This document shows, piece after piece, positions 1 through 64,000 of a DNA stretch of 64,000 nt. Every line of letters starts with the position of its first letter. The stretch's first letter is position 1. The stretch covers positions 310,001 through 374,000 of the forward strand of contig NZ_CP087134.1 of the NCBI RefSeq assembly GCF_020911925.1. Direction: 5' to 3'. This DNA is from Flavobacterium cupriresistens. GTDB lineage: Bacteria; Bacteroidota; Bacteroidia; Flavobacteriales; Flavobacteriaceae. The translations under genes were made by a program, and so were the position numbers. A model generated the notes under the pieces. That model made no database searches, had not been told where the DNA came from, and saw only the letters and a list, made by a program, of their open reading frames with translations.

Positions 1-1
1 A

Positions 2-199
2 CTATTTCTTTCTATAATCAAAAACAAAAAATGGACTTATCGATTTACAGTTTTACATCTGCTTTTTCTAATCGTTTATACCATCTTCCTGATCAATAAA
101 GCACATTTCTTTATTGTTTTGCCAATGATAATAACGAGTGGCTTTGTTTTAGTACGAGTAGCAATCCGAAACAAAAAACGGATTCCTATTATCATCTAA
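2..199 (+). CDS. C-terminal fragment of an unknown membrane protein (5' end outside window)
   Basis: The frame is open from the window edge and gives 65 residues before a TAA stop. It contains two hydrophobic stretches (about residues 17-34 and 38-51) separated by a short polar turn, and a basic tail (RNKKRIPIII), as at the end of a polytopic membrane protein. It is the only plus-strand gene and converges with the last gene of the polysaccharide locus, with a single base between the two stop codons. That marks the downstream boundary of the locus. The fragment is too short to assign to a family. Its reality is supported by the hydrophobic pattern and the uninterrupted frame only. Confidence 0.5.
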   Translation, partial: LFLSIIKNKKWTYRFTVLHLLFLIVYTIFLINKAHFFIVLPMIITSGFVLVRVAIRNKKRIPIII

Positions 200-200
200 A

Positions 201-1595
201 TTACTGTCCGCGATAAAACACAATTGTAGTAATGGTTTTAAATGTAATACTCAAATCCAGAAAAACACTTCTGTGTTTGATGTAATACAAGTCATATTGT
301 AATTTTATCAGACTTTCTTCTATCGATTCACCGTAAGAATAATTGACTTGTGCCCAACCGGTAAGACCGGGTTTTATAACGTGTCTTGTTTCATAAAAAG
401 GCATTCTCTGGGCAATTTCATCTACAAAAAACGGACGTTCGGGTCTTGGTCCAATAACGGCCATATCTCCTATAATAACATTAAAAAACTGTGGTAATTC
501 GTCTATTCTGGATTTGCGCATAAATTTTCCAAACGGAGTAACACGTCTATCCCCTGAAGTTGCAAAAGCCACTCCATCAGATTCTGAGTTTTCTACCATT
601 GTTCTAAATTTATATATTTTAAAAACAACGCCATTTTTACCTACTCTTTCCTGCGTATAGAACAAACTCCCTTTATTCCCAATCAAATTTCCGATAAAAA
701 TGAAAGGAATAAAAACACAACAGATTATCAGACCCACGAACGAAAAAAAGAATTCGAAAAAACGAACCTGAAACAAATACAACTTATTATTATTACTTCG
801 GCTAAAAGGGAAAAACCGATAAAAGTCTCTTGAAATATAATGCACCGGAATACGCTGCGTTTTGCTTTCGTAAACTTGTGTATACTCCCGAATTATGTTT
901 CCGCCTTCTAATAAATGGAGTAGCTTCTGGTACAACTCAGTCGTTATTCCATCCGTATTCTGGGAGGCTATGACAATCTCTGAGATATTGTGTTTAGAAA
1001 CAAAATCTTCCAGATCTTCTCTTTTGATTTTTTTCACGTAATGAAAACCCAAATCCTCCTGAACTACCGAATCTGAGTTTACAAAACCCACAATTTTATA
1101 ATGAGGATCAACATTTTCAAGCCCTAAAACCAATTCTTCGACCTGATTCTGATTGCATATTAAAACTACGTTCTGTACAAATCTGTGCGAAGCCAAAAAA
1201 TAAACATACAGGTATCTCCAGGCTAATAATGAAAAGAGAATAGCAAAATAAAATACCACAATTGCGATTCTGTGTTTGGGTAATTCCGGCGATAAAATGG
1301 GAGTCAGTAAATACACAATTACGGTTGTACTGGTAGTAAATATAGTACTCTTAAGAATCTGAAGCTGATTGCTTGCGACCTGTAAATTATACATTTCGAA
1401 GATAGAGCCGAACATGTAGATGTAAAAGATCAATACAATTTCCCAGTAATAATTTGCGCTTGAAAACTCAAAATACTTAAAATCAAAAGTAACACTCAAC
1501 AAAAAAAGTGCGCTTAAGACAGAAATAGCATCTAAAATATGAAGTAGTACTTTCCGTTCCGATATTTCGAAATGAATTTTATTATTTAAAAACAT
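201..1595 (-). CDS. Polyprenyl glycosylphosphotransferase (WcaJ/exopolysaccharide-initiating sugar transferase)
   Basis: This polytopic enzyme is expected to transfer a sugar-1-phosphate from a nucleotide sugar to undecaprenyl phosphate, starting a repeat unit at the inner membrane. The 464-residue length and layout match the long PHPT family. There are four N-terminal membrane helices (about 16-128), a Rossmann-like CoA-binding-type domain (about 140-250), a further hydrophobic segment near 280-305, and the C-terminal bacterial sugar transferase domain. That domain shows KIYKFRTM, SRIDELPQ, GDMAVIGPRPERP and KPGLTGWAQVNY (408-419). It is the last gene of the run. Glucose-1-P is the usual WcaJ substrate, but the sugar cannot be read from the sequence. 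A second possible initiator lies at 36943-37905. Confidence 0.9.
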   Translation of the reverse strand: MFLNNKIHFEISERKVLLHILDAISVLSALFLLSVTFDFKYFEFSSANYYWEIVLIFYIYMFGSIFEMYNLQVASNQLQILKSTIFTTSTTVIVYLLTPILSPELPKHRIAIVVFYFAILFSLLAWRYLYVYFLASHRFVQNVVLICNQNQVEELVLGLENVDPHYKIVGFVNSDSVVQEDLGFHYVKKIKREDLEDFVSKHNISEIVIASQNTDGITTELYQKLLHLLEGGNIIREYTQVYESKTQRIPVHYISRDFYRFFPFSRSNNNKLYLFQVRFFEFFFSFVGLIICCVFIPFIFIGNLIGNKGSLFYTQERVGKNGVVFKIYKFRTMVENSESDGVAFATSGDRRVTPFGKFMRKSRIDELPQFFNVIIGDMAVIGPRPERPFFVDEIAQRMPFYETRHVIKPGLTGWAQVNYSYGESIEESLIKLQYDLYYIKHRSVFLDLSITFKTITTIVFYRGQ

Positions 1596-1632
1596 TTATT
1601 CTATAGTTTAATTTGGGGTAATTAACTCGCAA

Positions 1633-1640
1633 CAAATGTA
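1633..1640 (-). promoter_or_regulatory. Possible Bacteroidota -7 element before the WcaJ-type gene
   Basis: Read on the minus strand the bases are TACATTTG, matching the Bacteroidota -7 consensus TAnnTTTG. They lie 38 bases before the ATG at 1595, in a 61-base gap. No TTG -33 element is visible at the usual spacing, so this may be chance in A+T-rich DNA. Confidence 0.3.
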
Positions 1641-1656
1641 TTATAAAAAAAAGGAT

Positions 1657-3006
1657 TTAATCCAGTGAATGTTCAGGTTTTTCAGGAATGTTAATTTGAA
1701 CAGAAAGCAGCGCTAAAGCATATATAAAGGCCGGAGCTGCCAATCGCATAGCCGCGTGATTAATTGTTAATAGCCAAAAAGCCCAAAATGAAAGGACAAA
1801 TACATTTTGGCGGTTATTTACAAAAAACAATAACGGAGTAAACAATAAAATCAGCAAATCTATTATGCCTAAAGTCCCGTGTTCAGCCATCATCCTGGTT
1901 ATTTCGTTATGAGAAGCCGCTTCAATACCTGTTTCTTCTTCTCTGATTTCTTTATTCTTTCCTACCCCTACTCCCAGAATAGGATTATCAAGAAACATTT
2001 GAAATTCGGAAGCGATAAGAACTTCTCTACCCGATAATTTACTCTTTTTCTCTCTTCCTGCTGCATCCTGATTAGCATATCTTTTATTAATCAATCCACT
2101 GGTTTGCATTGACGAGTATCCCCAGACCCCTACTCCTGCCAGAAATGTAAGGATGATCACTAAACCAACTTTCGCCTTAGACTTTACATTTCCTTGTTTG
2201 TACAAGACAATTAGAAGCAAAACAATCATTACAATACCGGTCATTACCCCTCCTCTTGAAAAAGTAACAATTCCCCTAAAAGCAAAAACGAGGACAAGAA
2301 AACCGTTAACCGCTATGAGCAACTTACTTTTAGAGTTCAATAATAGTTGTACGAAAAACACAAAAATTCCTAAGCCTAAAATAGTTGATACCTGATTGGG
2401 GCCAAATCCACCTGAAGTTGCAAAATTAGAATCTGTTCCTCTTACAACATCCTTCACACTTGGAGAATACATAAAAAGATAAGCAGCAATAGAAACCAGA
2501 GGCAGAGCCAAGGCCGTTATCACCACCTTTAATCTGTCGAAAGTTATTCTTCTCTGAAAACAGTAAATAGACGAAATCCCTAAACAAACTGGTCCTGAAA
2601 TATTAAAAACAATTGCTTTCCTGATGTCTGTATCCATATTTAAGGAAAAAACAGATAAAATCACACTTGGAATAAGCAAAATAAAAAAGATCCAGTAGAT
2701 AAATGCCCGGTTCGAAAAACCGGAATAGATGATCCCTATAAACATAAAGAGTATAACAGCATATTTACCAAATTCATTTAAAATAGCACCGTTTGTCATC
2801 CTTAAAAACACCTCAACTGTAATAACATATGCCGACATTATCAGAACTTCATTATTTTTGTTTTTATTTTTCACTATGTAAATAAGTCCAAAAGCGCAGA
2901 TCGACAAAGCGTATATCTTTGAGGTAAACGGCAAAATAAAAACCAACACAGCAATTGCTGCATGGATAACGAGAAGGTATATGTATATTAGTTTCGGGTT
3001 TTTCAT
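1657..3006 (-). CDS. O-antigen ligase / Wzy-type polymerase family membrane protein
   Basis: A 449-residue protein with about 11-12 predicted membrane helices. It carries the large periplasmic loop typical of the WaaL/Wzy_C superfamily, with SGREVLIASEFQMFLDNPILGVG followed by a conserved-looking SHNE near residue 365. Such proteins join finished glycans to an acceptor (ligase) or polymerise lipid-linked repeat units (Wzy). It sits between GT4 genes and the initiating transferase. A second Wzy-like protein is at 43799-45106, so one may be the polymerase and the other the ligase. Sequence alone does not separate these roles. The G-x-G-x-G-x-N loop pattern is more ligase-like. Confidence 0.8.
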   Translation of the reverse strand: MKNPKLIYIYLLVIHAAIAVLVFILPFTSKIYALSICAFGLIYIVKNKNKNNEVLIMSAYVITVEVFLRMTNGAILNEFGKYAVILFMFIGIIYSGFSNRAFIYWIFFILLIPSVILSVFSLNMDTDIRKAIVFNISGPVCLGISSIYCFQRRITFDRLKVVITALALPLVSIAAYLFMYSPSVKDVVRGTDSNFATSGGFGPNQVSTILGLGIFVFFVQLLLNSKSKLLIAVNGFLVLVFAFRGIVTFSRGGVMTGIVMIVLLLIVLYKQGNVKSKAKVGLVIILTFLAGVGVWGYSSMQTSGLINKRYANQDAAGREKKSKLSGREVLIASEFQMFLDNPILGVGVGKNKEIREEETGIEAASHNEITRMMAEHGTLGIIDLLILLFTPLLFFVNNRQNVFVLSFWAFWLLTINHAAMRLAAPAFIYALALLSVQINIPEKPEHSLD

Positions 3007-3013
3007 TGGTATT

Positions 3014-4114
3014 TTAGTTGGTGTTTTTCACCACAAAATTAGTTGAAGATTGCAACCAAAAAATATATTCTTTTATTATTGCATCTTCACTGTAATCTGA
3101 CAGGATTCTTTTATTCAAATTCAACCCCATTTCTGTTCTTAAATTTGGCTGTTCTATCAAGATTTGAATGGCTTCGATAAATTGATTGCTATTATTAGAT
3201 TCAATAATCTGTCCTTCCTTTTCAGAAGTAATCACTTTGGAAATCTCGCCTACATTTGTTGCAACAGCCGGTAATTTGTACAATCCATATTCCAGAACGG
3301 CTAAAGGAAGCCCTTCAGAAAAAGAAGGCAGGACCGCAATATCACATTGTTCTAAAGCACTGCCCACATTTTTTACAGCACCGTAAAAAAAGACGGTATC
3401 CTGAAGTTTAAATTCGGCTACCATTTTATTTAATCGGTCCGCATATAAATCTTTAAAATCTTTGCCGAACAGATGAAAACTCCAGTCCGGAAATTTATCT
3501 TTTATTGAACGGGCTACATTTAACAGTAATTCATAATTCTTTTGGGGACGCAAGTTCGCAACACAAATAATTCTCTTTCCCTCGGATCCAAATAAGGATA
3601 TTTTTTCATTTAAAATTACTGACTTCTCAATAAAATTAGGAAGAAATATAATATCAGGACAGAACAAATATGATGCTGCCCACTTTTCTAATGCGGTATT
3701 CACTGAAATAATACCCTTAAAAAAAACAGAGCCAAATTTAAGACTTAAGCTCTTTCTTAAAGTTAGATCCTGTGAGATCCCATAATGATCGTGCCAGATA
3801 ATTTTTACTCTCGGAAGCGTTATTTTAGCTAAAACAGCAATAAAAAAAGAAGAACTATGCGCATGAATAATATCAATTTTATTATTCTTCAGATACTTTC
3901 TCAGCTGAAAAACAGCTTTAAAATCTACACTCTTTTTTCTCTTTAAAAATAAATAAGACACTTTTTCGTCTATCTGACTTAAAAGCAGCCCTTCTTTCCG
4001 GGTTGCAATTAATCCCGAAAAAGTAATTTTCTTAGCCAGAGCATTAGCATAATTTACTGCCATTCTCTCTGCTCCACCCGTTTCTAAAGAGTCTATAAGC
4101 TGTACAATTCTCAT
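3014..4114 (-). CDS. GT4-family glycosyltransferase
   Basis: A retaining GT-B enzyme of 366 residues. The N-terminal acceptor domain opens with SLETGGAERMAVNYANALA, the family's Gly-rich loop. The donor domain carries FSEGLPLAVLE, with the EX7E pair at 267 and 275, then the usual LPAVATNVGEI nucleotide-sugar loop. It overlaps the preceding GT4 gene by four bases (ATGA), so the two are translationally coupled. Donor and acceptor are unknown. The cell location should be the cytoplasmic face of the inner membrane, acting on lipid-linked intermediates. Confidence 0.9.
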   Translation of the reverse strand: MRIVQLIDSLETGGAERMAVNYANALAKKITFSGLIATRKEGLLLSQIDEKVSYLFLKRKKSVDFKAVFQLRKYLKNNKIDIIHAHSSSFFIAVLAKITLPRVKIIWHDHYGISQDLTLRKSLSLKFGSVFFKGIISVNTALEKWAASYLFCPDIIFLPNFIEKSVILNEKISLFGSEGKRIICVANLRPQKNYELLLNVARSIKDKFPDWSFHLFGKDFKDLYADRLNKMVAEFKLQDTVFFYGAVKNVGSALEQCDIAVLPSFSEGLPLAVLEYGLYKLPAVATNVGEISKVITSEKEGQIIESNNSNQFIEAIQILIEQPNLRTEMGLNLNKRILSDYSEDAIIKEYIFWLQSSTNFVVKNTN

Positions 4115-5229
4115 TCTGTGAGTATCTTTTTAATCTCCGTTTCAAAAACAGTTGTTGTATAATTCTGTGACCATTCCAGTGCCAGCTTGCTTTTGGAAAA
4201 AAAAGCTTTTTCATTCTCCAGTATTTCTTCCAGTTGAATTACATCTTTCTCTAAATCCATATCCAACAAGATCCCTCTGTTTCCATAATCGAGCATAAAA
4301 GGAACGCACGAAACTTTGGTTGCAACAGGTACGCATCCCCAAAACATACCTTCGGCTATTGCTTTAGGCCAGCCTTCACTTTTAGATGGCAGTACTACAA
4401 AATGACTTTTTTTATATGCTTTTTTTATGATATCCTGGTTTTGGTTACCGTGCAATAAAACATGGTTTTCTAATTGATTTACTTTAATATAGTCCCGTAA
4501 AATCTCTTTTTCAACTCCTTCTCCATAGATATTCAAAACGACGTTTTTACCTTTTTTAATCAGTTTCTCTGCCAGTCGTATTGCGTACATCGGATTTTTA
4601 CCTTTAACTAAGCTTCCGACGAAAATCAATTCTATTACCGGATCAAGGCTTGGTTTTTCTATGCTTTCCTTCTCAGATACTGAATAGGTCGCTGTAAAAA
4701 AGGGCTTTATATTTTTAGATTGGTTTTCCCAATCTCCGTAAACCAAAACCTGCATATTTTTGGTCAAAAAAGTATTGCTTAAAATATATTTTTGTATCCG
4801 ATACGCCAACGGTTGTTTGCTTTTTGGATCCCAATTACCTGCATATTTGGCTGTTTTTGTTTTATTCGGAAATAAAATCTGCACCAGACATCCCAACAAA
4901 CCCATATTTCCCGGACAACGCAAATGAATGTGATCCGCAGTTTGCATTGCTTTATAAGTCCTCCACGATACCAAGGGTAAAAAAAGAAGACTCCTTAAAA
5001 TACCAACAGGCGTAGTTAATGCCAAAGCAGGAACTTCCTGAAAATTAAGCTCGGGGTGTTGATAAGCCAAATCAATGTTGCCGACTTTATCTTTAAGTAA
5101 AGGAGCGACAATACTGACCTGATCTACATATTTAAACCAGATATTCATCTCCCAGACATACGGCCCATAGCCGTACAAATGAGTCTCTTCCTTTTTATGG
5201 AGAACATGGGTGATGATTGTAAAATTCAT
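4111..5229 (-). CDS. GT4-family glycosyltransferase
   Basis: A 372-residue GT-B protein. Its donor domain has KSEGWPKAIAE with the EX7E glutamates at 285 and 293, preceded by ELIFVGSLVKGKNPMYAIRL, the usual first strand and helix of that domain. The N-terminal half is less conserved and lacks the classical GG loop, but has YGPYVWEMNIWFKYVDQV at a similar place. It overlaps the next GT4 gene by four bases. The gap to the gene before it is 69 bases. Specificity unknown. Confidence 0.88.
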   Translation of the reverse strand: MNFTIITHVLHKKEETHLYGYGPYVWEMNIWFKYVDQVSIVAPLLKDKVGNIDLAYQHPELNFQEVPALALTTPVGILRSLLFLPLVSWRTYKAMQTADHIHLRCPGNMGLLGCLVQILFPNKTKTAKYAGNWDPKSKQPLAYRIQKYILSNTFLTKNMQVLVYGDWENQSKNIKPFFTATYSVSEKESIEKPSLDPVIELIFVGSLVKGKNPMYAIRLAEKLIKKGKNVVLNIYGEGVEKEILRDYIKVNQLENHVLLHGNQNQDIIKKAYKKSHFVVLPSKSEGWPKAIAEGMFWGCVPVATKVSCVPFMLDYGNRGILLDMDLEKDVIQLEEILENEKAFFSKSKLALEWSQNYTTTVFETEIKKILTE

Positions 5230-5298
5230 AGATTCTGAGCTTTTTCTGTGAAAGAAAGGGTTCTTTTAAATAGTATTCCGGATGCAATTGGATTTCCC

Positions 5299-6402
5299 TT
5301 ACTTTCTTTCGATTATTTTTTTCATCATTGCGCTATAGGTTTCAACACCAAATTTTTCTACAAATGTTTTCCTTGCCTTAATCCCCATCTCATATTGATT
5401 TTCAGCACTGTTTTCTACTCTTTCAAAAAGCAAAACCATTTCTTCTTTAGTAGGATTAAATTTAAAGCAATCTATCCCCTCTTCCAGTTCTGTAGAAAGT
5501 CCTGTGGTATTTGAAATTAGCAAAGGAGTCTGATTCATCATCGATTCTAAACCCACTGTTGGTAAATTATCAAATTTAGAAGGTATAATAGTATAATGAC
5601 TTTCATTGAGATATTTATCAATTTCATTATAAGTTAAGGCCCCAACAAAATTAATCTTGACATCGTTTCCTATTAATTCCTCAATTTGATTGTGCTGACT
5701 ACCGCTGCCCGCAATATTCAAAATAATTTTTGATGTCTTAAATTTCTCTTTATAAACTAAAAAAGCATGAATTAAATCAATAACTCCTTTTGATGGTTCG
5801 AGCCGCCCTAAATAAGACACTACAATAGAGTCTGAATTTAAAGTACTTTTTCCATTAAACCTGTCTTTCATCGGATTCACAACTTTTACTCCTTTTGTGC
5901 AGCCAAAATAGTATTCCAGATCTTCTTTGGCTAAGTCCGAAGGACAAATAACCTGATCTGCAAACCATTTATAAAGCAGTTTCTTTCTGTATTTTTTGAA
6001 ATTCCTTTTCAAAGAGGAACTCGAAACATCTTGCTGAATCTGAGTAGACAATGTATGATAATAGGGAAATGTTTTAATCTTACCCAGTGAAAGTATTTTA
6101 GATACTATGGTAGTGATGTTAACATTTACAAAATGGCTTATTAGTACAGTTGGCCTGTATCTCCAATAGAGTTTAGCGAACCAAAGCGCATCCTTAAATT
6201 TCACAGGTCTGTTTACTGTTGGCCAGGAATAAACGGAAAGTTCTCCTTCTCCGATATTTTCTTTGAAGGGTTTGTTAAAAAAAGGGTTGTGCGAAATAAA
6301 TACAACACTATTGCCTGCACGTGTTAAATCACGAGCTAAATAATAACTCATAAAAGAAAATGAACTTTCGGTATAATTATGTGCTATTAAAATTGTTTTC
6401 AT
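5299..6402 (-). CDS. GT4-family glycosyltransferase with an EX7E variant
   Basis: A 367-residue GT-B protein. The N terminus has IAHNYTESSFSFMSYYLARDL, an acceptor-side start. The donor domain begins VVSYLGRLEPSKGVIDLIHAF and has SKFDNLPTVGLE. The first glutamate of EX7E is replaced by aspartate (278) and the second is kept (286). Asp at this position occurs in some family members and need not abolish activity. Its ATG directly abuts the stop of the upstream GT4 gene, suggesting coupling. The donor sugar is unknown. Confidence 0.87.
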   Translation of the reverse strand: MKTILIAHNYTESSFSFMSYYLARDLTRAGNSVVFISHNPFFNKPFKENIGEGELSVYSWPTVNRPVKFKDALWFAKLYWRYRPTVLISHFVNVNITTIVSKILSLGKIKTFPYYHTLSTQIQQDVSSSSLKRNFKKYRKKLLYKWFADQVICPSDLAKEDLEYYFGCTKGVKVVNPMKDRFNGKSTLNSDSIVVSYLGRLEPSKGVIDLIHAFLVYKEKFKTSKIILNIAGSGSQHNQIEELIGNDVKINFVGALTYNEIDKYLNESHYTIIPSKFDNLPTVGLESMMNQTPLLISNTTGLSTELEEGIDCFKFNPTKEEMVLLFERVENSAENQYEMGIKARKTFVEKFGVETYSAMMKKIIERK

Positions 6403-7557
6403 TTATTCGTTACCTAAAATTCCCATCTTATAAAAATCAATATTCTGAAGAACAATATTCTCTAAACCATATTTTTCAAGTACAACTTCTCTGGCCTTTT
6501 TACCCATTACAATTGATTTTTCCTTGTTATCAAAAGTCCAAATAATCTTTTGGGCTATATCTGCAGGGTTATGTGGGTCACATAACAAGCCTGTTTTATA
6601 ATTTTCTATTGTCTCCGGCCCGGGGCCTAATTTGGTAAAAACAACGGCTTTTCCCATAGCCATCGCCTCCGGTGCGACTAGTCCCTGTGTTTCCATATGA
6701 GACGGGAATACACAAACTGTAGCTTCTGAATACACTACTGGTATATTTGTATATGGAATTGCTCCATGAAAATGAATGTCTTTTACAAGCTCTCCTAATT
6801 GCGGCAACTCTTTTTCTTTCAATAGCTGCAGGTAAGAACTACCGTCAGGAAAAAACCAATCTCTGCCATATATTTCTAATGTTGCCTCAGGATATTCTTT
6901 TTTTACCAATGGAAAAGCTTGTATTAACTGGCGAATTCCCTTCTTCTCGCAAACCGTACCTACAAAGACAATTTTCGATTCAGGAGCTTCTTTTACCATT
7001 GGCTGAAACAATGTTGTGTTTATCGGGTTTTTAATATAGGCAACAGCTTTCCCGTTATAACTTAAATATTTTTCGGTGTGCGTTTTTACATATTGAGAAA
7101 CGGCAATAAAAGCATCGCTATTTTTAAACGATCGATTCTCTTGAAATCCTTTCCATTTATTGATTTTTCTATTTTCGCTTTCCGCAAAAAAATGATGACC
7201 TCCGTGAAGTCGTATGATGTATTTTATAGTCTTTATTTTACTGATAAAAGCAAGACCTAACTCAGAAGACTCCACTATATTGATAGGATTATCTTGGTGA
7301 ATTTCTTTTATCTTTTTGTTAATTGCTTTAAAATTAAAATACCAGGAAATCATTTTTAAAGTACTTCTTTTTAAACGATAGACATGCACACCGTCTACAA
7401 TTTCGGTCTCGTCATTTAAAGTATAATTAATCCCAATTACCGAAACATGAATTCCTCTTTTGACCAATGCTACAGCCAGAGTCTTTACAAAACTACCTAT
7501 CCCGCCATGAGGGAATCCTTCTTTTGGATATTCATTTGTTAAAAAACAGATGTGCAT
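6403..7557 (-). CDS. GT4-family glycosyltransferase
   Basis: A 384-residue GT-B enzyme with both family hallmarks. These are NEYPKEGFPHGGIGSFVKTL at the N terminus and HMETQGLVAPE (EX7E, 289 and 297) in the donor domain, followed by GKAVVFTKLGPGPETI. IVFVGTVCEKKGIRQLIQAF marks the start of the donor half. The gene is separated by one base from the upstream GT-B gene and by none from the downstream one, the fourth GT4 of this end block. Its acceptor and donor are not predictable here. Confidence 0.9.
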   Translation of the reverse strand: MHICFLTNEYPKEGFPHGGIGSFVKTLAVALVKRGIHVSVIGINYTLNDETEIVDGVHVYRLKRSTLKMISWYFNFKAINKKIKEIHQDNPINIVESSELGLAFISKIKTIKYIIRLHGGHHFFAESENRKINKWKGFQENRSFKNSDAFIAVSQYVKTHTEKYLSYNGKAVAYIKNPINTTLFQPMVKEAPESKIVFVGTVCEKKGIRQLIQAFPLVKKEYPEATLEIYGRDWFFPDGSSYLQLLKEKELPQLGELVKDIHFHGAIPYTNIPVVYSEATVCVFPSHMETQGLVAPEAMAMGKAVVFTKLGPGPETIENYKTGLLCDPHNPADIAQKIIWTFDNKEKSIVMGKKAREVVLEKYGLENIVLQNIDFYKMGILGNE

Positions 7558-7558
7558 T

Positions 7559-8938
7559 TTAATTTGCTTTAATGATTTCCCTTATTCTCATTGAGGCATT
7601 TTTATAATCTTCCAGTACTGTTTTTTTCCATTCGATCATCTTCGAACTACAACTCTTTTGAAGCGTTAGCTTTTCTACAATTTCCGCTTTATTGTTCAGC
7701 CAAATTACGGCATCTTTATTAGGCATACTCTTGAAATGTTGAAATTGATAAATCGTTTTTACCGACCAATCTTTCACATTTTTAATTGGCTGATCGTAAT
7801 TAATAAAGACACAAGGTTTGCTGAACATGGCAAAATCAAAAGCCATAGTCGATCCAACATTCACCACTATATCCGAGTAAAAAGCAGTGCTGACCAACAA
7901 CTTCACATCGTCAACCGATGGATACACTGTACTCCATTCGTCTGTAGTATTAAAATACCACAAAGGAACGGCTTCTTTTATCAAATCTTTATATTTATGT
8001 ACAACAGCATCATATCTACCTGAAAAATCGACCGGACATCTTCTGAACAAAATTTGATATTCATCCTGTAAATTAGCTTTTATCAATTCTTCGGCAATAT
8101 CATTCAAGTACGCCGGATCATCGGGAGATGTCTTTGTGTCATCACCTGAAAAGCAAATGATTTTCTTATTTGGATCTAAATTATAGCTCTTGTAAAAAGT
8201 CTCTTTGTCAATACTGTTTTTTTTCTCTTCGTAAAACTCAAATTGAGAAGTTCCAGTAATAGCAATCTTTTCTGATGGAATTTCAGGATAATACAGCTCT
8301 AATTCTTTTTTCATGTAAGCGGACCATACCAAATAATTGTCTGCTCTTAACGCCATTCTTGCCTTTGGCAAATTATCCCAGGAATAAATTACAGTTGCTG
8401 TCTTAATTCCCAGATCGGTCGCAGCGGCAAATATAGTGGCTACTTTCAGCGCACGTTGGTGCGAGCAAAAAACAGTTTTTGGCTGTACCTCTTTTAATAT
8501 ATTTTTTACCTCATCGTAGAAAACATTCTGACGGATTGCTTTTTGGTATTTTTCTTCTAATTTGAGAATATTGGAGTATTCTTTAAAAAAAGGAGCTACA
8601 GATTCAATTAGTTTATAAAAAACCTTTTTCGAAAATGTCTTTTGATTCCAATTCCAATTGGTCAATAAGGAAGTGTTTTTTACTTTTTGGGTATTATAAT
8701 AGAGTCTGGAAAGGCAAATTAATTCTCTTAAAAATTTCTCTTTAGCAGATTCTTTGTAAGCTGGAATAGTAATTTCGTCATCAATTGTTACATTATCTCT
8801 AATCGCTTTTACCGTTTCAGGATCAAAATTATGAAACAATACTAAATCCTCTTCCATATCTTTAAAGACATTAGAATACAGATAATTTCTAATTCCGACT
8901 CCATCGGGAAAGAGCAATAAAATTTTATCCTTCTCCAT
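7559..8938 (-). CDS. CDP-glycerol-transferase-like GT-B protein, function unknown
   Basis: A 459-residue soluble protein I place tentatively in the GT-B superfamily, near the poly(glycerophosphate) transferases. The N-terminal half has a helix-rich insertion (about 60-150). The middle has FCSHQRALKVATIFAAATDL and TVIYSWDNLPKARM. The C-terminal half has KIICFSGDDTKTSPDD, then SDIVVNVGSTMAFDFAMF and KPCVFINYDQ, which resemble the donor-binding turn where a Ser-Thr pair binds the nucleotide. The gene sits between a GT4 gene (1-base gap) and the SGNH/MBOAT pair. Because CMP-nonulosonate and CDP donors are often used by GT-B folds of this kind, it is a candidate sialyl- or glycerophospho-transferase. 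That is inference only. Confidence 0.6.
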   Translation of the reverse strand: MEKDKILLLFPDGVGIRNYLYSNVFKDMEEDLVLFHNFDPETVKAIRDNVTIDDEITIPAYKESAKEKFLRELICLSRLYYNTQKVKNTSLLTNWNWNQKTFSKKVFYKLIESVAPFFKEYSNILKLEEKYQKAIRQNVFYDEVKNILKEVQPKTVFCSHQRALKVATIFAAATDLGIKTATVIYSWDNLPKARMALRADNYLVWSAYMKKELELYYPEIPSEKIAITGTSQFEFYEEKKNSIDKETFYKSYNLDPNKKIICFSGDDTKTSPDDPAYLNDIAEELIKANLQDEYQILFRRCPVDFSGRYDAVVHKYKDLIKEAVPLWYFNTTDEWSTVYPSVDDVKLLVSTAFYSDIVVNVGSTMAFDFAMFSKPCVFINYDQPIKNVKDWSVKTIYQFQHFKSMPNKDAVIWLNNKAEIVEKLTLQKSCSSKMIEWKKTVLEDYKNASMRIREIIKAN

Positions 8939-8982
8939 TCAAAAATTCAATCATTAACTTATAATTCTTAAAACTGGTCTGG

Positions 8983-9867
8983 TTACTTTTTACCAAAAAA
9001 ATCATTTATAATTCTCGCCGTAAAAATCTTTGCTCCGGAATCGTTCATGTGTCCACAGGATGAGAAATACTTGTCTTCGACTACTACATTTTCATAATTA
9101 TGAATTTCAGGATAGGCCTTTTTTACTTTGTCGAAATAGTTCATTCCTTTAACATTCTCGCACATTGGTGTCATTACCGCTATAAAATTAATGCCATTGG
9201 CTTTGCAGATATCCTTAATCTCTTGGTAGTATTTATTGTGAGGCAGTGGATTCAGATTAACAATATTGTTTTTCATATTCCCGTTTTTTGTTTTGAACAA
9301 AGGGTAATATCCTGAATTATCCAACATAGATGTTTTTTTATGAATTGCAGTAAAAAAAGCCTCTCTAAATCCAATTTTGCCATCGTACTTTATATAGCGA
9401 TAAAAAGGCAGGTAATACAACTCATTGAAATCTTTTTCGTTTTCAAAATGTTTTTTTATCGTCTCAGAACTGTGAATGTAGGGTAAAAACAGGGCCGAAA
9501 TCCCCTCGGATTTCTCCTCTCCGGAAAGATTTAAATCGGCTTCTAAGATTACATTCTTAATCACATATTTTCTTTCGATCATTAACTTTAACATCAGTGA
9601 AGCTTCGAAAAGATGCCCCCCGCTCATTCCGTAATTAAATGTTTTCAATCCTTTATCCTCAAACATTTGTGGCACAAAATGGTTATTGGCACGAGAAGAG
9701 CCTAGGATTACGACATCATATTTTTTAGCTTCAGAATTTACTACCGTTTCGACCTTACCACGGTTTTTTGATTGCATAAAAACAACGGTATACAATCCGT
9801 CCAGTATAACCGCTACAAGAGCTGTTACGAATATAATTTTGACTGTATAAATTAAAAAATTCTTCAT
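8983..9867 (-). CDS. SGNH-like protein paired with an MBOAT O-acyltransferase
   Basis: A 294-residue protein with a single N-terminal membrane helix (about 7-30) and a periplasmic domain. That domain begins VVILGSSRANNH (GSSR at 56-59), the block-I-like motif of AlgJ/AlgX/DltD-type SGNH proteins. Near the C terminus CGHMNDSGA includes a possible catalytic His at 273. Its ATG overlaps the stop of the MBOAT gene by one base (TAATG). In alginate, cellulose and D-alanine systems a protein of this type works with an MBOAT protein to move acyl groups across the membrane to the exported glycan. The same division of labour is inferred here. Confidence 0.75.
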   Translation of the reverse strand: MKNFLIYTVKIIFVTALVAVILDGLYTVVFMQSKNRGKVETVVNSEAKKYDVVILGSSRANNHFVPQMFEDKGLKTFNYGMSGGHLFEASLMLKLMIERKYVIKNVILEADLNLSGEEKSEGISALFLPYIHSSETIKKHFENEKDFNELYYLPFYRYIKYDGKIGFREAFFTAIHKKTSMLDNSGYYPLFKTKNGNMKNNIVNLNPLPHNKYYQEIKDICKANGINFIAVMTPMCENVKGMNYFDKVKKAYPEIHNYENVVVEDKYFSSCGHMNDSGAKIFTARIINDFFGKK

Positions 9868-11300
9868 TAAAACTGAAAATATATAAATTCTTTATAATCT
9901 GAATAGGTTCCGAAAGCTAGTATAGCCACGATGGCTAATGCCAATTTAAGCATGCTTCTTTTTCCTGAAAGCGGTTCAATTTTGTTTCTGTTATTCCATT
10001 CAACCAAAACAAACAAACCAATCATTACTAACAATTCGTAGCTGTAACGTTCGTTATCTAAATATTGAAAGCTGAAATCTCTGTTTGTAACTATCCTTTT
10101 TAAATAAGAAACAGCATCTGTAATAGATCTGGCTCTAAAAAACACCCAAGCAACGCAGGTCAGCAAAAATGTATAAAGAATACTCATTAGTACTTTTACG
10201 GAATCGAAATTAAACTTCAGCTCAATTGCATCCATATTATTGCGGTTGCTGTTTGACAAAAGTAAAGGCAGGAAATACACGGCGTTTATAAATCCCCAGA
10301 CTACATAAGTCCAATTGGCGCCGTGCCAAAATCCACTGACCACAAAAATGATGAATGTATTTCTGATTTTCATCCCAAGACCGCCTTTGCTTCCTCCCAA
10401 TGGGATGTATAAGTAATCGCGAAACCAAGACGACAACGAAATATGCCAGCGACGCCAGAACTCGGCAATATCTCTGGAGAAATAAGGATAATTGAAATTT
10501 CGTAACAAGTCTAAACCAAACAATTTTGAAACCCCCAATGCGATATCCGAATAGCCTGAAAAATCTCCATAAATTTGAAATGCAAAATATACGGCTCCCA
10601 AAATAAGAGAGAACGAATTCATTCCTGTATAATTATCAAAAATAGCATTGGCATAGGTTGCACAGGTATCTGCAATAACTACTTTTTTTACCAGACCCCA
10701 AATGATTTGATAAACACCTTCTTTTGCCAGTTGAAAATTAAACTCTCTTTTTACTTTTACCTGTGGCAATAAGTGTGTGGCTCGCTCTATTGGTCCTGCC
10801 ACCAAAAGAGGAAAATAGCTTACAAAAAGTGAATAATCTACAAAATTGTATTCTGCTTTTATTCTTTTGTAATAGATATCAATAACATAGGATAGTCCGT
10901 GAAAAGTGTAAAATGAAATTCCTACCGGAAGTATAACCTCTAATAAAATCGGACTTGCCTTAACTCCCGCCGAACTTAATAATTCTGCGAAAGAAGCTGC
11001 AAAAAAGTTGTAATATTTAAAAATTCCCAGAAATCCTAAATTGACTAAAATACTAAGCCAAAACCAGAATTTTCGGCTTTTTTCAGACTTTCCTTTTTCG
11101 ATCTGAATACCGGTATAATAATCCAGAAATGTAGAGAAAACCAGTAAAAACAAGAATCTCCAGTCCCAACAGGAATAGAAGTAATAACTCGCTACGATCA
11201 ATAAGGCATTTTGGGTGCTTTTGGTTTTATTGAAAACAAACCAATATAGAAAAAAGACGATTGGTAAAAAAATAGCAAACGCTAAGGAGTTAAAAAACAT
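9867..11300 (-). CDS. MBOAT-family O-acyltransferase (AlgI-like)
   Basis: A 477-residue multi-spanning membrane protein with the AlgI/DltB pattern. IAEFWRRWHISLSSWFRDY precedes YIPLGGSKGG, and the invariant MBOAT histidine lies in SGFWHGANW (His 326). The first 130 residues hold several membrane helices, including the typical YYFYSCWDWRFLFLL start. It probably takes an acetyl group from a cytoplasmic donor and passes it outwards for glycan O-acetylation, with the SGNH partner encoded next. The upstream gap is 53 bases to a CatB-type acetyltransferase. The acetylated sugar is unknown. Confidence 0.92.
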   Translation of the reverse strand: MFFNSLAFAIFLPIVFFLYWFVFNKTKSTQNALLIVASYYFYSCWDWRFLFLLVFSTFLDYYTGIQIEKGKSEKSRKFWFWLSILVNLGFLGIFKYYNFFAASFAELLSSAGVKASPILLEVILPVGISFYTFHGLSYVIDIYYKRIKAEYNFVDYSLFVSYFPLLVAGPIERATHLLPQVKVKREFNFQLAKEGVYQIIWGLVKKVVIADTCATYANAIFDNYTGMNSFSLILGAVYFAFQIYGDFSGYSDIALGVSKLFGLDLLRNFNYPYFSRDIAEFWRRWHISLSSWFRDYLYIPLGGSKGGLGMKIRNTFIIFVVSGFWHGANWTYVVWGFINAVYFLPLLLSNSNRNNMDAIELKFNFDSVKVLMSILYTFLLTCVAWVFFRARSITDAVSYLKRIVTNRDFSFQYLDNERYSYELLVMIGLFVLVEWNNRNKIEPLSGKRSMLKLALAIVAILAFGTYSDYKEFIYFQF

Positions 11301-11353
11301 AAATTGAATTAATTATTAAAATGCAAATGCTATTTATTTATGGTTACAATGAA

Positions 11354-11995
11354 TTACTTAAACCACTTGGTAGTGAAATCATGAATCGAAATATAAAAAT
11401 CTCCTACGTTCTCTTCTACTTTATCGGGGCTCCAATTCCACCATTGTATTTTTTTCATTTTGTCGATGGTATCGAGATCATATTTCATTTTTACAATTGC
11501 TCCGGGAATTCCTCCAACAATTGCGTAATCCGGAACATCTTTTGTAACCACTGTACCTGCCAAGATTGTAACTCCGTCTCCAATTTTTACATTGGGCAAA
11601 ATTATGGCATTCATTCCAATCCACACATCATTGCCGACTATGGTTTTACTTTCCTCTGTTCTAATATTTCTTTTAAAATCAGACTGGGTACTGCTACCGA
11701 TCGGTAACTCTTTATTGACAAGATGATTGAAGTGCGGATAACTTGTGACCTCACTTATCGTATGATGCCCAGAATCTAATATAAAATTCACATCATTGGC
11801 TATCGAACAGTATTTTCCAATTTCTAATGCTGAATTTTGATGCCATTGCCAGACAAATGCTCCATTATGATAGGTTTTATAACCAATAGAAACATTTTTA
11901 GCCTTATCCAAATAGGTTTTATTTTGACCTTTTAAAAAGTCAAAATATCCTTTTCCCAGAATTGTCCACGCTATTTTTCGAAAAAACTGTTTCAT
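11354..11995 (-). CDS. CatB-type (hexapeptide-repeat) O-acetyltransferase
   Basis: A 213-residue left-handed beta-helix enzyme of the xenobiotic acyltransferase/VatD-CatB group. Hexapeptide repeats run through SALEIGKYCSIANDVNFIL and again IVGNDVWIGMNAIILPNVKI. Between them GHHTISEVTSYPHF supplies the probable catalytic His and the loop found in this group. The end, YAIVGGIPGAIV then WWNWSPDK, is characteristic. These enzymes use acetyl-CoA in the cytoplasm, here presumably on a sugar or nucleotide sugar. It follows a 50-codon reading frame by 11 bases (GGAAAAGTAAA, a weak Shine-Dalgarno) and lies just downstream of the sialic acid genes. Sialic acid O-acetylation is therefore possible but unproved. 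Confidence 0.88.
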   Translation of the reverse strand: MKQFFRKIAWTILGKGYFDFLKGQNKTYLDKAKNVSIGYKTYHNGAFVWQWHQNSALEIGKYCSIANDVNFILDSGHHTISEVTSYPHFNHLVNKELPIGSSTQSDFKRNIRTEESKTIVGNDVWIGMNAIILPNVKIGDGVTILAGTVVTKDVPDYAIVGGIPGAIVKMKYDLDTIDKMKKIQWWNWSPDKVEENVGDFYISIHDFTTKWFK

Positions 11996-12006
11996 TTTAC
12001 TTTTCC

Positions 12007-12159
12007 TTAGCTTGATAGTTCATTTAATTGAAAGGCACTCGTATTCCAAAATGAAACAACACTGCTATTTTCAAGACCAAATTCACAAAAAATGGCAGAC
12101 GCAAAATTTCGTAAGCCAATCCCCGCGTATCCTAAACTAAAAACCTTATTGTTTCTCAT
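12007..12159 (-). CDS. Small ORF of 50 codons coupled to neuC, function unknown
   Basis: The ATG at 12159-12157 overlaps the neuC stop by one base (TAATG). The same arrangement occurs at the two overlaps 9867 and 13280, so the frame is placed as a normal operon member. It encodes 50 residues with GYAGIGLRNFASAIF at 10-24 and SVVSFWNTSAFQ at 33-44, mildly hydrophobic and without a recognisable domain. The stop lies 11 bases before the CatB-type gene. It may be a small protein. It may instead be the surviving N terminus of a longer gene replaced by the acetyltransferase cassette. I do not recognise a family. Confidence 0.45.
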   Translation of the reverse strand: MRNNKVFSLGYAGIGLRNFASAIFCEFGLENSSVVSFWNTSAFQLNELSS

Positions 12160-13280
12160 TAAAAATCTTTAAACTGCTTTTGGTGATTCAGCTGCCAAAT
12201 ATCGTTTTTCTTTAGTGAATCCAAAAACAATTTGCTGCTATTTCCTTGTCCAAAATCAGTAGTAGAAGCCTGAACTTCGTGAGAATCTATAACCGATAAT
12301 GCTTCTTTTATACTTTCGGAAGCATAATCTGTATTGATAATATCGGCATGAACGGCCCTATTCTGCTGACGGGTTCCGATATTAATGATTGGAATTCCAT
12401 AATAAGGAGCTTCTCGAATTCCGGCGCTACTGTTTCCTATAATAAACTGGCTGTTTTTTAGCAAGGTTAGAAAGTATTCAAAACGAAGAGATGGGAAAAT
12501 TCTGAATCTTGTATTTTGTTTTAACTTTTCATAGGAATCTAAAATGAATTGACTCCCTAAATCATTATTTGGAAAAATAACAATATAATTATGATCATCC
12601 GCCAGTAAACAATCGACGAAAGTAGCTGCATATTCTTTCATGGATTGAAATTCCGTCGTTACGGGGTGAAACATCACAATGGCGAATTCCTGAAATGGAA
12701 TTTCATAATACTTCTTGGTGATCTCTAAATCGGGTAGTGTATCAGAGAACATAATATCAATATCGGGCGAACCTATAGCAAAAACAGATTCTTTTATTTC
12801 TCCCATTTGAATTAATCTTCTCTTGGCCTCTTTATTCGACACAAAATGAATGTGACTTAATTTACTAACACTATGACGGATTAATTCATCAACGGTTCCT
12901 GAGACTTCTCCACCTTCAATATGAGCGACCAAAATATTATTTAAAGACCCTACGATAGCTCCTGCAAGTGTTTCTACACGATCACCATGTACCACAATCA
13001 TATCGGGGTTGATCTTTTTACAGTAATTGGATAAACCTTCGATTGTTTTGGCCAAAGTTAAATCCATTGTGGTTTCGTGCGTGTGATTTTCGAAAGTAAA
13101 TACATTCTTAAAATTACAGCGCTCAATTTCGATTAAGGTATACCCATAAATTTCCTGCAGATGCATTCCGGTCACAAAGACATAAACTTCAAATTCCGGT
13201 TGTGCTTCCAGAATTGAAATCAGCGACTTTATTTTACCAAAATCGGCTCGGGTTCCGGTTAGGAAAAGGATTTTTTTCAT
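12159..13280 (-). CDS. neuC: UDP-N-acetylglucosamine 2-epimerase (hydrolysing), sialic acid pathway
   Basis: The 373-residue protein belongs to the NeuC/WecB GT-B-like family. NeuC enzymes convert UDP-GlcNAc to N-acetylmannosamine plus UDP, the first sialic acid step. Supporting motifs are TGTRADFGKIKSLI (8-21), VVHGDRVETLAGAI, AHIEGGEVSGTVDE, the nucleotide-site GNSSAGIREAPYYG, and GTRQQNR. NeuC and LegG share these features, so legionaminic use is possible. The companion NeuB resembles the meningococcal Neu5Ac synthase closely, and no 4,6-dehydratase or aminotransferase lies in this block. Neu5Ac is therefore the better reading. It overlaps the GT2 gene and the 50-codon frame by one base each. 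Confidence 0.9.
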   Translation of the reverse strand: MKKILFLTGTRADFGKIKSLISILEAQPEFEVYVFVTGMHLQEIYGYTLIEIERCNFKNVFTFENHTHETTMDLTLAKTIEGLSNYCKKINPDMIVVHGDRVETLAGAIVGSLNNILVAHIEGGEVSGTVDELIRHSVSKLSHIHFVSNKEAKRRLIQMGEIKESVFAIGSPDIDIMFSDTLPDLEITKKYYEIPFQEFAIVMFHPVTTEFQSMKEYAATFVDCLLADDHNYIVIFPNNDLGSQFILDSYEKLKQNTRFRIFPSLRFEYFLTLLKNSQFIIGNSSAGIREAPYYGIPIINIGTRQQNRAVHADIINTDYASESIKEALSVIDSHEVQASTTDFGQGNSSKLFLDSLKKNDIWQLNHQKQFKDF

Positions 13281-14071
13281 TAATTCGAAGCTTTCTTTTT
13301 GGACTGTTTTTGAATTTCAATTTTGGCTTTCAAAAGCAAGAATTCACGATTCATTGATTCAAAATATTTTTTGGTATTGGCAAATAGTATATTCTTTAAA
13401 AACGAACCCCAAATAACGGTTGTACTGAGAAACTCTTTTTGTCGTAATACATTCGAGGCAATGGTTTCGTTTTTATATCTCGCAATATTTCCTTTTACCG
13501 TCCTTTTTATGAAATAAAAATAAGTTTCGTTCAAATCTATTATTTGAAAGTCGTTCTTAACTACCCGGTCGGACCATTCTTTATCTTCAATCGCAACGAG
13601 CTCTTCATTAAACTTAAACTGCGCCCACACTTCTTTATTTATTAAAGCACAGGCGGCCATTAAACCACTATCAAGAGGTTCTAGTACTTTAAAATTATTT
13701 ATTACTGCTCGCTTATAATTCTCTATACTATTAATATATCTTATTCCTGCTATATTTTCATTGGCAGTTAAAGCAGCTAATGTATTTTTAAAGAAACTCG
13801 TGCCAACCGGAATCGCATGGGCACTTAACAATAAAACATATTTGGTTGCCGCAGCTTCGATTCCCACATTTATTGCTCTGCCGTAGGTAAAGTCTTTTAT
13901 ATTTACCACCCTGCAATTGTATTTTAAGGCTATCTCTACGCTATTGTCTGTCGAATAATTATCTACAATTATAATTTCTTTATAGTCTCCGGAATATACA
14001 TCTGTAATAATAGACAGAATATTCTCAAGAGCTTTTGCCTCATTTTTATTTCTAATAACAATAGATATCAT
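13280..14071 (-). CDS. GT2-family glycosyltransferase within the sialic acid block
   Basis: A 263-residue GT-A protein starting ISIVIRNKNEAKALENIL, with the family's IIIVDNYSTDNSVEIA. The usual DXD position reads LLSAHAIPV, so a canonical DXD is not obvious there. IEDKEWSDRV at about residue 180 is the acidic C-terminal GT2 motif. It lies between neuB (7-base gap) and neuC (1-base overlap) and so is part of the same transcriptional unit. Whether it adds the sialic acid or the sugar next to it is unknown. Known sialyltransferases are not GT2 enzymes. Confidence 0.82.
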   Translation of the reverse strand: MISIVIRNKNEAKALENILSIITDVYSGDYKEIIIVDNYSTDNSVEIALKYNCRVVNIKDFTYGRAINVGIEAAATKYVLLLSAHAIPVGTSFFKNTLAALTANENIAGIRYINSIENYKRAVINNFKVLEPLDSGLMAACALINKEVWAQFKFNEELVAIEDKEWSDRVVKNDFQIIDLNETYFYFIKRTVKGNIARYKNETIASNVLRQKEFLSTTVIWGSFLKNILFANTKKYFESMNREFLLLKAKIEIQKQSKKKASN

Positions 14072-14078
14072 AGCTTTT

Positions 14079-15137
14079 TTAGTGTTGAAAATCAGAAAAA
14101 TCTAACTGCTCATCGTTTTCTATATCTCTTGTTGCCACTTTTCCAATTAGATCATTAAAATGTTCTGCCAGAATTTTTCCTGTACCGGGACGTTTTACCC
14201 AGATATTCTCTTTTGATAATTTTTCTCCTTTTTTAATTGGTGCAATCGCGCAAACTGTTGCAAAAGCAAAATCTATAGTTACCTGCTCCTCTAGTGCCGG
14301 TTTTTTTGTTCCCCCGCGCATTAAAGCAATTTCGGCACTCGAAACAATTAATTCACCACAAGCTTTTTCATCCATACTGCAAACAATATCCGGACCTGTG
14401 CGTTGCATATGATCTGTAAAATGGCGTTCTAAAATACTGGCTCCAAGAGCAACAGCTCCCAAACAGGCATTATTATTTAAGGTATGATCACTCAATCCGA
14501 AAACTTTATCAGGAAATGCCTCATGCAATTCGGTCATGGCTCCATAACGAACCAAATGAATTGGTGTTGGATATAGGTTAGTCGTATGCAACAGAGCAAC
14601 GGGAATGGCATGTTTATCAAAAATAGCCACCGCTTTTTGAATACTTTCAATCGTATTCATACCTGTGCTCAAAATAACCGGTTTCCCAAAAGAAGCAATA
14701 TGTTCCAGTAGTGGATAATTGTTACATTCTCCTGAACCAATTTTATAAGCCGGTATATCAAATTTCTTTAATCTTTCTGCTGCTGCTCGTGAAAAAGGTG
14801 TTGAAATAAAGATCATACCTTTACTTTCAACGTAATTTTTAAGTTCCAGTTCCTCCTCTTCATTTAAGGAACAACGCTCCATGATTTCATAAATAGAAAC
14901 ATCTGCATTACCAGGAATTACTTTTTTGGCAGCACCACTCATTTCGTCTGCAACAATATGCGTCTGGTGTTTTACAACCTCAACTCCTGCTCTATATGCT
15001 GCATCAACCATTTCTTTAGCAACCTCAAGAGATCCTTCGTGATTAATTCCGATTTCGGCAATAACTAAAGGTGGAAAATCCGCTCCGATTTTTCTACCGG
15101 CAATTTCTATGTATGGATTCATATTTTTATTTTTCAT
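14079..15137 (-). CDS. neuB: N-acetylneuraminate synthase
   Basis: A 352-residue NeuB. It condenses ManNAc with phosphoenolpyruvate to give Neu5Ac. The TIM-barrel core has [92 protein letters not shown] and [10 protein letters not shown]. The C-terminal SAF (antifreeze-like) domain reads [20 protein letters not shown]. The core blocks agree closely with my memory of the Neisseria meningitidis enzyme, more than with PseI or LegI. The first ATG at 15137 overlaps the acyltransferase gene by 11 bases. A second ATG at 15122 would remove five residues and the overlap. Confidence 0.93.
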
Positions 15138-16233
15138 TATTAAAAACAGACAATGCTTTTTTCTTATTTAAAAAAGGAGTTTCTATATAGCGATAAGAAA
15201 TACCTGAAATAATAATTGTCAAAATTATAGACAAAATATAGATAAGCCAATCCTCTACAATATCCAATTTAAATAAAATATTTAATACCAAAACAATTAC
15301 TATTTGATGATACATATATAAGCCATATGATATTTTTCCCAAATAATTTAAAATTCTGTTTTCCAGTATTTTTTTTAATTGAGGGTTATAAACGAGACAC
15401 AATATTAACATGCCAAAAAGAAGTGGATATAAACATCTACTTACATAATGGTTTTCGAAATTTAATGTAATCAGTACTATTGTAGAAATACTCACAATTA
15501 TAAATAAAGGTGTATAGGTAAAAAATCTAATAACCGGATGTTTGCTATACATTAGATAGGCTAACATGGCTCCAATTGTAAGGGCATCCAGTTGAAAGCT
15601 ATAGATAAAACCTATTATTAAATTGGAATACGGAACACTTTGCAAAAACGTCATATCAATTAGATACAAAAGGGCATTATAACCAAAAATTAAGAATATA
15701 AATAACAGACTTAATCTTCTAACATTGTTTATTATCCACGGCCAAATAAGATAAAATTGTTCTTCAGTTCCAATTGACCAAGTCTGCGCTGCAAACGGAA
15801 TTATTTTAATCTGAATCAGCAAATTTGGCAGAAAGAAAACGAATAAAAGAATGACGATCAAATATTCAAAAGAATTCTTCAGATCTATTCGCATTCCCGG
15901 AATTTGAAATAAATCAAAAAAAGGAAGTACCCCTAAGGAAAGAATCACAATAACAAAGTACAAAGGCCAAATTCGCAATATTCTTCTGGTGTAAAACTTT
16001 TTATATGCAACTGTTGCATATTTTCCCTTTTCCATAAGTAGAAGAAAAGTAATTAAAAACCCGCTTAAAACAAAAAATAATGAAACCCCTAATTTTCCAA
16101 TGTGCTTAATTTCCTGAAAATGATTAGATATCCCAAAAAGCCCTTTATTTAACTCTAAATGACTAAATATCACCATAAAAGCTGCTATAGATCTTAGTCC
16201 ATTTAAATTAGGAAAATAAATCTTATCCTTCAT
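15127..16233 (-). CDS. Acyltransferase family 3 (OafA/YrhL-like) membrane protein
   Basis: A 368-residue protein with about ten membrane helices. The N terminus [20 protein letters not shown] contains the R-x10-H pair (14 and 25) typical of acyltransferase-3 domains. [17 protein letters not shown] and [15 protein letters not shown] are the other family blocks. Such proteins transfer acetyl or other acyl groups to surface polysaccharides. It overlaps neuA and neuB by 11 bases on each side, so it is embedded in the sialic acid operon. That makes a sialic acid or adjacent residue a plausible target. It lacks a C-terminal SGNH domain. Confidence 0.9.
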
Positions 16234-16897
16234 TTTGATTTAATGCTTGTATAAATTGTGCGTATTTAAAATCGTTTTCGGTATCAATATCAACTTGTGC
16301 AAAAATATGATTTACTTCGAACGGAAATGCATTTTCTGAAATAATAATATCATTCAAAATTAAGGATGCTTTTGTGATGTATAACAATCCATTTTCGAAG
16401 AAAAGAGGCTCTAAATCCTGACTTCGCTGGCCAATTGTATAATTAAAAGGAGTAAACTTTTTATTAATGATTTTTCCAAATTTCTGATGATTTCTGGTCA
16501 CTGTAAATAGACTGTCAACGTTTTCTTTTTGATAGGCTTCGAAAGTTTCTGCTAACAAATTCTCCGGTCGCAACGGATTAGTGGCTTGCAGTAAAATTAC
16601 GTTTTCAACGTCATTACTGTCAATAGATTCCAAAACATGTTTTAATGCTGAAACAGTGGGCTCTAAATCACCTGAAATTGCGGCAGGACGATCAATTACC
16701 TTTGCTCCAAACTGTAGGGCTATTTTTTTTATTTCGGCATTATCAGTCGAAACATAAATTTCATCAATTATGCTACCGTTTTGCTGGGCATATAAAATAG
16801 AATGTACTACTAATGGCAATGTTCCAAAAATCTGAATGTTTTTATCCGGAATTCTCTTTGAACCTCCCCGAGCGGGAATAATAGCTATAGTTTTCAT
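16223..16897 (-). CDS. neuA: Acylneuraminate cytidylyltransferase (CMP-sialic acid synthetase)
   Basis: A 224-residue enzyme that activates Neu5Ac with CTP. MKTIAIIPARGGSKRIPDKN is the CTP-binding loop; the alternative ATG nine codons upstream would add a tail (MQFDKNRKI) not expected in the family. VSTDNAEIKKIA, LLQATNPLRPE and VDIDTENDFKYA correspond to the substrate and metal-binding blocks. The chosen start leaves a 16-base gap after the upstream acyltransferase gene. It is followed by an acyltransferase-3 gene and neuB. PseF and LegF are related, so final substrate choice is inferred from the neighbouring neuB and neuC. Confidence 0.9.
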   Translation of the reverse strand: MKTIAIIPARGGSKRIPDKNIQIFGTLPLVVHSILYAQQNGSIIDEIYVSTDNAEIKKIALQFGAKVIDRPAAISGDLEPTVSALKHVLESIDSNDVENVILLQATNPLRPENLLAETFEAYQKENVDSLFTVTRNHQKFGKIINKKFTPFNYTIGQRSQDLEPLFFENGLLYITKASLILNDIIISENAFPFEVNHIFAQVDIDTENDFKYAQFIQALNQNEG

Positions 16898-16913
16898 AAT
16901 TTTTCTGTTTTTA

Positions 16914-17978
16914 TCAAACTGCATTTTCAGAAAGTTCCAGCCTTTTTTTCTTTGATTTCAATTGGCTTAAAATTGGCTTCTCAAGATAAATATAAGTTAT
17001 GGAAGAAACCAAAATCAGCATACCGAATCTAATCAGGAGCGCAATTGTCAAATCCTCAATATGAAAGTATTTTTTGATCCTGTAGTTACTAATAAAAAAA
17101 CAAACCGGGTATTGAAGAATATAAATTCCAAAACTGATCTCTCCTAAAAACACAAATACTTTCTTCTCAAAAAACCTTGTGATTAACCCCGTGTTGAGGG
17201 AAACTAAAATTATTATCGGTATTAAAAGCAATGCTGAGGCACTATTTAGGTTTAATTGAAATGGAAATTTTAAGGCTAAAATCATCAAACCAAAGAATAC
17301 GATAATTAGCAAATCATAATTCTTTCTTTTATCCTGCAGGAATTTTATAAAAAGTAATCCCGCGAGATTCCCAACCAAAAACTGATGAAGGTGTAATAAT
17401 GGATTGTAACGTAAAAACTCACCAATGTACACGGAATCACTTTTTCCAAAAGACGCATACAGTACATTAGTTACGATCTGAATAATAATCCAAAATAAAG
17501 CAACATAAATGGCCAGTCGTTTAATCGTTATTTTTTGATACACTTTATTAAACACAAAAGGAAAAACAGCATAGAATAAGGCTTCTACTGACAAAGACCA
17601 AGCTGGAAAATTAAACGAAAGAGCCTTTCCGGGAATCCAGGCCTGAATCATGAAAACATTTAAAAAAAAACCTGAAAAATCAAACATTCGATCTATCAAC
17701 TGTACAAAAATCACCAAAATTATGGCGAAAAAATATAACGGGTAGATTCGTGCAAACCTGTTTCTATAATACTCAACAAAGGACACCAAAGGGCTGTTCC
17801 CATAGGCAATAATCATTACAAAACCAGACAGAATAAAAAAATAGCTTACCCCAATGCCATTTTGAAAAATAAATGACAAGTGCTCGTTCTCGATAAAAAC
17901 ACTTCCCCCACCGTAATGGAAGATAAAAATCGAAGTGGCAGCCAGAAATCTGGTAAAGGTTAATTGGTCTATTCTCAT
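16914..17978 (-). CDS. Acyltransferase family 3 membrane protein (first tandem copy)
   Basis: A 354-residue, roughly ten-helix protein starting MRIDQLTFTRFLAATSIFIF and then HYGG, with R10 and H21 in the R-x10-H spacing. VSYFFILSGFVMIIAYG and FPAWSLSVEALFYAVFPFVF are the other acyltransferase-3 blocks. It is clearly paralogous to the next gene upstream (18085-19155): the same N-terminal motif, the same internal blocks and near-equal length point to tandem duplication. Acylation of a surface glycan in or next to the sialic acid block is the likely role. Confidence 0.9.
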   Translation of the reverse strand: MRIDQLTFTRFLAATSIFIFHYGGGSVFIENEHLSFIFQNGIGVSYFFILSGFVMIIAYGNSPLVSFVEYYRNRFARIYPLYFFAIILVIFVQLIDRMFDFSGFFLNVFMIQAWIPGKALSFNFPAWSLSVEALFYAVFPFVFNKVYQKITIKRLAIYVALFWIIIQIVTNVLYASFGKSDSVYIGEFLRYNPLLHLHQFLVGNLAGLLFIKFLQDKRKNYDLLIIVFFGLMILALKFPFQLNLNSASALLLIPIIILVSLNTGLITRFFEKKVFVFLGEISFGIYILQYPVCFFISNYRIKKYFHIEDLTIALLIRFGMLILVSSITYIYLEKPILSQLKSKKKRLELSENAV

Positions 17979-18052
17979 GTGATACTTACTGGTCTTTTCA
18001 TTAATTTAATCTATTACTTAATTTTATCTCTTTTAAAATCTCTTCCAAGATC

Positions 18053-18092
18053 AAAAAAACACTCTAACCTCAAGGACAGAGCTGTCAAGAGG
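18053..18092 (-). terminator. Possible weak intrinsic terminator between the paralogous acyltransferase genes
   Basis: Read on the minus strand, CCTC-TT-GACA-GCTC-TGTC-CTT-GAGG can form an interrupted hairpin (two 4-bp stems and an internal loop). Eight bases later a run of seven T occurs. The upstream arm includes the stop codon of the acyltransferase gene at 18085. The following 106-base gap is one of the larger ones in the run. The stem is short, so partial termination at most is suggested. Confidence 0.35.
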
Positions 18093-19155
18093 CATTTTTT
18101 ATCTGAAGGGCAGCCTTATTTCGAATTCTCATTTTGCTTTGAATTGGTTTCTCCAAATAAATATAAGCTACTGAAGAAAAGACTATCAAGATAAAAAGCC
18201 TTAGAAAAAAGACAATTGTTGGATCACTAATATGCAGGTATTTGTTAACACTATAAGCGCTTATTAAAGCATAAACCGGATGTTGTAAAATATAAATTCC
18301 AAAACTAATTTCTCCCAAGAGTACAAAGACTCTATTTCTGAACAGCTTTGTTATGATTCCATTGTTTAATGAAATAAAAAACAGCATCGGAATGAAAAGC
18401 ACTGCTAATAATCCATTATGAAAATTTAAGCCTAGTGGAAATTTTAATGCCAAAATTAATAAAGCGACCAATATCAGAAGGATGAAATCATAGTTGCCTT
18501 TTTTCTCTTTTAAATTTCTAATAAAAAAAAGTCCGGCGAGGTTTCCGACAAGAAACTCATTCAAATGCAGTAACGGATTGTATTTCAAAACATCTTTGAT
18601 AATGCTTAATTGATTTTCTTCGTACCTGAAAAAATACAGCTGAAAGATGATCTGGCTCAAAACCCAAAACAAAACAATAACGACCGTAATTCTTTCCAAG
18701 GTCATTTTTTTGAGGAATCTATTGAATACAAAAGGAAAGATGGCATAAAAAAGTAATTCAACAGACAGCGACCATCCTGGCGGATTAACAGATAAAACTT
18801 TGTCTGGAATCCAGGCCTGAATCATAAAAACATTTAAGAACAAACCCCAGTAGTCTATGTTTTTTTCTCTGAATTGCAGTAAAAGTATAATCAGTATAGC
18901 CAAAAAATAGAGTGGGTAAATCCTGGCCAGCCTGTTTTTTAAATAATCTCCTGCTGAAATAAAAGCTTTATTTCCATAGGCCAGTATCATTACAAAACCT
19001 GATAAAATAAAAAAATAACTAACACATACGTCAGCATTGCGAAATATAAAAGCAATATTCTCATTGTTGAAAGGGAAGCTTTTTCCACCGTAATGAAAAA
19101 CAACAACTGAAACTGCAGCCAGAAATCTGGTAAAGGTTAACTGCTCTATTCTCAT
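18085..19155 (-). CDS. Acyltransferase family 3 membrane protein (second tandem copy)
   Basis: A 356-residue paralogue of the neighbouring acyltransferase. I chose the ATG at 19155 because it gives MRIEQLTFTRFLAAVSVVVF, aligned with the other copy, and because it overlaps the upstream stop by ATGA. An upstream ATG at 19185 would add ten residues without support. R10 and H21 are conserved, as are the blocks VSYFFILSGFVMILAYG and WSLSVELLFYAIFPFVF. The two copies differ at many positions, so the duplication is not recent. Different acyl acceptors are possible. Confidence 0.9.
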   Translation of the reverse strand: MRIEQLTFTRFLAAVSVVVFHYGGKSFPFNNENIAFIFRNADVCVSYFFILSGFVMILAYGNKAFISAGDYLKNRLARIYPLYFLAILIILLLQFREKNIDYWGLFLNVFMIQAWIPDKVLSVNPPGWSLSVELLFYAIFPFVFNRFLKKMTLERITVVIVLFWVLSQIIFQLYFFRYEENQLSIIKDVLKYNPLLHLNEFLVGNLAGLFFIRNLKEKKGNYDFILLILVALLILALKFPLGLNFHNGLLAVLFIPMLFFISLNNGIITKLFRNRVFVLLGEISFGIYILQHPVYALISAYSVNKYLHISDPTIVFFLRLFILIVFSSVAYIYLEKPIQSKMRIRNKAALQIKNAS

Positions 19156-20270
19156 AATGCTATTTGACTGTTTGCCAGTCTGCATTTTGCCTGATCAATA
19201 ATCTGGTTCATTTTTATATTCCAATTCTCCATAGCATACAATTCATTTGAAAATTCAGGAAGCTCAATATTTCCCTCTAAAAATGCATTTATTGCCGTTT
19301 CCCATTCTGAAATAAAATAAGGATTTTCGATTAGCTTTCCAAGTTTCCCGTAGTGCAGCACTTCCGGAACACCCCCAAAAGCAGATGCAATACAATAATT
19401 CCCACAATGCAAAGCTTCTATCAGACTAAGCCCAAAACCTTCCTGACATAAAGTAGGGAAAAGATAACAATCAGAAGCCTGATAATATTTTGGAAGTTCT
19501 TCGTTTGGAATTTTCCCCAGAAAAACCACTCCCTCCATTTTTTGTCTTGGATCGCAACCAATCACAACTAATTGTATTTTCTTTTCAACGGAATAGATTT
19601 TTCTCCAAACCTCTAAAATTAACTCCAGTCCTTTTTTTGGTCGGTCTTGCGAACACCAAACGAAGGTTTTTTTATTGCCAAAGCCTAATTCTTCTTTTAA
19701 TTTTATTTTTTCGGTTTCAGGAACTTTCTTAAACTTCTTTGTATCAATTCCGTTATTTAAAATTGAAAAATGGCTTGGAAGTATAATATTGTTTTTTTGA
19801 TGCGCTTTATAACTGTCCATCGTTAACACGATCATTTCATCAATAATTTCGTAAAAATCCTGACCAGAACCTGATTTTGTATAGGGTGAAAAACCGTGGT
19901 AAAAAAACTGGATGTAACATTGTTTCTCAATTCCTTTTGAAACAAGATGTTTTCTAAGTGACTTAACCATTCCATAATTATCAACAACCTGGATGATATA
20001 TTTTTGCTTGGGGTCAATTATTTTATCAAGAGCCACAAAATATTCCAGATTTTTACGCTTCAGAAATTTACGTTGCAATTTGTGCCAGAACGTAAGTTTT
20101 GCAAAATGGTATTGTATTCCATCAAACAATTTTTGCGGTTTCGGACATATGATATAATCGATTTTATGATTGTTCTCGAGGTAATTTTTATACAGAGTCG
20201 TCCAACTCCCAATCTTACTATAAGGAAGAGAGGTTTGAGAAATCAGAATTACTTGCGCCGGATTATTCAT
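19152..20270 (-). CDS. GT4-family glycosyltransferase
   Basis: A 372-residue GT-B enzyme. The donor domain starts KTFVWCSQDRPKKGLELILE and carries QEGFGLSLIE (EX7E, 277 and 285), followed by CGNYCIASAFGGVPEVL. ILNNGIDTKKF is the linker typical of GT4 proteins between the two domains. It overlaps the GT2 gene upstream by eight bases and the acyltransferase downstream by four. Specificity cannot be inferred. Confidence 0.9.
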   Translation of the reverse strand: MNNPAQVILISQTSLPYSKIGSWTTLYKNYLENNHKIDYIICPKPQKLFDGIQYHFAKLTFWHKLQRKFLKRKNLEYFVALDKIIDPKQKYIIQVVDNYGMVKSLRKHLVSKGIEKQCYIQFFYHGFSPYTKSGSGQDFYEIIDEMIVLTMDSYKAHQKNNIILPSHFSILNNGIDTKKFKKVPETEKIKLKEELGFGNKKTFVWCSQDRPKKGLELILEVWRKIYSVEKKIQLVVIGCDPRQKMEGVVFLGKIPNEELPKYYQASDCYLFPTLCQEGFGLSLIEALHCGNYCIASAFGGVPEVLHYGKLGKLIENPYFISEWETAINAFLEGNIELPEFSNELYAMENWNIKMNQIIDQAKCRLANSQIAL

Positions 20271-21297
20271 ATTTCCGGGTATATTGGAGTACTTCTTCTC
20301 GGGAAAGTCCTTTTAGCTTTAGACAATATTGCCATATCATTTTTTGTGTAATGATCCTTGAGAATACTTTATATTTTAATAAAAATGCAATTTCCGATGA
20401 TTTTATTTTTCTTAAAACAGGTGGTTCAACAGGAAAAAAATCATTCGGTTTTATTTGTTCTAAGGTTTCCTGCATCCATTTCTCTTCTACATTTCCTAAA
20501 TGGTAAGCAAAATTATCCTCGGTTGAAAGTCGCCACATTCCATTCTTCACTACCGGAAGATCAAGAAATTTTTCTTCACTATCTCCTCCAAGCATAAAGG
20601 CGGAGTGTTTAATCTCCATTTTTTCAAAAACTTCTTTTCTATATGTTGCTAAAAAGTGACCTGCTCCGGGAACAGCTTTAAAATTACCATTTGCAACCGT
20701 CAGATATTTTTCGAGATGCAAACTACTATACATATTAGGTTTTCCGACACTTGCCGCAAAAGCCTTTAATGCCTCGGGATTCTTAACTTTTCTAAAACGA
20801 AGTGATTTTGAAAACAGCAGTTCAAACCATATATTAAAGGTATAACTTTTTAAAGACCTCGAAGATGGTGTTGGACAAACTGTCCCCGTTTTTGAAAACT
20901 TCTCAAAAACAGCGTAAGTCTCTTTTTGCCAGTCTTTTAAAAACAAAACATCACAATCAGCAACGGTAATAAAAGTAAAATCATGTCCTGAAATACCTTT
21001 GACAATAGCATTTAGCTTTCCGATATTTGTAGAGTGGATTACTTCTTGTATTTTTCCGTCTTTTTGAAGCTCGTTTAAGTATTCAACCACATCATCATGG
21101 CTCCCATTATTTACAACCGTAATGTACGTTTTCTGATGAACAGTCTTGAATACTGATTCCAGACAATATTGCAAAATTTTAAAACTTTCCTTAAAATATC
21201 CTTCCTGATCGGGAATATAAACAGGAATTACAATCTGATGAAAAAAATCATTTGATTCCTGTGGTTTATCTTTATTGGGATTAAAGCCTATTCGCAT
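20263..21297 (-). CDS. GT2-family glycosyltransferase
   Basis: A 344-residue GT-A protein. QIVIPVYIPDQEG opens the nucleotide-binding domain, ITVVNNGSHDDVVEYL replaces the usual VDDGS, and ADCDVLF (DCD 114-116) is the metal-binding DXD. The C-terminal 130 residues are not strongly conserved. The start abuts the stop of the upstream GT4 gene and the end overlaps the downstream GT4 gene by eight bases, placing it inside a tightly coupled set. Confidence 0.85.
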   Translation of the reverse strand: MRIGFNPNKDKPQESNDFFHQIVIPVYIPDQEGYFKESFKILQYCLESVFKTVHQKTYITVVNNGSHDDVVEYLNELQKDGKIQEVIHSTNIGKLNAIVKGISGHDFTFITVADCDVLFLKDWQKETYAVFEKFSKTGTVCPTPSSRSLKSYTFNIWFELLFSKSLRFRKVKNPEALKAFAASVGKPNMYSSLHLEKYLTVANGNFKAVPGAGHFLATYRKEVFEKMEIKHSAFMLGGDSEEKFLDLPVVKNGMWRLSTEDNFAYHLGNVEEKWMQETLEQIKPNDFFPVEPPVLRKIKSSEIAFLLKYKVFSRIITQKMIWQYCLKLKGLSREEVLQYTRKYE

Positions 21298-22440
21298 TTA
21301 GAAATTTATTTCAATATTTTGGTATAAAGCTATTACTTTTCGCTGATTAAGGACATAATCTAATTTTTCCAAAGCAATTTTTTCATTTAATTTATTCGCA
21401 TTAACCAACATTTCTTTATTCTCAATTGCTTGAATAATTAACGCTGCAATAACTTCAACATTTTCAGGATCCTGAATTAAAAAACCATTAACGCCATGTT
21501 CAATAATTTCGGCCGAAACGTTACCTGGATTAGATTGAATCGGAAAGGCTCCCATAACTATTGCTTCAAGCATTGTATTTGCCATACCGTCTGAAATGTT
21601 GTTTCCAATATACAAAAGTGCTTTTCCCATCAATTCCATTACCTGATTTTGCGATAATTCATCTCTGTCAAATACCGTAAAGGGAAGATTATTCTGTTTT
21701 ACGTAGGTTATGACCTGCGGATGTGCTCCAAAAATAATTACCTCATATTGACTCAAATTGGGTAATTTTTTCTGCAATGCTTTCACTACATTAAGGGCTC
21801 TTCCAAATTTATGTTGGTACCCTTTCACAAGAATTATTCTCCTTTCTTCGAAAGGGATTTTTAACTTATCCAACGCTTCTAATTTGTAACCTGTTCCGCC
21901 CGGAATTACACCCAAGTGTTTCCCTTTAAACCCTAATTCTTTGGCAATCTGATAATCTCTCAGACAATCTGTATGTATAAAATCTATTCTTGAAAGCGCA
22001 CTTCTTATTTTTGCATTATGTTTCTTATCCTTTTGAAAATAAAACAAATCATTGCCCCAACACGAATAAATCCATTTGCTATTTGGAAACTTATTCATCG
22101 TTTTGACTATTGGATAAGAACAGGACTGCATCTCAAAACTATGAATTATATCTGGACTTATCTCTCTGATAATTTTTTCGAGGGCTTCATTTTCCGTAAC
22201 CTCAAGAAAAGGGCGAATACACGAATAAAATCCGGGCATTTTTTTAGAAAGAAAAAATTCCCCCTTTATGTGCGGAATTTTTCTTTTTGAAGTTTCTAGC
22301 AATTGTCGGACATTTTCTAAAGTCTCCAACTTTCCTCTTCCAAGAATGTCATACCAATACAATTCAAAAGAAGTATCTTTTAGATTTTCAATCCAGCGAA
22401 TGACATGGATGGATGGCATTGATATAAAAAGGATTCTCAT
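21298..22440 (-). CDS. GT4-like glycosyltransferase with an EX7E variant
   Basis: A 380-residue GT-B protein. SFEMQSCSYPIVKTM and WGNDLFYFQKDKKH resemble the acceptor half of GT4 enzymes. The donor half has RIILVKGYQHKFGRALNVVK and SDGMANTMLE. The first EX7E acid is aspartate (284) and the second glutamate (292). GAFPIQSNPGNVSAEII follows, a good match to the nucleotide-sugar loop. It overlaps the fucosyltransferase-like gene upstream by four bases. The donor is unknown. Confidence 0.82.
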   Translation of the reverse strand: MRILFISMPSIHVIRWIENLKDTSFELYWYDILGRGKLETLENVRQLLETSKRKIPHIKGEFFLSKKMPGFYSCIRPFLEVTENEALEKIIREISPDIIHSFEMQSCSYPIVKTMNKFPNSKWIYSCWGNDLFYFQKDKKHNAKIRSALSRIDFIHTDCLRDYQIAKELGFKGKHLGVIPGGTGYKLEALDKLKIPFEERRIILVKGYQHKFGRALNVVKALQKKLPNLSQYEVIIFGAHPQVITYVKQNNLPFTVFDRDELSQNQVMELMGKALLYIGNNISDGMANTMLEAIVMGAFPIQSNPGNVSAEIIEHGVNGFLIQDPENVEVIAALIIQAIENKEMLVNANKLNEKIALEKLDYVLNQRKVIALYQNIEINF

Positions 22441-23336
22441 TTAAAAATTTTCTTTTTTATTCTGTCTACTATGCTACAAACTTTGTCCATCTTTAATTTA
22501 ATAAAATCTTGTAATTGAAAATAAATTTCTTGAATAAAAAATTTGTAATTTTTACCCCCTAAACAATGTTTTTTGTAATCAAATAAGATCCATCTTTCAG
22601 GAAAATAATCTTTGTCATTATTTTGCTTCCCCAGTTGCCCTCTAAAATTGTGAACAGGTCTGATGATTTTACTGTTTTCTTTTTCTCCCAACCAGCCTAA
22701 CCACCAAGAAAAAGTAGAGTTACTTATTATAAAATCCTCTCCTTGCACACCTAAAGCTAATTGTTCTATCCCTGACAAATTTTCTAAAAAAAAAGCATTC
22801 TTTAAAAACTTAAAATGATACTTACAATATTCTATGTTGTCACTCATGAAAATCAAATCTCGCTCCTTCCAATCGGGGAAATTTTTTTTTAAAGCCAAAA
22901 AATAGTACCAATATGGCAACTGATAATAATCCGGGTGATTTACAAAATCACCTCTTCTTACAGATATAAAAATTGGTTTGTTTTTAAACAGATAATTATA
23001 CTTATCTAATAATCCTTCCAAAAAATCATCCTTAAATTTAAATATCTCTCTGGTCTTTTCAATATCAAAATATTTCTCTGATTGTAAAGCTCCATTTATA
23101 TCATAATCATTAGTACCAATTTCCCAATTATGAAATTCATAGCTCTTTTCAACAACTTGAATCAACTTTTTATTTTTATCCTGTTTTGGTAATTTGTATT
23201 CAAAATATTTCGAATATTCCCATTCCGGAAATGAAAACTCTTTTTTGTGTTTTATAGCCAGCCCCACAGTTGCAGCAATTTGAAACAATTGGTTTCCTAA
23301 ATTCCCTTTTCTACCCAAGCTATTAAATACCAACAT
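22437..23336 (-). CDS. Alpha-1,2-fucosyltransferase-like GT11 enzyme
   Basis: A 299-residue GT11 protein. GNLGNQLFQIAATVGLA (11-27) and ISVRRGDFVNHPDYY (RRGD 127-130, the fucosyltransferase motif I that binds GDP-fucose) are diagnostic. FIISNSTFSWWLGWLG (202-217) is the second conserved block. The C-terminal 60 residues are basic and variable. It belongs to the inverting alpha-1,2-fucosyltransferase family, so it probably adds L-fucose to galactose or a similar acceptor. No gmd or fcl gene for GDP-fucose is visible in the window, though manC at 61975-62982 makes the GDP-mannose precursor. Confidence 0.88.
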   Translation of the reverse strand: MLVFNSLGRKGNLGNQLFQIAATVGLAIKHKKEFSFPEWEYSKYFEYKLPKQDKNKKLIQVVEKSYEFHNWEIGTNDYDINGALQSEKYFDIEKTREIFKFKDDFLEGLLDKYNYLFKNKPIFISVRRGDFVNHPDYYQLPYWYYFLALKKNFPDWKERDLIFMSDNIEYCKYHFKFLKNAFFLENLSGIEQLALGVQGEDFIISNSTFSWWLGWLGEKENSKIIRPVHNFRGQLGKQNNDKDYFPERWILFDYKKHCLGGKNYKFFIQEIYFQLQDFIKLKMDKVCSIVDRIKKKIFK

Positions 23337-23349
23337 AGTAACTTATCAT

Positions 23350-24297
23350 TTATTTAAAAAAAACATATCCCTTATTAAAGAACTTATATACTAAAAATCC
23401 AAAACTAACTTTAATAAGCCCTGCCAAATCATACCAATTATAAAAATGAATTTTGAATATTCTCAAATATAAATAGAATGTATAATCCTGATTAGAGGAT
23501 AATGCATTATAAATTGCTCTTTTATAATAAATATGAGTGTATTTTAATAAAGGCTTGTATGTTGTTATTTTATTTACTTTAATTAGTTTTAAATGCTTTT
23601 CTAAAGCATTTAAAACTGAAATTATTTCAGTTTTATTCCCTTTTACCACCTCATGCGACAAAGAATCCAAATGTATTCTGTAAAGAATTATCGGCTTTTC
23701 ATTAAATTCAATAATTGGTTTTTCATATAACATTCTCATATTAAAATCCCAATCATCTACATTTGATATTTTTTCATCAAAAAGATAATCCTGCTTATTT
23801 AGAAAACTCCTCTTCCACAAAGGCCCTGATACATATAATGCTACTTTAGCTGTAAAATAATCATGAACTAAATTAACTGAAAAAACAGTACTTTTTTTAA
23901 TTTCTTTTTTTAGATCAAAATCATAAAGTACCAAAGGAGAGAGTATAACTTTTGAATATTCATTTATCAGTTTTGATTCTGAAGATAAACCCTCTGTATA
24001 CATAATATCATCACTGTCGAGCCACTTTATCCATTCTCCCTTACTTACTTCGAAACCAAAATTCCTGCAAGAATTAGCTCCTTTTACTTTACTCTTAGGC
24101 CTTTTATGAAAATAAAAACGACTGTCTTTTTTTACATATTCCTCAACAACAGCCTCTGTATTATCTGTTGAATCATCATCAACAACAATACATTCCCAAT
24201 TTGAATAAGTCTGAGCCAAAATACTATCTAAAGTTTCATCTATTAAATGTCCACGATTATAAGCTGGTATAATTATAGAAATTAGTGGCTGATTCAT
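23350..24297 (-). CDS. GT2-family glycosyltransferase
   Basis: A 315-residue GT-A enzyme. IIIPAYNRGHLIDETL, CIVVDDDSTDNTEAVV and KWLDSDDIM (DSD 94-96) are the donor and metal-binding blocks. DDWDFNMRML near residue 180 corresponds to the catalytic-base region. The C terminus has aromatic-rich segments that may lie against the membrane. It overlaps the 63-codon frame upstream by four bases (ATGA) and is followed by a 13-base gap to the GT11 gene. Confidence 0.9.
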   Translation of the reverse strand: MNQPLISIIIPAYNRGHLIDETLDSILAQTYSNWECIVVDDDSTDNTEAVVEEYVKKDSRFYFHKRPKSKVKGANSCRNFGFEVSKGEWIKWLDSDDIMYTEGLSSESKLINEYSKVILSPLVLYDFDLKKEIKKSTVFSVNLVHDYFTAKVALYVSGPLWKRSFLNKQDYLFDEKISNVDDWDFNMRMLYEKPIIEFNEKPIILYRIHLDSLSHEVVKGNKTEIISVLNALEKHLKLIKVNKITTYKPLLKYTHIYYKRAIYNALSSNQDYTFYLYLRIFKIHFYNWYDLAGLIKVSFGFLVYKFFNKGYVFFK

Positions 24298-24485
24298 CTC
24301 TTATTCTTAACCGCATTACTCGTTCGCACATTACAGGATAAATACTGAATAAATAAAAGTGCTTTAGCTACTAAATCTTTTATAAAATCATATCTAAATA
24401 AAAAACGAGTTGTTTCCTTCTTTTGTTTTTCATTTTTAATTATCGCACTCCATTTTGAAAGCAATTTATAAATAGCTCTTTTCAT
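24294..24485 (-). CDS. Small basic protein of 63 residues, function unknown
   Basis: The ATG at 24485 gives MKRAIYKLLSKW, ten bases after the upstream GT2 stop. A TTG seven codons earlier lies inside the upstream gene and is unlikely to be used. The frame ends in an ATGA overlap with the downstream GT2 gene. The protein is basic, with an amphipathic stretch around FIKDLVAKALLFIQYLS. No family is recognised. It could be a small accessory protein or a remnant of a longer gene lost during rearrangement of the GT array. Coupling on both sides argues that it is translated. Confidence 0.45.
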   Translation of the reverse strand: MKRAIYKLLSKWSAIIKNEKQKKETTRFLFRYDFIKDLVAKALLFIQYLSCNVRTSNAVKNKR

Positions 24486-24495
24486 TGTTAATAAT

Positions 24496-25353
24496 TTAAT
24501 TTGCAAATAGCGAAGAAATACATTTTTTAAAAAACCTCAATGGTCTTAAAACCATATTTCCCAATCTATAATCGACAGAACTTAATCTTTTTAATTCATT
24601 TGATTTGTATCTTAATGTTCTTCTTTGTAGAAAATCAATAGTTTTATCAAAATCTCTTGTATAAAGTTCTTTGTGCTTGTTTAATACATAGTAGTAATTT
24701 TCTTCTTCGTATAAAAGATTAGTGATCTGAAGCATCGAATTTTCCTTTTTTCTGTAGTTAAAAAGAAATTCTTCAATAACGAATACCTCCCAATTTTGTT
24801 TGGTAACTGAAATCCAAAATTCCCAGTCTTCATAACCTTTTTTCATTTTTTCGTCAAAACCGCCAGCATCATACCAGCATTTTTTTCTAAATAAAGAACT
24901 GGCCATTGTGTTATTACGAAATAAGAAACTGTCTATATTCCCTCCTGTTGGACAGTTTTTACCGATTATTTTATCTCGTTTTATAAAATAGTTCGAAAAA
25001 CAACCAACAACACCAATATCTGGTTTTAAATTTAAAATGGGGACTGCTTTTTCTAAAAAAGAATTTTCAAAAATATCATCGGCATCTAAGGTTACAATAT
25101 AGTCACCGTTGGAGTTTATAATTCCTACATTTCTAGCCGCACTTAGTCCCTTGTTTTCTTGAGTAATTATTTTTACTTTTTTATGATTGAAACTCGATAA
25201 AATCTTTTTTGTTGCTTCATTTGATCCATCATCTACAATAATAATTTCGGTATTTTGGTAGGTTTGACTTAAAGCCGAATTGACGCTTTCTTCAATATAA
25301 TCTTTATCATTATAACACGGAATGACGATTGAAACCAATTTTAAATATTCCAC
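24496..25353 (-). CDS. GT2-family glycosyltransferase, GTG start (tandem paralogue A)
   Basis: A 285-residue GT-A enzyme whose first in-frame start is GTG (25353). VSIVIPCYNDKDYIEESV, EIIIVDDGSNEATKKIL, SAARNVGI and TLDADD (90-93) are the donor-binding blocks. MKKGYEDWEFWISVTK contains the usual ED acidic pair. It is closely related to the next gene upstream (25370-26224): both have IIPCYND, ENxGxSAARN, KxGYEDWEF and a C-terminal LxPxRFxK segment. That points to local duplication. Specificity unknown. Confidence 0.9.
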   Translation of the reverse strand: MEYLKLVSIVIPCYNDKDYIEESVNSALSQTYQNTEIIIVDDGSNEATKKILSSFNHKKVKIITQENKGLSAARNVGIINSNGDYIVTLDADDIFENSFLEKAVPILNLKPDIGVVGCFSNYFIKRDKIIGKNCPTGGNIDSFLFRNNTMASSLFRKKCWYDAGGFDEKMKKGYEDWEFWISVTKQNWEVFVIEEFLFNYRKKENSMLQITNLLYEEENYYYVLNKHKELYTRDFDKTIDFLQRRTLRYKSNELKRLSSVDYRLGNMVLRPLRFFKKCISSLFAN

Positions 25354-25369
25354 TTTATCTATTTTTTAT

Positions 25370-26224
25370 TTAAACAAAAAAACCTTTAATAAAACGAAAA
25401 GGCTTTAAAAACATTCTCCCAATCTTATAATCCATCGATTTCCGAAGATTATGCGACCCTATTTCAATTCTTTCCATCTGAGAAAAAATATTATTTATCA
25501 TTAACTCATGGTTTGCATTCCATAAGTCATTATGTTTGATATAAATATATTTCCATAACTCATATTTATGAAATTTATCTGCCTGAGAATTTCTCGATTC
25601 CTCTTTTTTCCTGTAATAAAAAAGATATTCTTCTATTATATTAATCTTCCAACCAGCCTTGGCAACTGAAATATTAAATTCCCAATCTTCATATCCTTTT
25701 CTCATTTTTTCATCATAACCACCTGCATCAATCCAACATTGCTTTCTAAAAAGGACACTTCCTGCTGATGCTCCGTTACCAAGAATTAATATTTTTAAAT
25801 CTCCTCCTTCAGGCTTAAATTTTTCTAAAACACCTTTTTTGTCACTAAAAACATTTATCCAACAGCTAATCAAACCCAACTTATCATTTAGCATGAGACA
25901 ATTTAAAGCCTTTGAAATAAAATCTTTCTCAAAATAATCATCTGCATCCAGCGTTAAAATAAAATCTCCTTTAGCTTGTTTTATTCCATTATTCCTCGCA
26001 GCACTCGGCCCTGCATTTTCTTGAGATAAAATGATGAGTTTTTCCTGTCTTATCCCTTTAAGAACTTCTTTTGTGGCAAAGTCTGAGCCATCATCTACAA
26101 TAATAATCTCAACATTTTTATGCGTTTGATTATTAATCGAATTTATTGCTTGCTGAATATAATTCTGGTCATTATAACAAGGAATTATTACAGATACAAG
26201 ATTATTTACATTTGATTGCATCAT
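25370..26224 (-). CDS. GT2-family glycosyltransferase (tandem paralogue B)
   Basis: A 284-residue GT-A protein. SVIIPCYNDQNYIQQAI, IIIVDDGSDFATKEVL, ENAGPSAARNNGIK, TLDADD (92-96) and MRKGYEDWEFNISVAK are the family blocks. Two ATG codons one after another, 26224 and 26221, could start it. The preceding gene ends immediately before it and the next, its paralogue, begins 16 bases later. The pair probably arose by duplication and then diverged in donor or acceptor use. Confidence 0.9.
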   Translation of the reverse strand: MMQSNVNNLVSVIIPCYNDQNYIQQAINSINNQTHKNVEIIIVDDGSDFATKEVLKGIRQEKLIILSQENAGPSAARNNGIKQAKGDFILTLDADDYFEKDFISKALNCLMLNDKLGLISCWINVFSDKKGVLEKFKPEGGDLKILILGNGASAGSVLFRKQCWIDAGGYDEKMRKGYEDWEFNISVAKAGWKINIIEEYLFYYRKKEESRNSQADKFHKYELWKYIYIKHNDLWNANHELMINNIFSQMERIEIGSHNLRKSMDYKIGRMFLKPFRFIKGFFV

Positions 26225-27148
26225 TTACACTAAATATTTTTTACCAGTTTCTCTATTTTGCAAAACACTATTTTTAATGCTTTTTTTATCTATCAATCTG
26301 CATTTGGTCTTATTTACTAAATATCCTTTAAAATCGAGTTTTAATAAACTCACAACTGCTTCTTTAAAAAAATATGTTTTTATTCTATCAATTTTTTTAT
26401 ACTCTTCTGAATTTACATCAGCGTACTTAACTCTTATTCTATTTAAAAATCTATTGTAATATTTTTCAGAACCTTTGGAAAAATTGACAGTATAATTGTT
26501 ATCACTATCATGTTTTATAACCGTTGAAGGTGTAATTCCTATTTTTAAATTATGATAAAGCACTCTTTGACAAAAATTATCGTCTTCACCATACAAGAAA
26601 AACATAGGATCAAAACCTCCCACAACCTCAAATGTCTTTTTTGGTAAAAACCAAGCAGCAGCATTTATCATTTCTACTGAATAAATTTCCTTCAATGTAT
26701 TATTTAAAATTGAATCAGAAATTAAATCTGAACATTGACGATTTATGTAATACAAAAAACTTACGTCTAACGAAACGCCTTTCCCATCTGAGTGTATCGG
26801 ACTGATTATGCCAAAATCCGTATTATTATTTGCGACCTCCAAGAGTTTTTCGATAGTCTTTTTTTCTATAACGGTATCTTGATTTAATAAAAAAACAAAA
26901 TCACTGTTTAATTCAAGTGCTAGTAAAATGCCTTTATTGTTCGCTCGTCCAAATCCTAAATTTTCTTTAGATTCGATGAGCTTAATTTTTTGAGAATAGT
27001 TATGCTTTAAAAACGCAGCTGTATTATCGGTACTACAATTATCTACAATTATTATTTCTGGTAACAATGCACTTTCAAAGATAGATTTTATACAATCTTC
27101 GATCCATTTCATACCGTTGAAAGTAACTATGACTACACTTATTTTCAT
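26225..27148 (-). CDS. GT2-family glycosyltransferase (rhamnosyltransferase-like)
   Basis: A 307-residue GT-A protein of the WbbL/RfbF-like branch. SVVIVTFNGMKWIEDCI, IIIVDNCSTDNTAAFL, ENLGFGRANNKG and LLNQDT (88-92) are characteristic. FLYGEDDNFCQRV is the later acidic motif. Members of this branch often use dTDP-L-rhamnose, which the rml genes of this locus would supply, but other donors are known. It overlaps the next gene downstream by four bases. Confidence 0.88.
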   Translation of the reverse strand: MKISVVIVTFNGMKWIEDCIKSIFESALLPEIIIVDNCSTDNTAAFLKHNYSQKIKLIESKENLGFGRANNKGILLALELNSDFVFLLNQDTVIEKKTIEKLLEVANNNTDFGIISPIHSDGKGVSLDVSFLYYINRQCSDLISDSILNNTLKEIYSVEMINAAAWFLPKKTFEVVGGFDPMFFLYGEDDNFCQRVLYHNLKIGITPSTVIKHDSDNNYTVNFSKGSEKYYNRFLNRIRVKYADVNSEEYKKIDRIKTYFFKEAVVSLLKLDFKGYLVNKTKCRLIDKKSIKNSVLQNRETGKKYLV

Positions 27149-27984
27149 GATTTTTTTAACTTAATATAGAAGTACTTTTCTAAAGAAAAAATTATTTTTA
27201 TTGAAGAGCTAAACTGAAAAATTGAAAAAAGATAAATCAATCCTTCTTTTTTGCCTAAAATACGCAGACAATGATCTATATACGCCTTACCGGCAAAAAA
27301 CTCCTGCTCGTAACTATATTTATACTTTTTTAATTTCTTCTGGTACTTTTTATGAAAAAGCATCATTGAAAAAAGCCATGTTTTATCTAATCTCCCAATA
27401 GAGAGATGTTCTATAAGAATTTTATTTGTTACTCCTATTTTTTTGTTTTTTTCAATTACTTCATACGATAAATTTAAATCATAACCATGAAATCCCCCCA
27501 AGCTTGTCTCGAATTCTATATTTAGACCTTTTTTTAAAGCCATAAATACACCATCAATAACATAAACTTCGCTTAGATCACCATCTTCAAATCCAAAATT
27601 TTCCTTTGTAACATTTCCCTTTTCATGTTGAATGATGTTTATTACTTTGTCCTTATCTTCACAATCCCACCAACCTGTCGGAAATTGAGTTTTGACTTTT
27701 GCACCAGCAATTCCAATAAGAGCAAAATCAGGATAATTGTTAAATTCTGATTTTAAAAGCAGTCCCCAATTTTTAGTATGGAACAAGATATCATCATGAA
27801 TAAAACACAATATATCTCCTCTACTTTTCTGAATACCCAGGTTATATGCCTGAAAAATCGAATATTTATTAGTAGAATTATCAATTAGTACAAGTTCAAA
27901 ATTAGTTCCAACTGTATTTCGAATATTATCTTCAAATTTGGGATCGATTTTATCTTTACGCGAGCATATAATAATAGAAATCAT
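27145..27984 (-). CDS. GT2-like glycosyltransferase (divergent)
   Basis: A 279-residue protein of the GT-A superfamily. The ATG at 27984 gives MISIIICSRKDK and a one-base TGATG overlap with the upstream gene; the GTG one codon earlier is less likely. ELVLIDNSTNKYSIFQAYN and LCFIHDDILFH (HDD 63-65) replace the more usual VDDGS and DXD context. GFHGYDLNLSYEV is the downstream acidic/aromatic motif. This branch occurs in polysaccharide loci. The donor is not known. Confidence 0.8.
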   Translation of the reverse strand: MISIIICSRKDKIDPKFEDNIRNTVGTNFELVLIDNSTNKYSIFQAYNLGIQKSRGDILCFIHDDILFHTKNWGLLLKSEFNNYPDFALIGIAGAKVKTQFPTGWWDCEDKDKVINIIQHEKGNVTKENFGFEDGDLSEVYVIDGVFMALKKGLNIEFETSLGGFHGYDLNLSYEVIEKNKKIGVTNKILIEHLSIGRLDKTWLFSMMLFHKKYQKKLKKYKYSYEQEFFAGKAYIDHCLRILGKKEGLIYLFSIFQFSSSIKIIFSLEKYFYIKLKKS

Positions 27985-28982
27985 CACTTATCATTGAGCT
28001 TTAAATACAAAAACAATCTTCTCTTAAACCTTCTAAAATATTTATTTTTAGTAATAAATGTACCTGGAATCATTATAAGGTATCCAAACCACTTCGAATA
28101 TTCTTTACTTTCAAATAATAGTAGTGCTTTATTGTACTTGATCTCTCTAATAATTTTAGCATTCACTGCCGCAATATTCAGATAATTAAAAGGTTTCTTC
28201 GAGTATAAAAAATCATTCATATTAGAACGCATAACAAGATCTAAGTTCAACAATTTCATCTTATCATCCGCTTTGAGTGCTTTTGCAATTACACTTTTGT
28301 TGTGGTAGCGAAAATTATTTAATTTTTTTGGAGTAAATGCTATTTTATTGTTCAGTAATACTTTAAAATAAAAAATCCAATCGCCACAATATCGTAACTC
28401 TTTGTCTGTTGTAATATACTCGGCTTGAAAATTATTCTTAAATCTAAAAATAACAGCACTTGCGTTTGGGATGACATTTTTATAAATTAAAAATTTTTCT
28501 ACAAATATATTACCATCCATTACATTTTTTTTGTCAAACGCTGAATCATCCAAATTTAAAGTATAATCTAACCAACTTCCTGTAATTTTGTCTAACTCAT
28601 TCATTTTATTTGATTGAGAATAAGATAAAACAATACTTACATCTTCAATCAAAGGTTTAATTAACTCCTCTATAAAATTGGGTTCGCAATGATCATCTGA
28701 TTCAGCAATCCAAATAAAATCTCCTTTTGCTAATTCTATACCCTTATGCCATTGTATGAATGTATTTCCTGAATTAATTTCATTAAAAATACAGTGACTT
28801 ACCTTTGGATTTTTAGCGTAGTTTGAAAGAATTTGACGACTGTTATCTGTACTACAATCATCTAATAAAATTACTTCGATATTATAATAACTCTGGTTGA
28901 ATATACTTTCTAATCTTCTTTCCAGAAAAATAGCATGATTAAAATTGGGTACAATTACAGAAACAAGCGGCAACTTAATCAT
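27984..28982 (-). CDS. GT2-family glycosyltransferase
   Basis: A 332-residue GT-A enzyme. VSVIVPNFNHAIFLERRL, VILLDDCSTDNSRQIL, NSGNTFIQWHKGIE and WIAESDDHCE (ESDD 94-97) are the core blocks. RYCGDWIFYFKVL contains the catalytic-base region. The ESDD/NSGNTFxQW combination marks a branch common in Bacteroidota capsule loci. After it comes a 58-base gap upstream to another GT2 gene and a TGATG overlap downstream. Confidence 0.9.
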   Translation of the reverse strand: MIKLPLVSVIVPNFNHAIFLERRLESIFNQSYYNIEVILLDDCSTDNSRQILSNYAKNPKVSHCIFNEINSGNTFIQWHKGIELAKGDFIWIAESDDHCEPNFIEELIKPLIEDVSIVLSYSQSNKMNELDKITGSWLDYTLNLDDSAFDKKNVMDGNIFVEKFLIYKNVIPNASAVIFRFKNNFQAEYITTDKELRYCGDWIFYFKVLLNNKIAFTPKKLNNFRYHNKSVIAKALKADDKMKLLNLDLVMRSNMNDFLYSKKPFNYLNIAAVNAKIIREIKYNKALLLFESKEYSKWFGYLIMIPGTFITKNKYFRRFKRRLFLYLKLNDK

Positions 28983-29040
28983 CTATTTCTATCTTTTTTT
29001 AAGCAATCATTAAGTTTTTTTTAGAATCATCCTGTAGAGA

Positions 29041-29934
29041 CTAAAAAAATCCAATAAAATTTAGTTTCTTTAAATACTTCTTTATTTTTTTTTCAATTTT
29101 AAATCCTATACTATTATTTGAATTTATTATTCTCTTTTTTAATTCCTCAACTTTAAGGTTCAATTCGTCATATTCTCTCATTTTTTTACTTATCATATGC
29201 AGCAAAAAAAAATTATAATCTTCTCTTGTAACCAAATTTTCTATATAACTGAAAGCCTTAATTGTATTTTCAAACATATGTTTTTTATTTCTAGTCATTC
29301 CTCCTGAATGTTGTCGATAAAAAGCCAACTTTTCGTTTAAAAAGTCAAAAGATATTTCTCTTTGAAAAATATATAACCACATTATCCAGTCTTCTTTTGC
29401 TCGTATATCTTCATTGAATCTAAACTCATCAAATAATGAAGAACTAAAAAAACCACAATGAATTGGAATACTAAAAGTAGAATCCCATTCAAATAAAATT
29501 TTTTGAAAAGTAAACAAATTTATATCCAGATTAGAACCATATCCTAATTCATCCACAAGGCTTTTTTTAAAAAACTTGAAATTTGATACAATAACAGTAT
29601 TAATTGAGTCTTTCCGGATAATGTTTACTGATTTAGAAAGTTTCTCACTATCTAAATAATCGTCTGCATCTAAAAATTGCACATAATCTCCATTTGCAAA
29701 ATCTAAACCTGCATTTCTTGCACTACTCAGCCCCCCATTTTCTTTAAAAATGTATTTAAATCGATTATCCTTTAACAACCACTCACGAGCCACTTGCTCT
29801 GTATTATCAAAACTTCCGTCATTGATAATAATACATTCCCAATTAATGTACATTTGACATAATACTGAATGTAAAGCTTCGGGCAAATAATGTGCTTGAT
29901 TGTAGCAGGGGACAATTATAGAAACTTTATTCAA
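29041..29934 (-). CDS. GT2-family glycosyltransferase, TTG start
   Basis: A 297-residue GT-A protein. The usual start of the family, MNKVSIIVPCYN, is encoded with TTG at 29934. No ATG lies between that codon and the preceding in-frame stop. IIINDGSFDNTEQVAR, ENGGLSSARNAGLDFA and FLDADDYLD (DADD 89-92) are the donor-binding blocks. AKEDWIMWLYI is the later acidic motif. The C-terminal 60 residues are lysine- and asparagine-rich. Specificity unknown. Confidence 0.88.
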   Translation of the reverse strand: MNKVSIIVPCYNQAHYLPEALHSVLCQMYINWECIIINDGSFDNTEQVAREWLLKDNRFKYIFKENGGLSSARNAGLDFANGDYVQFLDADDYLDSEKLSKSVNIIRKDSINTVIVSNFKFFKKSLVDELGYGSNLDINLFTFQKILFEWDSTFSIPIHCGFFSSSLFDEFRFNEDIRAKEDWIMWLYIFQREISFDFLNEKLAFYRQHSGGMTRNKKHMFENTIKAFSYIENLVTREDYNFFLLHMISKKMREYDELNLKVEELKKRIINSNNSIGFKIEKKIKKYLKKLNFIGFF

Positions 29935-29944
29935 AATTACTTGT

Positions 29945-30868
29945 TTAAAATGTTAAGAATTCTTGTTTTAGTGCACTTAAATATTTTCTAAAAGGCATTG
30001 ATGTAGAAGTAGTTTTAAAATGCAAAAATGAAGTTTTAAAGATGTTTATATAAGACCTACTTTTAACTTCAATTCTGAATTTCTCCAAGTAAAAATTATT
30101 TAGAATTGAAATTACATTTCTATCAAGTCTTTTAATTTTCAAATACTTATAAATAGTTACTATTTGAAAAATATGAGTATTGTAATAATTGTATTTACTC
30201 AAATTATTCATAACTCCTTCACTATGGCTTCTATAAACAGATAAACAGTCAGTTGACAAATATGCTTTTTGTCCAGAATTCTTAATTAAAATAACATAGA
30301 GCATCCAATCACCGAAAGTTACTTTTTCAAAATCTTTAGGAAATTTAAATTTAACATTTCGAAACATTACTGTACATGTAATTATATTGTTTTGAGTTAA
30401 AAAATCTTTTAACTCAAAACAATTACTCTTTTCAATATTTAATAAAGGCTTGCCACATAAATTAGAATCTGCAGTTAATTGGATTGCATTCCCGCTATGT
30501 ATAACATATTCATCATTTAACTCTAAAAAATCGACTTGTTTCTTTAATTTTAACGGATCGATCCAGTAGTCATCTCCTTCACAAATGGCAATAAACTCAC
30601 CTCTACATGCCTTTAAAATAAATACCGAATTTGGCATCATTCCGAGATTAGACTCCTGTTTTATATATTTAATCCAGCTACCTCTTGGATGATTTTCAAT
30701 AATTGACATTACAACTTCATGAGTATTGTCAGGGGATGCATCATTAGAAACAATTAATTCAATCTCAAAATCAATTTCTTGCATCAGAACACCGTTTATT
30801 GCTTCTTCAATAAATTTCTCATGGCCATAAGTTATCATGCATACGCTGACCTTTATTTTTTCCGACAT
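29945..30868 (-). CDS. GT2-family glycosyltransferase
   Basis: A 307-residue GT-A enzyme. SVCMITYGHEKFIEEAI, ELIVSNDASPDNTHEVV and AICEGDDYWIDPLKL (EGDD 97-100) are hallmarks of a well-populated GT2 branch. TFGDWMLYVIL supplies the later acidic motif. It is the first GT gene after the ABC exporter (19-base gap), so its product may act on the glycan exported by Wzm/Wzt. That link rests on position alone. Confidence 0.9.
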   Translation of the reverse strand: MSEKIKVSVCMITYGHEKFIEEAINGVLMQEIDFEIELIVSNDASPDNTHEVVMSIIENHPRGSWIKYIKQESNLGMMPNSVFILKACRGEFIAICEGDDYWIDPLKLKKQVDFLELNDEYVIHSGNAIQLTADSNLCGKPLLNIEKSNCFELKDFLTQNNIITCTVMFRNVKFKFPKDFEKVTFGDWMLYVILIKNSGQKAYLSTDCLSVYRSHSEGVMNNLSKYNYYNTHIFQIVTIYKYLKIKRLDRNVISILNNFYLEKFRIEVKSRSYINIFKTSFLHFKTTSTSMPFRKYLSALKQEFLTF

Positions 30869-30887
30869 TTATTGATCTATTAAAAAT

Positions 30888-32153
30888 TTATTCTATTTTC
30901 CATTCAAACTGCGGTTTTATATAACCGGGCTCTCTACCCATATAGGTCCCCAATTCCCTTCCGGAATCTACAACCGTAAAAGAAATAATATCATTTTCGA
31001 CAAAAACTGATTTTCTTGCATCCTCAATTATAAAAAGCGACAGAAAATATTGCCCTGACTGGAAAAAAGACGCCGGAAAATTACATGTAATCCTATTTAC
31101 TCCACCTTTTAAAGAAAATGATCCTGCATTAGAGAACGAGAACATTGCCTCGCCCATTTCGTTAAACAAGTGATAGGTTATATGATATCTCTGTGCATCA
31201 TTTACTTTTATATCTATTTTTGTATTCAGAATAATTAATTCATTCTCCAGTAATACAGTATCAGAACTTCTTCCTAAATTATGTAAAGAAATTTCGTTTA
31301 ATTTGAAAATTGGAAGGTCATACTCTTTTCCAAATGTTTTCAAATTCATTGCTTCAGCACCACCACCAAGATAATAACTTACTGCATTTTCTATTTCGCC
31401 TTCAAAAACAACTTTACCATTTTCTAAAATAATCCCTTTGGTACACAAACTCTTCACTGCTGCCATATTGTGACTCACAAACAAAACAGTTCGCCCTTCT
31501 CCTTTAGAAATATCCTGCATTTTACCAATTGCCTTTTTCTGAAACTCGGCATCTCCAACAGCTAAAACTTCGTCAATTACCAAAATTTCAGGTTCTAAAA
31601 AAGCTGCAACCGCAAAAGCCAAACGAACCGTCATTCCGGAGCTGTATCTTTTTACGGGGGTGTCAATATAACGTTCACAACCTGAGAATTCAATAATTTC
31701 ATCCAGTTTTGAAGCGATTTCTTTCTTGGTCATACCCAGAATAGCACCGTTCAAGAAAATATTCTCACGACCAGTCATTTCACCATGAAAACCAGTACCG
31801 ACCTCAAGAAGTGAAGCAATACGACCGCGTGATTTTATACTGCCCGTTGTTGGCGCCGTTACCTTTGATAATATTTTTAACAGTGTAGACTTTCCTGCCC
31901 CGTTTTTACCGATAATTCCCAACACCTCTCCACGTTCTACTTCAAAATTAATATCCTGAAGGGCCCAGACATAATCTGAAGTTCCTTTGGTAGAACGATC
32001 ATTTGTATCTCCGATTTTCAGATAAGGATTTTCTTTTCCTAGCAATTGATGCCACCATCTGTTTAAATCATGGCTTATGGTTCCTGTACCAACCTGACCT
32101 AAACGATATTGTTTAGAAATATTTTCGGCTTTTAATATGATATCTTTTTTCAA
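30888..32153 (-). CDS. wzt: Polysaccharide ABC exporter ATP-binding subunit with C-terminal glycan-binding domain
   Basis: A 421-residue ATPase. GKNGAGKSTLLKIL is Walker A (83-90), YSSGMTVRLAFAVAAFLEPE holds the signature motif, EILVIDEVLAVGD is Walker B and VLFVSHNM the switch histidine. Residues from about 255 to the end form a beta-rich extension like the Wzt carbohydrate-binding domain, which recognises a terminal modification on some exported O-antigens. Start codon TTG at 32153 gives MKKDIILKAENISKQYRLG; no better start is visible. It pairs with the permease gene 36 bases upstream. It would export a lipid-linked glycan from the cytoplasm. Confidence 0.92.
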   Translation of the reverse strand: MKKDIILKAENISKQYRLGQVGTGTISHDLNRWWHQLLGKENPYLKIGDTNDRSTKGTSDYVWALQDINFEVERGEVLGIIGKNGAGKSTLLKILSKVTAPTTGSIKSRGRIASLLEVGTGFHGEMTGRENIFLNGAILGMTKKEIASKLDEIIEFSGCERYIDTPVKRYSSGMTVRLAFAVAAFLEPEILVIDEVLAVGDAEFQKKAIGKMQDISKGEGRTVLFVSHNMAAVKSLCTKGIILENGKVVFEGEIENAVSYYLGGGAEAMNLKTFGKEYDLPIFKLNEISLHNLGRSSDTVLLENELIILNTKIDIKVNDAQRYHITYHLFNEMGEAMFSFSNAGSFSLKGGVNRITCNFPASFFQSGQYFLSLFIIEDARKSVFVENDIISFTVVDSGRELGTYMGREPGYIKPQFEWKIE

Positions 32154-32189
32154 TGGTAAATTATAAGTTGACTCTTTTAAAATTTTAAA

Positions 32190-33056
32190 CTAAACGGTAT
32201 CAATAAAACTTTTTTCGGTCTTGTTAAAAACTAAAAGTCCAATAAAAAAAACTACAATAGTGATCGTGACGGTGTAACATAACCCTAAAATTGATATTTC
32301 ACCAACATTTAAAAGCATGTATCTGGAAGTTTCTATAATATAAGCCAAAGGATTATACGTTACAATCCAACCGTAATCCGGCAGTTTTTGTTTAATCAAA
32401 TCCATTGGATACATTACCGCAGACAAATACATTAGTAACTGTATTCCAAAACCAATTAAGTAGCTAAAATCACGGTATTTTGTTACCATTGAGGAAATCA
32501 ACATTCCCAATCCCAATCCTAAAATTCCCATGATGAGAATAAGAACAGGGAAAAACAATACAAGGCTATTAAAACTTAAGTCTCTTCCCTGAATACAGTA
32601 ATAACAATAGAAAGCAATAAAAATAAAAAATTGTATCCCAAACTTGATTAAATTAGAAATCACAACTGAAAGTGGTGTTATGATTCTGGGAAAATAGACT
32701 TTACCAAAGATTCCGGCATTTGCTTTAAAAGTATCTGATGTTCCGTTAAGGCAGGCTGTAAAATAGTTCCATACAGTTATTCCTGCCAAATTAAATAAAA
32801 ACGGAGGAACAGTACCGGTATTAATTCCGGCAACATTATTAAATATTATGGTGAAAGTTACTGACGTAAACAGCGGTTGAATCAGGTACCAAAGCGGCCC
32901 TAAAACAGTCTGTTTGTAAACCGTAATAACATCTCGCTTTACAAAAAGAAACAGTAAATCCCGATATTGCCAAATCTCTTTAAGATTTAGCGAAAAAAAT
33001 CTGTTTTTTGGTATTATTTCAAACAGCCAGTCATTAGTAGTATTTGTATTGTTCAT
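32190..33056 (-). CDS. wzm: Polysaccharide ABC exporter permease
   Basis: A 288-residue ABC-2 type permease with six membrane helices. The N-terminal amphipathic segment FFSLNLKEIWQYRDLLFLF and VKRDVITVYKQTVLGPLWYL precede the first helix. LISSMVTKYRDFSYLIGFG and YNPLAYIIETSRYML are family blocks. It is followed by wzt after 36 bases. Upstream is a 180-base gap with no recognised promoter, so it may be transcribed from the dehydratase gene or from a promoter not recognised here. Confidence 0.93.
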   Translation of the reverse strand: MNNTNTTNDWLFEIIPKNRFFSLNLKEIWQYRDLLFLFVKRDVITVYKQTVLGPLWYLIQPLFTSVTFTIIFNNVAGINTGTVPPFLFNLAGITVWNYFTACLNGTSDTFKANAGIFGKVYFPRIITPLSVVISNLIKFGIQFFIFIAFYCYYCIQGRDLSFNSLVLFFPVLILIMGILGLGLGMLISSMVTKYRDFSYLIGFGIQLLMYLSAVMYPMDLIKQKLPDYGWIVTYNPLAYIIETSRYMLLNVGEISILGLCYTVTITIVVFFIGLLVFNKTEKSFIDTV

Positions 33057-33163
33057 TTTTACTTATATCACAATAAAATTGCAATAGTATTATTTAAAAT
33101 TGGAGCCTGCCTTTTTATTGGTATATTCAATTAACAAGATTTTTGCTTCCTTAAAAATTATTT

Positions 33164-33185
33164 AAAAAGCAAAAAGGCGTTTTTT
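33164..33185 (-). terminator. Weak candidate terminator downstream of the 4,6-dehydratase gene
   Basis: On the minus strand an A-run, CGCC, a T-run and GC followed by TTTTT can pair as a small hairpin with a bulge (AAAAA-GC against GC-TTTTT). It lies in the 180-base gap after the dehydratase stop. A short stem in A+T-rich DNA is easily chance. Confidence 0.25.
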
Positions 33186-33236
33186 AAAAAAACAACTTTT
33201 AATATACTCTTATAATCAAAATTTAATTTACCAAAA

Positions 33237-35204
33237 CTAGTTATCCAAAACTTCAAAAGTCGAATTCATACTTTTAAATTCCGGAACTATTTTTTTCATT
33301 TTAGTAACAATATCGTCATTATCATAAAAATCTGCAATACCGATAAGCTCTTCGATCTCTGTATGTAAATTTTCATATTCATCCTGTATCTCCTGCGCTA
33401 TCATGATTTTATTGTGATAAGTGGGTAATGTTTTAGAAGTATCATTTAATAATTCTTCGTATAGTTTTTCTCCCGGTCTTAATCCAACAATTTTTATTTT
33501 TATCTCCTTGTCAGGAATAAAACCTGCCAGTTTAATCATTTTTTTCGCTAAATCAATAATTTTTACCGGTTTACCCATGTCGAAGATATAAATCTCTCCA
33601 CCGTTACCCATCGCTCCGGCTTCTAACACCAACTGACATGCTTCGGGAATAGTCATAAAATAACGAATGATATCCTGATGCGTAATCGTTACCGGTCCGC
33701 CTTCAGCAATTTGCTTGGTGAACAAGGGCACAACAGATCCATTTGACCCTAGAACATTTCCGAAACGAGTCGTAATAAACTTTGTTGCGGTTTGATTCTC
33801 TTCTTTTTGATTTTTCAAAAATAAAGACTGTACGTATTTCTCTGCAATTCTTTTACTGGCCCCCATCACGTTACTAGGATTAACAGCTTTATCCGTAGAA
33901 ACCATAACAAACTTTTTGATGTTATACTTACAAGATAAATCGGCTAAATTCTTAGTTCCTTTAATGTTTGTTAAAATTGCCTGAGACGGATTCTCTTCCA
34001 TTAAAGGAACATGTTTATATGCCGCAGCATGATACACAACATGTGGATTATAGGTTTTAAAAACCTTTTCTAATGCTTTTTTACTCCTCACGTCAGCAAT
34101 TACAGCAACGATTTTTGTTTCACTGTTCATGCTTAAAGTTTCTAAGCATAAATTATGAAGGGGAGTTTCTGCATTGTCCAAAATAATGATTCTTTTAGGG
34201 TTAAACCCTAATACTTGTCTTACTATCTCACTCCCTATTGACCCTGCTGCACCACTAATAAGAATTGTCTTGTCTTTTAGCTGTTTCGAAATTGATTTAC
34301 TATCCAGAACTATAGGTTTTCGTTCTAATAGATCTTCAATTTGAATATTTTTTACTTTCTGTGAAATCTCTTTTTGATTCTCCCAGTCAGAAATAAGAGG
34401 TACTGTATAAACCCTGTAATTAAACTCTAAACACTGATCAACGATAATCAATTGTTCTTCTTTAGATAAACTTTTATCCGCTATAATTACGCCTTCTGCA
34501 GCAACAGAACGCATTAATGCCGGTAATTTTTTTCTTAAAATCAAAATCGGCAGATCTAACATTCGTTTAGATGCATTTTGATTGTTTTTATCTACAAAAC
34601 CAACGATTTTAAATCTGGAAGGAGATTCAAATTTTAATGCATTCGCTACCGAAATAGCATTTGCATCGGTACCATAAATAACGGTTCTGATTAACTTAGA
34701 ACTGGTTTTCTCAGAAAAATACAATTCGAAAGTTTGTTTGACAATTACACGGTATAAAAACAAACCGCAAAAAGATAAAACTAAATTTATAAACAATGCT
34801 GTATTTAAAAACGCTTTGTGCCCGAAATACAACTCAAATACTAGGTTAAAAAACAAAAAGAACACCAAAACTGACATTTGTGAAAACAGCAGTTTTATAG
34901 CGTCAATATAAGACGAGTGTCTAATAATCCCTGAATAAGTCCTAAATAACCAAAAGAAAAAGATATTAATAAAAATTAAACTGGTTACAAAGTAAAAATG
35001 ATGTGAAGTAACAATGTAACCCAATGCTGTTCCTTCAAACAACATATAAGTAAAAGTAAAGGAAAAGACTAATACCATTACGTCTATACCAACAATAATC
35101 CACCTAGGTAAGTAACTTAAGTTATTAATATTGGCTCTTAGATTTCTTGGCGAAAAATAACTATGCAAGAAATCCGTGATTCTGGTTGGTTTATCTGTAT
35201 TCAA
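33237..35204 (-). CDS. UDP-N-acetylglucosamine 4,6-dehydratase-type membrane protein (WbpM/CapD family)
   Basis: A 655-residue protein with four membrane helices (about 36-155), a Rossmann-like linker domain and a C-terminal SDR domain. SGAAGSIGSE (317-326) binds NAD, YHAAAYKHVPLMEENP is conserved in the family, and MGAS-K (Met447, Lys451) replaces Tyr of YxxxK, the WbpM-type catalytic arrangement. It converts UDP-GlcNAc to UDP-4-keto-6-deoxy-GlcNAc, feeding QuiNAc, FucNAc or bacillosamine-type sugars. The start is TTG at 35204; no ATG lies between it and the upstream in-frame stop. The adjacent aminotransferase is the likely next enzyme. Confidence 0.9.
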   Translation of the reverse strand: MNTDKPTRITDFLHSYFSPRNLRANINNLSYLPRWIIVGIDVMVLVFSFTFTYMLFEGTALGYIVTSHHFYFVTSLIFINIFFFWLFRTYSGIIRHSSYIDAIKLLFSQMSVLVFFLFFNLVFELYFGHKAFLNTALFINLVLSFCGLFLYRVIVKQTFELYFSEKTSSKLIRTVIYGTDANAISVANALKFESPSRFKIVGFVDKNNQNASKRMLDLPILILRKKLPALMRSVAAEGVIIADKSLSKEEQLIIVDQCLEFNYRVYTVPLISDWENQKEISQKVKNIQIEDLLERKPIVLDSKSISKQLKDKTILISGAAGSIGSEIVRQVLGFNPKRIIILDNAETPLHNLCLETLSMNSETKIVAVIADVRSKKALEKVFKTYNPHVVYHAAAYKHVPLMEENPSQAILTNIKGTKNLADLSCKYNIKKFVMVSTDKAVNPSNVMGASKRIAEKYVQSLFLKNQKEENQTATKFITTRFGNVLGSNGSVVPLFTKQIAEGGPVTITHQDIIRYFMTIPEACQLVLEAGAMGNGGEIYIFDMGKPVKIIDLAKKMIKLAGFIPDKEIKIKIVGLRPGEKLYEELLNDTSKTLPTYHNKIMIAQEIQDEYENLHTEIEELIGIADFYDNDDIVTKMKKIVPEFKSMNSTFEVLDN

Positions 35205-35246
35205 TTTGGTTTGCTTTGCTTTGGAAATCTTAATGTATAATTTCTA

Positions 35247-35285
35247 CAAAAATACAAATTTAAAGATATTAAAAATTCATTTCAA
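35247..35285 (-). promoter_or_regulatory. Candidate Bacteroidota promoter for the 4,6-dehydratase gene
   Basis: Read on the minus strand, TAAATTTG (35262-35255) and, immediately beyond it, TATTTTTG (35254-35247) each match the TAnnTTTG -7 element. A TTG (plus CAA at 35283-35285) lies 20 bases upstream of the first, the expected -33 spacing. Transcription would start near 35247-35240, giving a 5' leader of about 35-45 bases before the TTG start at 35204. It sits in a 181-base gap and could separately drive the dehydratase and ABC exporter segment. Confidence 0.5.
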
Positions 35286-35385
35286 TTAAAAATAATAACT
35301 AAAGCATTAGTCTCCTATTGCTTCAAAAAATAGTCTAATACTAGATATATTAAATCAGAGGCAACTTATAAGTTAAGTCTTCTCA

Positions 35386-36525
35386 TTATGCGACTTCACA
35401 GAGTTTATCAATAACTCTTTTTATTCGTCCTTTTTCCTGATCGTTAAGGTTTACTCCTGATGGAAGACACAAACCTTTCCTAAATAAATCATTGGAAACT
35501 TCATTCCCATAAAATGGATAGTCACAAAATAGAGGTTGTAAATGCATTGGTTTCCATAACGGTCTTGATTCTATATTGGCTTTTTCGAAAGCTTGCAACA
35601 AAACATCTCTGGTTACCTTTTGACTAGGTTCAATCAAAATCGTATTTAGCCAGTAATTTGAATCATACTCGAGACTTGGGTTTTCAAAAACGGTTATCTC
35701 TTTTATGTCTTTAAACAGGTTAACGTAAAAATCATGAATTTGTCTTTTGGCATCCAGATTAGAATCCAAAATTTCCATCTGCCCTCTTCCGATTCCTGCA
35801 CAAACATTGCTCATTCTATAATTATACCCCACTTCACTATGCTGATAATGGATTGCTTCATCCCTTGATTGGGTAGCATAAAAAATAGCTTTTTCTTTTA
35901 GTCTCTTAGAGCGTGAGATAAGTGCACCTCCACTTGAAGTTGTAATGATTTTATTTCCGTTAAAAGAAAAAACTCCAAAATCTCCAAAAGTACCACACTT
36001 TTTTCCTTTATAACTGCTTCCTAGTGCTTCAGCACTATCTTCAATAACAGAAATTTCATATCTATCAGCGACAACCTGAATTTCATCAACTTTATAAGGC
36101 ATTCCATATAGATGTACGGCTATAATGGCTTTCGGCTTTTTCCCTTTAGCAATTCTTTCTTTAATTGCAATTTCAAGATGTTCAGGGCAAATGTTCCAGG
36201 TATCTGGTTCACTATCTACAAAAACAGGCGTAGCTCCCTGATATAAAATAGGATTCGCAGACGCAGAAAATGTCATACTTTGACAAATCACCTCATCCCC
36301 TGCTTCTACCTTAAGTAAAATTAACGCTAAATGAATAGCTGAAGTACCTGAATTTAATGCTGCAACCGAAATACCATCTCCGAGGTATTCCTCTAAATCA
36401 TTTTCAAAATCATCAACATTTGGTCCTCCTGAAGTGATCCAATTGTCACCTAATGCTTTTTGAATGTACTTTTGCTCATTACCGCTAAGCCGCGGCAACG
36501 AAAGAAAGACTTTATTATTAGCCAT
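35386..36525 (-). CDS. DegT/DnrJ/EryC1-family sugar aminotransferase (PglE/UDP-4-amino-sugar type)
   Basis: A 379-residue PLP enzyme. The ATG at 36525 gives MANNKVFLSLPRLSGNEQKY; a GTG 14 codons earlier lies inside the upstream gene and is rejected. NSGTSAIHLAL, YQGATPVFVDSEPDTWNI and SFNGNKIITTSSGG (PLP lysine 192) match the PglE/PseC-like branch acting on UDP-4-keto sugars. Together with the downstream dehydratase it would make a UDP-4-amino-4,6-dideoxy-HexNAc. No PglD-like acetyltransferase is seen in the neighbourhood. It overlaps the cupin gene by eight bases. Confidence 0.85.
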   Translation of the reverse strand: MANNKVFLSLPRLSGNEQKYIQKALGDNWITSGGPNVDDFENDLEEYLGDGISVAALNSGTSAIHLALILLKVEAGDEVICQSMTFSASANPILYQGATPVFVDSEPDTWNICPEHLEIAIKERIAKGKKPKAIIAVHLYGMPYKVDEIQVVADRYEISVIEDSAEALGSSYKGKKCGTFGDFGVFSFNGNKIITTSSGGALISRSKRLKEKAIFYATQSRDEAIHYQHSEVGYNYRMSNVCAGIGRGQMEILDSNLDAKRQIHDFYVNLFKDIKEITVFENPSLEYDSNYWLNTILIEPSQKVTRDVLLQAFEKANIESRPLWKPMHLQPLFCDYPFYGNEVSNDLFRKGLCLPSGVNLNDQEKGRIKRVIDKLCEVA

Positions 36526-36943
36526 TGATTTTCCAATAATTTGAATCGTATCTAACATCATCTTCACTTACATTTGATAAAGGCAAAGTAGAAAATGAAA
36601 TTAATTTAGAATCTTTTTCTAAAGACTCTATTGCATTAGCATAACCCGCTGGGATATGAACAACTTTACTATCTGAAACGGATACAATATGTGTTTCAAT
36701 ACTTAAATCCTTTGATGGTGTTTCCCAATTGTCAACTTTCACAAAATGAATTTTGAAAGAACCACTTATACAGTAAAAATTTTTCGCATCTAATTTATGC
36801 CCCTGCCAGGCACGAATAGGATTACTTTCAGAATTACTGATAATATAAAACCTTTCAATATCTTTAAAACTAAAATCATTTACATAAGAGATCGTCCCTC
36901 TATGATCTGAAAAATTTCCTCCTTGAATTATTTTTGGTTCCAT
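36518..36943 (-). CDS. Cupin of the FdtA/WxcM sugar ketoisomerase-related group
   Basis: A small 141-residue cupin. FSDHRGTISYVNDFSF at the start and RFYIISNSESNPIRAWQGHK in the middle correspond to the RmlC-like fold of the FdtA/WxcM group. FYCISGSFKIHFVK and VHIPAGYANAIESL are later cupin strands. In the 3,4-ketoisomerases the motif is RGFHAHK, while here WQGHK keeps only the second His. The reaction may therefore differ. It lies between the WecA-like gene (1-base overlap) and the aminotransferase (8-base overlap), implying a role in the same sugar. Confidence 0.75.
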   Translation of the reverse strand: MEPKIIQGGNFSDHRGTISYVNDFSFKDIERFYIISNSESNPIRAWQGHKLDAKNFYCISGSFKIHFVKVDNWETPSKDLSIETHIVSVSDSKVVHIPAGYANAIESLEKDSKLISFSTLPLSNVSEDDVRYDSNYWKING

Positions 36944-37905
36944 TAGCTTACTTTTAAACTCGCTTTACGAATCATATAAAACTTCAGAGAATATATTATG
37001 ATAAGTGGTAGCGTTATTAGAACAATAACCAAAATGGCATCTATTTTCTGATATAAAAACACCACTAAAACAGAAACAATACTTTGTGCTATCGCGTAAA
37101 TCAGAGCTACAATTCGATGTTGTATTTTATACTCGTTACTCAATATCTGATAAAAATGCAATCGGTGCGCTTCAAAAATATTTTGTTTAAGATATAATCT
37201 ATGCATAATTGTACAGATAGCATCAACTCCATAGACTGCTAAAAATAGAAGCCAAATAATCGAATTGGTAACTAAAATTAACTTAAAGATCAGATAAATC
37301 ACCCAAAAGGCGATGGCAATACTCCCGACATCACCGGCAAAACATTTGGCTCTTTTTCTATAATTAAAAAATAAGAAAACTAAACTTGCTACCATGGAAT
37401 AAATTATGAAAGCGCTATCTGTGAAAAGTTGCACATTTTTGTTTACGTACCACAATGATCCCATTACTACCAAGGTATACAAACCTGTAATACCGTTTAT
37501 ACCATCCATAAAATTGTAGGCATTGATAATTCCAATAGCAAAAATGTAAGCAAAAACGATTCCTAAAACTGGTACGTTACTAAATACACCCAGATCATAA
37601 AAAATCAAGCTAATAGCAAAAAACTGTACCGATATTCTAATTTTATTCGACAAACTTTGAATGTCATCCCAAAAACTTACTAAACTCACCAAAGTAATAC
37701 CGGTAAAGAAAAAATAATTATAACCGGTATTTTGAACAAAATAGAGCAATGCTGCAAACCAAAAGATCACACCACCTCCTCTTAGCGTAATTTCAGTATG
37801 TGAACTTCTTAAATTTGGTTTGTCAATAATATTAAACCTGTCTGCTACTCTGAAATAGAGTAACTCAATTATAAATAAAATAAAAAATAAAATACTGTAT
37901 ATCAT
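36943..37905 (-). CDS. Undecaprenyl-phosphate GlcNAc-type transferase (WecA/WbpL, MraY-like)
   Basis: A 320-residue polytopic enzyme with about ten helices. Hallmarks are FWDDIQSLS (DD 80-81), NAYNFMDGINGITGLY (129-143), KCFAGDVGS and AHRLHFYQIL, the PNPT-family His motif. It would transfer a HexNAc-1-phosphate from UDP-sugar to undecaprenyl phosphate and so start a glycan chain. The short length and the neighbours (amino-sugar genes and rml genes) are like WbpL-type enzymes, which use UDP-FucNAc or UDP-QuiNAc. It is a second initiating transferase besides 201-1595. Confidence 0.9.
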   Translation of the reverse strand: MIYSILFFILFIIELLYFRVADRFNIIDKPNLRSSHTEITLRGGGVIFWFAALLYFVQNTGYNYFFFTGITLVSLVSFWDDIQSLSNKIRISVQFFAISLIFYDLGVFSNVPVLGIVFAYIFAIGIINAYNFMDGINGITGLYTLVVMGSLWYVNKNVQLFTDSAFIIYSMVASLVFLFFNYRKRAKCFAGDVGSIAIAFWVIYLIFKLILVTNSIIWLLFLAVYGVDAICTIMHRLYLKQNIFEAHRLHFYQILSNEYKIQHRIVALIYAIAQSIVSVLVVFLYQKIDAILVIVLITLPLIIIYSLKFYMIRKASLKVS

Positions 37906-37937
37906 AGATTAAATTAGAACTTCGAGAAAATGTTCTA

Positions 37938-38807
37938 TTATATTTTAAATTTTAAAATGTTCAAAAGGTACTCACCGTAACCTGATTTTTTTAATGGCTC
38001 AGCTAGATCTTTTAATTGTTCTGAAGATATAAAACCTTGTCTCCAGGCAATTTCTTCAATACAACCTACTTTTAAACCTTGACGTTCTTCTAGTACCTGA
38101 ACAAATTGTCCCGCTTGCATTAAACTGTTAAACGTTCCTGTATCTAACCAGGCCGTTCCTCTGCTTAAAATCCCAACTTTTAACTTTCCTTGCTCTAAGT
38201 AGACTTTATTTACATCAGTAATTTCGTATTCGCCTCTGGCACTTGGCTTGATATTTTTTGCAATTTCGACAACCGAATTATCATAAAAATATAATCCCGG
38301 AACGGCAAAATTTGATTTTGGGTTTATTGGTTTTTCTTCAATCGAAATCGCCTTCTTATTGTCGTCAAATTCTACAACACCATAACGTTCAGGGTCTGAA
38401 ACATGGTAAGCAAAAACAACTCCACCAACAGGATCTGCATTTTCTTTTAGCAATTGTTGCATATTGGTTCCGAAAAAGATATTATCTCCTAAAACCAAAG
38501 CCACTTTATCATTACCAATAAAATCTTCTCCAATTACGAAAGCTTGAGCCAACCCATTTGGATTGGGTTGTTCCGCATAACTAAACTTACATCCTATGTT
38601 CGCCCCATCACCTAGTAATTTTTTAAAATGCGGTAAATCATGAGGGGTAGATATAATTAAAATTTCATTAATCCCTGCCATCATTAAAGTTGAAAGCGGG
38701 TAATAAATCATTGGTTTATCATAAACCGGCATTAACTGTTTACTTACTGCTAAAGTTAATGGGTGCAATCTGGTTCCTGATCCACCAGCTAATATAATTC
38801 CTTTCAT
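37938..38807 (-). CDS. rmlA: Glucose-1-phosphate thymidylyltransferase
   Basis: A 289-residue RmlA, which joins glucose-1-phosphate to dTTP as the first step to dTDP-L-rhamnose. [17 protein letters not shown] and [20 protein letters not shown] are the nucleotide and sugar-binding blocks; [27 protein letters not shown] and [11 protein letters not shown] are also typical. It lies 32 bases from rmlD and 32 from the WecA-like gene. With rmlC and rmlD here and rmlB at 60916-61962, the whole pathway is encoded in the window. Confidence 0.96.
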
Positions 38808-38839
38808 ATTTTTACTTTTAAATCAAATGACTTTTAAAT

Positions 38840-39688
38840 TTATAAACTCATCATTACTTTTAAACTCTCTTTATAATTCGGGACCTTGACCTGAAATTCT
38901 TTTTTAATTTTTGATTTATCTAATAAAGAATATGCTGGTCTTTTTGCCGGAGTAGGATATGAAGACGAAGGGATTCCACTTACTTCACAAGTATAACCTC
39001 CTATTTCCTTTATTGCCAATGCAAATTCGTACCAACTAATTTCACCTTCATTCGAAAAATTATAAATCCCGGCTTTCCAATCTGAATGGGTAATTATCGT
39101 TAGAATAGCTTCCGCCAAGTCAGCTGCATAAGTTGGACTTCCTATTTGGTCATTAACAACGCTTAATGTCTCTCTCTCCTTCATTAATCGAGACATGGTT
39201 TTCACAAAATTGTTTCCAAAACTGGAATATACCCATGATGTTCTCAAAATTATCGCTTGCGGATTATTTTGCAAACATAAATGCTCACCAGCCAATTTAG
39301 TTGCTCCATAAATATTAATCGGATCAGTTGAAGCATCTTCGGTTAAGGCAATTGAAGATGTTCCATCAAATACATAATCAGTTGAGATATGTACCAATTT
39401 CGCATCATTTTTTAAAGACCATTTTGCCAAAACTCCAACAGCCAAATGATTAATGGTGTCTGCAAGTTCTTGTTCAGATTCTGCTTTATCAACTGCTGTG
39501 TACGCACCGCAATTAATAATTATATCTGGATTAACCAAACCCAGCTGATTTTCCAAAACCGATAAATTATCTAGAGTGAGATGTGTTCTGTCAGCAAAAA
39601 ACCATTCAAATTGATTATAGTTTTCCGACAAAAGATTTAACTCTGATCCTAATTGTCCGTTAGCTCCGCTTACTAAGATCTTTTTCAT
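38840..39688 (-). CDS. rmlD: dTDP-4-dehydrorhamnose reductase
   Basis: A 282-residue SDR enzyme that reduces dTDP-4-keto-L-rhamnose to dTDP-L-rhamnose with NAD(P)H. VSGANGQLGSEL is the cofactor loop, INCGAYTAVDKAESE and HISTDYVFDGT are family blocks, and YGATKLAGE gives the YxxxK catalytic pair (about 127-131). It overlaps rmlC by one base (TAATG). The short spacing to rmlA and the order C-D-A show a conventional rhamnose cassette missing only rmlB, which is placed 21 kb away. Confidence 0.95.
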   Translation of the reverse strand: MKKILVSGANGQLGSELNLLSENYNQFEWFFADRTHLTLDNLSVLENQLGLVNPDIIINCGAYTAVDKAESEQELADTINHLAVGVLAKWSLKNDAKLVHISTDYVFDGTSSIALTEDASTDPINIYGATKLAGEHLCLQNNPQAIILRTSWVYSSFGNNFVKTMSRLMKERETLSVVNDQIGSPTYAADLAEAILTIITHSDWKAGIYNFSNEGEISWYEFALAIKEIGGYTCEVSGIPSSSYPTPAKRPAYSLLDKSKIKKEFQVKVPNYKESLKVMMSL

Positions 39689-40236
39689 TAAAATAAACTA
39701 TTACAATTTTCAATAAAAGGAAGAATCTGATCTTTTTCGGAAACAATAGCATCATCTAAGTTCATTCCCCAATCAATATTCAAAGAAGGATCGTCATATT
39801 TAATTCCTCCTTCACTTGCTTTATTGTAGAACTGATCACATTTATACATTACAGAAGCTGTTTCGCTAATCACAGAAAAACCATGTGCAAAGCCTTCCGG
39901 TACTAATAATTGTTTTTTGTTTTCTGCAGATAATAAAACGCTAAAGGCTTTACCATAGGTAGGCGAATCTTTTCTTAAATCTACCGCTACATCAATAATT
40001 TCACCTTCTAATACACGTACCAATTTTGTCTGAGCAAAAGGAGGATTTTGATAATGCAGCCCTCTTAAGGTTCCTTTCTTTGAAAAAGATTGATTGTCTT
40101 GAACAAAATCAATATCAATTTCTAAATCTTCAAATTTTGTTTTACTATAGGATTCAAAAAAATAACCTCTTTCATCTCCAAAAACGGTTGGTTCAACTAT
40201 TAGTAAATCTTTTATAAATGTTTTTTCTATATTCAT
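39688..40236 (-). CDS. rmlC: dTDP-4-dehydrorhamnose 3,5-epimerase
   Basis: A 182-residue cupin. The ATG at 40236 (MNIEKTFIKDLLIVEP) is chosen over the GTG 12 codons earlier because the family begins here. FGDERGYFFESYSKTKF, GTLRGLHYQNPP (His 61 base) and YKCDQFYNKASEGGI (Tyr 131 acid) are the active-site blocks. It epimerises C3 and C5 of dTDP-4-keto-6-deoxyglucose. The gap to the upstream sugar epimerase is 87 bases. The overlap with rmlD is one base. Confidence 0.96.
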   Translation of the reverse strand: MNIEKTFIKDLLIVEPTVFGDERGYFFESYSKTKFEDLEIDIDFVQDNQSFSKKGTLRGLHYQNPPFAQTKLVRVLEGEIIDVAVDLRKDSPTYGKAFSVLLSAENKKQLLVPEGFAHGFSVISETASVMYKCDQFYNKASEGGIKYDDPSLNIDWGMNLDDAIVSEKDQILPFIENCNSLF

Positions 40237-40323
40237 TTTAATATATAGTTCATTTTTGACAAAAACAATCACTTTTCTCTTTCGATTGATCTTATTTATT
40301 AGTATTAAGTATAGTTTTATACT

Positions 40324-41226
40324 TTATTTTTTTTCCATAAAACTTTCAATAGTTTTCTCTAATCCTTTTCTAGCTGTATTGGGAAGGTTTTCTATACCTA
40401 TTGCTCTCTTTATTTTGTGATTAGAAACTCTATAGTTTTCTGTTAATTTTTGAACAGTCTCTGAGTTCAAAGGCAATTTAACAAAATCTCCAATCTTAGC
40501 TGCTCCATTTATAATCACTTTAGGAATATGAAGTAAAAATTTCCTTTTATTAATAACAGTAGAAATAATTTTTATTAATTCATTTGTCGACAAAACCTCA
40601 TCATCAGCAAAATTATAGATTCCTGAACTAATATTTTTATTATCCAGAATTTGCTTAATCATAAAATTAAGATTTTCTATCCCCAAAAATGATCGTTCGT
40701 TATGGAAAGCTCCTAACGGATAAGGTATCCCTTTTTTTACAACATTATAAAGTAAATTTAAGTTACCCTTGTTTCCTGGACCGTGAATCATACAAGGACG
40801 AATAATAAAAACCCGCTTTCCTCGAGGAATCACTTTTGATAATATATACTCTTCAGCCTGCAGTTTTGATTTTCCGTATGGAGTATTAGGAGAGGCCTGG
40901 ACATCTTCAAACAAGATATCTAAAACCTCATCAGCGACAGCTTTTACACTACTAAAATAGATAAAATCTTTAATATGACTTTCTAAAAAAAAATCAAATA
41001 ATTCTTTTGTTAATTCGGTATTAATGGTAAAATATTCAGATGCATCACTTATATTTTTAGTGTCATGAGCCTTTCCCGCTAAATGAATTATTGCATCTCC
41101 ATCTAAATTTTGCTTCCAAATCTTATCACGTAATGAAATTGAAGTTATAGAGAAGGTATTATTTGCTAAATAAGCTGATAGATTTTTACCAACAAATCCC
41201 GAAACTCCAGTTATATTTACATTCAT
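40324..41226 (-). CDS. NAD-dependent sugar epimerase/reductase (WbpV/UDP-4-keto-sugar reductase-like)
   Basis: A 300-residue extended SDR. NITGVSGFVGKNL is the dinucleotide loop (GVSGFVG 7-13), YFSSVKAVADE and TPYGKSKLQAEEY give the YxxxK pair (117 and 121), and IRPCMIHGPGNKGNL and SFLGIENL are substrate-side blocks. Similar proteins reduce or epimerise C4 of UDP-4-keto-6-deoxy-HexNAc or UDP-HexNAc. With the WbpM-type dehydratase it could make UDP-QuiNAc or UDP-FucNAc for the WecA/WbpL-type transferase. That pairing is inference. A plain UDP-GlcNAc or glucose 4-epimerase is an alternative. Confidence 0.8.
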   Translation of the reverse strand: MNVNITGVSGFVGKNLSAYLANNTFSITSISLRDKIWKQNLDGDAIIHLAGKAHDTKNISDASEYFTINTELTKELFDFFLESHIKDFIYFSSVKAVADEVLDILFEDVQASPNTPYGKSKLQAEEYILSKVIPRGKRVFIIRPCMIHGPGNKGNLNLLYNVVKKGIPYPLGAFHNERSFLGIENLNFMIKQILDNKNISSGIYNFADDEVLSTNELIKIISTVINKRKFLLHIPKVIINGAAKIGDFVKLPLNSETVQKLTENYRVSNHKIKRAIGIENLPNTARKGLEKTIESFMEKK

Positions 41227-41228
41227 TG

Positions 41229-42062
41229 CTAACTATTCTTCCTTAAAATATTAAAATACACGTATTTGTAAATTGGAAATGGTAAAACTCGTAATGGAAT
41301 TTTTAAAAATATGACTTTTAAAAAATCTACATAATTATAAAAATCCATATGTAAAAACTTCTTATATAATTTTATTTCATTTTTAGCATATTGAACCCCC
41401 CAACGTCTTTTTATCGCTTTAGATCGATCCTCTCCTAATCTAAACCATAAAACATCATGATCAATATTTCCAAATCTAAATCCATTCAAATAGGCTCTTA
41501 CAAAAAAATCATAATCTTCTGGAAAGGTTTTAATATCATACCCGTTCAATTTTTCAAATACATTTTTTTGAAATAAAATAGTTGGATGTGAAAAAGGACT
41601 TCTTACCTTCATAAAATCAATCATTTCTAAATGTTCAAGAGGAACTTTTCTTGCAGAGACGACATCATTAATATCTTTTCCAAATTCAATTATTTGACCA
41701 CCAACAATGTCGAGATTATATTTTACTAGGTGTTCGACTTGTTTTTCAAATCTATCACTAAAACAAATATCATCAGAGTCCATCCTTGCGATTAAACTAT
41801 ACTTTGAAGACTGAATTCCAACATTTAACGCATTGGCTAACCCTCCATTTTTAGGTAATCTAATTATATTGAATAATTTATTCTTTTCATAATCCAACAA
41901 TAAACTATCTATCCCAATATTAACTTCTCCATCTACAACCAAAATTATTTCAGATGGAAGATAGGTCTGTTGCAAGACACTCTCTATTGCCTCCTTAAAA
42001 AATGAGTCATTATCATTTTTATAAACAGACATTACAACGCTTATTTTCACTCTTTCAATCAC
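41229..42062 (-). CDS. GT2-family glycosyltransferase (AmsE-like)
   Basis: A 277-residue GT-A enzyme. ISVVMSVYKNDNDSFFKEAI, EIILVVDGEVN and LIARMDSDDICF (DSDD) belong to the branch typified by AmsE of amylovoran synthesis. FPEDYDFFVRAY and VLWFRLGEDRSKAI follow. The start is GTG at 42062, or GTG four codons later (42050) if the family's usual N terminus is taken. The gap to the SDR gene is two bases. Galactosyl and glucosyl donors are known in this branch, but none can be assigned here. Confidence 0.9.
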   Translation of the reverse strand: MIERVKISVVMSVYKNDNDSFFKEAIESVLQQTYLPSEIILVVDGEVNIGIDSLLLDYEKNKLFNIIRLPKNGGLANALNVGIQSSKYSLIARMDSDDICFSDRFEKQVEHLVKYNLDIVGGQIIEFGKDINDVVSARKVPLEHLEMIDFMKVRSPFSHPTILFQKNVFEKLNGYDIKTFPEDYDFFVRAYLNGFRFGNIDHDVLWFRLGEDRSKAIKRRWGVQYAKNEIKLYKKFLHMDFYNYVDFLKVIFLKIPLRVLPFPIYKYVYFNILRKNS

Positions 42063-42072
42063 AATTTTTTGT

Positions 42073-42846
42073 TTAACTTACTTTGTAATCCTTATATAAT
42101 AAAACATTTAATTTAATACTAAATATTCTCTCTATAACCTGCCACAAAAATTTTACTCGATACATCATCTTAAAGTAAATACTGTTTTTACTTTTTCCTC
42201 CTGAAAATGACGAATTATTAAAATGCCTTCTATACCTAACCAACTTATCATCTATAAATTTCACATCACTAAAATTCTCAGCTATAACTCCAATCCAAGT
42301 ATCGTGAAGTATAGTTTGCCTTGGAAATGGCAAAGCCAGATCCAAAACTTCGCGACGAAAAGCCATACAACAACCATGATAAATAGGCTTTGTAATGTTT
42401 AAAAAAAGCCCCCTTGGTAAATGAATGTTACTAAAAAAAGAGTCCGAAAAAATTACATCCGACTCATTTATTACAGAACAGTCGCTCATAACTAGAGAAT
42501 AATTCTTTAAATAATTTGTCATTATTTCAATCTTATTATTCATCCAAATATCATCTTGATCTGCCAAAAAAATTAAATCTCCTTTTGCATGTTTTAATGC
42601 ATTCTCATAGTTAGATGATACTAAATAATGTGGATATGTAGTCTTTCTAATACTTTCATTTCTCTTATGATTTAAAATTACAATTCTCCGGTCATCAAAT
42701 GACCGTATAATATCTAATGTATTATCTGTAGAACCATCATCAGAAATTACTAATTCATCATTTTCTTTTAATTGCTTCAAAATAGAAAAAACTTGATTTT
42801 TTATATAATTTGAGCCATTATATGTAGCCATACAAACTGAAATCAT
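42073..42846 (-). CDS. GT2-family glycosyltransferase
   Basis: A 257-residue GT-A enzyme of the branch often annotated as rhamnosyl- or galactosyl-transferases. ISVCMATYNGSNYIKNQV, LVISDDGSTDNTLDII, FLADQDDIWMNNKI and IYHGCCMAFRREVL are its typical blocks. HDTWIGVIAENF supplies the later acidic motif. It overlaps the neighbouring GT2 gene by four bases. The presence of a full rml set makes rhamnose one reasonable donor, unproved. Confidence 0.9.
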   Translation of the reverse strand: MISVCMATYNGSNYIKNQVFSILKQLKENDELVISDDGSTDNTLDIIRSFDDRRIVILNHKRNESIRKTTYPHYLVSSNYENALKHAKGDLIFLADQDDIWMNNKIEIMTNYLKNYSLVMSDCSVINESDVIFSDSFFSNIHLPRGLFLNITKPIYHGCCMAFRREVLDLALPFPRQTILHDTWIGVIAENFSDVKFIDDKLVRYRRHFNNSSFSGGKSKNSIYFKMMYRVKFLWQVIERIFSIKLNVLLYKDYKVS

Positions 42847-43772
42847 CTTGATGATACTATTTTAAGTTTGAATATATTCACTTTTTTATAAACTTTTCGA
42901 GCAAAGCTCATTAATCCCATCATTTTCAAAGACTTTTTTACAAACTCTCTAATCATTCTTTTCTTCATAAACGACTCATATTGTTTCAATTCCGAACAAT
43001 ATAAACTTGAATTTTGTAACAATAAATCTCCTAAAGAAGTATAGAATTCATCACTATAACTTAATGCCTCCTTTTTATTATCCAACAAACTACCTCCATG
43101 AACCCTTATTAAGCCATACGCATCAGGGTTGTCTAAATAAGCAAAACTCGCCTCTTTTAAAACACATCTCATCCAGAAATCCCAATCTTCTTTTTGTCTT
43201 AACTCTTCATTAAAATAGCCCACTTCTTCAACTAAACTCGCTTTAACCAATGGTGCCAAAACAGCAATCATATTATCTCTCAAAAAAATTGGAAATAAGA
43301 TTTCCCTACCTCCTTCACTTGGTCTTAACCCTTCTTCATGATTTAGCATTCTAGTAAAATATCGATCATTTATATGACCATCTCTAAAGAAAAAATAATT
43401 AGAGTATGAAATATCTATTTTACAATTCTGAGTAAAATGCTCAATATGCAACTTTAATTTCTTTGGAGAAATCACATCATCTGCATCAAGAAATAGAATA
43501 AATTCACCCTTAGCTTTCCTCAAACCCGTATTACGAGTTGCTGGAAGTCCTTTATTCACAGTATGTTTTTCATAAAACAAACGAGATTCCTGCGTAATTA
43601 AAATTTCGACAATACTTTGCGTATTATCAAGTGAACAATCGTCAACTATAATTGCTTCCCAATTGGTATATGATTGGGCTTGCAAACTTTTTATTGTCTC
43701 AGTTATAAAACAACCATAATTATAACTTGGTATAATTACTGAAACTAATCCCTTTTCTCTATTCATTAGCAT
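42843..43772 (-). CDS. GT2-family glycosyltransferase
   Basis: A 309-residue GT-A enzyme. VIIPSYNYGCFITETIKSL, AIIVDDCSLDNTQSIV, GLPATRNTGLRKAKGEF and LFLDADDVISPKKL are the donor-binding blocks; QKEDWDFWMRCVL is the downstream acidic motif. Two starts are possible, ATG 43772 and ATG 43766, differing by two codons. The C-terminal KMMGLMSFARKVYKKVNIFK may be a membrane-binding amphipathic helix. It overlaps the next GT2 by four bases. Confidence 0.9.
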   Translation of the reverse strand: MLMNREKGLVSVIIPSYNYGCFITETIKSLQAQSYTNWEAIIVDDCSLDNTQSIVEILITQESRLFYEKHTVNKGLPATRNTGLRKAKGEFILFLDADDVISPKKLKLHIEHFTQNCKIDISYSNYFFFRDGHINDRYFTRMLNHEEGLRPSEGGREILFPIFLRDNMIAVLAPLVKASLVEEVGYFNEELRQKEDWDFWMRCVLKEASFAYLDNPDAYGLIRVHGGSLLDNKKEALSYSDEFYTSLGDLLLQNSSLYCSELKQYESFMKKRMIREFVKKSLKMMGLMSFARKVYKKVNIFKLKIVSSR

Positions 43773-43798
43773 GGTAAACCAGAAGGCTTCCTTAAAAT

Positions 43799-45106
43799 TT
43801 ATATTAATTCTTTTCCTTTAAAAGTAATTTTGTTCCTTTTATTTAACCAAAACCCACCAAACAATACGTTTAAAAATATTAAATCGGTAAGCCCTTTAAA
43901 ATTCAAAACCAAAAGAAATAAAAACATAGAAACAATAAATAATATTTTCACTCTTTTATTAATCACATAAGAAATACTCTTACATAAGACAACAAATTGC
44001 AATAAAAAAAATAATAAACTACCTATAATTCCAAAATAATAAACTAAACGTAGAAAACCAATATCTGTCCCCATATAATATCCGGAAGAGTCATTTAATT
44101 GATTCGCATAAAATATACCATCTCCAAATAAATAGGTGACACTATTATTTGGAAGCTTATACATTTCTTTCATTTCATCTGTTGAACCTGTACTTAAACT
44201 ACCTTCATTAAAATAATTATAAAACATTTCAAATCCAAATTCAGAAGCCACCTGTATAGTCTCAATTAATTTATCATCCAGCAAGAAAAAAACGGGTAAT
44301 ACAAACAAAGGTATTATTATCGTATACATTAGAAACAATCTTACTTTCTTGCGAGAATTCAATCCTAACTTAAAAGGTAAAATCATTATTAACACTGCAA
44401 TTGCACCTCCTAACATTGTTGTTCTAGACATCATCATCCCCAAGGCGAGAATTAAGATAAAAGAAAAAGCCAAAAAACGAATTTGACTTTTCTTTCCAGT
44501 ATAGGGAATTAATAAAGGGATTAATATCAAAGCGTATCCACAAATTATACCAGCCCCAAAATAATAACTGGCAAAACCTACTAATCTAAACTCTCTAAAC
44601 GCCTCCCCTGTAGATGGTTCGTTCAAATTTATACTAGTAAACAGATCTCTAATAGGGCTTGAAACAAACATCAAAAAAGCAATAATAACCTGTAAAAGAA
44701 CACTCGCGACAATAAAAAAACCAACATTTTCAAACTTAATTGAGCCATATACCTTTCGATGCATTATCGTAAGTAAATAACCTCCACCAAACCATTGAAT
44801 AATAAAAAATGGATATTTAACAAATTCTAGATCTGAAGTGTGTTTAAATACTAAAACAAGTAAGGAAAACAGAGCAATTAACAAACTTAAAAAAATAATT
44901 TTTAAGCTTTTTTTTGAAAAACGTATTGTCTTCTTTATTGCTATCTCGACAATGAAATCAAACAATGAAATTAATATTCCAAGTGCTCCTATCAGGACTC
45001 TTGTTCCTGCTGGCATTCCTGGAAATAGAACCGAGTAAATATAAAAAAAGGTTAGAAAAAATATTAAAATTTTCTCTAAAGTTTTATACTTTAAAAAATT
45101 CTGCAT
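43799..45106 (-). CDS. wzy: Wzy-like O-antigen polymerase
   Basis: A 435-residue protein with about 11-12 membrane helices and a periplasmic loop near the centre (about residues 275-340), which matches Wzy polymerases. Sequence similarity in this class is weak, so the call rests on topology, size, the GIICGYALILIPLLIP-type helix pairs and context (a Wzx flippase 2.2 kb upstream, Wzz-like gene at 57404). It would polymerise flipped undecaprenyl-linked repeat units in the periplasm. A ligase-type protein of the same superfamily lies at 1657-3006. Confidence 0.75.
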   Translation of the reverse strand: MQNFLKYKTLEKILIFFLTFFYIYSVLFPGMPAGTRVLIGALGILISLFDFIVEIAIKKTIRFSKKSLKIIFLSLLIALFSLLVLVFKHTSDLEFVKYPFFIIQWFGGGYLLTIMHRKVYGSIKFENVGFFIVASVLLQVIIAFLMFVSSPIRDLFTSINLNEPSTGEAFREFRLVGFASYYFGAGIICGYALILIPLLIPYTGKKSQIRFLAFSFILILALGMMMSRTTMLGGAIAVLIMILPFKLGLNSRKKVRLFLMYTIIIPLFVLPVFFLLDDKLIETIQVASEFGFEMFYNYFNEGSLSTGSTDEMKEMYKLPNNSVTYLFGDGIFYANQLNDSSGYYMGTDIGFLRLVYYFGIIGSLLFFLLQFVVLCKSISYVINKRVKILFIVSMFLFLLVLNFKGLTDLIFLNVLFGGFWLNKRNKITFKGKELI

Positions 45107-45196
45107 AAAAAGGGCACAATATTGAATAAATTTCTAACATATACAGTTAAGGTAGTTTTTAATTGATAATAGGACTAAAAATAAATTAAAAAACTG

Positions 45197-45204
45197 CAAA
45201 TATA
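45197..45204 (-). promoter_or_regulatory. Possible -7 element in the gap before the Wzy-like gene
   Basis: On the minus strand the bases TATATTTG match TAnnTTTG. They lie in a 124-base gap, giving a leader of about 90 bases to the ATG at 45106. No TTG -33 element is seen 17-23 bases upstream, so evidence is weak. Confidence 0.25.
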
Positions 45205-45230
45205 ACTTATCATTAAAAATATTAGGTCTA

Positions 45231-46244
45231 TTAGATTTTATTAAAAAAATGTTGAAATGTATAAATCGGTTTTATTCTTAAAATATTAAAAAATGCAAAC
45301 AGTTTAATTTTTAAAGAATTTTTATTTTTAATAACACATAGCATAGTTAACGAGTAATAAGAATCAAATACTTTAACAAAGGCATCTAGATCATCAACGT
45401 GAGTTGCAAGTTCTTTTTTCCATAAATTAAAACTCCTTAATTCATTTATAGAATAATTCCATTCTGCTAATATCATTTTAAGATGCAATTCTCGATACTT
45501 TTCAATGAAACCATATTCCGAATTTTTTGATATTGCCAGATTTACAGAATTTCTCTTAACGTCCCGCCCTAAAATACTTATATTCTCTCCATGCCATCGA
45601 TATTTAAGTAAAGGATTTTGCAGATTAACCATCTTCCCTTTTAGAGCTACACGTAACCAAAGTTCATAATCCTCAATATTAATCATATTTTCATCGTAAC
45701 TCCCTAAACTTTGAATTTTTTCTTTTCTAAACAGAACAGTAGGATGTCCCATAGGGCACGTAAATAATAATGCAGTTTTTATTTCCTCACAAGTTGATGG
45801 GACCTTCACTTCTGTTTTCAATTTATTTCCAATTCCGTCAATTATAGAGTAGCTTGTACCACATAAATCAACATCCGGATTAGAAAGCATAAGATCCATC
45901 TGTTTTTCTATTCTTTCAGGTAGCGAAACATCATCTGCATCCATTCTTGCAATAAACATACCCCTTGCTTCGTCAATTCCTTTATTTAAAGTTTTAACTA
46001 ATCTTAGATTTTGCTCATTACGAATTAACCTAATTCGACTATCTTCCATTGAAAGTCTCTTAAGAATTGAATTTGTATCATCATTCGAACAATCGTCAAT
46101 AACCAAAATTTCCAGATTGGTGTATGTTTGATTCATTATCGAAAGTACCGCTTCCTCGACATATAATTCTGCATTATAACAAGGTAATATAACTGTAACC
46201 AGAGGCATCTTTACCTCATCTCTCCCTTGAAAGTTTGTTGTCAT
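45231..46244 (-). CDS. GT2-family glycosyltransferase
   Basis: A 337-residue GT-A enzyme. PLVTVILPCYNAELYVEEAV, ILVIDDCSNDDTNSIL, MFIARMDADDVSLPERIEKQ and MGHPTVLFRKEKIQ are typical of the AmsE-like/LgtA-like branch. IEDYELWLRVALKGKM contains the catalytic-base region. The first ATG at 46244 adds about 12 residues ahead of the conserved MPLVTVILPCYN; the ATG at 46208 is equally plausible. After it comes a 124-base gap to the polymerase gene. Confidence 0.9.
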   Translation of the reverse strand: MTTNFQGRDEVKMPLVTVILPCYNAELYVEEAVLSIMNQTYTNLEILVIDDCSNDDTNSILKRLSMEDSRIRLIRNEQNLRLVKTLNKGIDEARGMFIARMDADDVSLPERIEKQMDLMLSNPDVDLCGTSYSIIDGIGNKLKTEVKVPSTCEEIKTALLFTCPMGHPTVLFRKEKIQSLGSYDENMINIEDYELWLRVALKGKMVNLQNPLLKYRWHGENISILGRDVKRNSVNLAISKNSEYGFIEKYRELHLKMILAEWNYSINELRSFNLWKKELATHVDDLDAFVKVFDSYYSLTMLCVIKNKNSLKIKLFAFFNILRIKPIYTFQHFFNKI

Positions 46245-46310
46245 TTTATTATTTTATAATTCTTAAAAAGACATTGCTAGGTAAAATTGACATTCGCCTA
46301 AAAGCAATTA

Positions 46311-47336
46311 TTATTCTAAAAGTTCGTAAAGTTCACTAGCTGTTTTTATGTGGTTCAATCCAAATAAAGTAGTTACATATTCATAATCACTATTATTTAA
46401 AATATGACCATCAAAAATCTTAAATAATTTATCCTGCATTAGATTATATTCATCCCAATGTTTCCTAATATCAATTAAGGCAATAGCATTAGCATTATTT
46501 TCATTAGATTTTTCATAAGAAAGAACCGTTTTCTGGCGAATTAATTCAATTGTCTTTTTAAGATATACGGCATATGCAATATAAGACCCCACTTCGTTGG
46601 AAATGATACTATCTGACAACTCCATAATAGATTTTAATCTATTGAGAAAAAAAGCATCGTTACTATGACCAGCGGTAACAACCTTGTAACCTTTGTCTAT
46701 ATAATCTTTTGCTCTTCCTATCTGTATGTCTTTAAAATAAAGGCATACTAAAATAGTGTCAAAATCTTTTCTTCTTTCTTCAATTACAGACAATAGTTCT
46801 TCATTGTCAAACTCGCTAATGACCCCATCTATAGAGTGAAAGGGAAAAACTAATAACGTTTTACCTAGTCTAATCTTTAACTCTTTAAAATCGTCATTAT
46901 TTAATAATGAATCAACATAATGAATGTAAGGGCCAATTTTTATAATTTTTTTAGTCGGATATTCTTTACTGATGTGTTTTTCCCGGTAATCACTAAATGT
47001 TATAATAGTATCTTGATATAGAAAATGCTTATGAACAAAACTTGAAAAAATAAACCCATGTTCATTGGCAACATGATATCCTATATTTTTTCCATTAATA
47101 TACTTTAATAATCCATGATAAAACCCATACAACTGAATATCTCCATTAGCATGAAAATAAGCGGGAGGAATATTTAGTGCTAGTTTATCAAACTCAAAAA
47201 CTGAAATAGCACTGCGGCGAATACTCTCTTGTAACAAAAAATTATTCTTATCATGATTTTTGATTTTAATAAAAGAATCTAAAAACTCTCTTGTAAATTT
47301 ATGTTTAAGCAAGTTCCTTAATAAGACTTCTTTCAT
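46311..47336 (-). CDS. Unrecognised GT-B-like protein next to the Wzx flippase
   Basis: A 341-residue soluble protein I do not recognise. Residues about 60-125 read like an acceptor domain (FHANGDIQLYGFYHGLLKYI). The C-terminal half has GKTLLVFPFHSIDGVI, a long helix segment, VVTAGHSNDAFFLN and SNEVGSYIAYAVYLKKTIEL. The last resembles the donor-binding turn of capsular GT-B transferases, in which a polar residue before G-x-x-x-x-Y-A contacts the nucleotide. It overlaps wzx by four bases and so is part of the repeat-unit operon. It could be a nonulosonate (pseudaminic or sialic acid) transferase, but this is guesswork from fold and context. Confidence 0.5.
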   Translation of the reverse strand: MKEVLLRNLLKHKFTREFLDSFIKIKNHDKNNFLLQESIRRSAISVFEFDKLALNIPPAYFHANGDIQLYGFYHGLLKYINGKNIGYHVANEHGFIFSSFVHKHFLYQDTIITFSDYREKHISKEYPTKKIIKIGPYIHYVDSLLNNDDFKELKIRLGKTLLVFPFHSIDGVISEFDNEELLSVIEERRKDFDTILVCLYFKDIQIGRAKDYIDKGYKVVTAGHSNDAFFLNRLKSIMELSDSIISNEVGSYIAYAVYLKKTIELIRQKTVLSYEKSNENNANAIALIDIRKHWDEYNLMQDKLFKIFDGHILNNSDYEYVTTLFGLNHIKTASELYELLE

Positions 47337-48739
47337 GTTTTTTGGCTTTTTAAATTTTGATAAAAATAAACTGGAATAGTTAAAATATAGAGAAGAGAAA
47401 TTAAAATTTTATATACAAACGTTAAGTCAACTACAATCAGGACAATTGCAAATGAAAAAATCGTAAGCGATAGCCACAATAACGGTTTAAATTCTGCAAC
47501 TGCTACTTCTTTATAATCTTTAAGAAAAAATGTACCATATCCCATAATTAAATAACTAAAAAACAGTATATACGCAGGACACTTTATTCCATAAATTGGT
47601 ATAAATAAAACGTTCAATAAAACACATATTATTCCTGCACCAAAAGTCACTTTCCACAAATTACGAGTTCTTTCACGGTAAAATAATACGGTCGCAACTC
47701 CGAAGTACATTGGCCTATAATTATGTGACATAATAAAGATTGCCGCCAAAAAATATGTTGTTTTAAGTTCATCATTATTCACCATTATTTCAAAAACATC
47801 TTTTAGCCAAAAGCACCCTACAGAGGATAAAACAATTAATAAAAACTGTAATCCCCAAGTTAGGCTTCTAACCGAATCATAATTTTTTAATTTTATCTGT
47901 TCTGAAATAACTGGAGCAGCTGCTGTATTTATTGCTCCAACTGCCATCGCCATTAATCCACCAAAAGATGTTGCAAAACCATAATAACCTATTTGGGAAG
48001 TACTTATTAGAAAAAACTTCAACAATAAAACATCCGACGAACTTAATAAAAAGCTTCCATAATAATGGGGCAACATGGGTAAAGAAACAGATAGGCCTTT
48101 TCTTAATACAACTCTTTTAAATTTGTAAATTGGTTTAATTTTAAGAATATAATGTAAAGGATACCAATATGAAAAATGAAGTAGTAACATGGAAATACAG
48201 TTAGCAATAAACCACCCCATATAATGCAAATCTAAAACAACAATCGTATAAAAATTAAGAGCAATTGTTATAAAAGAAATAACTATTGTCCTAATAACAA
48301 CCTGTTTAGGCTTCTGATTCAGTTGATAATATAATTGACCAATGACATCAGCCGGTCCAAAACAAACAATTGGAATAATATTTAATATAATAATCCAATA
48401 TAAATTTTCACCGACTTCTTTTGGAATAACTAAATAAATAATAAAAGCTAGTAGGAATGAGTAAAAAATCATCCAGATGTTAAGAAAACCATAGAATTGT
48501 CCCCAACGTTTTTTAAAATGATTTGAATGCTGAAAAAAAACATTGGACATTGGGAGTTGCAATCCTAACATTGATAAAACACTGATCAAACCTAAGCTAG
48601 AATTCATGACTGACTGTATACCATAATCCTCAGTTGTTAAGAACTTAGTAAAAATAGGCAACATTAATAAGGATATTATTTTTGGCACAAAAGGACCTAA
48701 TCCATATATAAGACTATGGAACACTACTTTTTTAAACAT
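47333..48739 (-). CDS. wzx: Oligosaccharide flippase (Wzx/RfbX family)
   Basis: A 468-residue MATE-like protein with about 12-14 helices and an N terminus (LIYGLGPFVPKIISLLMLPI) typical of polysaccharide flippases. IFTKFLTTEDYGIQSV and MLPHYYGSFLLSSSDVLLLK are further family segments. It would move undecaprenyl-diphosphate-linked repeat units to the periplasm for Wzy. It overlaps the downstream GT-B-like gene by four bases and follows the lipoprotein gene by 25 bases. Confidence 0.9.
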   Translation of the reverse strand: MFKKVVFHSLIYGLGPFVPKIISLLMLPIFTKFLTTEDYGIQSVMNSSLGLISVLSMLGLQLPMSNVFFQHSNHFKKRWGQFYGFLNIWMIFYSFLLAFIIYLVIPKEVGENLYWIIILNIIPIVCFGPADVIGQLYYQLNQKPKQVVIRTIVISFITIALNFYTIVVLDLHYMGWFIANCISMLLLHFSYWYPLHYILKIKPIYKFKRVVLRKGLSVSLPMLPHYYGSFLLSSSDVLLLKFFLISTSQIGYYGFATSFGGLMAMAVGAINTAAAPVISEQIKLKNYDSVRSLTWGLQFLLIVLSSVGCFWLKDVFEIMVNNDELKTTYFLAAIFIMSHNYRPMYFGVATVLFYRERTRNLWKVTFGAGIICVLLNVLFIPIYGIKCPAYILFFSYLIMGYGTFFLKDYKEVAVAEFKPLLWLSLTIFSFAIVLIVVDLTFVYKILISLLYILTIPVYFYQNLKSQKT

Positions 48740-48764
48740 AATAATTATAGCGAATTTCTAACAG

Positions 48765-49793
48765 TTACAAGCCTAAGTTTTCTAAACTAATTTTAGAAAA
48801 ATAAATAGAAGTACCCGTAGTATTTCTGTGTGCAGAATAATAACTCATCCATAAATAACCATCTTTAATGACCATTCCAGGGTAAGAACAATCTCCGCCA
48901 CTTTTTAACGTCATTACTTTCTGGTAGCTGTTTGTTTTAAAATTATAATATCCCAAAATCACCTGATGAGATTCCCTTCCACTTAATAAAATACCCCCTT
49001 TATAAAACACAAAATCCGGTCCTCCAAAATCATAAATTGGAATTTCACCAAACCATTCCCATGAATTACCTCTATCAGTAGACTTTCCCATTATTCCATT
49101 CGAAAAATCTTTTCTGACAAGAACATAAAACGTTCCTTCCTCATCAACTTCTAAAGTAGCTTCCGTAGGTGTACCATTCATCTTTTGAACAGAATTGGTA
49201 TTGTTAAATTTCAAACCATCTGAACTTTTATATAAATCGAATAGTCCATTTAAACCATAGGCAAAAGAATATGCTTTTCCTTTATACCACGTAACTTTCC
49301 AAGGCCAAGCTTCATTACCTAAAAGCTTTGTCTCGTAACCTTTCTTTTTGTCTAATACAACATCCTTCAAATCTAACCACTCACCACTTTCTTTATTGTA
49401 ATCAGTTTTATAGTCTGTAAAAGCAACCAACTCACGATTAACATATTTTGATCCATGTATATAAGCAGTTAGTTGATTATCATTAACAGTAAATGATGCA
49501 TTTCGAAGATCAATCCCCGGCATTACGTATTCTTTTACAAGATCCCAATTCACACCATTAAAACTACTTAACACTTTCACCACACCATCCTTTCCTAAAC
49601 CATGTTTATCTGACTCTCTATATGAAATAAACCATTTATTATTAAAAAAAACCAAATCTGTAAAAGCATTATTCATCCCTTCATTAGTTGTTATTCTTTG
49701 CGTAATAACTTTATCATTATCATCTTCGTCTTGAGCACTACAAGAAATGCAAAATACCAGAACAACTAAAAAACTAAATAGTTTTATTTTCAT
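48765..49793 (-). CDS. Sialidase-like beta-propeller surface lipoprotein
   Basis: A 342-residue protein with a signal peptide ending at a lipid cysteine (C18, FCISC). Directly after it QDEDDND is an acid-rich stretch like the Bacteroidota lipoprotein export signal that takes lipoproteins to the cell surface. Repeats VLSSFNGVNWDLV, YKSSDGLKFNNT, KSTDRGNSWEWFGE and ILLSGRESHQ resemble Asp-box/BNR-like blades of sialidases and GH43-type propellers. An RIP/FRIP arginine and other sialidase catalytic residues were not found, so enzymatic activity is uncertain. It lies between wzx and pseI in the biosynthesis operon; a role in glycan trimming or binding is plausible. Confidence 0.7.
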   Translation of the reverse strand: MKIKLFSFLVVLVFCISCSAQDEDDNDKVITQRITTNEGMNNAFTDLVFFNNKWFISYRESDKHGLGKDGVVKVLSSFNGVNWDLVKEYVMPGIDLRNASFTVNDNQLTAYIHGSKYVNRELVAFTDYKTDYNKESGEWLDLKDVVLDKKKGYETKLLGNEAWPWKVTWYKGKAYSFAYGLNGLFDLYKSSDGLKFNNTNSVQKMNGTPTEATLEVDEEGTFYVLVRKDFSNGIMGKSTDRGNSWEWFGEIPIYDFGGPDFVFYKGGILLSGRESHQVILGYYNFKTNSYQKVMTLKSGGDCSYPGMVIKDGYLWMSYYSAHRNTTGTSIYFSKISLENLGL

Positions 49794-49798
49794 ATGGT

Positions 49799-50842
49799 TT
49801 AATTATTAATAAGGTGTTCCCATTTTAATGCATCTCCTTTTTCTAAATCAGTTAAGACTTTCTGCCCTAAAATCTCATTGTAGTGTTTTGGATGCATACC
49901 AAAACCAGGTCTGATTGACCGTACATTCTCTTCTGTTATTACATCACCTGCCACTATACCTTCAACAACATACAGTGATCTAGAAAAATCTTTTCCTTTT
50001 ATTTGCTTTTCAGTCAATTTGTAATCAACAACTCCTATTGCGCTTTCGGCCTCTCTAATTGCTTTTACCATAGCTGTAAACTCCTCTTCATTCATAGAAA
50101 AAGATGCGTCAGGACCACCAATAGAACGATCTAGTATAAAATGCTTTTCTATAATTTTGGCTCCAAAAACTGTGGCTACAATTGGAACTGTTGCACCCAT
50201 AGTATGGTCAGACAGACCACTTATTACATTATAACGTTCTGCTAAATCTTTTACCATACACATATTTGCTTCTTCAATCGGAGCTGGATAACTAGAAGTA
50301 CATTTCAGTAATGCAATATCATTGTTACCCACTCTTTTACAAGCATCTAAAGCCAATTCTATATCTGCTTGTTCAGCTATTCCTGTCGATAATATAATTG
50401 GTTTACCTTTAGAAGCGGTATATTCAATTAGAGGAATATCAGTTATTTCAAAAGAAGCTATTTTGTACGCTGGTACATTTAGCTCTTCTAAAAAATCTAC
50501 AGCAGTTTTATCAAATGGTGACGAAAAGCAGATTAGACCTTCTTCTTTTGCTACTTTAAATAGTTCTTCATGCCATTCCCAAGGAGTATAAGCTTCTTGG
50601 TAAAGCTGGTAATAGTTTTTTCCTTCCCAAATAGTGCCCTTAATTAAAAAGTCTTCTTTATCACTATCGATTGTAAGTGTATCAGCAGTATATGTTTGTA
50701 GTTTGATACAGTTAGCGCCGGCTCTTTTAGCTGCTTTTATTGTTTCAATTGCAACTTCGATACTTCCATTATGGTTCGCAGAAAGTTCGGCTATTATAAA
50801 AACAGGGCTTGAATTATTTATTTCAAAAGAATCAATTTTCAT
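49799..50842 (-). CDS. pseI: Pseudaminic acid synthase
   Basis: A 347-residue NeuB-family enzyme. FIIAELSANHNGSIEVAIET, NCIKLQTYTADTLTID, GTIWEGKNYYQLYQEAYTPW, CFSSPFDKTAVDFLEEL, YKIASFEITDIPLIEY and KIIEKHFILDRSIGGPDASF are characteristic of PseI, in particular WEGKxxYxLYxEAxTPW. It condenses 6-deoxy-AltdiNAc with PEP to give pseudaminic acid. An SAF domain (LYVVEGIVAGDVITEENVRS) ends the protein. It is distinct from the Neu5Ac-type NeuB at 14079. It overlaps the formyltransferase gene by four bases. Confidence 0.92.
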   Translation of the reverse strand: MKIDSFEINNSSPVFIIAELSANHNGSIEVAIETIKAAKRAGANCIKLQTYTADTLTIDSDKEDFLIKGTIWEGKNYYQLYQEAYTPWEWHEELFKVAKEEGLICFSSPFDKTAVDFLEELNVPAYKIASFEITDIPLIEYTASKGKPIILSTGIAEQADIELALDACKRVGNNDIALLKCTSSYPAPIEEANMCMVKDLAERYNVISGLSDHTMGATVPIVATVFGAKIIEKHFILDRSIGGPDASFSMNEEEFTAMVKAIREAESAIGVVDYKLTEKQIKGKDFSRSLYVVEGIVAGDVITEENVRSIRPGFGMHPKHYNEILGQKVLTDLEKGDALKWEHLINN

Positions 50843-51705
50843 ATATTTTCAAATTTATTATTAACAATAACATTATTTATTGCATTTCTTAACTTTGTTA
50901 TTTTCAATAAGCCATTAGGTGTTTTTATTCTAATTGGATCAATCGTAATAATTGTTCCATCAGGCAAATTATAATCAAAACCGTAATCATCCAATTCAAC
51001 CCAATCGATAGTTATTTTTTGATTCATATAATAAGTAAATGCTCCTGGATAAGGGAAAGATTGTGCTCTTATCCAATTATAGATTCGCTCACGTTGCCAG
51101 GACCAATTTATTTGACCATCTTCAGGAGTCCTTTTTCCAAAATATGTTGCTTTAAAATTATTTTGAGGAGTAGTAACTAAATTATTATTATCAATTTTAT
51201 TTAATACACTTTCTACTAATGGAAAATAACTAGCTTCATATTTCTCTAAAATTGAAGCTCCTGTGTCTTTCGAATTAATTTCTATTTGAACTTGTGCTAT
51301 AATGTCTCCTGTATCACATCCAGAATCTATTAAATGAGCAGTTATTCCTGTTACAATTTCATTATTAATTATTGACCATACGTGGGGTGTTCTTCCTCTA
51401 TATTTAGGAAGTAAAGATCCATGGATGTTAAAAGCTAAAATACTAGGAACATCGATAATATTTTGCTCAATTAAGAAAAGATAATTTATTGAGATCAATA
51501 CATCGCATGAAACTTTTGATAAAAATTCATCTGAATTTCCATCTCTTGGATTACCTGCAAAATAAGGTAAACTATTAGTTTTACAAAAATCTTGAATTGA
51601 AATAGAACTTTTATCTGTCATGACGAATTCCAATTCGCATGATAAAGCCACTTGTTGTAAAATACTATAGCCTAATCCTCCCGATGCTAATAATCCTATT
51701 TTCAT
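50839..51705 (-). CDS. Formyltransferase of the methionyl-tRNA/sugar N-formyltransferase family
   Basis: A 288-residue enzyme using 10-formyl-tetrahydrofolate. The catalytic triad is present: N93 and H95 in FNIHGSLLPKYRGRTP and D131 in SGCDTGDII, with the spacing expected of the family. The C terminus (YPGAFTYYMNQKITIDWVEL) is the sugar-enzyme-type tail. Placed between pseI and pseH with four-base overlaps on both sides, it probably formylates an amine of the pseudaminic-type sugar or its precursor. It could act together with, or instead of, the acetyltransferase PseH. The acceptor is not deducible. Confidence 0.85.
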   Translation of the reverse strand: MKIGLLASGGLGYSILQQVALSCELEFVMTDKSSISIQDFCKTNSLPYFAGNPRDGNSDEFLSKVSCDVLISINYLFLIEQNIIDVPSILAFNIHGSLLPKYRGRTPHVWSIINNEIVTGITAHLIDSGCDTGDIIAQVQIEINSKDTGASILEKYEASYFPLVESVLNKIDNNNLVTTPQNNFKATYFGKRTPEDGQINWSWQRERIYNWIRAQSFPYPGAFTYYMNQKITIDWVELDDYGFDYNLPDGTIITIDPIRIKTPNGLLKITKLRNAINNVIVNNKFENI

Positions 51706-52259
51706 TTCTCATTAATTTTAGAGTGAATAATAACATCTATAAATTTATCTTGAAACTTGCAATGTTCTTTAAGTATAGCTTCTTTTAAGAAACCTGCAGC
51801 TTCAACCGCTTTGTATAAATGAGGTCTTAAATCAAAAGCATAAGTGTATATTTTATGCAGATCTAATTCATTATACGCTAATTGTTCAATCAACCCGAGA
51901 TATATCCTCCAATAATCATGAAAATGGTTCTCCTCTAAATCAGTGTCCATTATAAATGAAATTTCAGCATTCATATCAATCCAATTAATATGAACTAAAC
52001 CTCCGTATCCAATACATACATCTTTTTTTAAGAAAGAAAATAGAATTTGCGTAGGTCTTTCCTGCTCAAAAAGCTTAGACACAACATTATTAAAATAATG
52101 CTCTTGGTTATCAACAGTTAATGGTTGATCCTGACGCAAATGATAGATTTGTTCATTTCTCCATTTCATTATATCTAAACGATCTTCATAACGAATAGGC
52201 ACAAGTGAAAAATTCTCCAGCTTAAATTCCTGCTTATTTAATACTTTGTATTTATTCAT
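51702..52259 (-). CDS. pseH: GNAT N-acetyltransferase (PseH-like)
   Basis: A 185-residue GNAT protein. LVPIRYEDRLDIMKWRNE and HLRQDQPLTVDNQEHYF form the start of the fold, ICIGYGGLVHINW-type strands follow, and DLHKIYTYAFDLRPHLYKAVEAAGF is the acetyl-CoA loop. In the pseudaminic pathway PseH acetylates the C4 amine produced by PseC. The gene is coupled by four-base overlaps to the formyltransferase gene and to the SGNH-like gene. The assignment uses the neighbours more than unique motifs, since GNAT enzymes are widespread. Confidence 0.8.
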   Translation of the reverse strand: MNKYKVLNKQEFKLENFSLVPIRYEDRLDIMKWRNEQIYHLRQDQPLTVDNQEHYFNNVVSKLFEQERPTQILFSFLKKDVCIGYGGLVHINWIDMNAEISFIMDTDLEENHFHDYWRIYLGLIEQLAYNELDLHKIYTYAFDLRPHLYKAVEAAGFLKEAILKEHCKFQDKFIDVIIHSKINEK

Positions 52260-52912
52260 CTCTTACTAGAAAAATCAGATCCAACCTGAGCATTAATAAC
52301 ATTTTCTAATTTTTCAAAAATCAGCTTATGCCCCAATTCATTTAAATGATGAAAATCTGAAATAATTCCATCTAATGGAAAATCATCATTATTAATATAA
52401 TTTGTATTTTCCTTTAAAATGTGATTATACTCTCTCACATTTTTCTTTATTCCGGGTACCAAAATTTCGTATTGCTCACAAACTTGCAGAATACCCACTG
52501 AAAAAAAAGGAACATTTTCAAATGACATTCTAATTTTTAATAATGAGTCTAAAAAAACCGTTTTATTCGTATAGGTACAATTTCGAAATTTTCGAAATTT
52601 TTTCTCAAATATCCTCGAAAATTTACGTAATCTGAATTTCTCAATTAATACTTTCTCCAATAAACTAAACGATCTTGGTGCACAATCAACAATTCCACAT
52701 TGCATAAATACAAGATCAGGTTTAAATTGTTTATAGTAAAAACACTGAACTAACAAATCGGTAATCTTAGCGCCGCCCATTGCAACATCTACAATTAAAA
52801 TGTCTGGAAATCTTTTTCTAAGCATAGGAATGTATGTCTGCTCATAATCAACTTCACCGGTATCATATTTACGTGGTAAAGATAAAGAATCTGTCAAAAA
52901 TAAAATTTTCAC
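52256..52912 (-). CDS. SGNH-hydrolase-like protein, GTG start
   Basis: A 218-residue protein with SGNH blocks. FLTDSLSLPR has the nucleophile Ser9 in a TDS form, DVAMGGAKI the oxyanion Gly, QCGIVDCAP the block III position with Val in place of Asn, and ISDFHHLNELGH the DxxH dyad (Asp186, His189). The start is GTG (52912). The missing Asn raises the possibility of altered chemistry. It lies between YhcH and PseH genes in the pseudaminic block and may add or remove an acyl group on the sugar. No signal peptide is seen, so a cytoplasmic site is expected. Confidence 0.72.
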   Translation of the reverse strand: MKILFLTDSLSLPRKYDTGEVDYEQTYIPMLRKRFPDILIVDVAMGGAKITDLLVQCFYYKQFKPDLVFMQCGIVDCAPRSFSLLEKVLIEKFRLRKFSRIFEKKFRKFRNCTYTNKTVFLDSLLKIRMSFENVPFFSVGILQVCEQYEILVPGIKKNVREYNHILKENTNYINNDDFPLDGIISDFHHLNELGHKLIFEKLENVINAQVGSDFSSKR

Positions 52913-52952
52913 TATTTTTTCACTAATAAATTAAAACAAGCCAACTTAATCA

Positions 52953-53405
52953 TTATAATCCAGCTTGCAATTTCACAACAATTTTCTTAACATTTACATG
53001 ACCGTCATATAATGCCATATGAGCAAAATTATTGGGAATGATACAAAAGTATCCCTTAGGAACCACAATTTTTTTTATCAAATCTGATGTAAACAAAGCA
53101 TAATCATCCGCTTCATTATATTGCAAATATTCCTCAACTTCAGAATCAACATCTGCATAGGCAATTACATCATATCCCTCAACAGTAATATGGATATCCA
53201 TAAGTCTCTTATGAGCCTCTAAAATTTTTCCATTAAATTCTGCTGTAACACTTTCACTATTTATTGGAATCAATGTTATATTATTATCTATTACTTTTTC
53301 AGATATGGAATCTAAAGATTGGTCAACCAAAACATCAATTAACTTATCAATTTCATGATAAATTACTTTATACAATCCAATATTCTCTATTTTATCAGTT
53401 ATCAT
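52953..53405 (-). CDS. YhcH/YjgK/YiaL-family protein
   Basis: A 150-residue beta-rich protein of the YhcH/EbgC family. MDIHITVEGYDVIAYAD, YLQYNEADDYALF and VPKGYFCIIPNNFAHMA are the conserved strands, with the His of HI and the metal-type cluster near AHMALYD. YhcH is found in sialic acid catabolic operons in Escherichia coli, and a sugar isomerase or anomerase role has been proposed. Here it precedes the fused synthase/cytidylyltransferase in transcription order by 14 bases downstream of it. The role in the pseudaminic pathway is not known. Confidence 0.8.
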   Translation of the reverse strand: MITDKIENIGLYKVIYHEIDKLIDVLVDQSLDSISEKVIDNNITLIPINSESVTAEFNGKILEAHKRLMDIHITVEGYDVIAYADVDSEVEEYLQYNEADDYALFTSDLIKKIVVPKGYFCIIPNNFAHMALYDGHVNVKKIVVKLQAGL

Positions 53406-53419
53406 AATAATATTCCAAA

Positions 53420-55192
53420 TTAAACAGTAGTTATTTTTGTTTTAGCATTTAAAGTATCTATTAAACTTTGATCCGTCTTATATTTAAGTTTAATATGCCC
53501 GTTTATCTTTTCCAATTCAGGGTTTTCGTCTAATAATTTAAAAACATCTTTAAGCGTGAAAGTTGAAGCTGAACCTAAATTTTCATAAATTTTATTAAAT
53601 AACGTTATATCCTCATCATAATCCAATGTCAATCTATAATCACGAACTAAATCTTCTGGCAAATCAACTAAGTTAATTTTAAAATATTCCTCATTGTTCA
53701 TGAAATACCAAGTCATATATTCAGACAAATCAGCAGATGGGAAATAACTCTTTACTTTTTCTAAAGCTTGAACATTTATTATTTCCAAATTCGTTCCAAC
53801 TGCTGCGTTCTTAGCAGCTGTATAATCAGCACCACTTTCAAAATGTGATTTAAGTAAAACTTTACAAATTTCATTATCAATAAAAGGACAATCTGCAGTT
53901 ACTCTAATAACTACATCAGTTTGTAATTTTCTAGTTACATCCAAATATCTCTGTACAACATCTTCTGGATCTCCTTGATGAAAAATAACTGATTGATTAT
54001 ATGTAAAATCTTTAAGAGGTAAATCAGAATCCAAATTTGATGTTGCTAAAACTACATTATTAACATTATCAAACTTACACGCATTTTTTATACAAAACTC
54101 TACCGAAGTAAGATCACCAATTTTAAGCAACGCTTTTTCTTTGAGTCTGGTCGATTTTAGCCTGCATGCTATTATTACAGCAATACTAGCTTTTTTAAAA
54201 TCTTCCTTTTGTAAAGTATCTCCCTTATTTTTGGAAGTGGAAATTATATGGAAATCAGAAATTAAACCCTTGATTTCTTTTGAATTTAAACCTTCTTTTC
54301 CAGACCTCTTGAATTCAAAATCATTTTCAATTGATAAATACTCCCCTTTTTCTTTTTTCTCTTTCAATAAAGGTTTCATTATTGATTTTTCCAGATACTG
54401 ACACTCTCTTTCATTAATAAAATCAGCATTCAACAGCTCCTCATAATTATTAATTCCTTCAACCATCTTAATGAACTGCGAGACTCCAAGACTGGAATAC
54501 ATATCGTATTTAGTCTCTGCGTTTTCCAACAACACGTGTTTTTCAATAATGTCAGCACCTGATGCAATTGCCAAAACAGGTAACCACACTGCATAATCAG
54601 ACTCGCGATCGACATGATCGGCAAAAACAATTCTCTTCGAAAAAATATCCTTTATCTTTTTAATCTTAGAAATTCCCGAATCTTGCAATAAAGTAGGATA
54701 TCCTTGGAAACCAACTTCAATTAAAATTTCTTCAGGATTCAAATTGTCTTCATATTTTTTTAGAAAATATTCAATTTCATTTAAATCTAAAGAAGCAACA
54801 TTTATAATTAATTTCTTTTGAGAAAGATCAACTTTAGACAAGGCATTTAAAACAGCGTAGTTAAAAAGTACCGAAACTTGTAGTTTAATCCCATAAATCT
54901 TTGAATGGTTTTCTTCCAAAATTTGAACACCGTATTCATCAAAAATATCCAACCAGACATCTTTAGTATTACCAGCCAAACTAATTATGTCGTTCCATTC
55001 TGAAGAGTCAAATAATAATTCCTGATAAACGGGATACCATTCAAAATCTTTAGTCGCTAATTTATCTGGATGTAGTGGCTGAAACTTCATCCCGAAGTTT
55101 CCACTAAATTTCGAAAATTGCAATATTAGTTCTTTAATATAGTTGATATCTCCTCCATGAGTATTAGCAACTTCAATTATTGTATACGCCAT
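53420..55192 (-). CDS. Fused NeuB-family synthase and SpsF-type cytidylyltransferase
   Basis: A 590-residue fusion. Residues 1-260 read as a NeuB TIM barrel: YTIIEVANTHGGD replaces IAEIGxNHNG, DHVDRESDYA replaces the DHT motif and IIEKHVLLENAETKYD is the substrate-side block. Residues about 272-334 look like a degenerate SAF domain. Residues 336-590 are a nucleotidyltransferase of the SpsF/PseF-like group: IAVIIACRLKSTRLKEKALL, FHQGDPEDVVQRYLD and VIRVTADCPFIDNEI. The second half most probably makes CMP-pseudaminic acid. The first may be a second synthase with altered substrate or a pseudo-enzyme, since a full PseI is present at 49799. Coupled six bases from pseC. Confidence 0.82.
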   Translation of the reverse strand: MAYTIIEVANTHGGDINYIKELILQFSKFSGNFGMKFQPLHPDKLATKDFEWYPVYQELLFDSSEWNDIISLAGNTKDVWLDIFDEYGVQILEENHSKIYGIKLQVSVLFNYAVLNALSKVDLSQKKLIINVASLDLNEIEYFLKKYEDNLNPEEILIEVGFQGYPTLLQDSGISKIKKIKDIFSKRIVFADHVDRESDYAVWLPVLAIASGADIIEKHVLLENAETKYDMYSSLGVSQFIKMVEGINNYEELLNADFINERECQYLEKSIMKPLLKEKKEKGEYLSIENDFEFKRSGKEGLNSKEIKGLISDFHIISTSKNKGDTLQKEDFKKASIAVIIACRLKSTRLKEKALLKIGDLTSVEFCIKNACKFDNVNNVVLATSNLDSDLPLKDFTYNQSVIFHQGDPEDVVQRYLDVTRKLQTDVVIRVTADCPFIDNEICKVLLKSHFESGADYTAAKNAAVGTNLEIINVQALEKVKSYFPSADLSEYMTWYFMNNEEYFKINLVDLPEDLVRDYRLTLDYDEDITLFNKIYENLGSASTFTLKDVFKLLDENPELEKINGHIKLKYKTDQSLIDTLNAKTKITTV

Positions 55193-55198
55193 ATTAAT

Positions 55199-56359
55199 TT
55201 AATTATTTTTAGAACTGAATGCCATGATTGTTTCTATAACGAATTCTTGTTCTTCCTCAGTCAAAGTTGGATACATTGGTAAGCTAATACATTTTGAATA
55301 ATAATCTTCTGAGTTACTCAAATCTGTATCAGAATTATATCCAATCGTTTTGTAATAAGGCAACTGATGAACGGGAATATAATGAATTTGAGCATAAATA
55401 TTATTTTGATGCAAATAATCGTATAATTCTTTTCTGTTATCAACTTCAATTACAAAAAGATGATGTGCATTTAAACTATTATCAGGTAAAACTTGAAATT
55501 TAAGTCTCCCATTAAATGCATCCTTATATCTCTTCGCAATTTCATTTCTTTTTGCAACTCCATTTTTATTTCTAGCCAATTGTGATATCCCCAGAGCAGC
55601 CTGAAAATCGGTAATTCTATAATTAAAGCCTAAAGTCTGCATTTCATAAAACCAACCACCATGATTTTCTGACATATTCTCTTTTGTAATTCCATGTGAA
55701 CGCAAAAGCAATAACTTTTTATAAACATCTTCTGAATTTGTGGTCACCATACCTCCTTCTCCACAGGCAATATGCTTCACAGGATGAAATGAGAAAACAG
55801 CAGCATCCGCATAAATTCCATTACCGCAATATTGTTTTTGTTTTTTGGAATCTAAAAAATATCCACCCGGAGCATGACAAGCATCTTCAAGTATCCACAA
55901 CCCATGCATATCAGCCAATTGTTTAAACCCTTCTAATTGGATGGGAAGCCCAGCAAAGTCAACAGGTATAATACCTTTAAAGAACCCTTTAGGCTTACTC
56001 TCAATAAGTTCTTTTGTTCTTTCAAGCGATAACAAATAAGTATCTCTATCAATATCAGCAAACCAAACTTCGCCACCAACAAATCGAACACAATTTGCCG
56101 AAGCTGCGAAAGTTATAGGTGTTGTTATAACTCTATCTCCCTCTTTAAGTCCAAGTGCCATAACTGCAATATGAAGACCCGCTGTTGCATTATTTACTGC
56201 TACCGCGTACTTTGCTTCAACAGATTCAGCAAATTTCTTCTCAAATTCTTTAATTTTAGGACCTTGAGTCAAAAAATCAGACTGTAACGTTTCAATTACA
56301 GCATTAATATCCTCGTGTGTAATATCTTGTCTGCCGTAAGGTATAACTTTATTTCCCAT
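55199..56359 (-). CDS. pseC: UDP-4-amino-4,6-dideoxy-HexNAc aminotransferase (PseC)
   Basis: A 386-residue DegT/DnrJ/EryC1 enzyme. NNATAGLHIAVMAL, TTPITFAASANCVRF, LEDACHAPGGYF and FSFHPVKHIACGEGGMV (PLP lysine 195) are PseC signatures. It aminates the C4-keto product of PseB to give UDP-4-amino-4,6-dideoxy-beta-L-AltNAc. The stop of pseB overlaps the ATG by one base (TAATG), and the fusion follows after six bases, so pseB, pseC and the fusion are one translational set. Confidence 0.93.
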   Translation of the reverse strand: MGNKVIPYGRQDITHEDINAVIETLQSDFLTQGPKIKEFEKKFAESVEAKYAVAVNNATAGLHIAVMALGLKEGDRVITTPITFAASANCVRFVGGEVWFADIDRDTYLLSLERTKELIESKPKGFFKGIIPVDFAGLPIQLEGFKQLADMHGLWILEDACHAPGGYFLDSKKQKQYCGNGIYADAAVFSFHPVKHIACGEGGMVTTNSEDVYKKLLLLRSHGITKENMSENHGGWFYEMQTLGFNYRITDFQAALGISQLARNKNGVAKRNEIAKRYKDAFNGRLKFQVLPDNSLNAHHLFVIEVDNRKELYDYLHQNNIYAQIHYIPVHQLPYYKTIGYNSDTDLSNSEDYYSKCISLPMYPTLTEEEQEFVIETIMAFSSKNN

Positions 56360-57369
56360 TATAATTCGAAATTTGCGTCAACATGTTTTTTTATCAAAGT
56401 TCTCAGACTATCAACTGTTTCCCAATCTTCGTTAGATCCGGAATTATAATTAAATCCTTCTTCTACTTTACTGGCATTAAAATGACTTAGATATTCATTT
56501 AAATTAAAATTAGGTACAGAAGGTAAAATAGTATAATATTTACCTAAGTCATAAGTATAAAAAGAATCCGAAGCGGTAATCATTTCTTCATGTATCTTTT
56601 CACCTGGTCTAATTCCAACAACTTCAATTGGGCAATCCGGTGCAACTGCCTGCGCAACATCTGTAATTCTATAAGATGGTATTTTTGGTATAAAGATTTC
56701 CCCACCCCAAGCGTTTTTCATTGCATGCATAACCATATCCACACCTCCTTGCAGCGAAATATTAAATCTCGTCATTGAAATATCCGTAATTGGTAATTTT
56801 CCTTCTTTCTTTTTATTGATAAAAAAAGGAATAACAGATCCGTTAGACCCCATAACATTCCCATATCTAACTACTGAAAACTTAATAGGATTAAAACCTT
56901 TAATGTTATTTGCAGCAACAAATAATTTATCCGAAGTTAATTTCGTCGCACCATAAAGATTAATTGGTGCGCAGGCCTTGTCTGTTGACAAAGCAACTAC
57001 ATTTTGAACATTTGTTTGCATAGCGGCATGAATCACATTTTGCGCCCCTCCTATATTGGTTTTAATACACTCATCAGGATTGTACTCCGCCAAATGAACA
57101 TGTTTCATTGCTGCTGCATGAATAACATAATCAACACCTTGAAAAGCCCTAATTAATCTTTGCTCATCTCTAACATCTCCGAGGAAAAATCGAATTTGCG
57201 GATACCCACTTAAAGGGTATTCTTGCGCCATCTGAAACTGTTTTTGCTCATCTCTTGAGAAAATAATCACTTTCTTAACTAATGGATAAGTGCTAAAAAT
57301 GTGTTTCGTAAGGGCTTTTCCTAAAGACCCCGTTCCTCCTGTTATAAGTATTACTTTATTATTTAACAT
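56359..57369 (-). CDS. pseB: UDP-GlcNAc 4,6-dehydratase, 5-inverting (PseB)
   Basis: A 336-residue soluble SDR. LITGGTGSLGKAL is the NADP loop (11-17), HAAAMKHVHLAEYNPDE is the family block, and NLYGATKLTSDK gives Tyr139 and Lys143, the FlaA1/PseB-type catalytic pair. It converts UDP-GlcNAc to a UDP-4-keto-6-deoxy-AltNAc. This separates it from the WbpM-type dehydratase at 33237, which has Met in place of Tyr and membrane helices. It is followed by pseC with a one-base overlap. Confidence 0.94.
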   Translation of the reverse strand: MLNNKVILITGGTGSLGKALTKHIFSTYPLVKKVIIFSRDEQKQFQMAQEYPLSGYPQIRFFLGDVRDEQRLIRAFQGVDYVIHAAAMKHVHLAEYNPDECIKTNIGGAQNVIHAAMQTNVQNVVALSTDKACAPINLYGATKLTSDKLFVAANNIKGFNPIKFSVVRYGNVMGSNGSVIPFFINKKKEGKLPITDISMTRFNISLQGGVDMVMHAMKNAWGGEIFIPKIPSYRITDVAQAVAPDCPIEVVGIRPGEKIHEEMITASDSFYTYDLGKYYTILPSVPNFNLNEYLSHFNASKVEEGFNYNSGSNEDWETVDSLRTLIKKHVDANFEL

Positions 57370-57403
57370 ATATGAATTATTATAAATATTTAAAAAAATA
57401 TAT

Positions 57404-58474
57404 CTAAACTAAATGTTTAAATACCAACCTAATAATTAAAAAAAGTGAACTTAAAAAGCCCCCTAAAAAACCACCTAAAATAATTCCTTTAATTTTTCCA
57501 AAACTTTTTTTATCTAAAGGCAAAATCGGGCTATCAATGACCTGAATTAAAGGAGTCTCCCTGCGCAAAGTAACTTTGGCCAATTCAGTTTGTTTAACTA
57601 GTTCTGTTAATATTGCTGTATTAGCCTGAACATCCACTTGTTTTCTTACTGATGGGGTTCGACGTACATTTAATGCCGGATTTAAACTAAATGTATTATC
57701 ATTTGCCACAGCAACTCCAGTGATTGCAGCATTTAGTTCCCGTCTAATAGAATCGGTCTGCCTTTCCAAAATTTCCATATTCATTCGGGCTTTTTTACTT
57801 TTGGTACTTATATAAAAATCAGATACTTTTCTCGCAAGAGCTTCAGCAAAATATTTTGAAAAAAGTTCATCACCAGATTTCATATCAATAGTAACAATTG
57901 CAATTTTCTTATCTTTTTGCTCTACGGTTAATGCACTTTTAGATAAATTCTTATACATAACTCCTAAAATACTATCATGAACTCTTGTAAAGTGTTTACG
58001 ATTACTATTAGGCAAAAAAAGAACTGATGCATATTTGGGATCATCCTTCCACTTTTCACGCCACCCACTATTCTTAATATACAGCTCTGCTAAAGAAATC
58101 ATCTTTCCATTTGATGCAGGGACTGGCATTAGCAACGTTTGTTCTACCATAGAACGAGATTTCAACAATTCCGCTAAATTTGTTCCCGAAAAAATACTAC
58201 CTCCTCCACCGTTTATATCTAATCCGAGAGAACTTGCCAAACCTAATGCACTACCCAATCCTCCTCCAGACTTATTATCTTCTAATGCAAATGACAAACT
58301 AGCAGTATAAATAGGTTTTTTAGTAAAAGAATAAGCCAATCCTAAAGTAGCACCAATTAATCCGGACAAGACAATAACTTTCCACTTCGAAATCAAAAGT
58401 GTGTACCATTCTTTACACGTATCTATTATTTCCTTCAATGAAACTTCATTGTTTTCTGTAGGTATTTTCGTCAT
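57404..58474 (-). CDS. Wzz/GumC-type chain-length determinant (polysaccharide co-polymerase)
   Basis: A 356-residue protein with membrane helices at about 33-51 (WKVIVLSGLIGATLGLAYSF) and 330-351, flanking a periplasmic helical domain (SALTVEQKDKKIAIVTIDMK, coiled regions near 225-265). It lacks the C-terminal BY-kinase domain found in many GumC/Wzc proteins. These proteins control the chain length of Wzy-built glycans or work with the outer-membrane exporter. It follows the Wza-like gene by nine bases and precedes the pseudaminic block. Confidence 0.88.
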   Translation of the reverse strand: MTKIPTENNEVSLKEIIDTCKEWYTLLISKWKVIVLSGLIGATLGLAYSFTKKPIYTASLSFALEDNKSGGGLGSALGLASSLGLDINGGGGSIFSGTNLAELLKSRSMVEQTLLMPVPASNGKMISLAELYIKNSGWREKWKDDPKYASVLFLPNSNRKHFTRVHDSILGVMYKNLSKSALTVEQKDKKIAIVTIDMKSGDELFSKYFAEALARKVSDFYISTKSKKARMNMEILERQTDSIRRELNAAITGVAVANDNTFSLNPALNVRRTPSVRKQVDVQANTAILTELVKQTELAKVTLRRETPLIQVIDSPILPLDKKSFGKIKGIILGGFLGGFLSSLFLIIRLVFKHLV

Positions 58475-58483
58475 CGCTAATAT

Positions 58484-60892
58484 TTATTTAAATGCTGTAA
58501 CAATTAATAGTGCTAAACTTGTTATAACACTTCCTATACTAACCCATTCACCTGTACTCATTTTCTTGGCCACAGGTTTCTCCGGCACAACTATTTGTGA
58601 ATCAGGCTCTACAGTTGGATAAGTTCTAAAAAACAAAAATGATTTTGTCACATCTGCTTTTCCATTAGGATATATGATATATGCCTTTCTCTTCCAACCT
58701 TTATTATTAACTCCCCCAACAGCATCTATATAATATCTGAATCCCTTTCCACTTCTATATGGAATCTCGGAAGTTAGCAAGACATTCCCTGTTACTTTGA
58801 CCCCTTCATTATAGAGAGCCACCTCAATTTCATCACCTGGAAATAAAGTAACATTAGAATAATGGTCTTTATCTTTTACTATCTTTTCCCAATTAATCGG
58901 AATTGTAGAGAATTTAATACTAGCCAGTTTTTCTTTTAAAGAGTCATTCTTAGCTAAATTTAAATCTATACTCTCTAATCTATCGATTTCTTCTTGTTTA
59001 ATAGGTCTCTTAATTTTCATCCCTTCCAAGTTTGCAATAGAAGTTAAGCCTCCTGCTCTCATCACTATATCGTATACTTTTTCAACTTTACTGGCCAAAA
59101 CGTATTTCCCTGGATAAGTTACTGCTCCAGAAACGATAACCATTTTAGGTTTTTCGTAAACAGCTACTCTTCTAATATTAATTACATCAAAAGGTTTTAA
59201 AAGAAAATTCTTAATCTGTTCATTGTTATCTGTGGTGATTTCTAGTTGTACTAATTCAATACGTTTTGGATCTCCATCGTTAATCGAATCAGATTTTACC
59301 ATTCTAGCAATTTCAACACGCTTAGATGCAGAACCAGTCAACCCGCCGACCTGTATAATTAAATCATTTAAAGTTAGATTTTCATAGTATTCATATACTC
59401 CAGGTTTTTTTACTTCACCGTCGATAGTAACTTTATATTCCTCTCTAAAATCTAAAATAGAGTATATAGTTACAATATCTTCTCTTCTTAATTCAATATC
59501 AGCATTTAAGTCACCCGACAATGCTGCGCTCAAATCTATATTAACAATTTCTGTTGTTAAATCAGATTTTAAACGGATAATTCTTGCCCTTTTACTATAT
59601 GCGTCCTCTTTAAGTCCTTCTGCTCTAGTAATAAGATCTGAAATTTTCATTCCCTCAGTAAAAGAATAGTAATCTGGTCTAAAAACTGCTCCTTCAATTT
59701 TGATACGATTTTCAAATCGGTTTAAAATTTTCGTAACGGTAAAGACATCACCTGACTTCGGACTATAAGTTGCAAAATCACTTTCATTTATGTCTTGAAC
59801 TTTAAACTCTTTTCCCGTTTTTTGAACAACATTTATCGAAGCTGTATAAGCTAATTCATTAAATCCTGAAGCAAAGTTTAACAAATCTGAAAAAGTTTCT
59901 CCTTTTTTCATTTCAAAAATTCCGGGACGTTTTACTTCTCCTTGTACTGTTACCCTTTGACTATAAGCCGGAATTCGAATAACATCATTGTCTCTTAAAC
60001 CTACATTATCAGATTGATCTCCTTTTACTAAAAACCTATAGATGTCAATATTTCTAAAAATTTTATTATTTCTAATTAATTCAATATTCCTGTAACTACC
60101 ATTTTTTCCAGGTCCACCAGCTAAATGCAAGGCATTGTAAACAGTAGCTAAAGAAGAAATCGAATAATTCCCTGGCTGTTTACCTCCAACTATTGTAACT
60201 TTTATAGTACGAATCTTACCTAAGCTTACACTTACTTGGGATTGCCCTGAACGAACAGTACTATACACTTTAGCAATTGCAGCTTTTATCTTTTGTGTTG
60301 CAGCCTCAACAGTCATTCCAGAAACAAAAATTTGCCCTACATATTGAATGGAAACTTTTCCCTCTACACTTACAGGTATGCTAGAATTATATTCCTGAAT
60401 ACCATAAACGCTTATTTGTAATTCATCACCAGGTCCTAATATGTAATTCATTGGAGTAGCTAACTTTAAATCAGGTTCAAAATTTAAAGTTGGATTATCA
60501 AATAAGTCTGAGCCAAAAATCAAGTTATTATCTGTATCTTTTATCTTTTCATTAACAATCTTTTCTTGTTGTCTTCCAAATCCAACTTTATTAACCTGGA
60601 TTTCAGGCTTATCATTTGTATTATCCGATTTTCCCGAATATCCATTAAGCCTCATTTTCAGTTTGTCATATTCTACCTGACTCATTCCTTTTGAAAGTGC
60701 CATTGCTTCAACTTGTTCAATCGTAGTATTATTACTTTTTAATTGTGCACTAATATTAGCCAAATCACCATCTGTCAAGTCATCTACTTTTAAAGTACTT
60801 AAATCTCGTGACTTAAGTATATCCTGAGCACTTGCATTAAAAGAAACTAATAAAACAAAAAACAAAGTAAGAACGTATATAATCTTTTTCAT
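58484..60892 (-). CDS. Wza-like outer-membrane polysaccharide exporter (OPX) with SLBB repeats
   Basis: An 802-residue protein. A signal peptide (ends near NASAQ) is followed by a helical linker, the poly-export domain (LGPGDELQISVYGIQEYN, VSVEGKVSIQYVGQIFVSGM) and about five to six SLBB repeats such as VQGEVKRPGIFEMKKGE, IEGAVFRPDYYSF and IDGEVKKPGVYEYYE. The end, WVSIGSVITSLALLIVTAF, is a hydrophobic helix of the type seen in Bacteroidota OPX proteins. No lipobox cysteine is visible. It is the outer channel through which polymer leaves the cell, together with the Wzz-like protein encoded next. Confidence 0.9.
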   Translation of the reverse strand: MKKIIYVLTLFFVLLVSFNASAQDILKSRDLSTLKVDDLTDGDLANISAQLKSNNTTIEQVEAMALSKGMSQVEYDKLKMRLNGYSGKSDNTNDKPEIQVNKVGFGRQQEKIVNEKIKDTDNNLIFGSDLFDNPTLNFEPDLKLATPMNYILGPGDELQISVYGIQEYNSSIPVSVEGKVSIQYVGQIFVSGMTVEAATQKIKAAIAKVYSTVRSGQSQVSVSLGKIRTIKVTIVGGKQPGNYSISSLATVYNALHLAGGPGKNGSYRNIELIRNNKIFRNIDIYRFLVKGDQSDNVGLRDNDVIRIPAYSQRVTVQGEVKRPGIFEMKKGETFSDLLNFASGFNELAYTASINVVQKTGKEFKVQDINESDFATYSPKSGDVFTVTKILNRFENRIKIEGAVFRPDYYSFTEGMKISDLITRAEGLKEDAYSKRARIIRLKSDLTTEIVNIDLSAALSGDLNADIELRREDIVTIYSILDFREEYKVTIDGEVKKPGVYEYYENLTLNDLIIQVGGLTGSASKRVEIARMVKSDSINDGDPKRIELVQLEITTDNNEQIKNFLLKPFDVINIRRVAVYEKPKMVIVSGAVTYPGKYVLASKVEKVYDIVMRAGGLTSIANLEGMKIKRPIKQEEIDRLESIDLNLAKNDSLKEKLASIKFSTIPINWEKIVKDKDHYSNVTLFPGDEIEVALYNEGVKVTGNVLLTSEIPYRSGKGFRYYIDAVGGVNNKGWKRKAYIIYPNGKADVTKSFLFFRTYPTVEPDSQIVVPEKPVAKKMSTGEWVSIGSVITSLALLIVTAFK

Positions 60893-60915
60893 AGAAAATA
60901 AATTTAAATAAAAAT

Positions 60916-61962
60916 TTAAGAATACTGCTTTTGGTAATACTCTTTATAGGAACCTGAGGTTACATTTTGCAACCATTCTTCGTTGTTAAGGTACCAATTA
61001 ATTGTTTTTTCAAGACCTTCTTCAAAAGTCACAGATGGCTTCCATCCTAATTCTTTATTGATTTTTGAAGCATCAATAGCATAACGCAAATCATGTCCTG
61101 GTCTGTCTTTTACATATGTAATTAATTCCTGTGAAGTTCCGGTTACTCTACCTAATTTCTCATCCATAATCTGGCATAATAATTTCACTAAATCTATATT
61201 TTTCCACTCGTTGAAGCCTCCAATATTATAAGTATCATGGTTTTTTCCTTCGTGAAAAACTAAATCTATCGCAATTGCATGATCTTCTACAAACAACCAA
61301 TCACGTGTATAATTACCGTCTCCATAAACTGGCAAGGGTTTATTATTAATTATATTATTAATAAAAAGCGGAATTAATTTTTCCGGAAAATGATAGGAAC
61401 CGTAATTATTTGAACAGTTTGTCAAAACGTATGGCAAACCATATGTTTCTCCGTATGCTCTGACAAAATGGTCGGAACTCGCTTTAGAAGCTGAATAGGG
61501 CGAATTTGGATCATAAGACGTAGTTTCTGTAAAAAGGCCTTCGGCTCCAAGTGAACCATAAACTTCGTCCGTACTGATGTGGTAAAAACGCTTTCCTTCA
61601 AAATTGTCTTTCCATTGATTCTTTGCAGCATTTAATAAATTCATTGTACCAATTACATTTGTTTTCACAAAAGCTAAAGGATCTTCAATAGAACGATCTA
61701 CATGAGATTCAGCAGCTAAATGCAAAACTCCCTCAAATTCATGTTCTGAAAAAAGATCATTTATAAATACTTCGTCTACAATATCTCCTTTTACGAAAGT
61801 GTAGTTAGAGTTATTTTCTATATCTTTTATATTCTCCAGATTACCGGCATAAGTCAAAGCATCTAAATTGAATATCTGATAATCAGGATATTTATTCACA
61901 AATCGTCTCACGACATGTGACCCAATGAAACCAGCACCACCGGTTATTAGAATTTTTTTCAT
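60916..61962 (-). CDS. rmlB: dTDP-glucose 4,6-dehydratase
   Basis: A 348-residue extended SDR. The ATG at 61962 (MKKILITGGAGFIGSHVVRR) is used; a TTG four codons earlier is rejected. HLAAESHVDRSIEDP, ISTDEVYGSLG and YSASKASSDHFVRAY (YxxxK) are RmlB signatures, with NCSNNYGSYHFPEKLIP and VYGDGNYTRDWLFVEDHA also present. It removes water from dTDP-glucose. The gene is 21 kb from rmlC, rmlD and rmlA, between manC (12-base gap) and the Wza-like gene. Confidence 0.95.
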   Translation of the reverse strand: MKKILITGGAGFIGSHVVRRFVNKYPDYQIFNLDALTYAGNLENIKDIENNSNYTFVKGDIVDEVFINDLFSEHEFEGVLHLAAESHVDRSIEDPLAFVKTNVIGTMNLLNAAKNQWKDNFEGKRFYHISTDEVYGSLGAEGLFTETTSYDPNSPYSASKASSDHFVRAYGETYGLPYVLTNCSNNYGSYHFPEKLIPLFINNIINNKPLPVYGDGNYTRDWLFVEDHAIAIDLVFHEGKNHDTYNIGGFNEWKNIDLVKLLCQIMDEKLGRVTGTSQELITYVKDRPGHDLRYAIDASKINKELGWKPSVTFEEGLEKTINWYLNNEEWLQNVTSGSYKEYYQKQYS

Positions 61963-61974
61963 TTTAGCTTTCAA

Positions 61975-62982
61975 TTAATTTAATAAATGTGAATTTGCTT
62001 TTTCTAATTCACCATATAAATCTTTTACATCTTGTGAATTCTCTTTTTGCAATAATAGATTTGCAGTATCCGTGCAAACAAAAATAGTATTTTTCAATCC
62101 TAAGAATGCTGTGTATTTATCAGTCCCAATTACCATATTTCCATTTTTATCTACAGCATGTCCTTTAGATACCAAATAGTCATAAACAGACTCAAATGAT
62201 CCCAAATCGGACCATGAAAATGAAGCAGGAACTACTTTAATTTTTTTACTACGTTCCATTACCGCATAATCAATACTAATGGATGGAATTTCTAAAGACA
62301 AATCCAAATCAAGTACTCCATTCTTACCCGATTCCCAAACTATCTTTGCTTTTTCATAAACATCAGGTTGAAATTGTTTTAGCTCATCTAAAAGAACCCC
62401 TGCTTTAAAACAGAACATACCACTGTTCCATAAAAAATTACCTCTTGCTATAAAGTTTTTAGCTGTTGTTTCATTTGGTTTTTCACGAAATGAAATTACT
62501 TTATCTCCATTAGATTCAATATAACCATATCCCGTTTCCGGTTTGGTTGGAATAATTCCGAATGTTACGATATAACCTTCATTTGCTTTTAAAATAGCTT
62601 CATGTATGGCTTTATTATACTCTTCCATCTTATCAATAATATGATCTGAGGGCGTCACAATTAATACATCATCAGGATGAGATGCAAATGCCGCAAAAGC
62701 AATAGCTGCAGCCGTATTTCTTGGGGTAGCTTCTACAATATTTAGAAATTCAGTCTGGGTCTTATCCATCACCTTACTGCTTAAGTGGTGATTATCAACA
62801 TTACCTACCACCATAACTTTATTAGCCAAATGACTGTTTCTTTCTACTGTCATTTCAAATAAAGACTTCCCTTCAAATATCTCCAGATATTGTTTGGGTT
62901 GGCTTTTTCGTGACAAAGGCCATAATCTGCTCCCAACTCCGCCAGTCAAAATTACATGTATGATTGAACTGCTTATTTCCAT
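61975..62982 (-). CDS. manC: Mannose-1-phosphate guanylyltransferase
   Basis: A 335-residue single-domain nucleotidyltransferase. ILTGGVGSRLWPLSRKSQPK is the GTP loop (G13-R19, K30), NTAAAIAFAA and IVTPSDHIID are donor blocks, and FGIIPTKPETGYGYIE, NSGMFCFKAGVLL and SFSWSDLGSF are characteristic. It has no C-terminal isomerase domain. It makes GDP-mannose, which could feed a mannosyl step or be converted to GDP-fucose; gmd and fcl are not in the window. It overlaps no neighbour; the gap to the dehydrogenase is 31 bases. Confidence 0.93.
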   Translation of the reverse strand: MEISSSIIHVILTGGVGSRLWPLSRKSQPKQYLEIFEGKSLFEMTVERNSHLANKVMVVGNVDNHHLSSKVMDKTQTEFLNIVEATPRNTAAAIAFAAFASHPDDVLIVTPSDHIIDKMEEYNKAIHEAILKANEGYIVTFGIIPTKPETGYGYIESNGDKVISFREKPNETTAKNFIARGNFLWNSGMFCFKAGVLLDELKQFQPDVYEKAKIVWESGKNGVLDLDLSLEIPSISIDYAVMERSKKIKVVPASFSWSDLGSFESVYDYLVSKGHAVDKNGNMVIGTDKYTAFLGLKNTIFVCTDTANLLLQKENSQDVKDLYGELEKANSHLLN

Positions 62983-63013
62983 TTTTTTAAAACTAAAAAA
63001 GAAACTTTATTTA

Positions 63014-64000
63014 CTACAACCTATTATCGGCTACAGTACCTAAAACTCCTTTTACATCATATACTAAACTATTTGATTTTTGCAAACCGGAAAAATCCAG
63101 TTTCAAAAATTCTTTGTGTGCGACACCTAAAACAATAGCATCAAATTTCTCCTTTGGAATTGAATCTACTGTTGTGAGCTTGTATTCTTTTCTAACCTCG
63201 TCAATACTTGCTAACGGGTCGTATATCGTTACCGCTATTCCATACTCTTTCAATGCTTTTATAACATCTACAATTTTAGTATTTCGAACGTCAGGGCAAT
63301 TTTCTTTAAATGTAATTCCAAGCATTAACAGATTGGCACCATTTACAGAAATCCCTTTTTTAATCATCAATTTAACCACTTGAGAAGCAATATACTCTCC
63401 CATGCTGTCATTTAAACGTCGTCCTGCCAAAATTATTTCAGGATGATACCCAAATTCCTGTGCTCGTTGTGCCAAGTAATATGGATCAACACCTATGCAA
63501 TGACCTCCAACCAAACCTGGTTTAAATGGTAAAAAATTCCATTTTGTGGCTGCTGCTGTCAGAACTTCTTGTGTATCAATATTCATTAAGTTGAATATCT
63601 TAGCTAATTCATTAACAAAAGCGATATTAATATCCCTTTGTGAGTTTTCTATCACTTTTGCGGCTTCTGCCACTTTTATGCTAGGGGCTAAATGAGTTCC
63701 TGCTGTAATAACAGATTTATATAGTGCATCAACTTTTAATCCAATTTCAGGAGTTGATCCTGAAGTTACTTTCAGAATTTTCTCAACCGTGTGTTCTTTA
63801 TCTCCGGGATTTATTCTTTCAGGTGAATATCCTGCAAAAAAATCCTCATTAAATTTCAAACCTGAAACATTTTCCAACACAGGTACACATTGTTCTTCTG
63901 TAACGCCTGGATAAACCGTCGATTCATAAATAACAATATCTCCTTTTTTCAGTATTTTACCAACAGATTCACTCGATTTATACAATGGGGTTAAATCCGG
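63014..64000 (-). CDS. UDP-HexNAc/UDP-sugar 6-dehydrogenase, partial (5' end beyond window)
   Basis: 328 codons of a UDP-glucose/GDP-mannose dehydrogenase-family protein are present; the frame stays open to base 64000 and begins PDLTP just before YKSSESVGKIL, so the N-terminal NAD domain lies outside. GDIVIYESTVYPGVTEE, FFAGYSPERINPGD, FKPGLVGGHCIGVDPYYL (catalytic Cys) and ITFKENCPDVRNTK are conserved. The residues PDLTPL and PERINPGD are nearer TviB/WbpO, which oxidise UDP-GlcNAc or UDP-GalNAc, than to UDP-glucose dehydrogenase. It would supply a HexNAc-uronic acid. The first base of the window's edge cuts the gene. Confidence 0.88.
   Translation of the reverse strand, partial: PDLTPLYKSSESVGKILKKGDIVIYESTVYPGVTEEQCVPVLENVSGLKFNEDFFAGYSPERINPGDKEHTVEKILKVTSGSTPEIGLKVDALYKSVITAGTHLAPSIKVAEAAKVIENSQRDINIAFVNELAKIFNLMNIDTQEVLTAAATKWNFLPFKPGLVGGHCIGVDPYYLAQRAQEFGYHPEIILAGRRLNDSMGEYIASQVVKLMIKKGISVNGANLLMLGITFKENCPDVRNTKIVDVIKALKEYGIAVTIYDPLASIDEVRKEYKLTTVDSIPKEKFDAIVLGVAHKEFLKLDFSGLQKSNSLVYDVKGVLGTVADNRL

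Follow-up and report, generated by a model that had tools for sequence, protein, structure and literature searches.

The Pse operon and its fusion protein

Why does an operon that already encodes a canonical PseI carry a second NeuB-type barrel, and why is this barrel joined to a cytidylyltransferase? The question is raised by a Pse operon of Flavobacterium cupriresistens, located in the window (the whole stretch of DNA that was analysed, 64,000 nucleotides). The operon runs in the order PseB, PseC, fusion, YhcH family protein, SGNH hydrolase, GNAT protein, formyltransferase and PseI, as follows:

56359..57369, (-): PseB; TIGR03589, 499.3 bits, above cut-off
55199..56359, (-): PseC; TIGR03588, 452.4 bits, above cut-off
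53420..55192, (-): fusion of 590 aa (NeuB-like barrel, SAF-like segment and SpsF-type cytidylyltransferase); one open frame
54428..55192, (-): NeuB-like TIM barrel of the fusion, residues 1-255 (approx.); modelled with eight strands, pocket remodelled
54194..54427, (-): SAF-like segment of the fusion, residues 256-333; from the fold alignment, Arg314 equivalent R296 retained
53420..54193, (-): SpsF-type cytidylyltransferase domain of the fusion, residues 334-590; PF02348, predicted CMP-Pse synthetase
52953..53405, (-): YhcH/DUF386 protein (anomerase family); PF04074, 74.6 bits
52256..52912, (-): SGNH/GDSL-like hydrolase; weak PF13472 match, under cut-off
51702..52259, (-): GNAT acetyltransferase-like protein; PseH model 22.8 bits, far under the cut-off of 93.1
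50839..51705, (-): formyltransferase family protein
49799..50842, (-): canonical PseI with intact active-site signature; TIGR03586, 508.8 bits

A sequence-only reading of this locus had claimed that a barrel, a SAF-like segment and a nucleotidyltransferase are contained in the 590 residues and that a separate, intact PseI lies nearby. Both claims were borne out. PseI is encoded 2.6 kb from the fusion with its signature complete, and the three-part layout was recovered by Pfam, by an AlphaFold2 model and by fold alignment, the domain borders of the first two being in accord. The barrel scored 58.5 bits against PF03102 (gathering cut-off 22.1). It missed the NCBIfam equivalog cut-offs for NeuB (64.9 of 399.65) and PseI (62.8 of 340.25). 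The Pfam SAF model gave no match in the fusion, although structural alignment does span residues 256-333. When the fusion was aligned structurally to NeuB and PseI (PDB 1xuu and 8h2c), it matched over residues 1-334; Foldseek added nothing to this.

As the two halves are also known as separate genes, a frameshift, mis-assembly or read-through that merged two genes was considered. Against this, the gene is a single open frame in a genome assembled as one contig of 5.74 Mb, where the fusion is present in one copy, and many independent genomes from several phyla carry full-length relatives. The probability of an artefact is thus negligible, and the fusion is confirmed as real.

Some side observations were made around the operon. 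Beside PseI, at 48765-49793 of the window, is a protein whose BNR-repeat match is weak (15 bits, under the cut-off of 31.4) and whose start, as judged by eye, is lipoprotein-like; its homologues come after PseI in loci L001, L002 and L030. Another nonulosonate cluster lies elsewhere in the window (12159-17978) and includes the following genes:

12159-13280: NeuC
14079-15137: NeuB; 400.7 bits, just above the cut-off of 399.65
16223-16924: PseF-like cytidylyltransferase; 145.7 bits against a cut-off of 205.7

With the NeuB of this cluster, the window contains three NeuB-type barrels. No protein of the source genome exceeds the PseG cut-off (TIGR03590). Across 30 compared regions, PseG-like (UDP-sugar hydrolase) and 185-aa GNAT proteins were mutually exclusive (sites include window 51702-52259 and L001 12931-13959): the former occurred in 15 regions, the latter in 10 and neither in 5. 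One of the 10 GNAT cases, from a legionaminate-type cluster, is a weak match (27%), and in L100 GNAT is joined to a second acetyltransferase domain. All five of the PseG-like proteins tested were above the TIGR03590 cut-off. The 185-aa GNAT protein may replace PseG or signal another route.

The cytidylyltransferase half and the missing PseF

The C-terminal half scored 81.9 bits against PF02348 (cut-off 22.6) and gave a domain-wide fold match to PDB 6oew. Many residues between 337 and 530 were invariant in an alignment of 55 rows, one of them a duplicate. The PseF model TIGR03584 did not match the fusion up to an E value of 0.1.

We then asked how often PseF accompanies the fusion. Thirteen fusion genomes were available: G000, G648, G365, G747, G762, G795, G884 and those of loci L001 and L003-L007 (L002 belongs to G762, and L029 was excluded as lying on the same contig as L002). 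PseF above the TIGR03584 cut-off was found in 1/13 of these, compared with 15/23 genomes from the family sample that encode PseI and gave no fusion match (Fisher p 0.0013). In G1069 (L007, Gillisia marina), one operon encodes a full PseF (292.7 bits; L007 12506-13210) in addition to the fusion, which makes it a natural test case for redundancy. G747 and G884 each encode a further CTP_transf_3 protein about 8 kb from the fusion (144.3 bits in G747 and 143.3 bits in G884). For these reasons the fusion is not always the sole candidate. The other two cytidylyltransferases of this family in the source genome are 36 kb and 4.3 Mb away from the fusion. Among 18 clusters with a barrel, fused or separate, three hold another cytidylyltransferase of the family (the PseF of L007, and those of L028 and L031, ~8 kb off). 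G648 has just two CTP_transf_3 proteins, the fusion and one that adjoins a KDO8P synthase and is presumably KdsB for that reason; its NeuB-family proteins are limited to PseI and the fusion. By elimination, the fusion alone would be left to activate Pse in this genome.

The fusion comes directly after PseC in 8/13 fusion clusters, a place held by PseF in other clusters. According to excerpts of PMC7371886, the gene that follows PseC in a Vibrio cluster joins an SpsF-type domain to an aldo-keto reductase; it was proposed as a substitute for the missing NeuA homologue, and the legend of Fig. 5 gives PseAc2 spectra for that strain. In Clostridium, PseF was likewise assigned through homology to sps genes (PMC13317340, in part).

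For comparison, 12 of the 23 fusion-free clusters were examined. The choice was deliberate, seven having a PseF-type gene close to PseI and five having none, so that the numbers of PseF and SpsF types among them are not frequencies. The seven carried a PseF type, which was weak in L109 and L110. The other five (L099-L103) are Pse clusters with an SpsF-type cytidylyltransferase and no barrel; the barrel is therefore not required for CMP transfer as such. In a tree, barrel-linked cytidylyltransferases were separate from six barrel-free ones with a support of 0.935. In L099-L103, the SpsF-type gene was seen to lie beside aldo-keto-reductase-like and class-III-aminotransferase-like genes, and L103 4436-6505 encodes a cytidylyltransferase (2-252) and an aminotransferase-like part (258-689) in one protein. 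The class-III aminotransferase identity was tested for L100 and is matched by L103, while the neighbour names KdsB, LegB/C/I/G/X, AKR and GSAM were read from BLAST labels and sequence starts.

Taken together, the C-terminal half is most likely a CMP-Pse synthetase, a predicted role that the gene context supports well. It probably performs the PseF step, 12/13 fusion genomes being without PseF above the cut-off.

The barrel keeps its metal site and loses the PEP surroundings

The barrel pocket was compared with that of NeuB and PseI by hhalign profile alignment (probability 99.7), using 164 fusion rows (163 distinct) drawn from the best matches listed, of 1122 matching proteins, and 15 canonical synthases. 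Residue positions are in NmNeuB numbering. The roles of K53, E134, S154, H215, H236 and D247 are those usually assigned to them in NeuB; His215 and His236 are taken by us to be the metal ligands of NeuB. The list of NeuB site residues was that given in an excerpt of PMC6795526.

The equivalents of E25, H30, K53, Q55, F112, K129, H215, E234, H236, D247 and R314 were retained in 164/164 rows, including the metal-site histidines (H193 and H219 of the fusion) and the arginine R296. In NeuB, PEP is surrounded by positions 110, 129, 131, 132, 182 and 184, of which 132, 182 and 184 are less conserved and variable in true NeuBs too (PMC7371886, in part). The fusions carry fixed replacements in all 164 rows: T110 is replaced by D82, position 131 by Q105, position 133 by S107, S154 by N131 and N184 by Q163. 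In addition, S213 is replaced by A191 in 98% of the rows, the Glu134 equivalent is Val or Ile, and position 132 is variable. The remodelled pocket thus comprises D82, Q105, S107, V108, N131, Q163 and A191. The replacement residues at the PEP-surrounding positions were absent from the 15 canonical sequences compared. On the sugar side, the exceptions to retention were N74, which has no aligned equivalent, Y186, which is Tyr in 90%, and the position of F288, which is Tyr. By eye, D82 and N131 resemble KDO8P synthase positions.

The altered barrel of the sequence-only reading was thereby confirmed: a complete NeuB-like fold with its metal histidines, in which the PEP surroundings are replaced. 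True synthases conserve the PEP side and vary more on the sugar side (excerpts of PMC7371886); the alignment suggests that conservation in the fusion barrels is roughly the inverse. Loss of the acid at position 134 is weak evidence when taken alone, as three canonical-type loci (L128, L133 and L140) have Gln or Asn there.

A barrel that has lost the acid at 134 and its PEP surroundings could be a dead copy of NeuB that serves only to hold the cytidylyltransferase, to dock it to PseI, as through domain-swapped dimerisation, or to sense the product. The SAF-like segment with its retained Arg makes a NeuB-like dimer possible, and cytidylyltransferases of the same type occur without a barrel. Over 162 sequences, moreover, the mean identity of the barrel (0.526) is below that of the cytidylyltransferase (0.617), the SAF-like part having 0.444. 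A different result was obtained with three close relatives. Here, dN was 0.074-0.080 for the barrel, lower than for the cytidylyltransferase (0.104-0.148) and PseI (0.110-0.136), with PseC at 0.092-0.101, PseB at 0.038-0.055 and dS near saturation. A dead copy is also at odds with metal ligands and new polar residues fixed in 164/164 rows, and with the concentration of conservation in the pocket: in 103 sequences of <80% identity, 19/28 pocket positions were at least 98% conserved compared with 52/330 overall (p 6e-11), the 28 being the mapped alignment positions minus residue 266, picked after viewing the alignment. The barrel may act as a scaffold or substrate feeder, two options of the sequence-only reading, and its pocket is conserved and not decayed; we consider a dead copy rather unlikely.

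Occurrence of the barrel as a fusion and as a separate gene

At E<=1e-60, the fusion was detected in 1/299 genomes of the family sample, 5/398 of the genus sample and 3/395 of the phylum sample, the source genome being counted each time. A protein database gave 1122 matches to the fusion at E<=1e-3 (best 120 inspected); the matches listed include Flavobacterium, Gillisia, Dyadobacter, Ignavibacteria, Akkermansiaceae, Geosporobacter and Leptolyngbya, and those listed in a whole-barrel search include Candidatus Brocadia. The fusion is rare yet widespread. Nearly all of the best 120 rows of the whole-barrel search were fusions, with P0121 (345 aa) and P0122 (512 aa) as shorter exceptions. A search with a shorter piece, where a length limit bars fusions, brought up unfused barrels 331-335 residues long that share the pocket, together with intermediates. 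Among mobile elements, three viral contigs matched, all with cytidylyltransferase-type sequences, and six plasmid records matched the C-terminal half only. With P0192 as query there was no match in phages, while protein P0188 matched 79 plasmid records.

We refer to these barrels as GFQ barrels, a label coined here for a separate NeuB subfamily. Genome searches yielded five that are encoded apart from a cytidylyltransferase domain, one in a Pse cluster (L141) and four in clusters of legionaminate-type appearance (L142, L143, L145 and L147). In all five, an SpsF-type cytidylyltransferase is the neighbouring gene and a canonical-type NeuB is found in the same region. The arrangement in 18 genomes is thus fused in 13, and split and adjacent in five. 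Among the genome-search matches, 29 loci (L112-L140) and the regions retrieved were compared: an SpsF-type sequence lay within about 1.5 kb at 6/6 GFQ loci (two fusions, four split) versus 0/23 canonical loci, four of which had the PseF type nearby. In L148, an SpsF-type gene adjoins a canonical NeuB, and spsE and spsF of B. subtilis belong to one sps gene set (PMC7439481, in part).

A tree of 54 barrels separated 26 non-canonical from 28 canonical ones with a support of 1.0. The fusions and the unfused barrels with the full signature formed one group (support 1.0), in which the unfused ones were interspersed among the fusions. Tree distances of barrel and cytidylyltransferase were correlated over 18 modules (r 0.96; 0 of 2000 permutations) and over the five unfused pairs alone (r 0.97). 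This agreement fits a working pair, but common inheritance in one operon predicts the same and the genomes are not independent. In the split barrels of legionaminate-type clusters D82 and K103 are lost, so that a single shared reaction is not assured; R296 is lost in one of them, and four related split barrels have Glu or Asp where K129 would align. From these data, the GFQ barrel and the SpsF-type cytidylyltransferase appear to form a co-evolving activation module, in which the barrel would handle the nonulosonate itself.

The simplest view of the fusion would be a PseF variant with an inconsequential leftover domain. It would account for the conserved cytidylyltransferase residues and for the PseF-like place directly after PseC in 8/13 fusion clusters. 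A fixed pocket would be unexpected in a leftover, and so would the pairing of separate barrel genes with cytidylyltransferases of this kind in legionaminate-type clusters. We regard this view as scarcely probable.

A canonical-type synthase accompanies the barrel

In 13/13 fusion genomes, a NeuB-family protein other than the fusion was found above the cut-off. At cluster level, a second, canonical-type NeuB/PseI was present in 13/13 fusion clusters and in all 18 barrel clusters, within about 11 kb (~11 kb in G1067). Most of the partner synthases aligned have the full active-site signature. In L006, the partner has Asp at the positions of Glu25 and Glu134. The PseI of G1067 (Magasanikbacteria, L090 4768-5850) is above the PseI cut-off at 394.6 bits and seems to be without the His215 metal ligand, as it reads SEN where NeuB has SDH.

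Several candidates were rejected in this survey. Four low PF03102 matches in G365 and G1065 were not accepted as extra NeuBs; three were read by eye as DAHP synthases, and the fourth was dropped as it did not match the canonical profile. L005 was first a candidate for a fusion without PseI, and the adjoining stretch was found to have PseI, PseB and PseC homologues.

The sequence-only reading had offered the formation of a different nonulosonate as one role of the barrel. The barrel would then be an active PEP-dependent synthase, making a second nonulosonate or covering for a weak PseI, with the product activated by the fused half. The complete barrel, the full-length fold match to NeuB and PseI, the metal ligands and the K53 and K129 equivalents retained in the fusions, and a partner PseI without the His215 equivalent in G1067 speak for such an enzyme. 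The weight of the evidence is on the other side: PEP-surrounding replacements absent from the 15 canonical sequences, Val or Ile for Glu134, Glu or Asp for Lys129 in four split barrels, and a canonical-type NeuB/PseI in 18/18 clusters, its signature intact in the window. The role of a second PEP-dependent synthase is disfavoured for the barrel, and we consider it very unlikely.

YhcH and SGNH neighbours and the proposed role

At E<=1e-8, YhcH homologues were found in 10/18 barrel clusters compared with 0/12 comparators (Fisher p 0.0016), and SGNH homologues in 8/18 compared with 0/12 (Fisher p 0.010), neither value being corrected for phylogeny. YhcH was not found in the other 8/18 barrel clusters at this threshold, which the YhcH of G1067 narrowly misses. 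In L142 and L147, both legionaminate-type, barrel, cytidylyltransferase, YhcH and SGNH are all present, and the genes of L147 overlap. The YhcH protein of the window scored 46.0 bits with TIGR00022, above the cut-off of 45.5, and 42.4 bits with the NanQ model NF040884, under the cut-off of 160. YhcH of E. coli is described in part of PMC8141875 as an anomerase that feeds open-form Neu5Ac to the aldolase, from which we infer that the barrel may meet an open-chain nonulosonate.

We propose that the fusion is the nonulosonate-activating component of the Pse operon, consisting of a CMP-Pse half and a barrel partner that does not use PEP; we would give this proposal about an even chance. The separate PseI would make Pse, and the C-terminal SpsF-type half would transfer CMP to it, standing in for the missing PseF. 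The N-terminal GFQ barrel, with its metal site and most of the sugar-side pocket retained and the PEP surroundings lost, would not be a second PEP-condensing synthase. Its ligand and substrate is probably the nonulosonate itself, either right ahead of CMP activation or in the course of it, perhaps in the open-chain form, which a YhcH-type anomerase could supply. The module would exist either as a fusion or as separate adjacent genes. That other bacteria encode the halves side by side as two genes suggests a helper or an extra step, so far unrecognised, in the formation of these surface sugars, and the chance that the nonulosonate pathway has such an enzymatic step is fair.

A bolder version, which we regard as doubtful, is that GFQ barrels are new metal-dependent enzymes that rework open-chain Pse or Leg from YhcH, without PEP, and pass the changed sugar to the cytidylyltransferase. 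Such enzymes could break and re-form the C3-C4 bond made by NeuB, or rework the 2-keto acid end; the changed sugar could be, for example, a C4 epimer. If this were true, some annotated Pse/Leg clusters would yield other sugars.

The proposed activating role has consequences for annotation. Nonulosonate products are predicted from cluster genes; these predictions, and counts of genes, would be led astray by a conserved NeuB paralogue whose role is probably other than that of a synthase. Some sources name it 'N-acetylneuraminate synthase family protein' or 'N,N'-diacetyllegionaminate synthase'. The module also raises the question of whether there is a step between nonulosonate synthesis and CMP activation, with YhcH involved.

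Comparison with known systems

In the literature searched, with limited terms and coverage, we recognised no paper on a NeuB-type barrel that is joined to, or paired as a separate protein with, an SpsF-type cytidylyltransferase. The fusion resembles NeuB and PseI (PF03102; TIGR03569 and TIGR03586) in fold, metal ligands, most sugar-side residues and the SAF Arg. It differs from them in its low equivalog scores, in the replaced PEP-surrounding residues and 134 acid, and in that its barrel stands beside a canonical-type synthase in 18/18 clusters.

The C-terminal half resembles SpsF of B. subtilis in PF02348, fold and conserved residues, to which the fusion adds the N-terminal GFQ barrel. According to PMC7439481, B. 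subtilis needs spsF to transfer Leg to the spore surface, whereas Leg synthesis does not depend on it. The cluster of Vibrio sp. B9-25K2, as described in excerpts of PMC7371886, also has a bifunctional SpsF-type gene after PseC and is missing a NeuA homologue, but the partner of SpsF there is an aldo-keto reductase instead of a NeuB-like barrel. The fusion partners of SpsF-type domains now include this published aldo-keto reductase, the class-III-aminotransferase-like part in L103 and the barrel. In NeuB of Leptospira interrogans (PMC3438082, in part), a NeuB-type domain is likewise fused to a pathway domain, a C-terminal phosphatase-like one; unlike in the fusion, the barrel there is taken as a working synthase and the partner is not a cytidylyltransferase.
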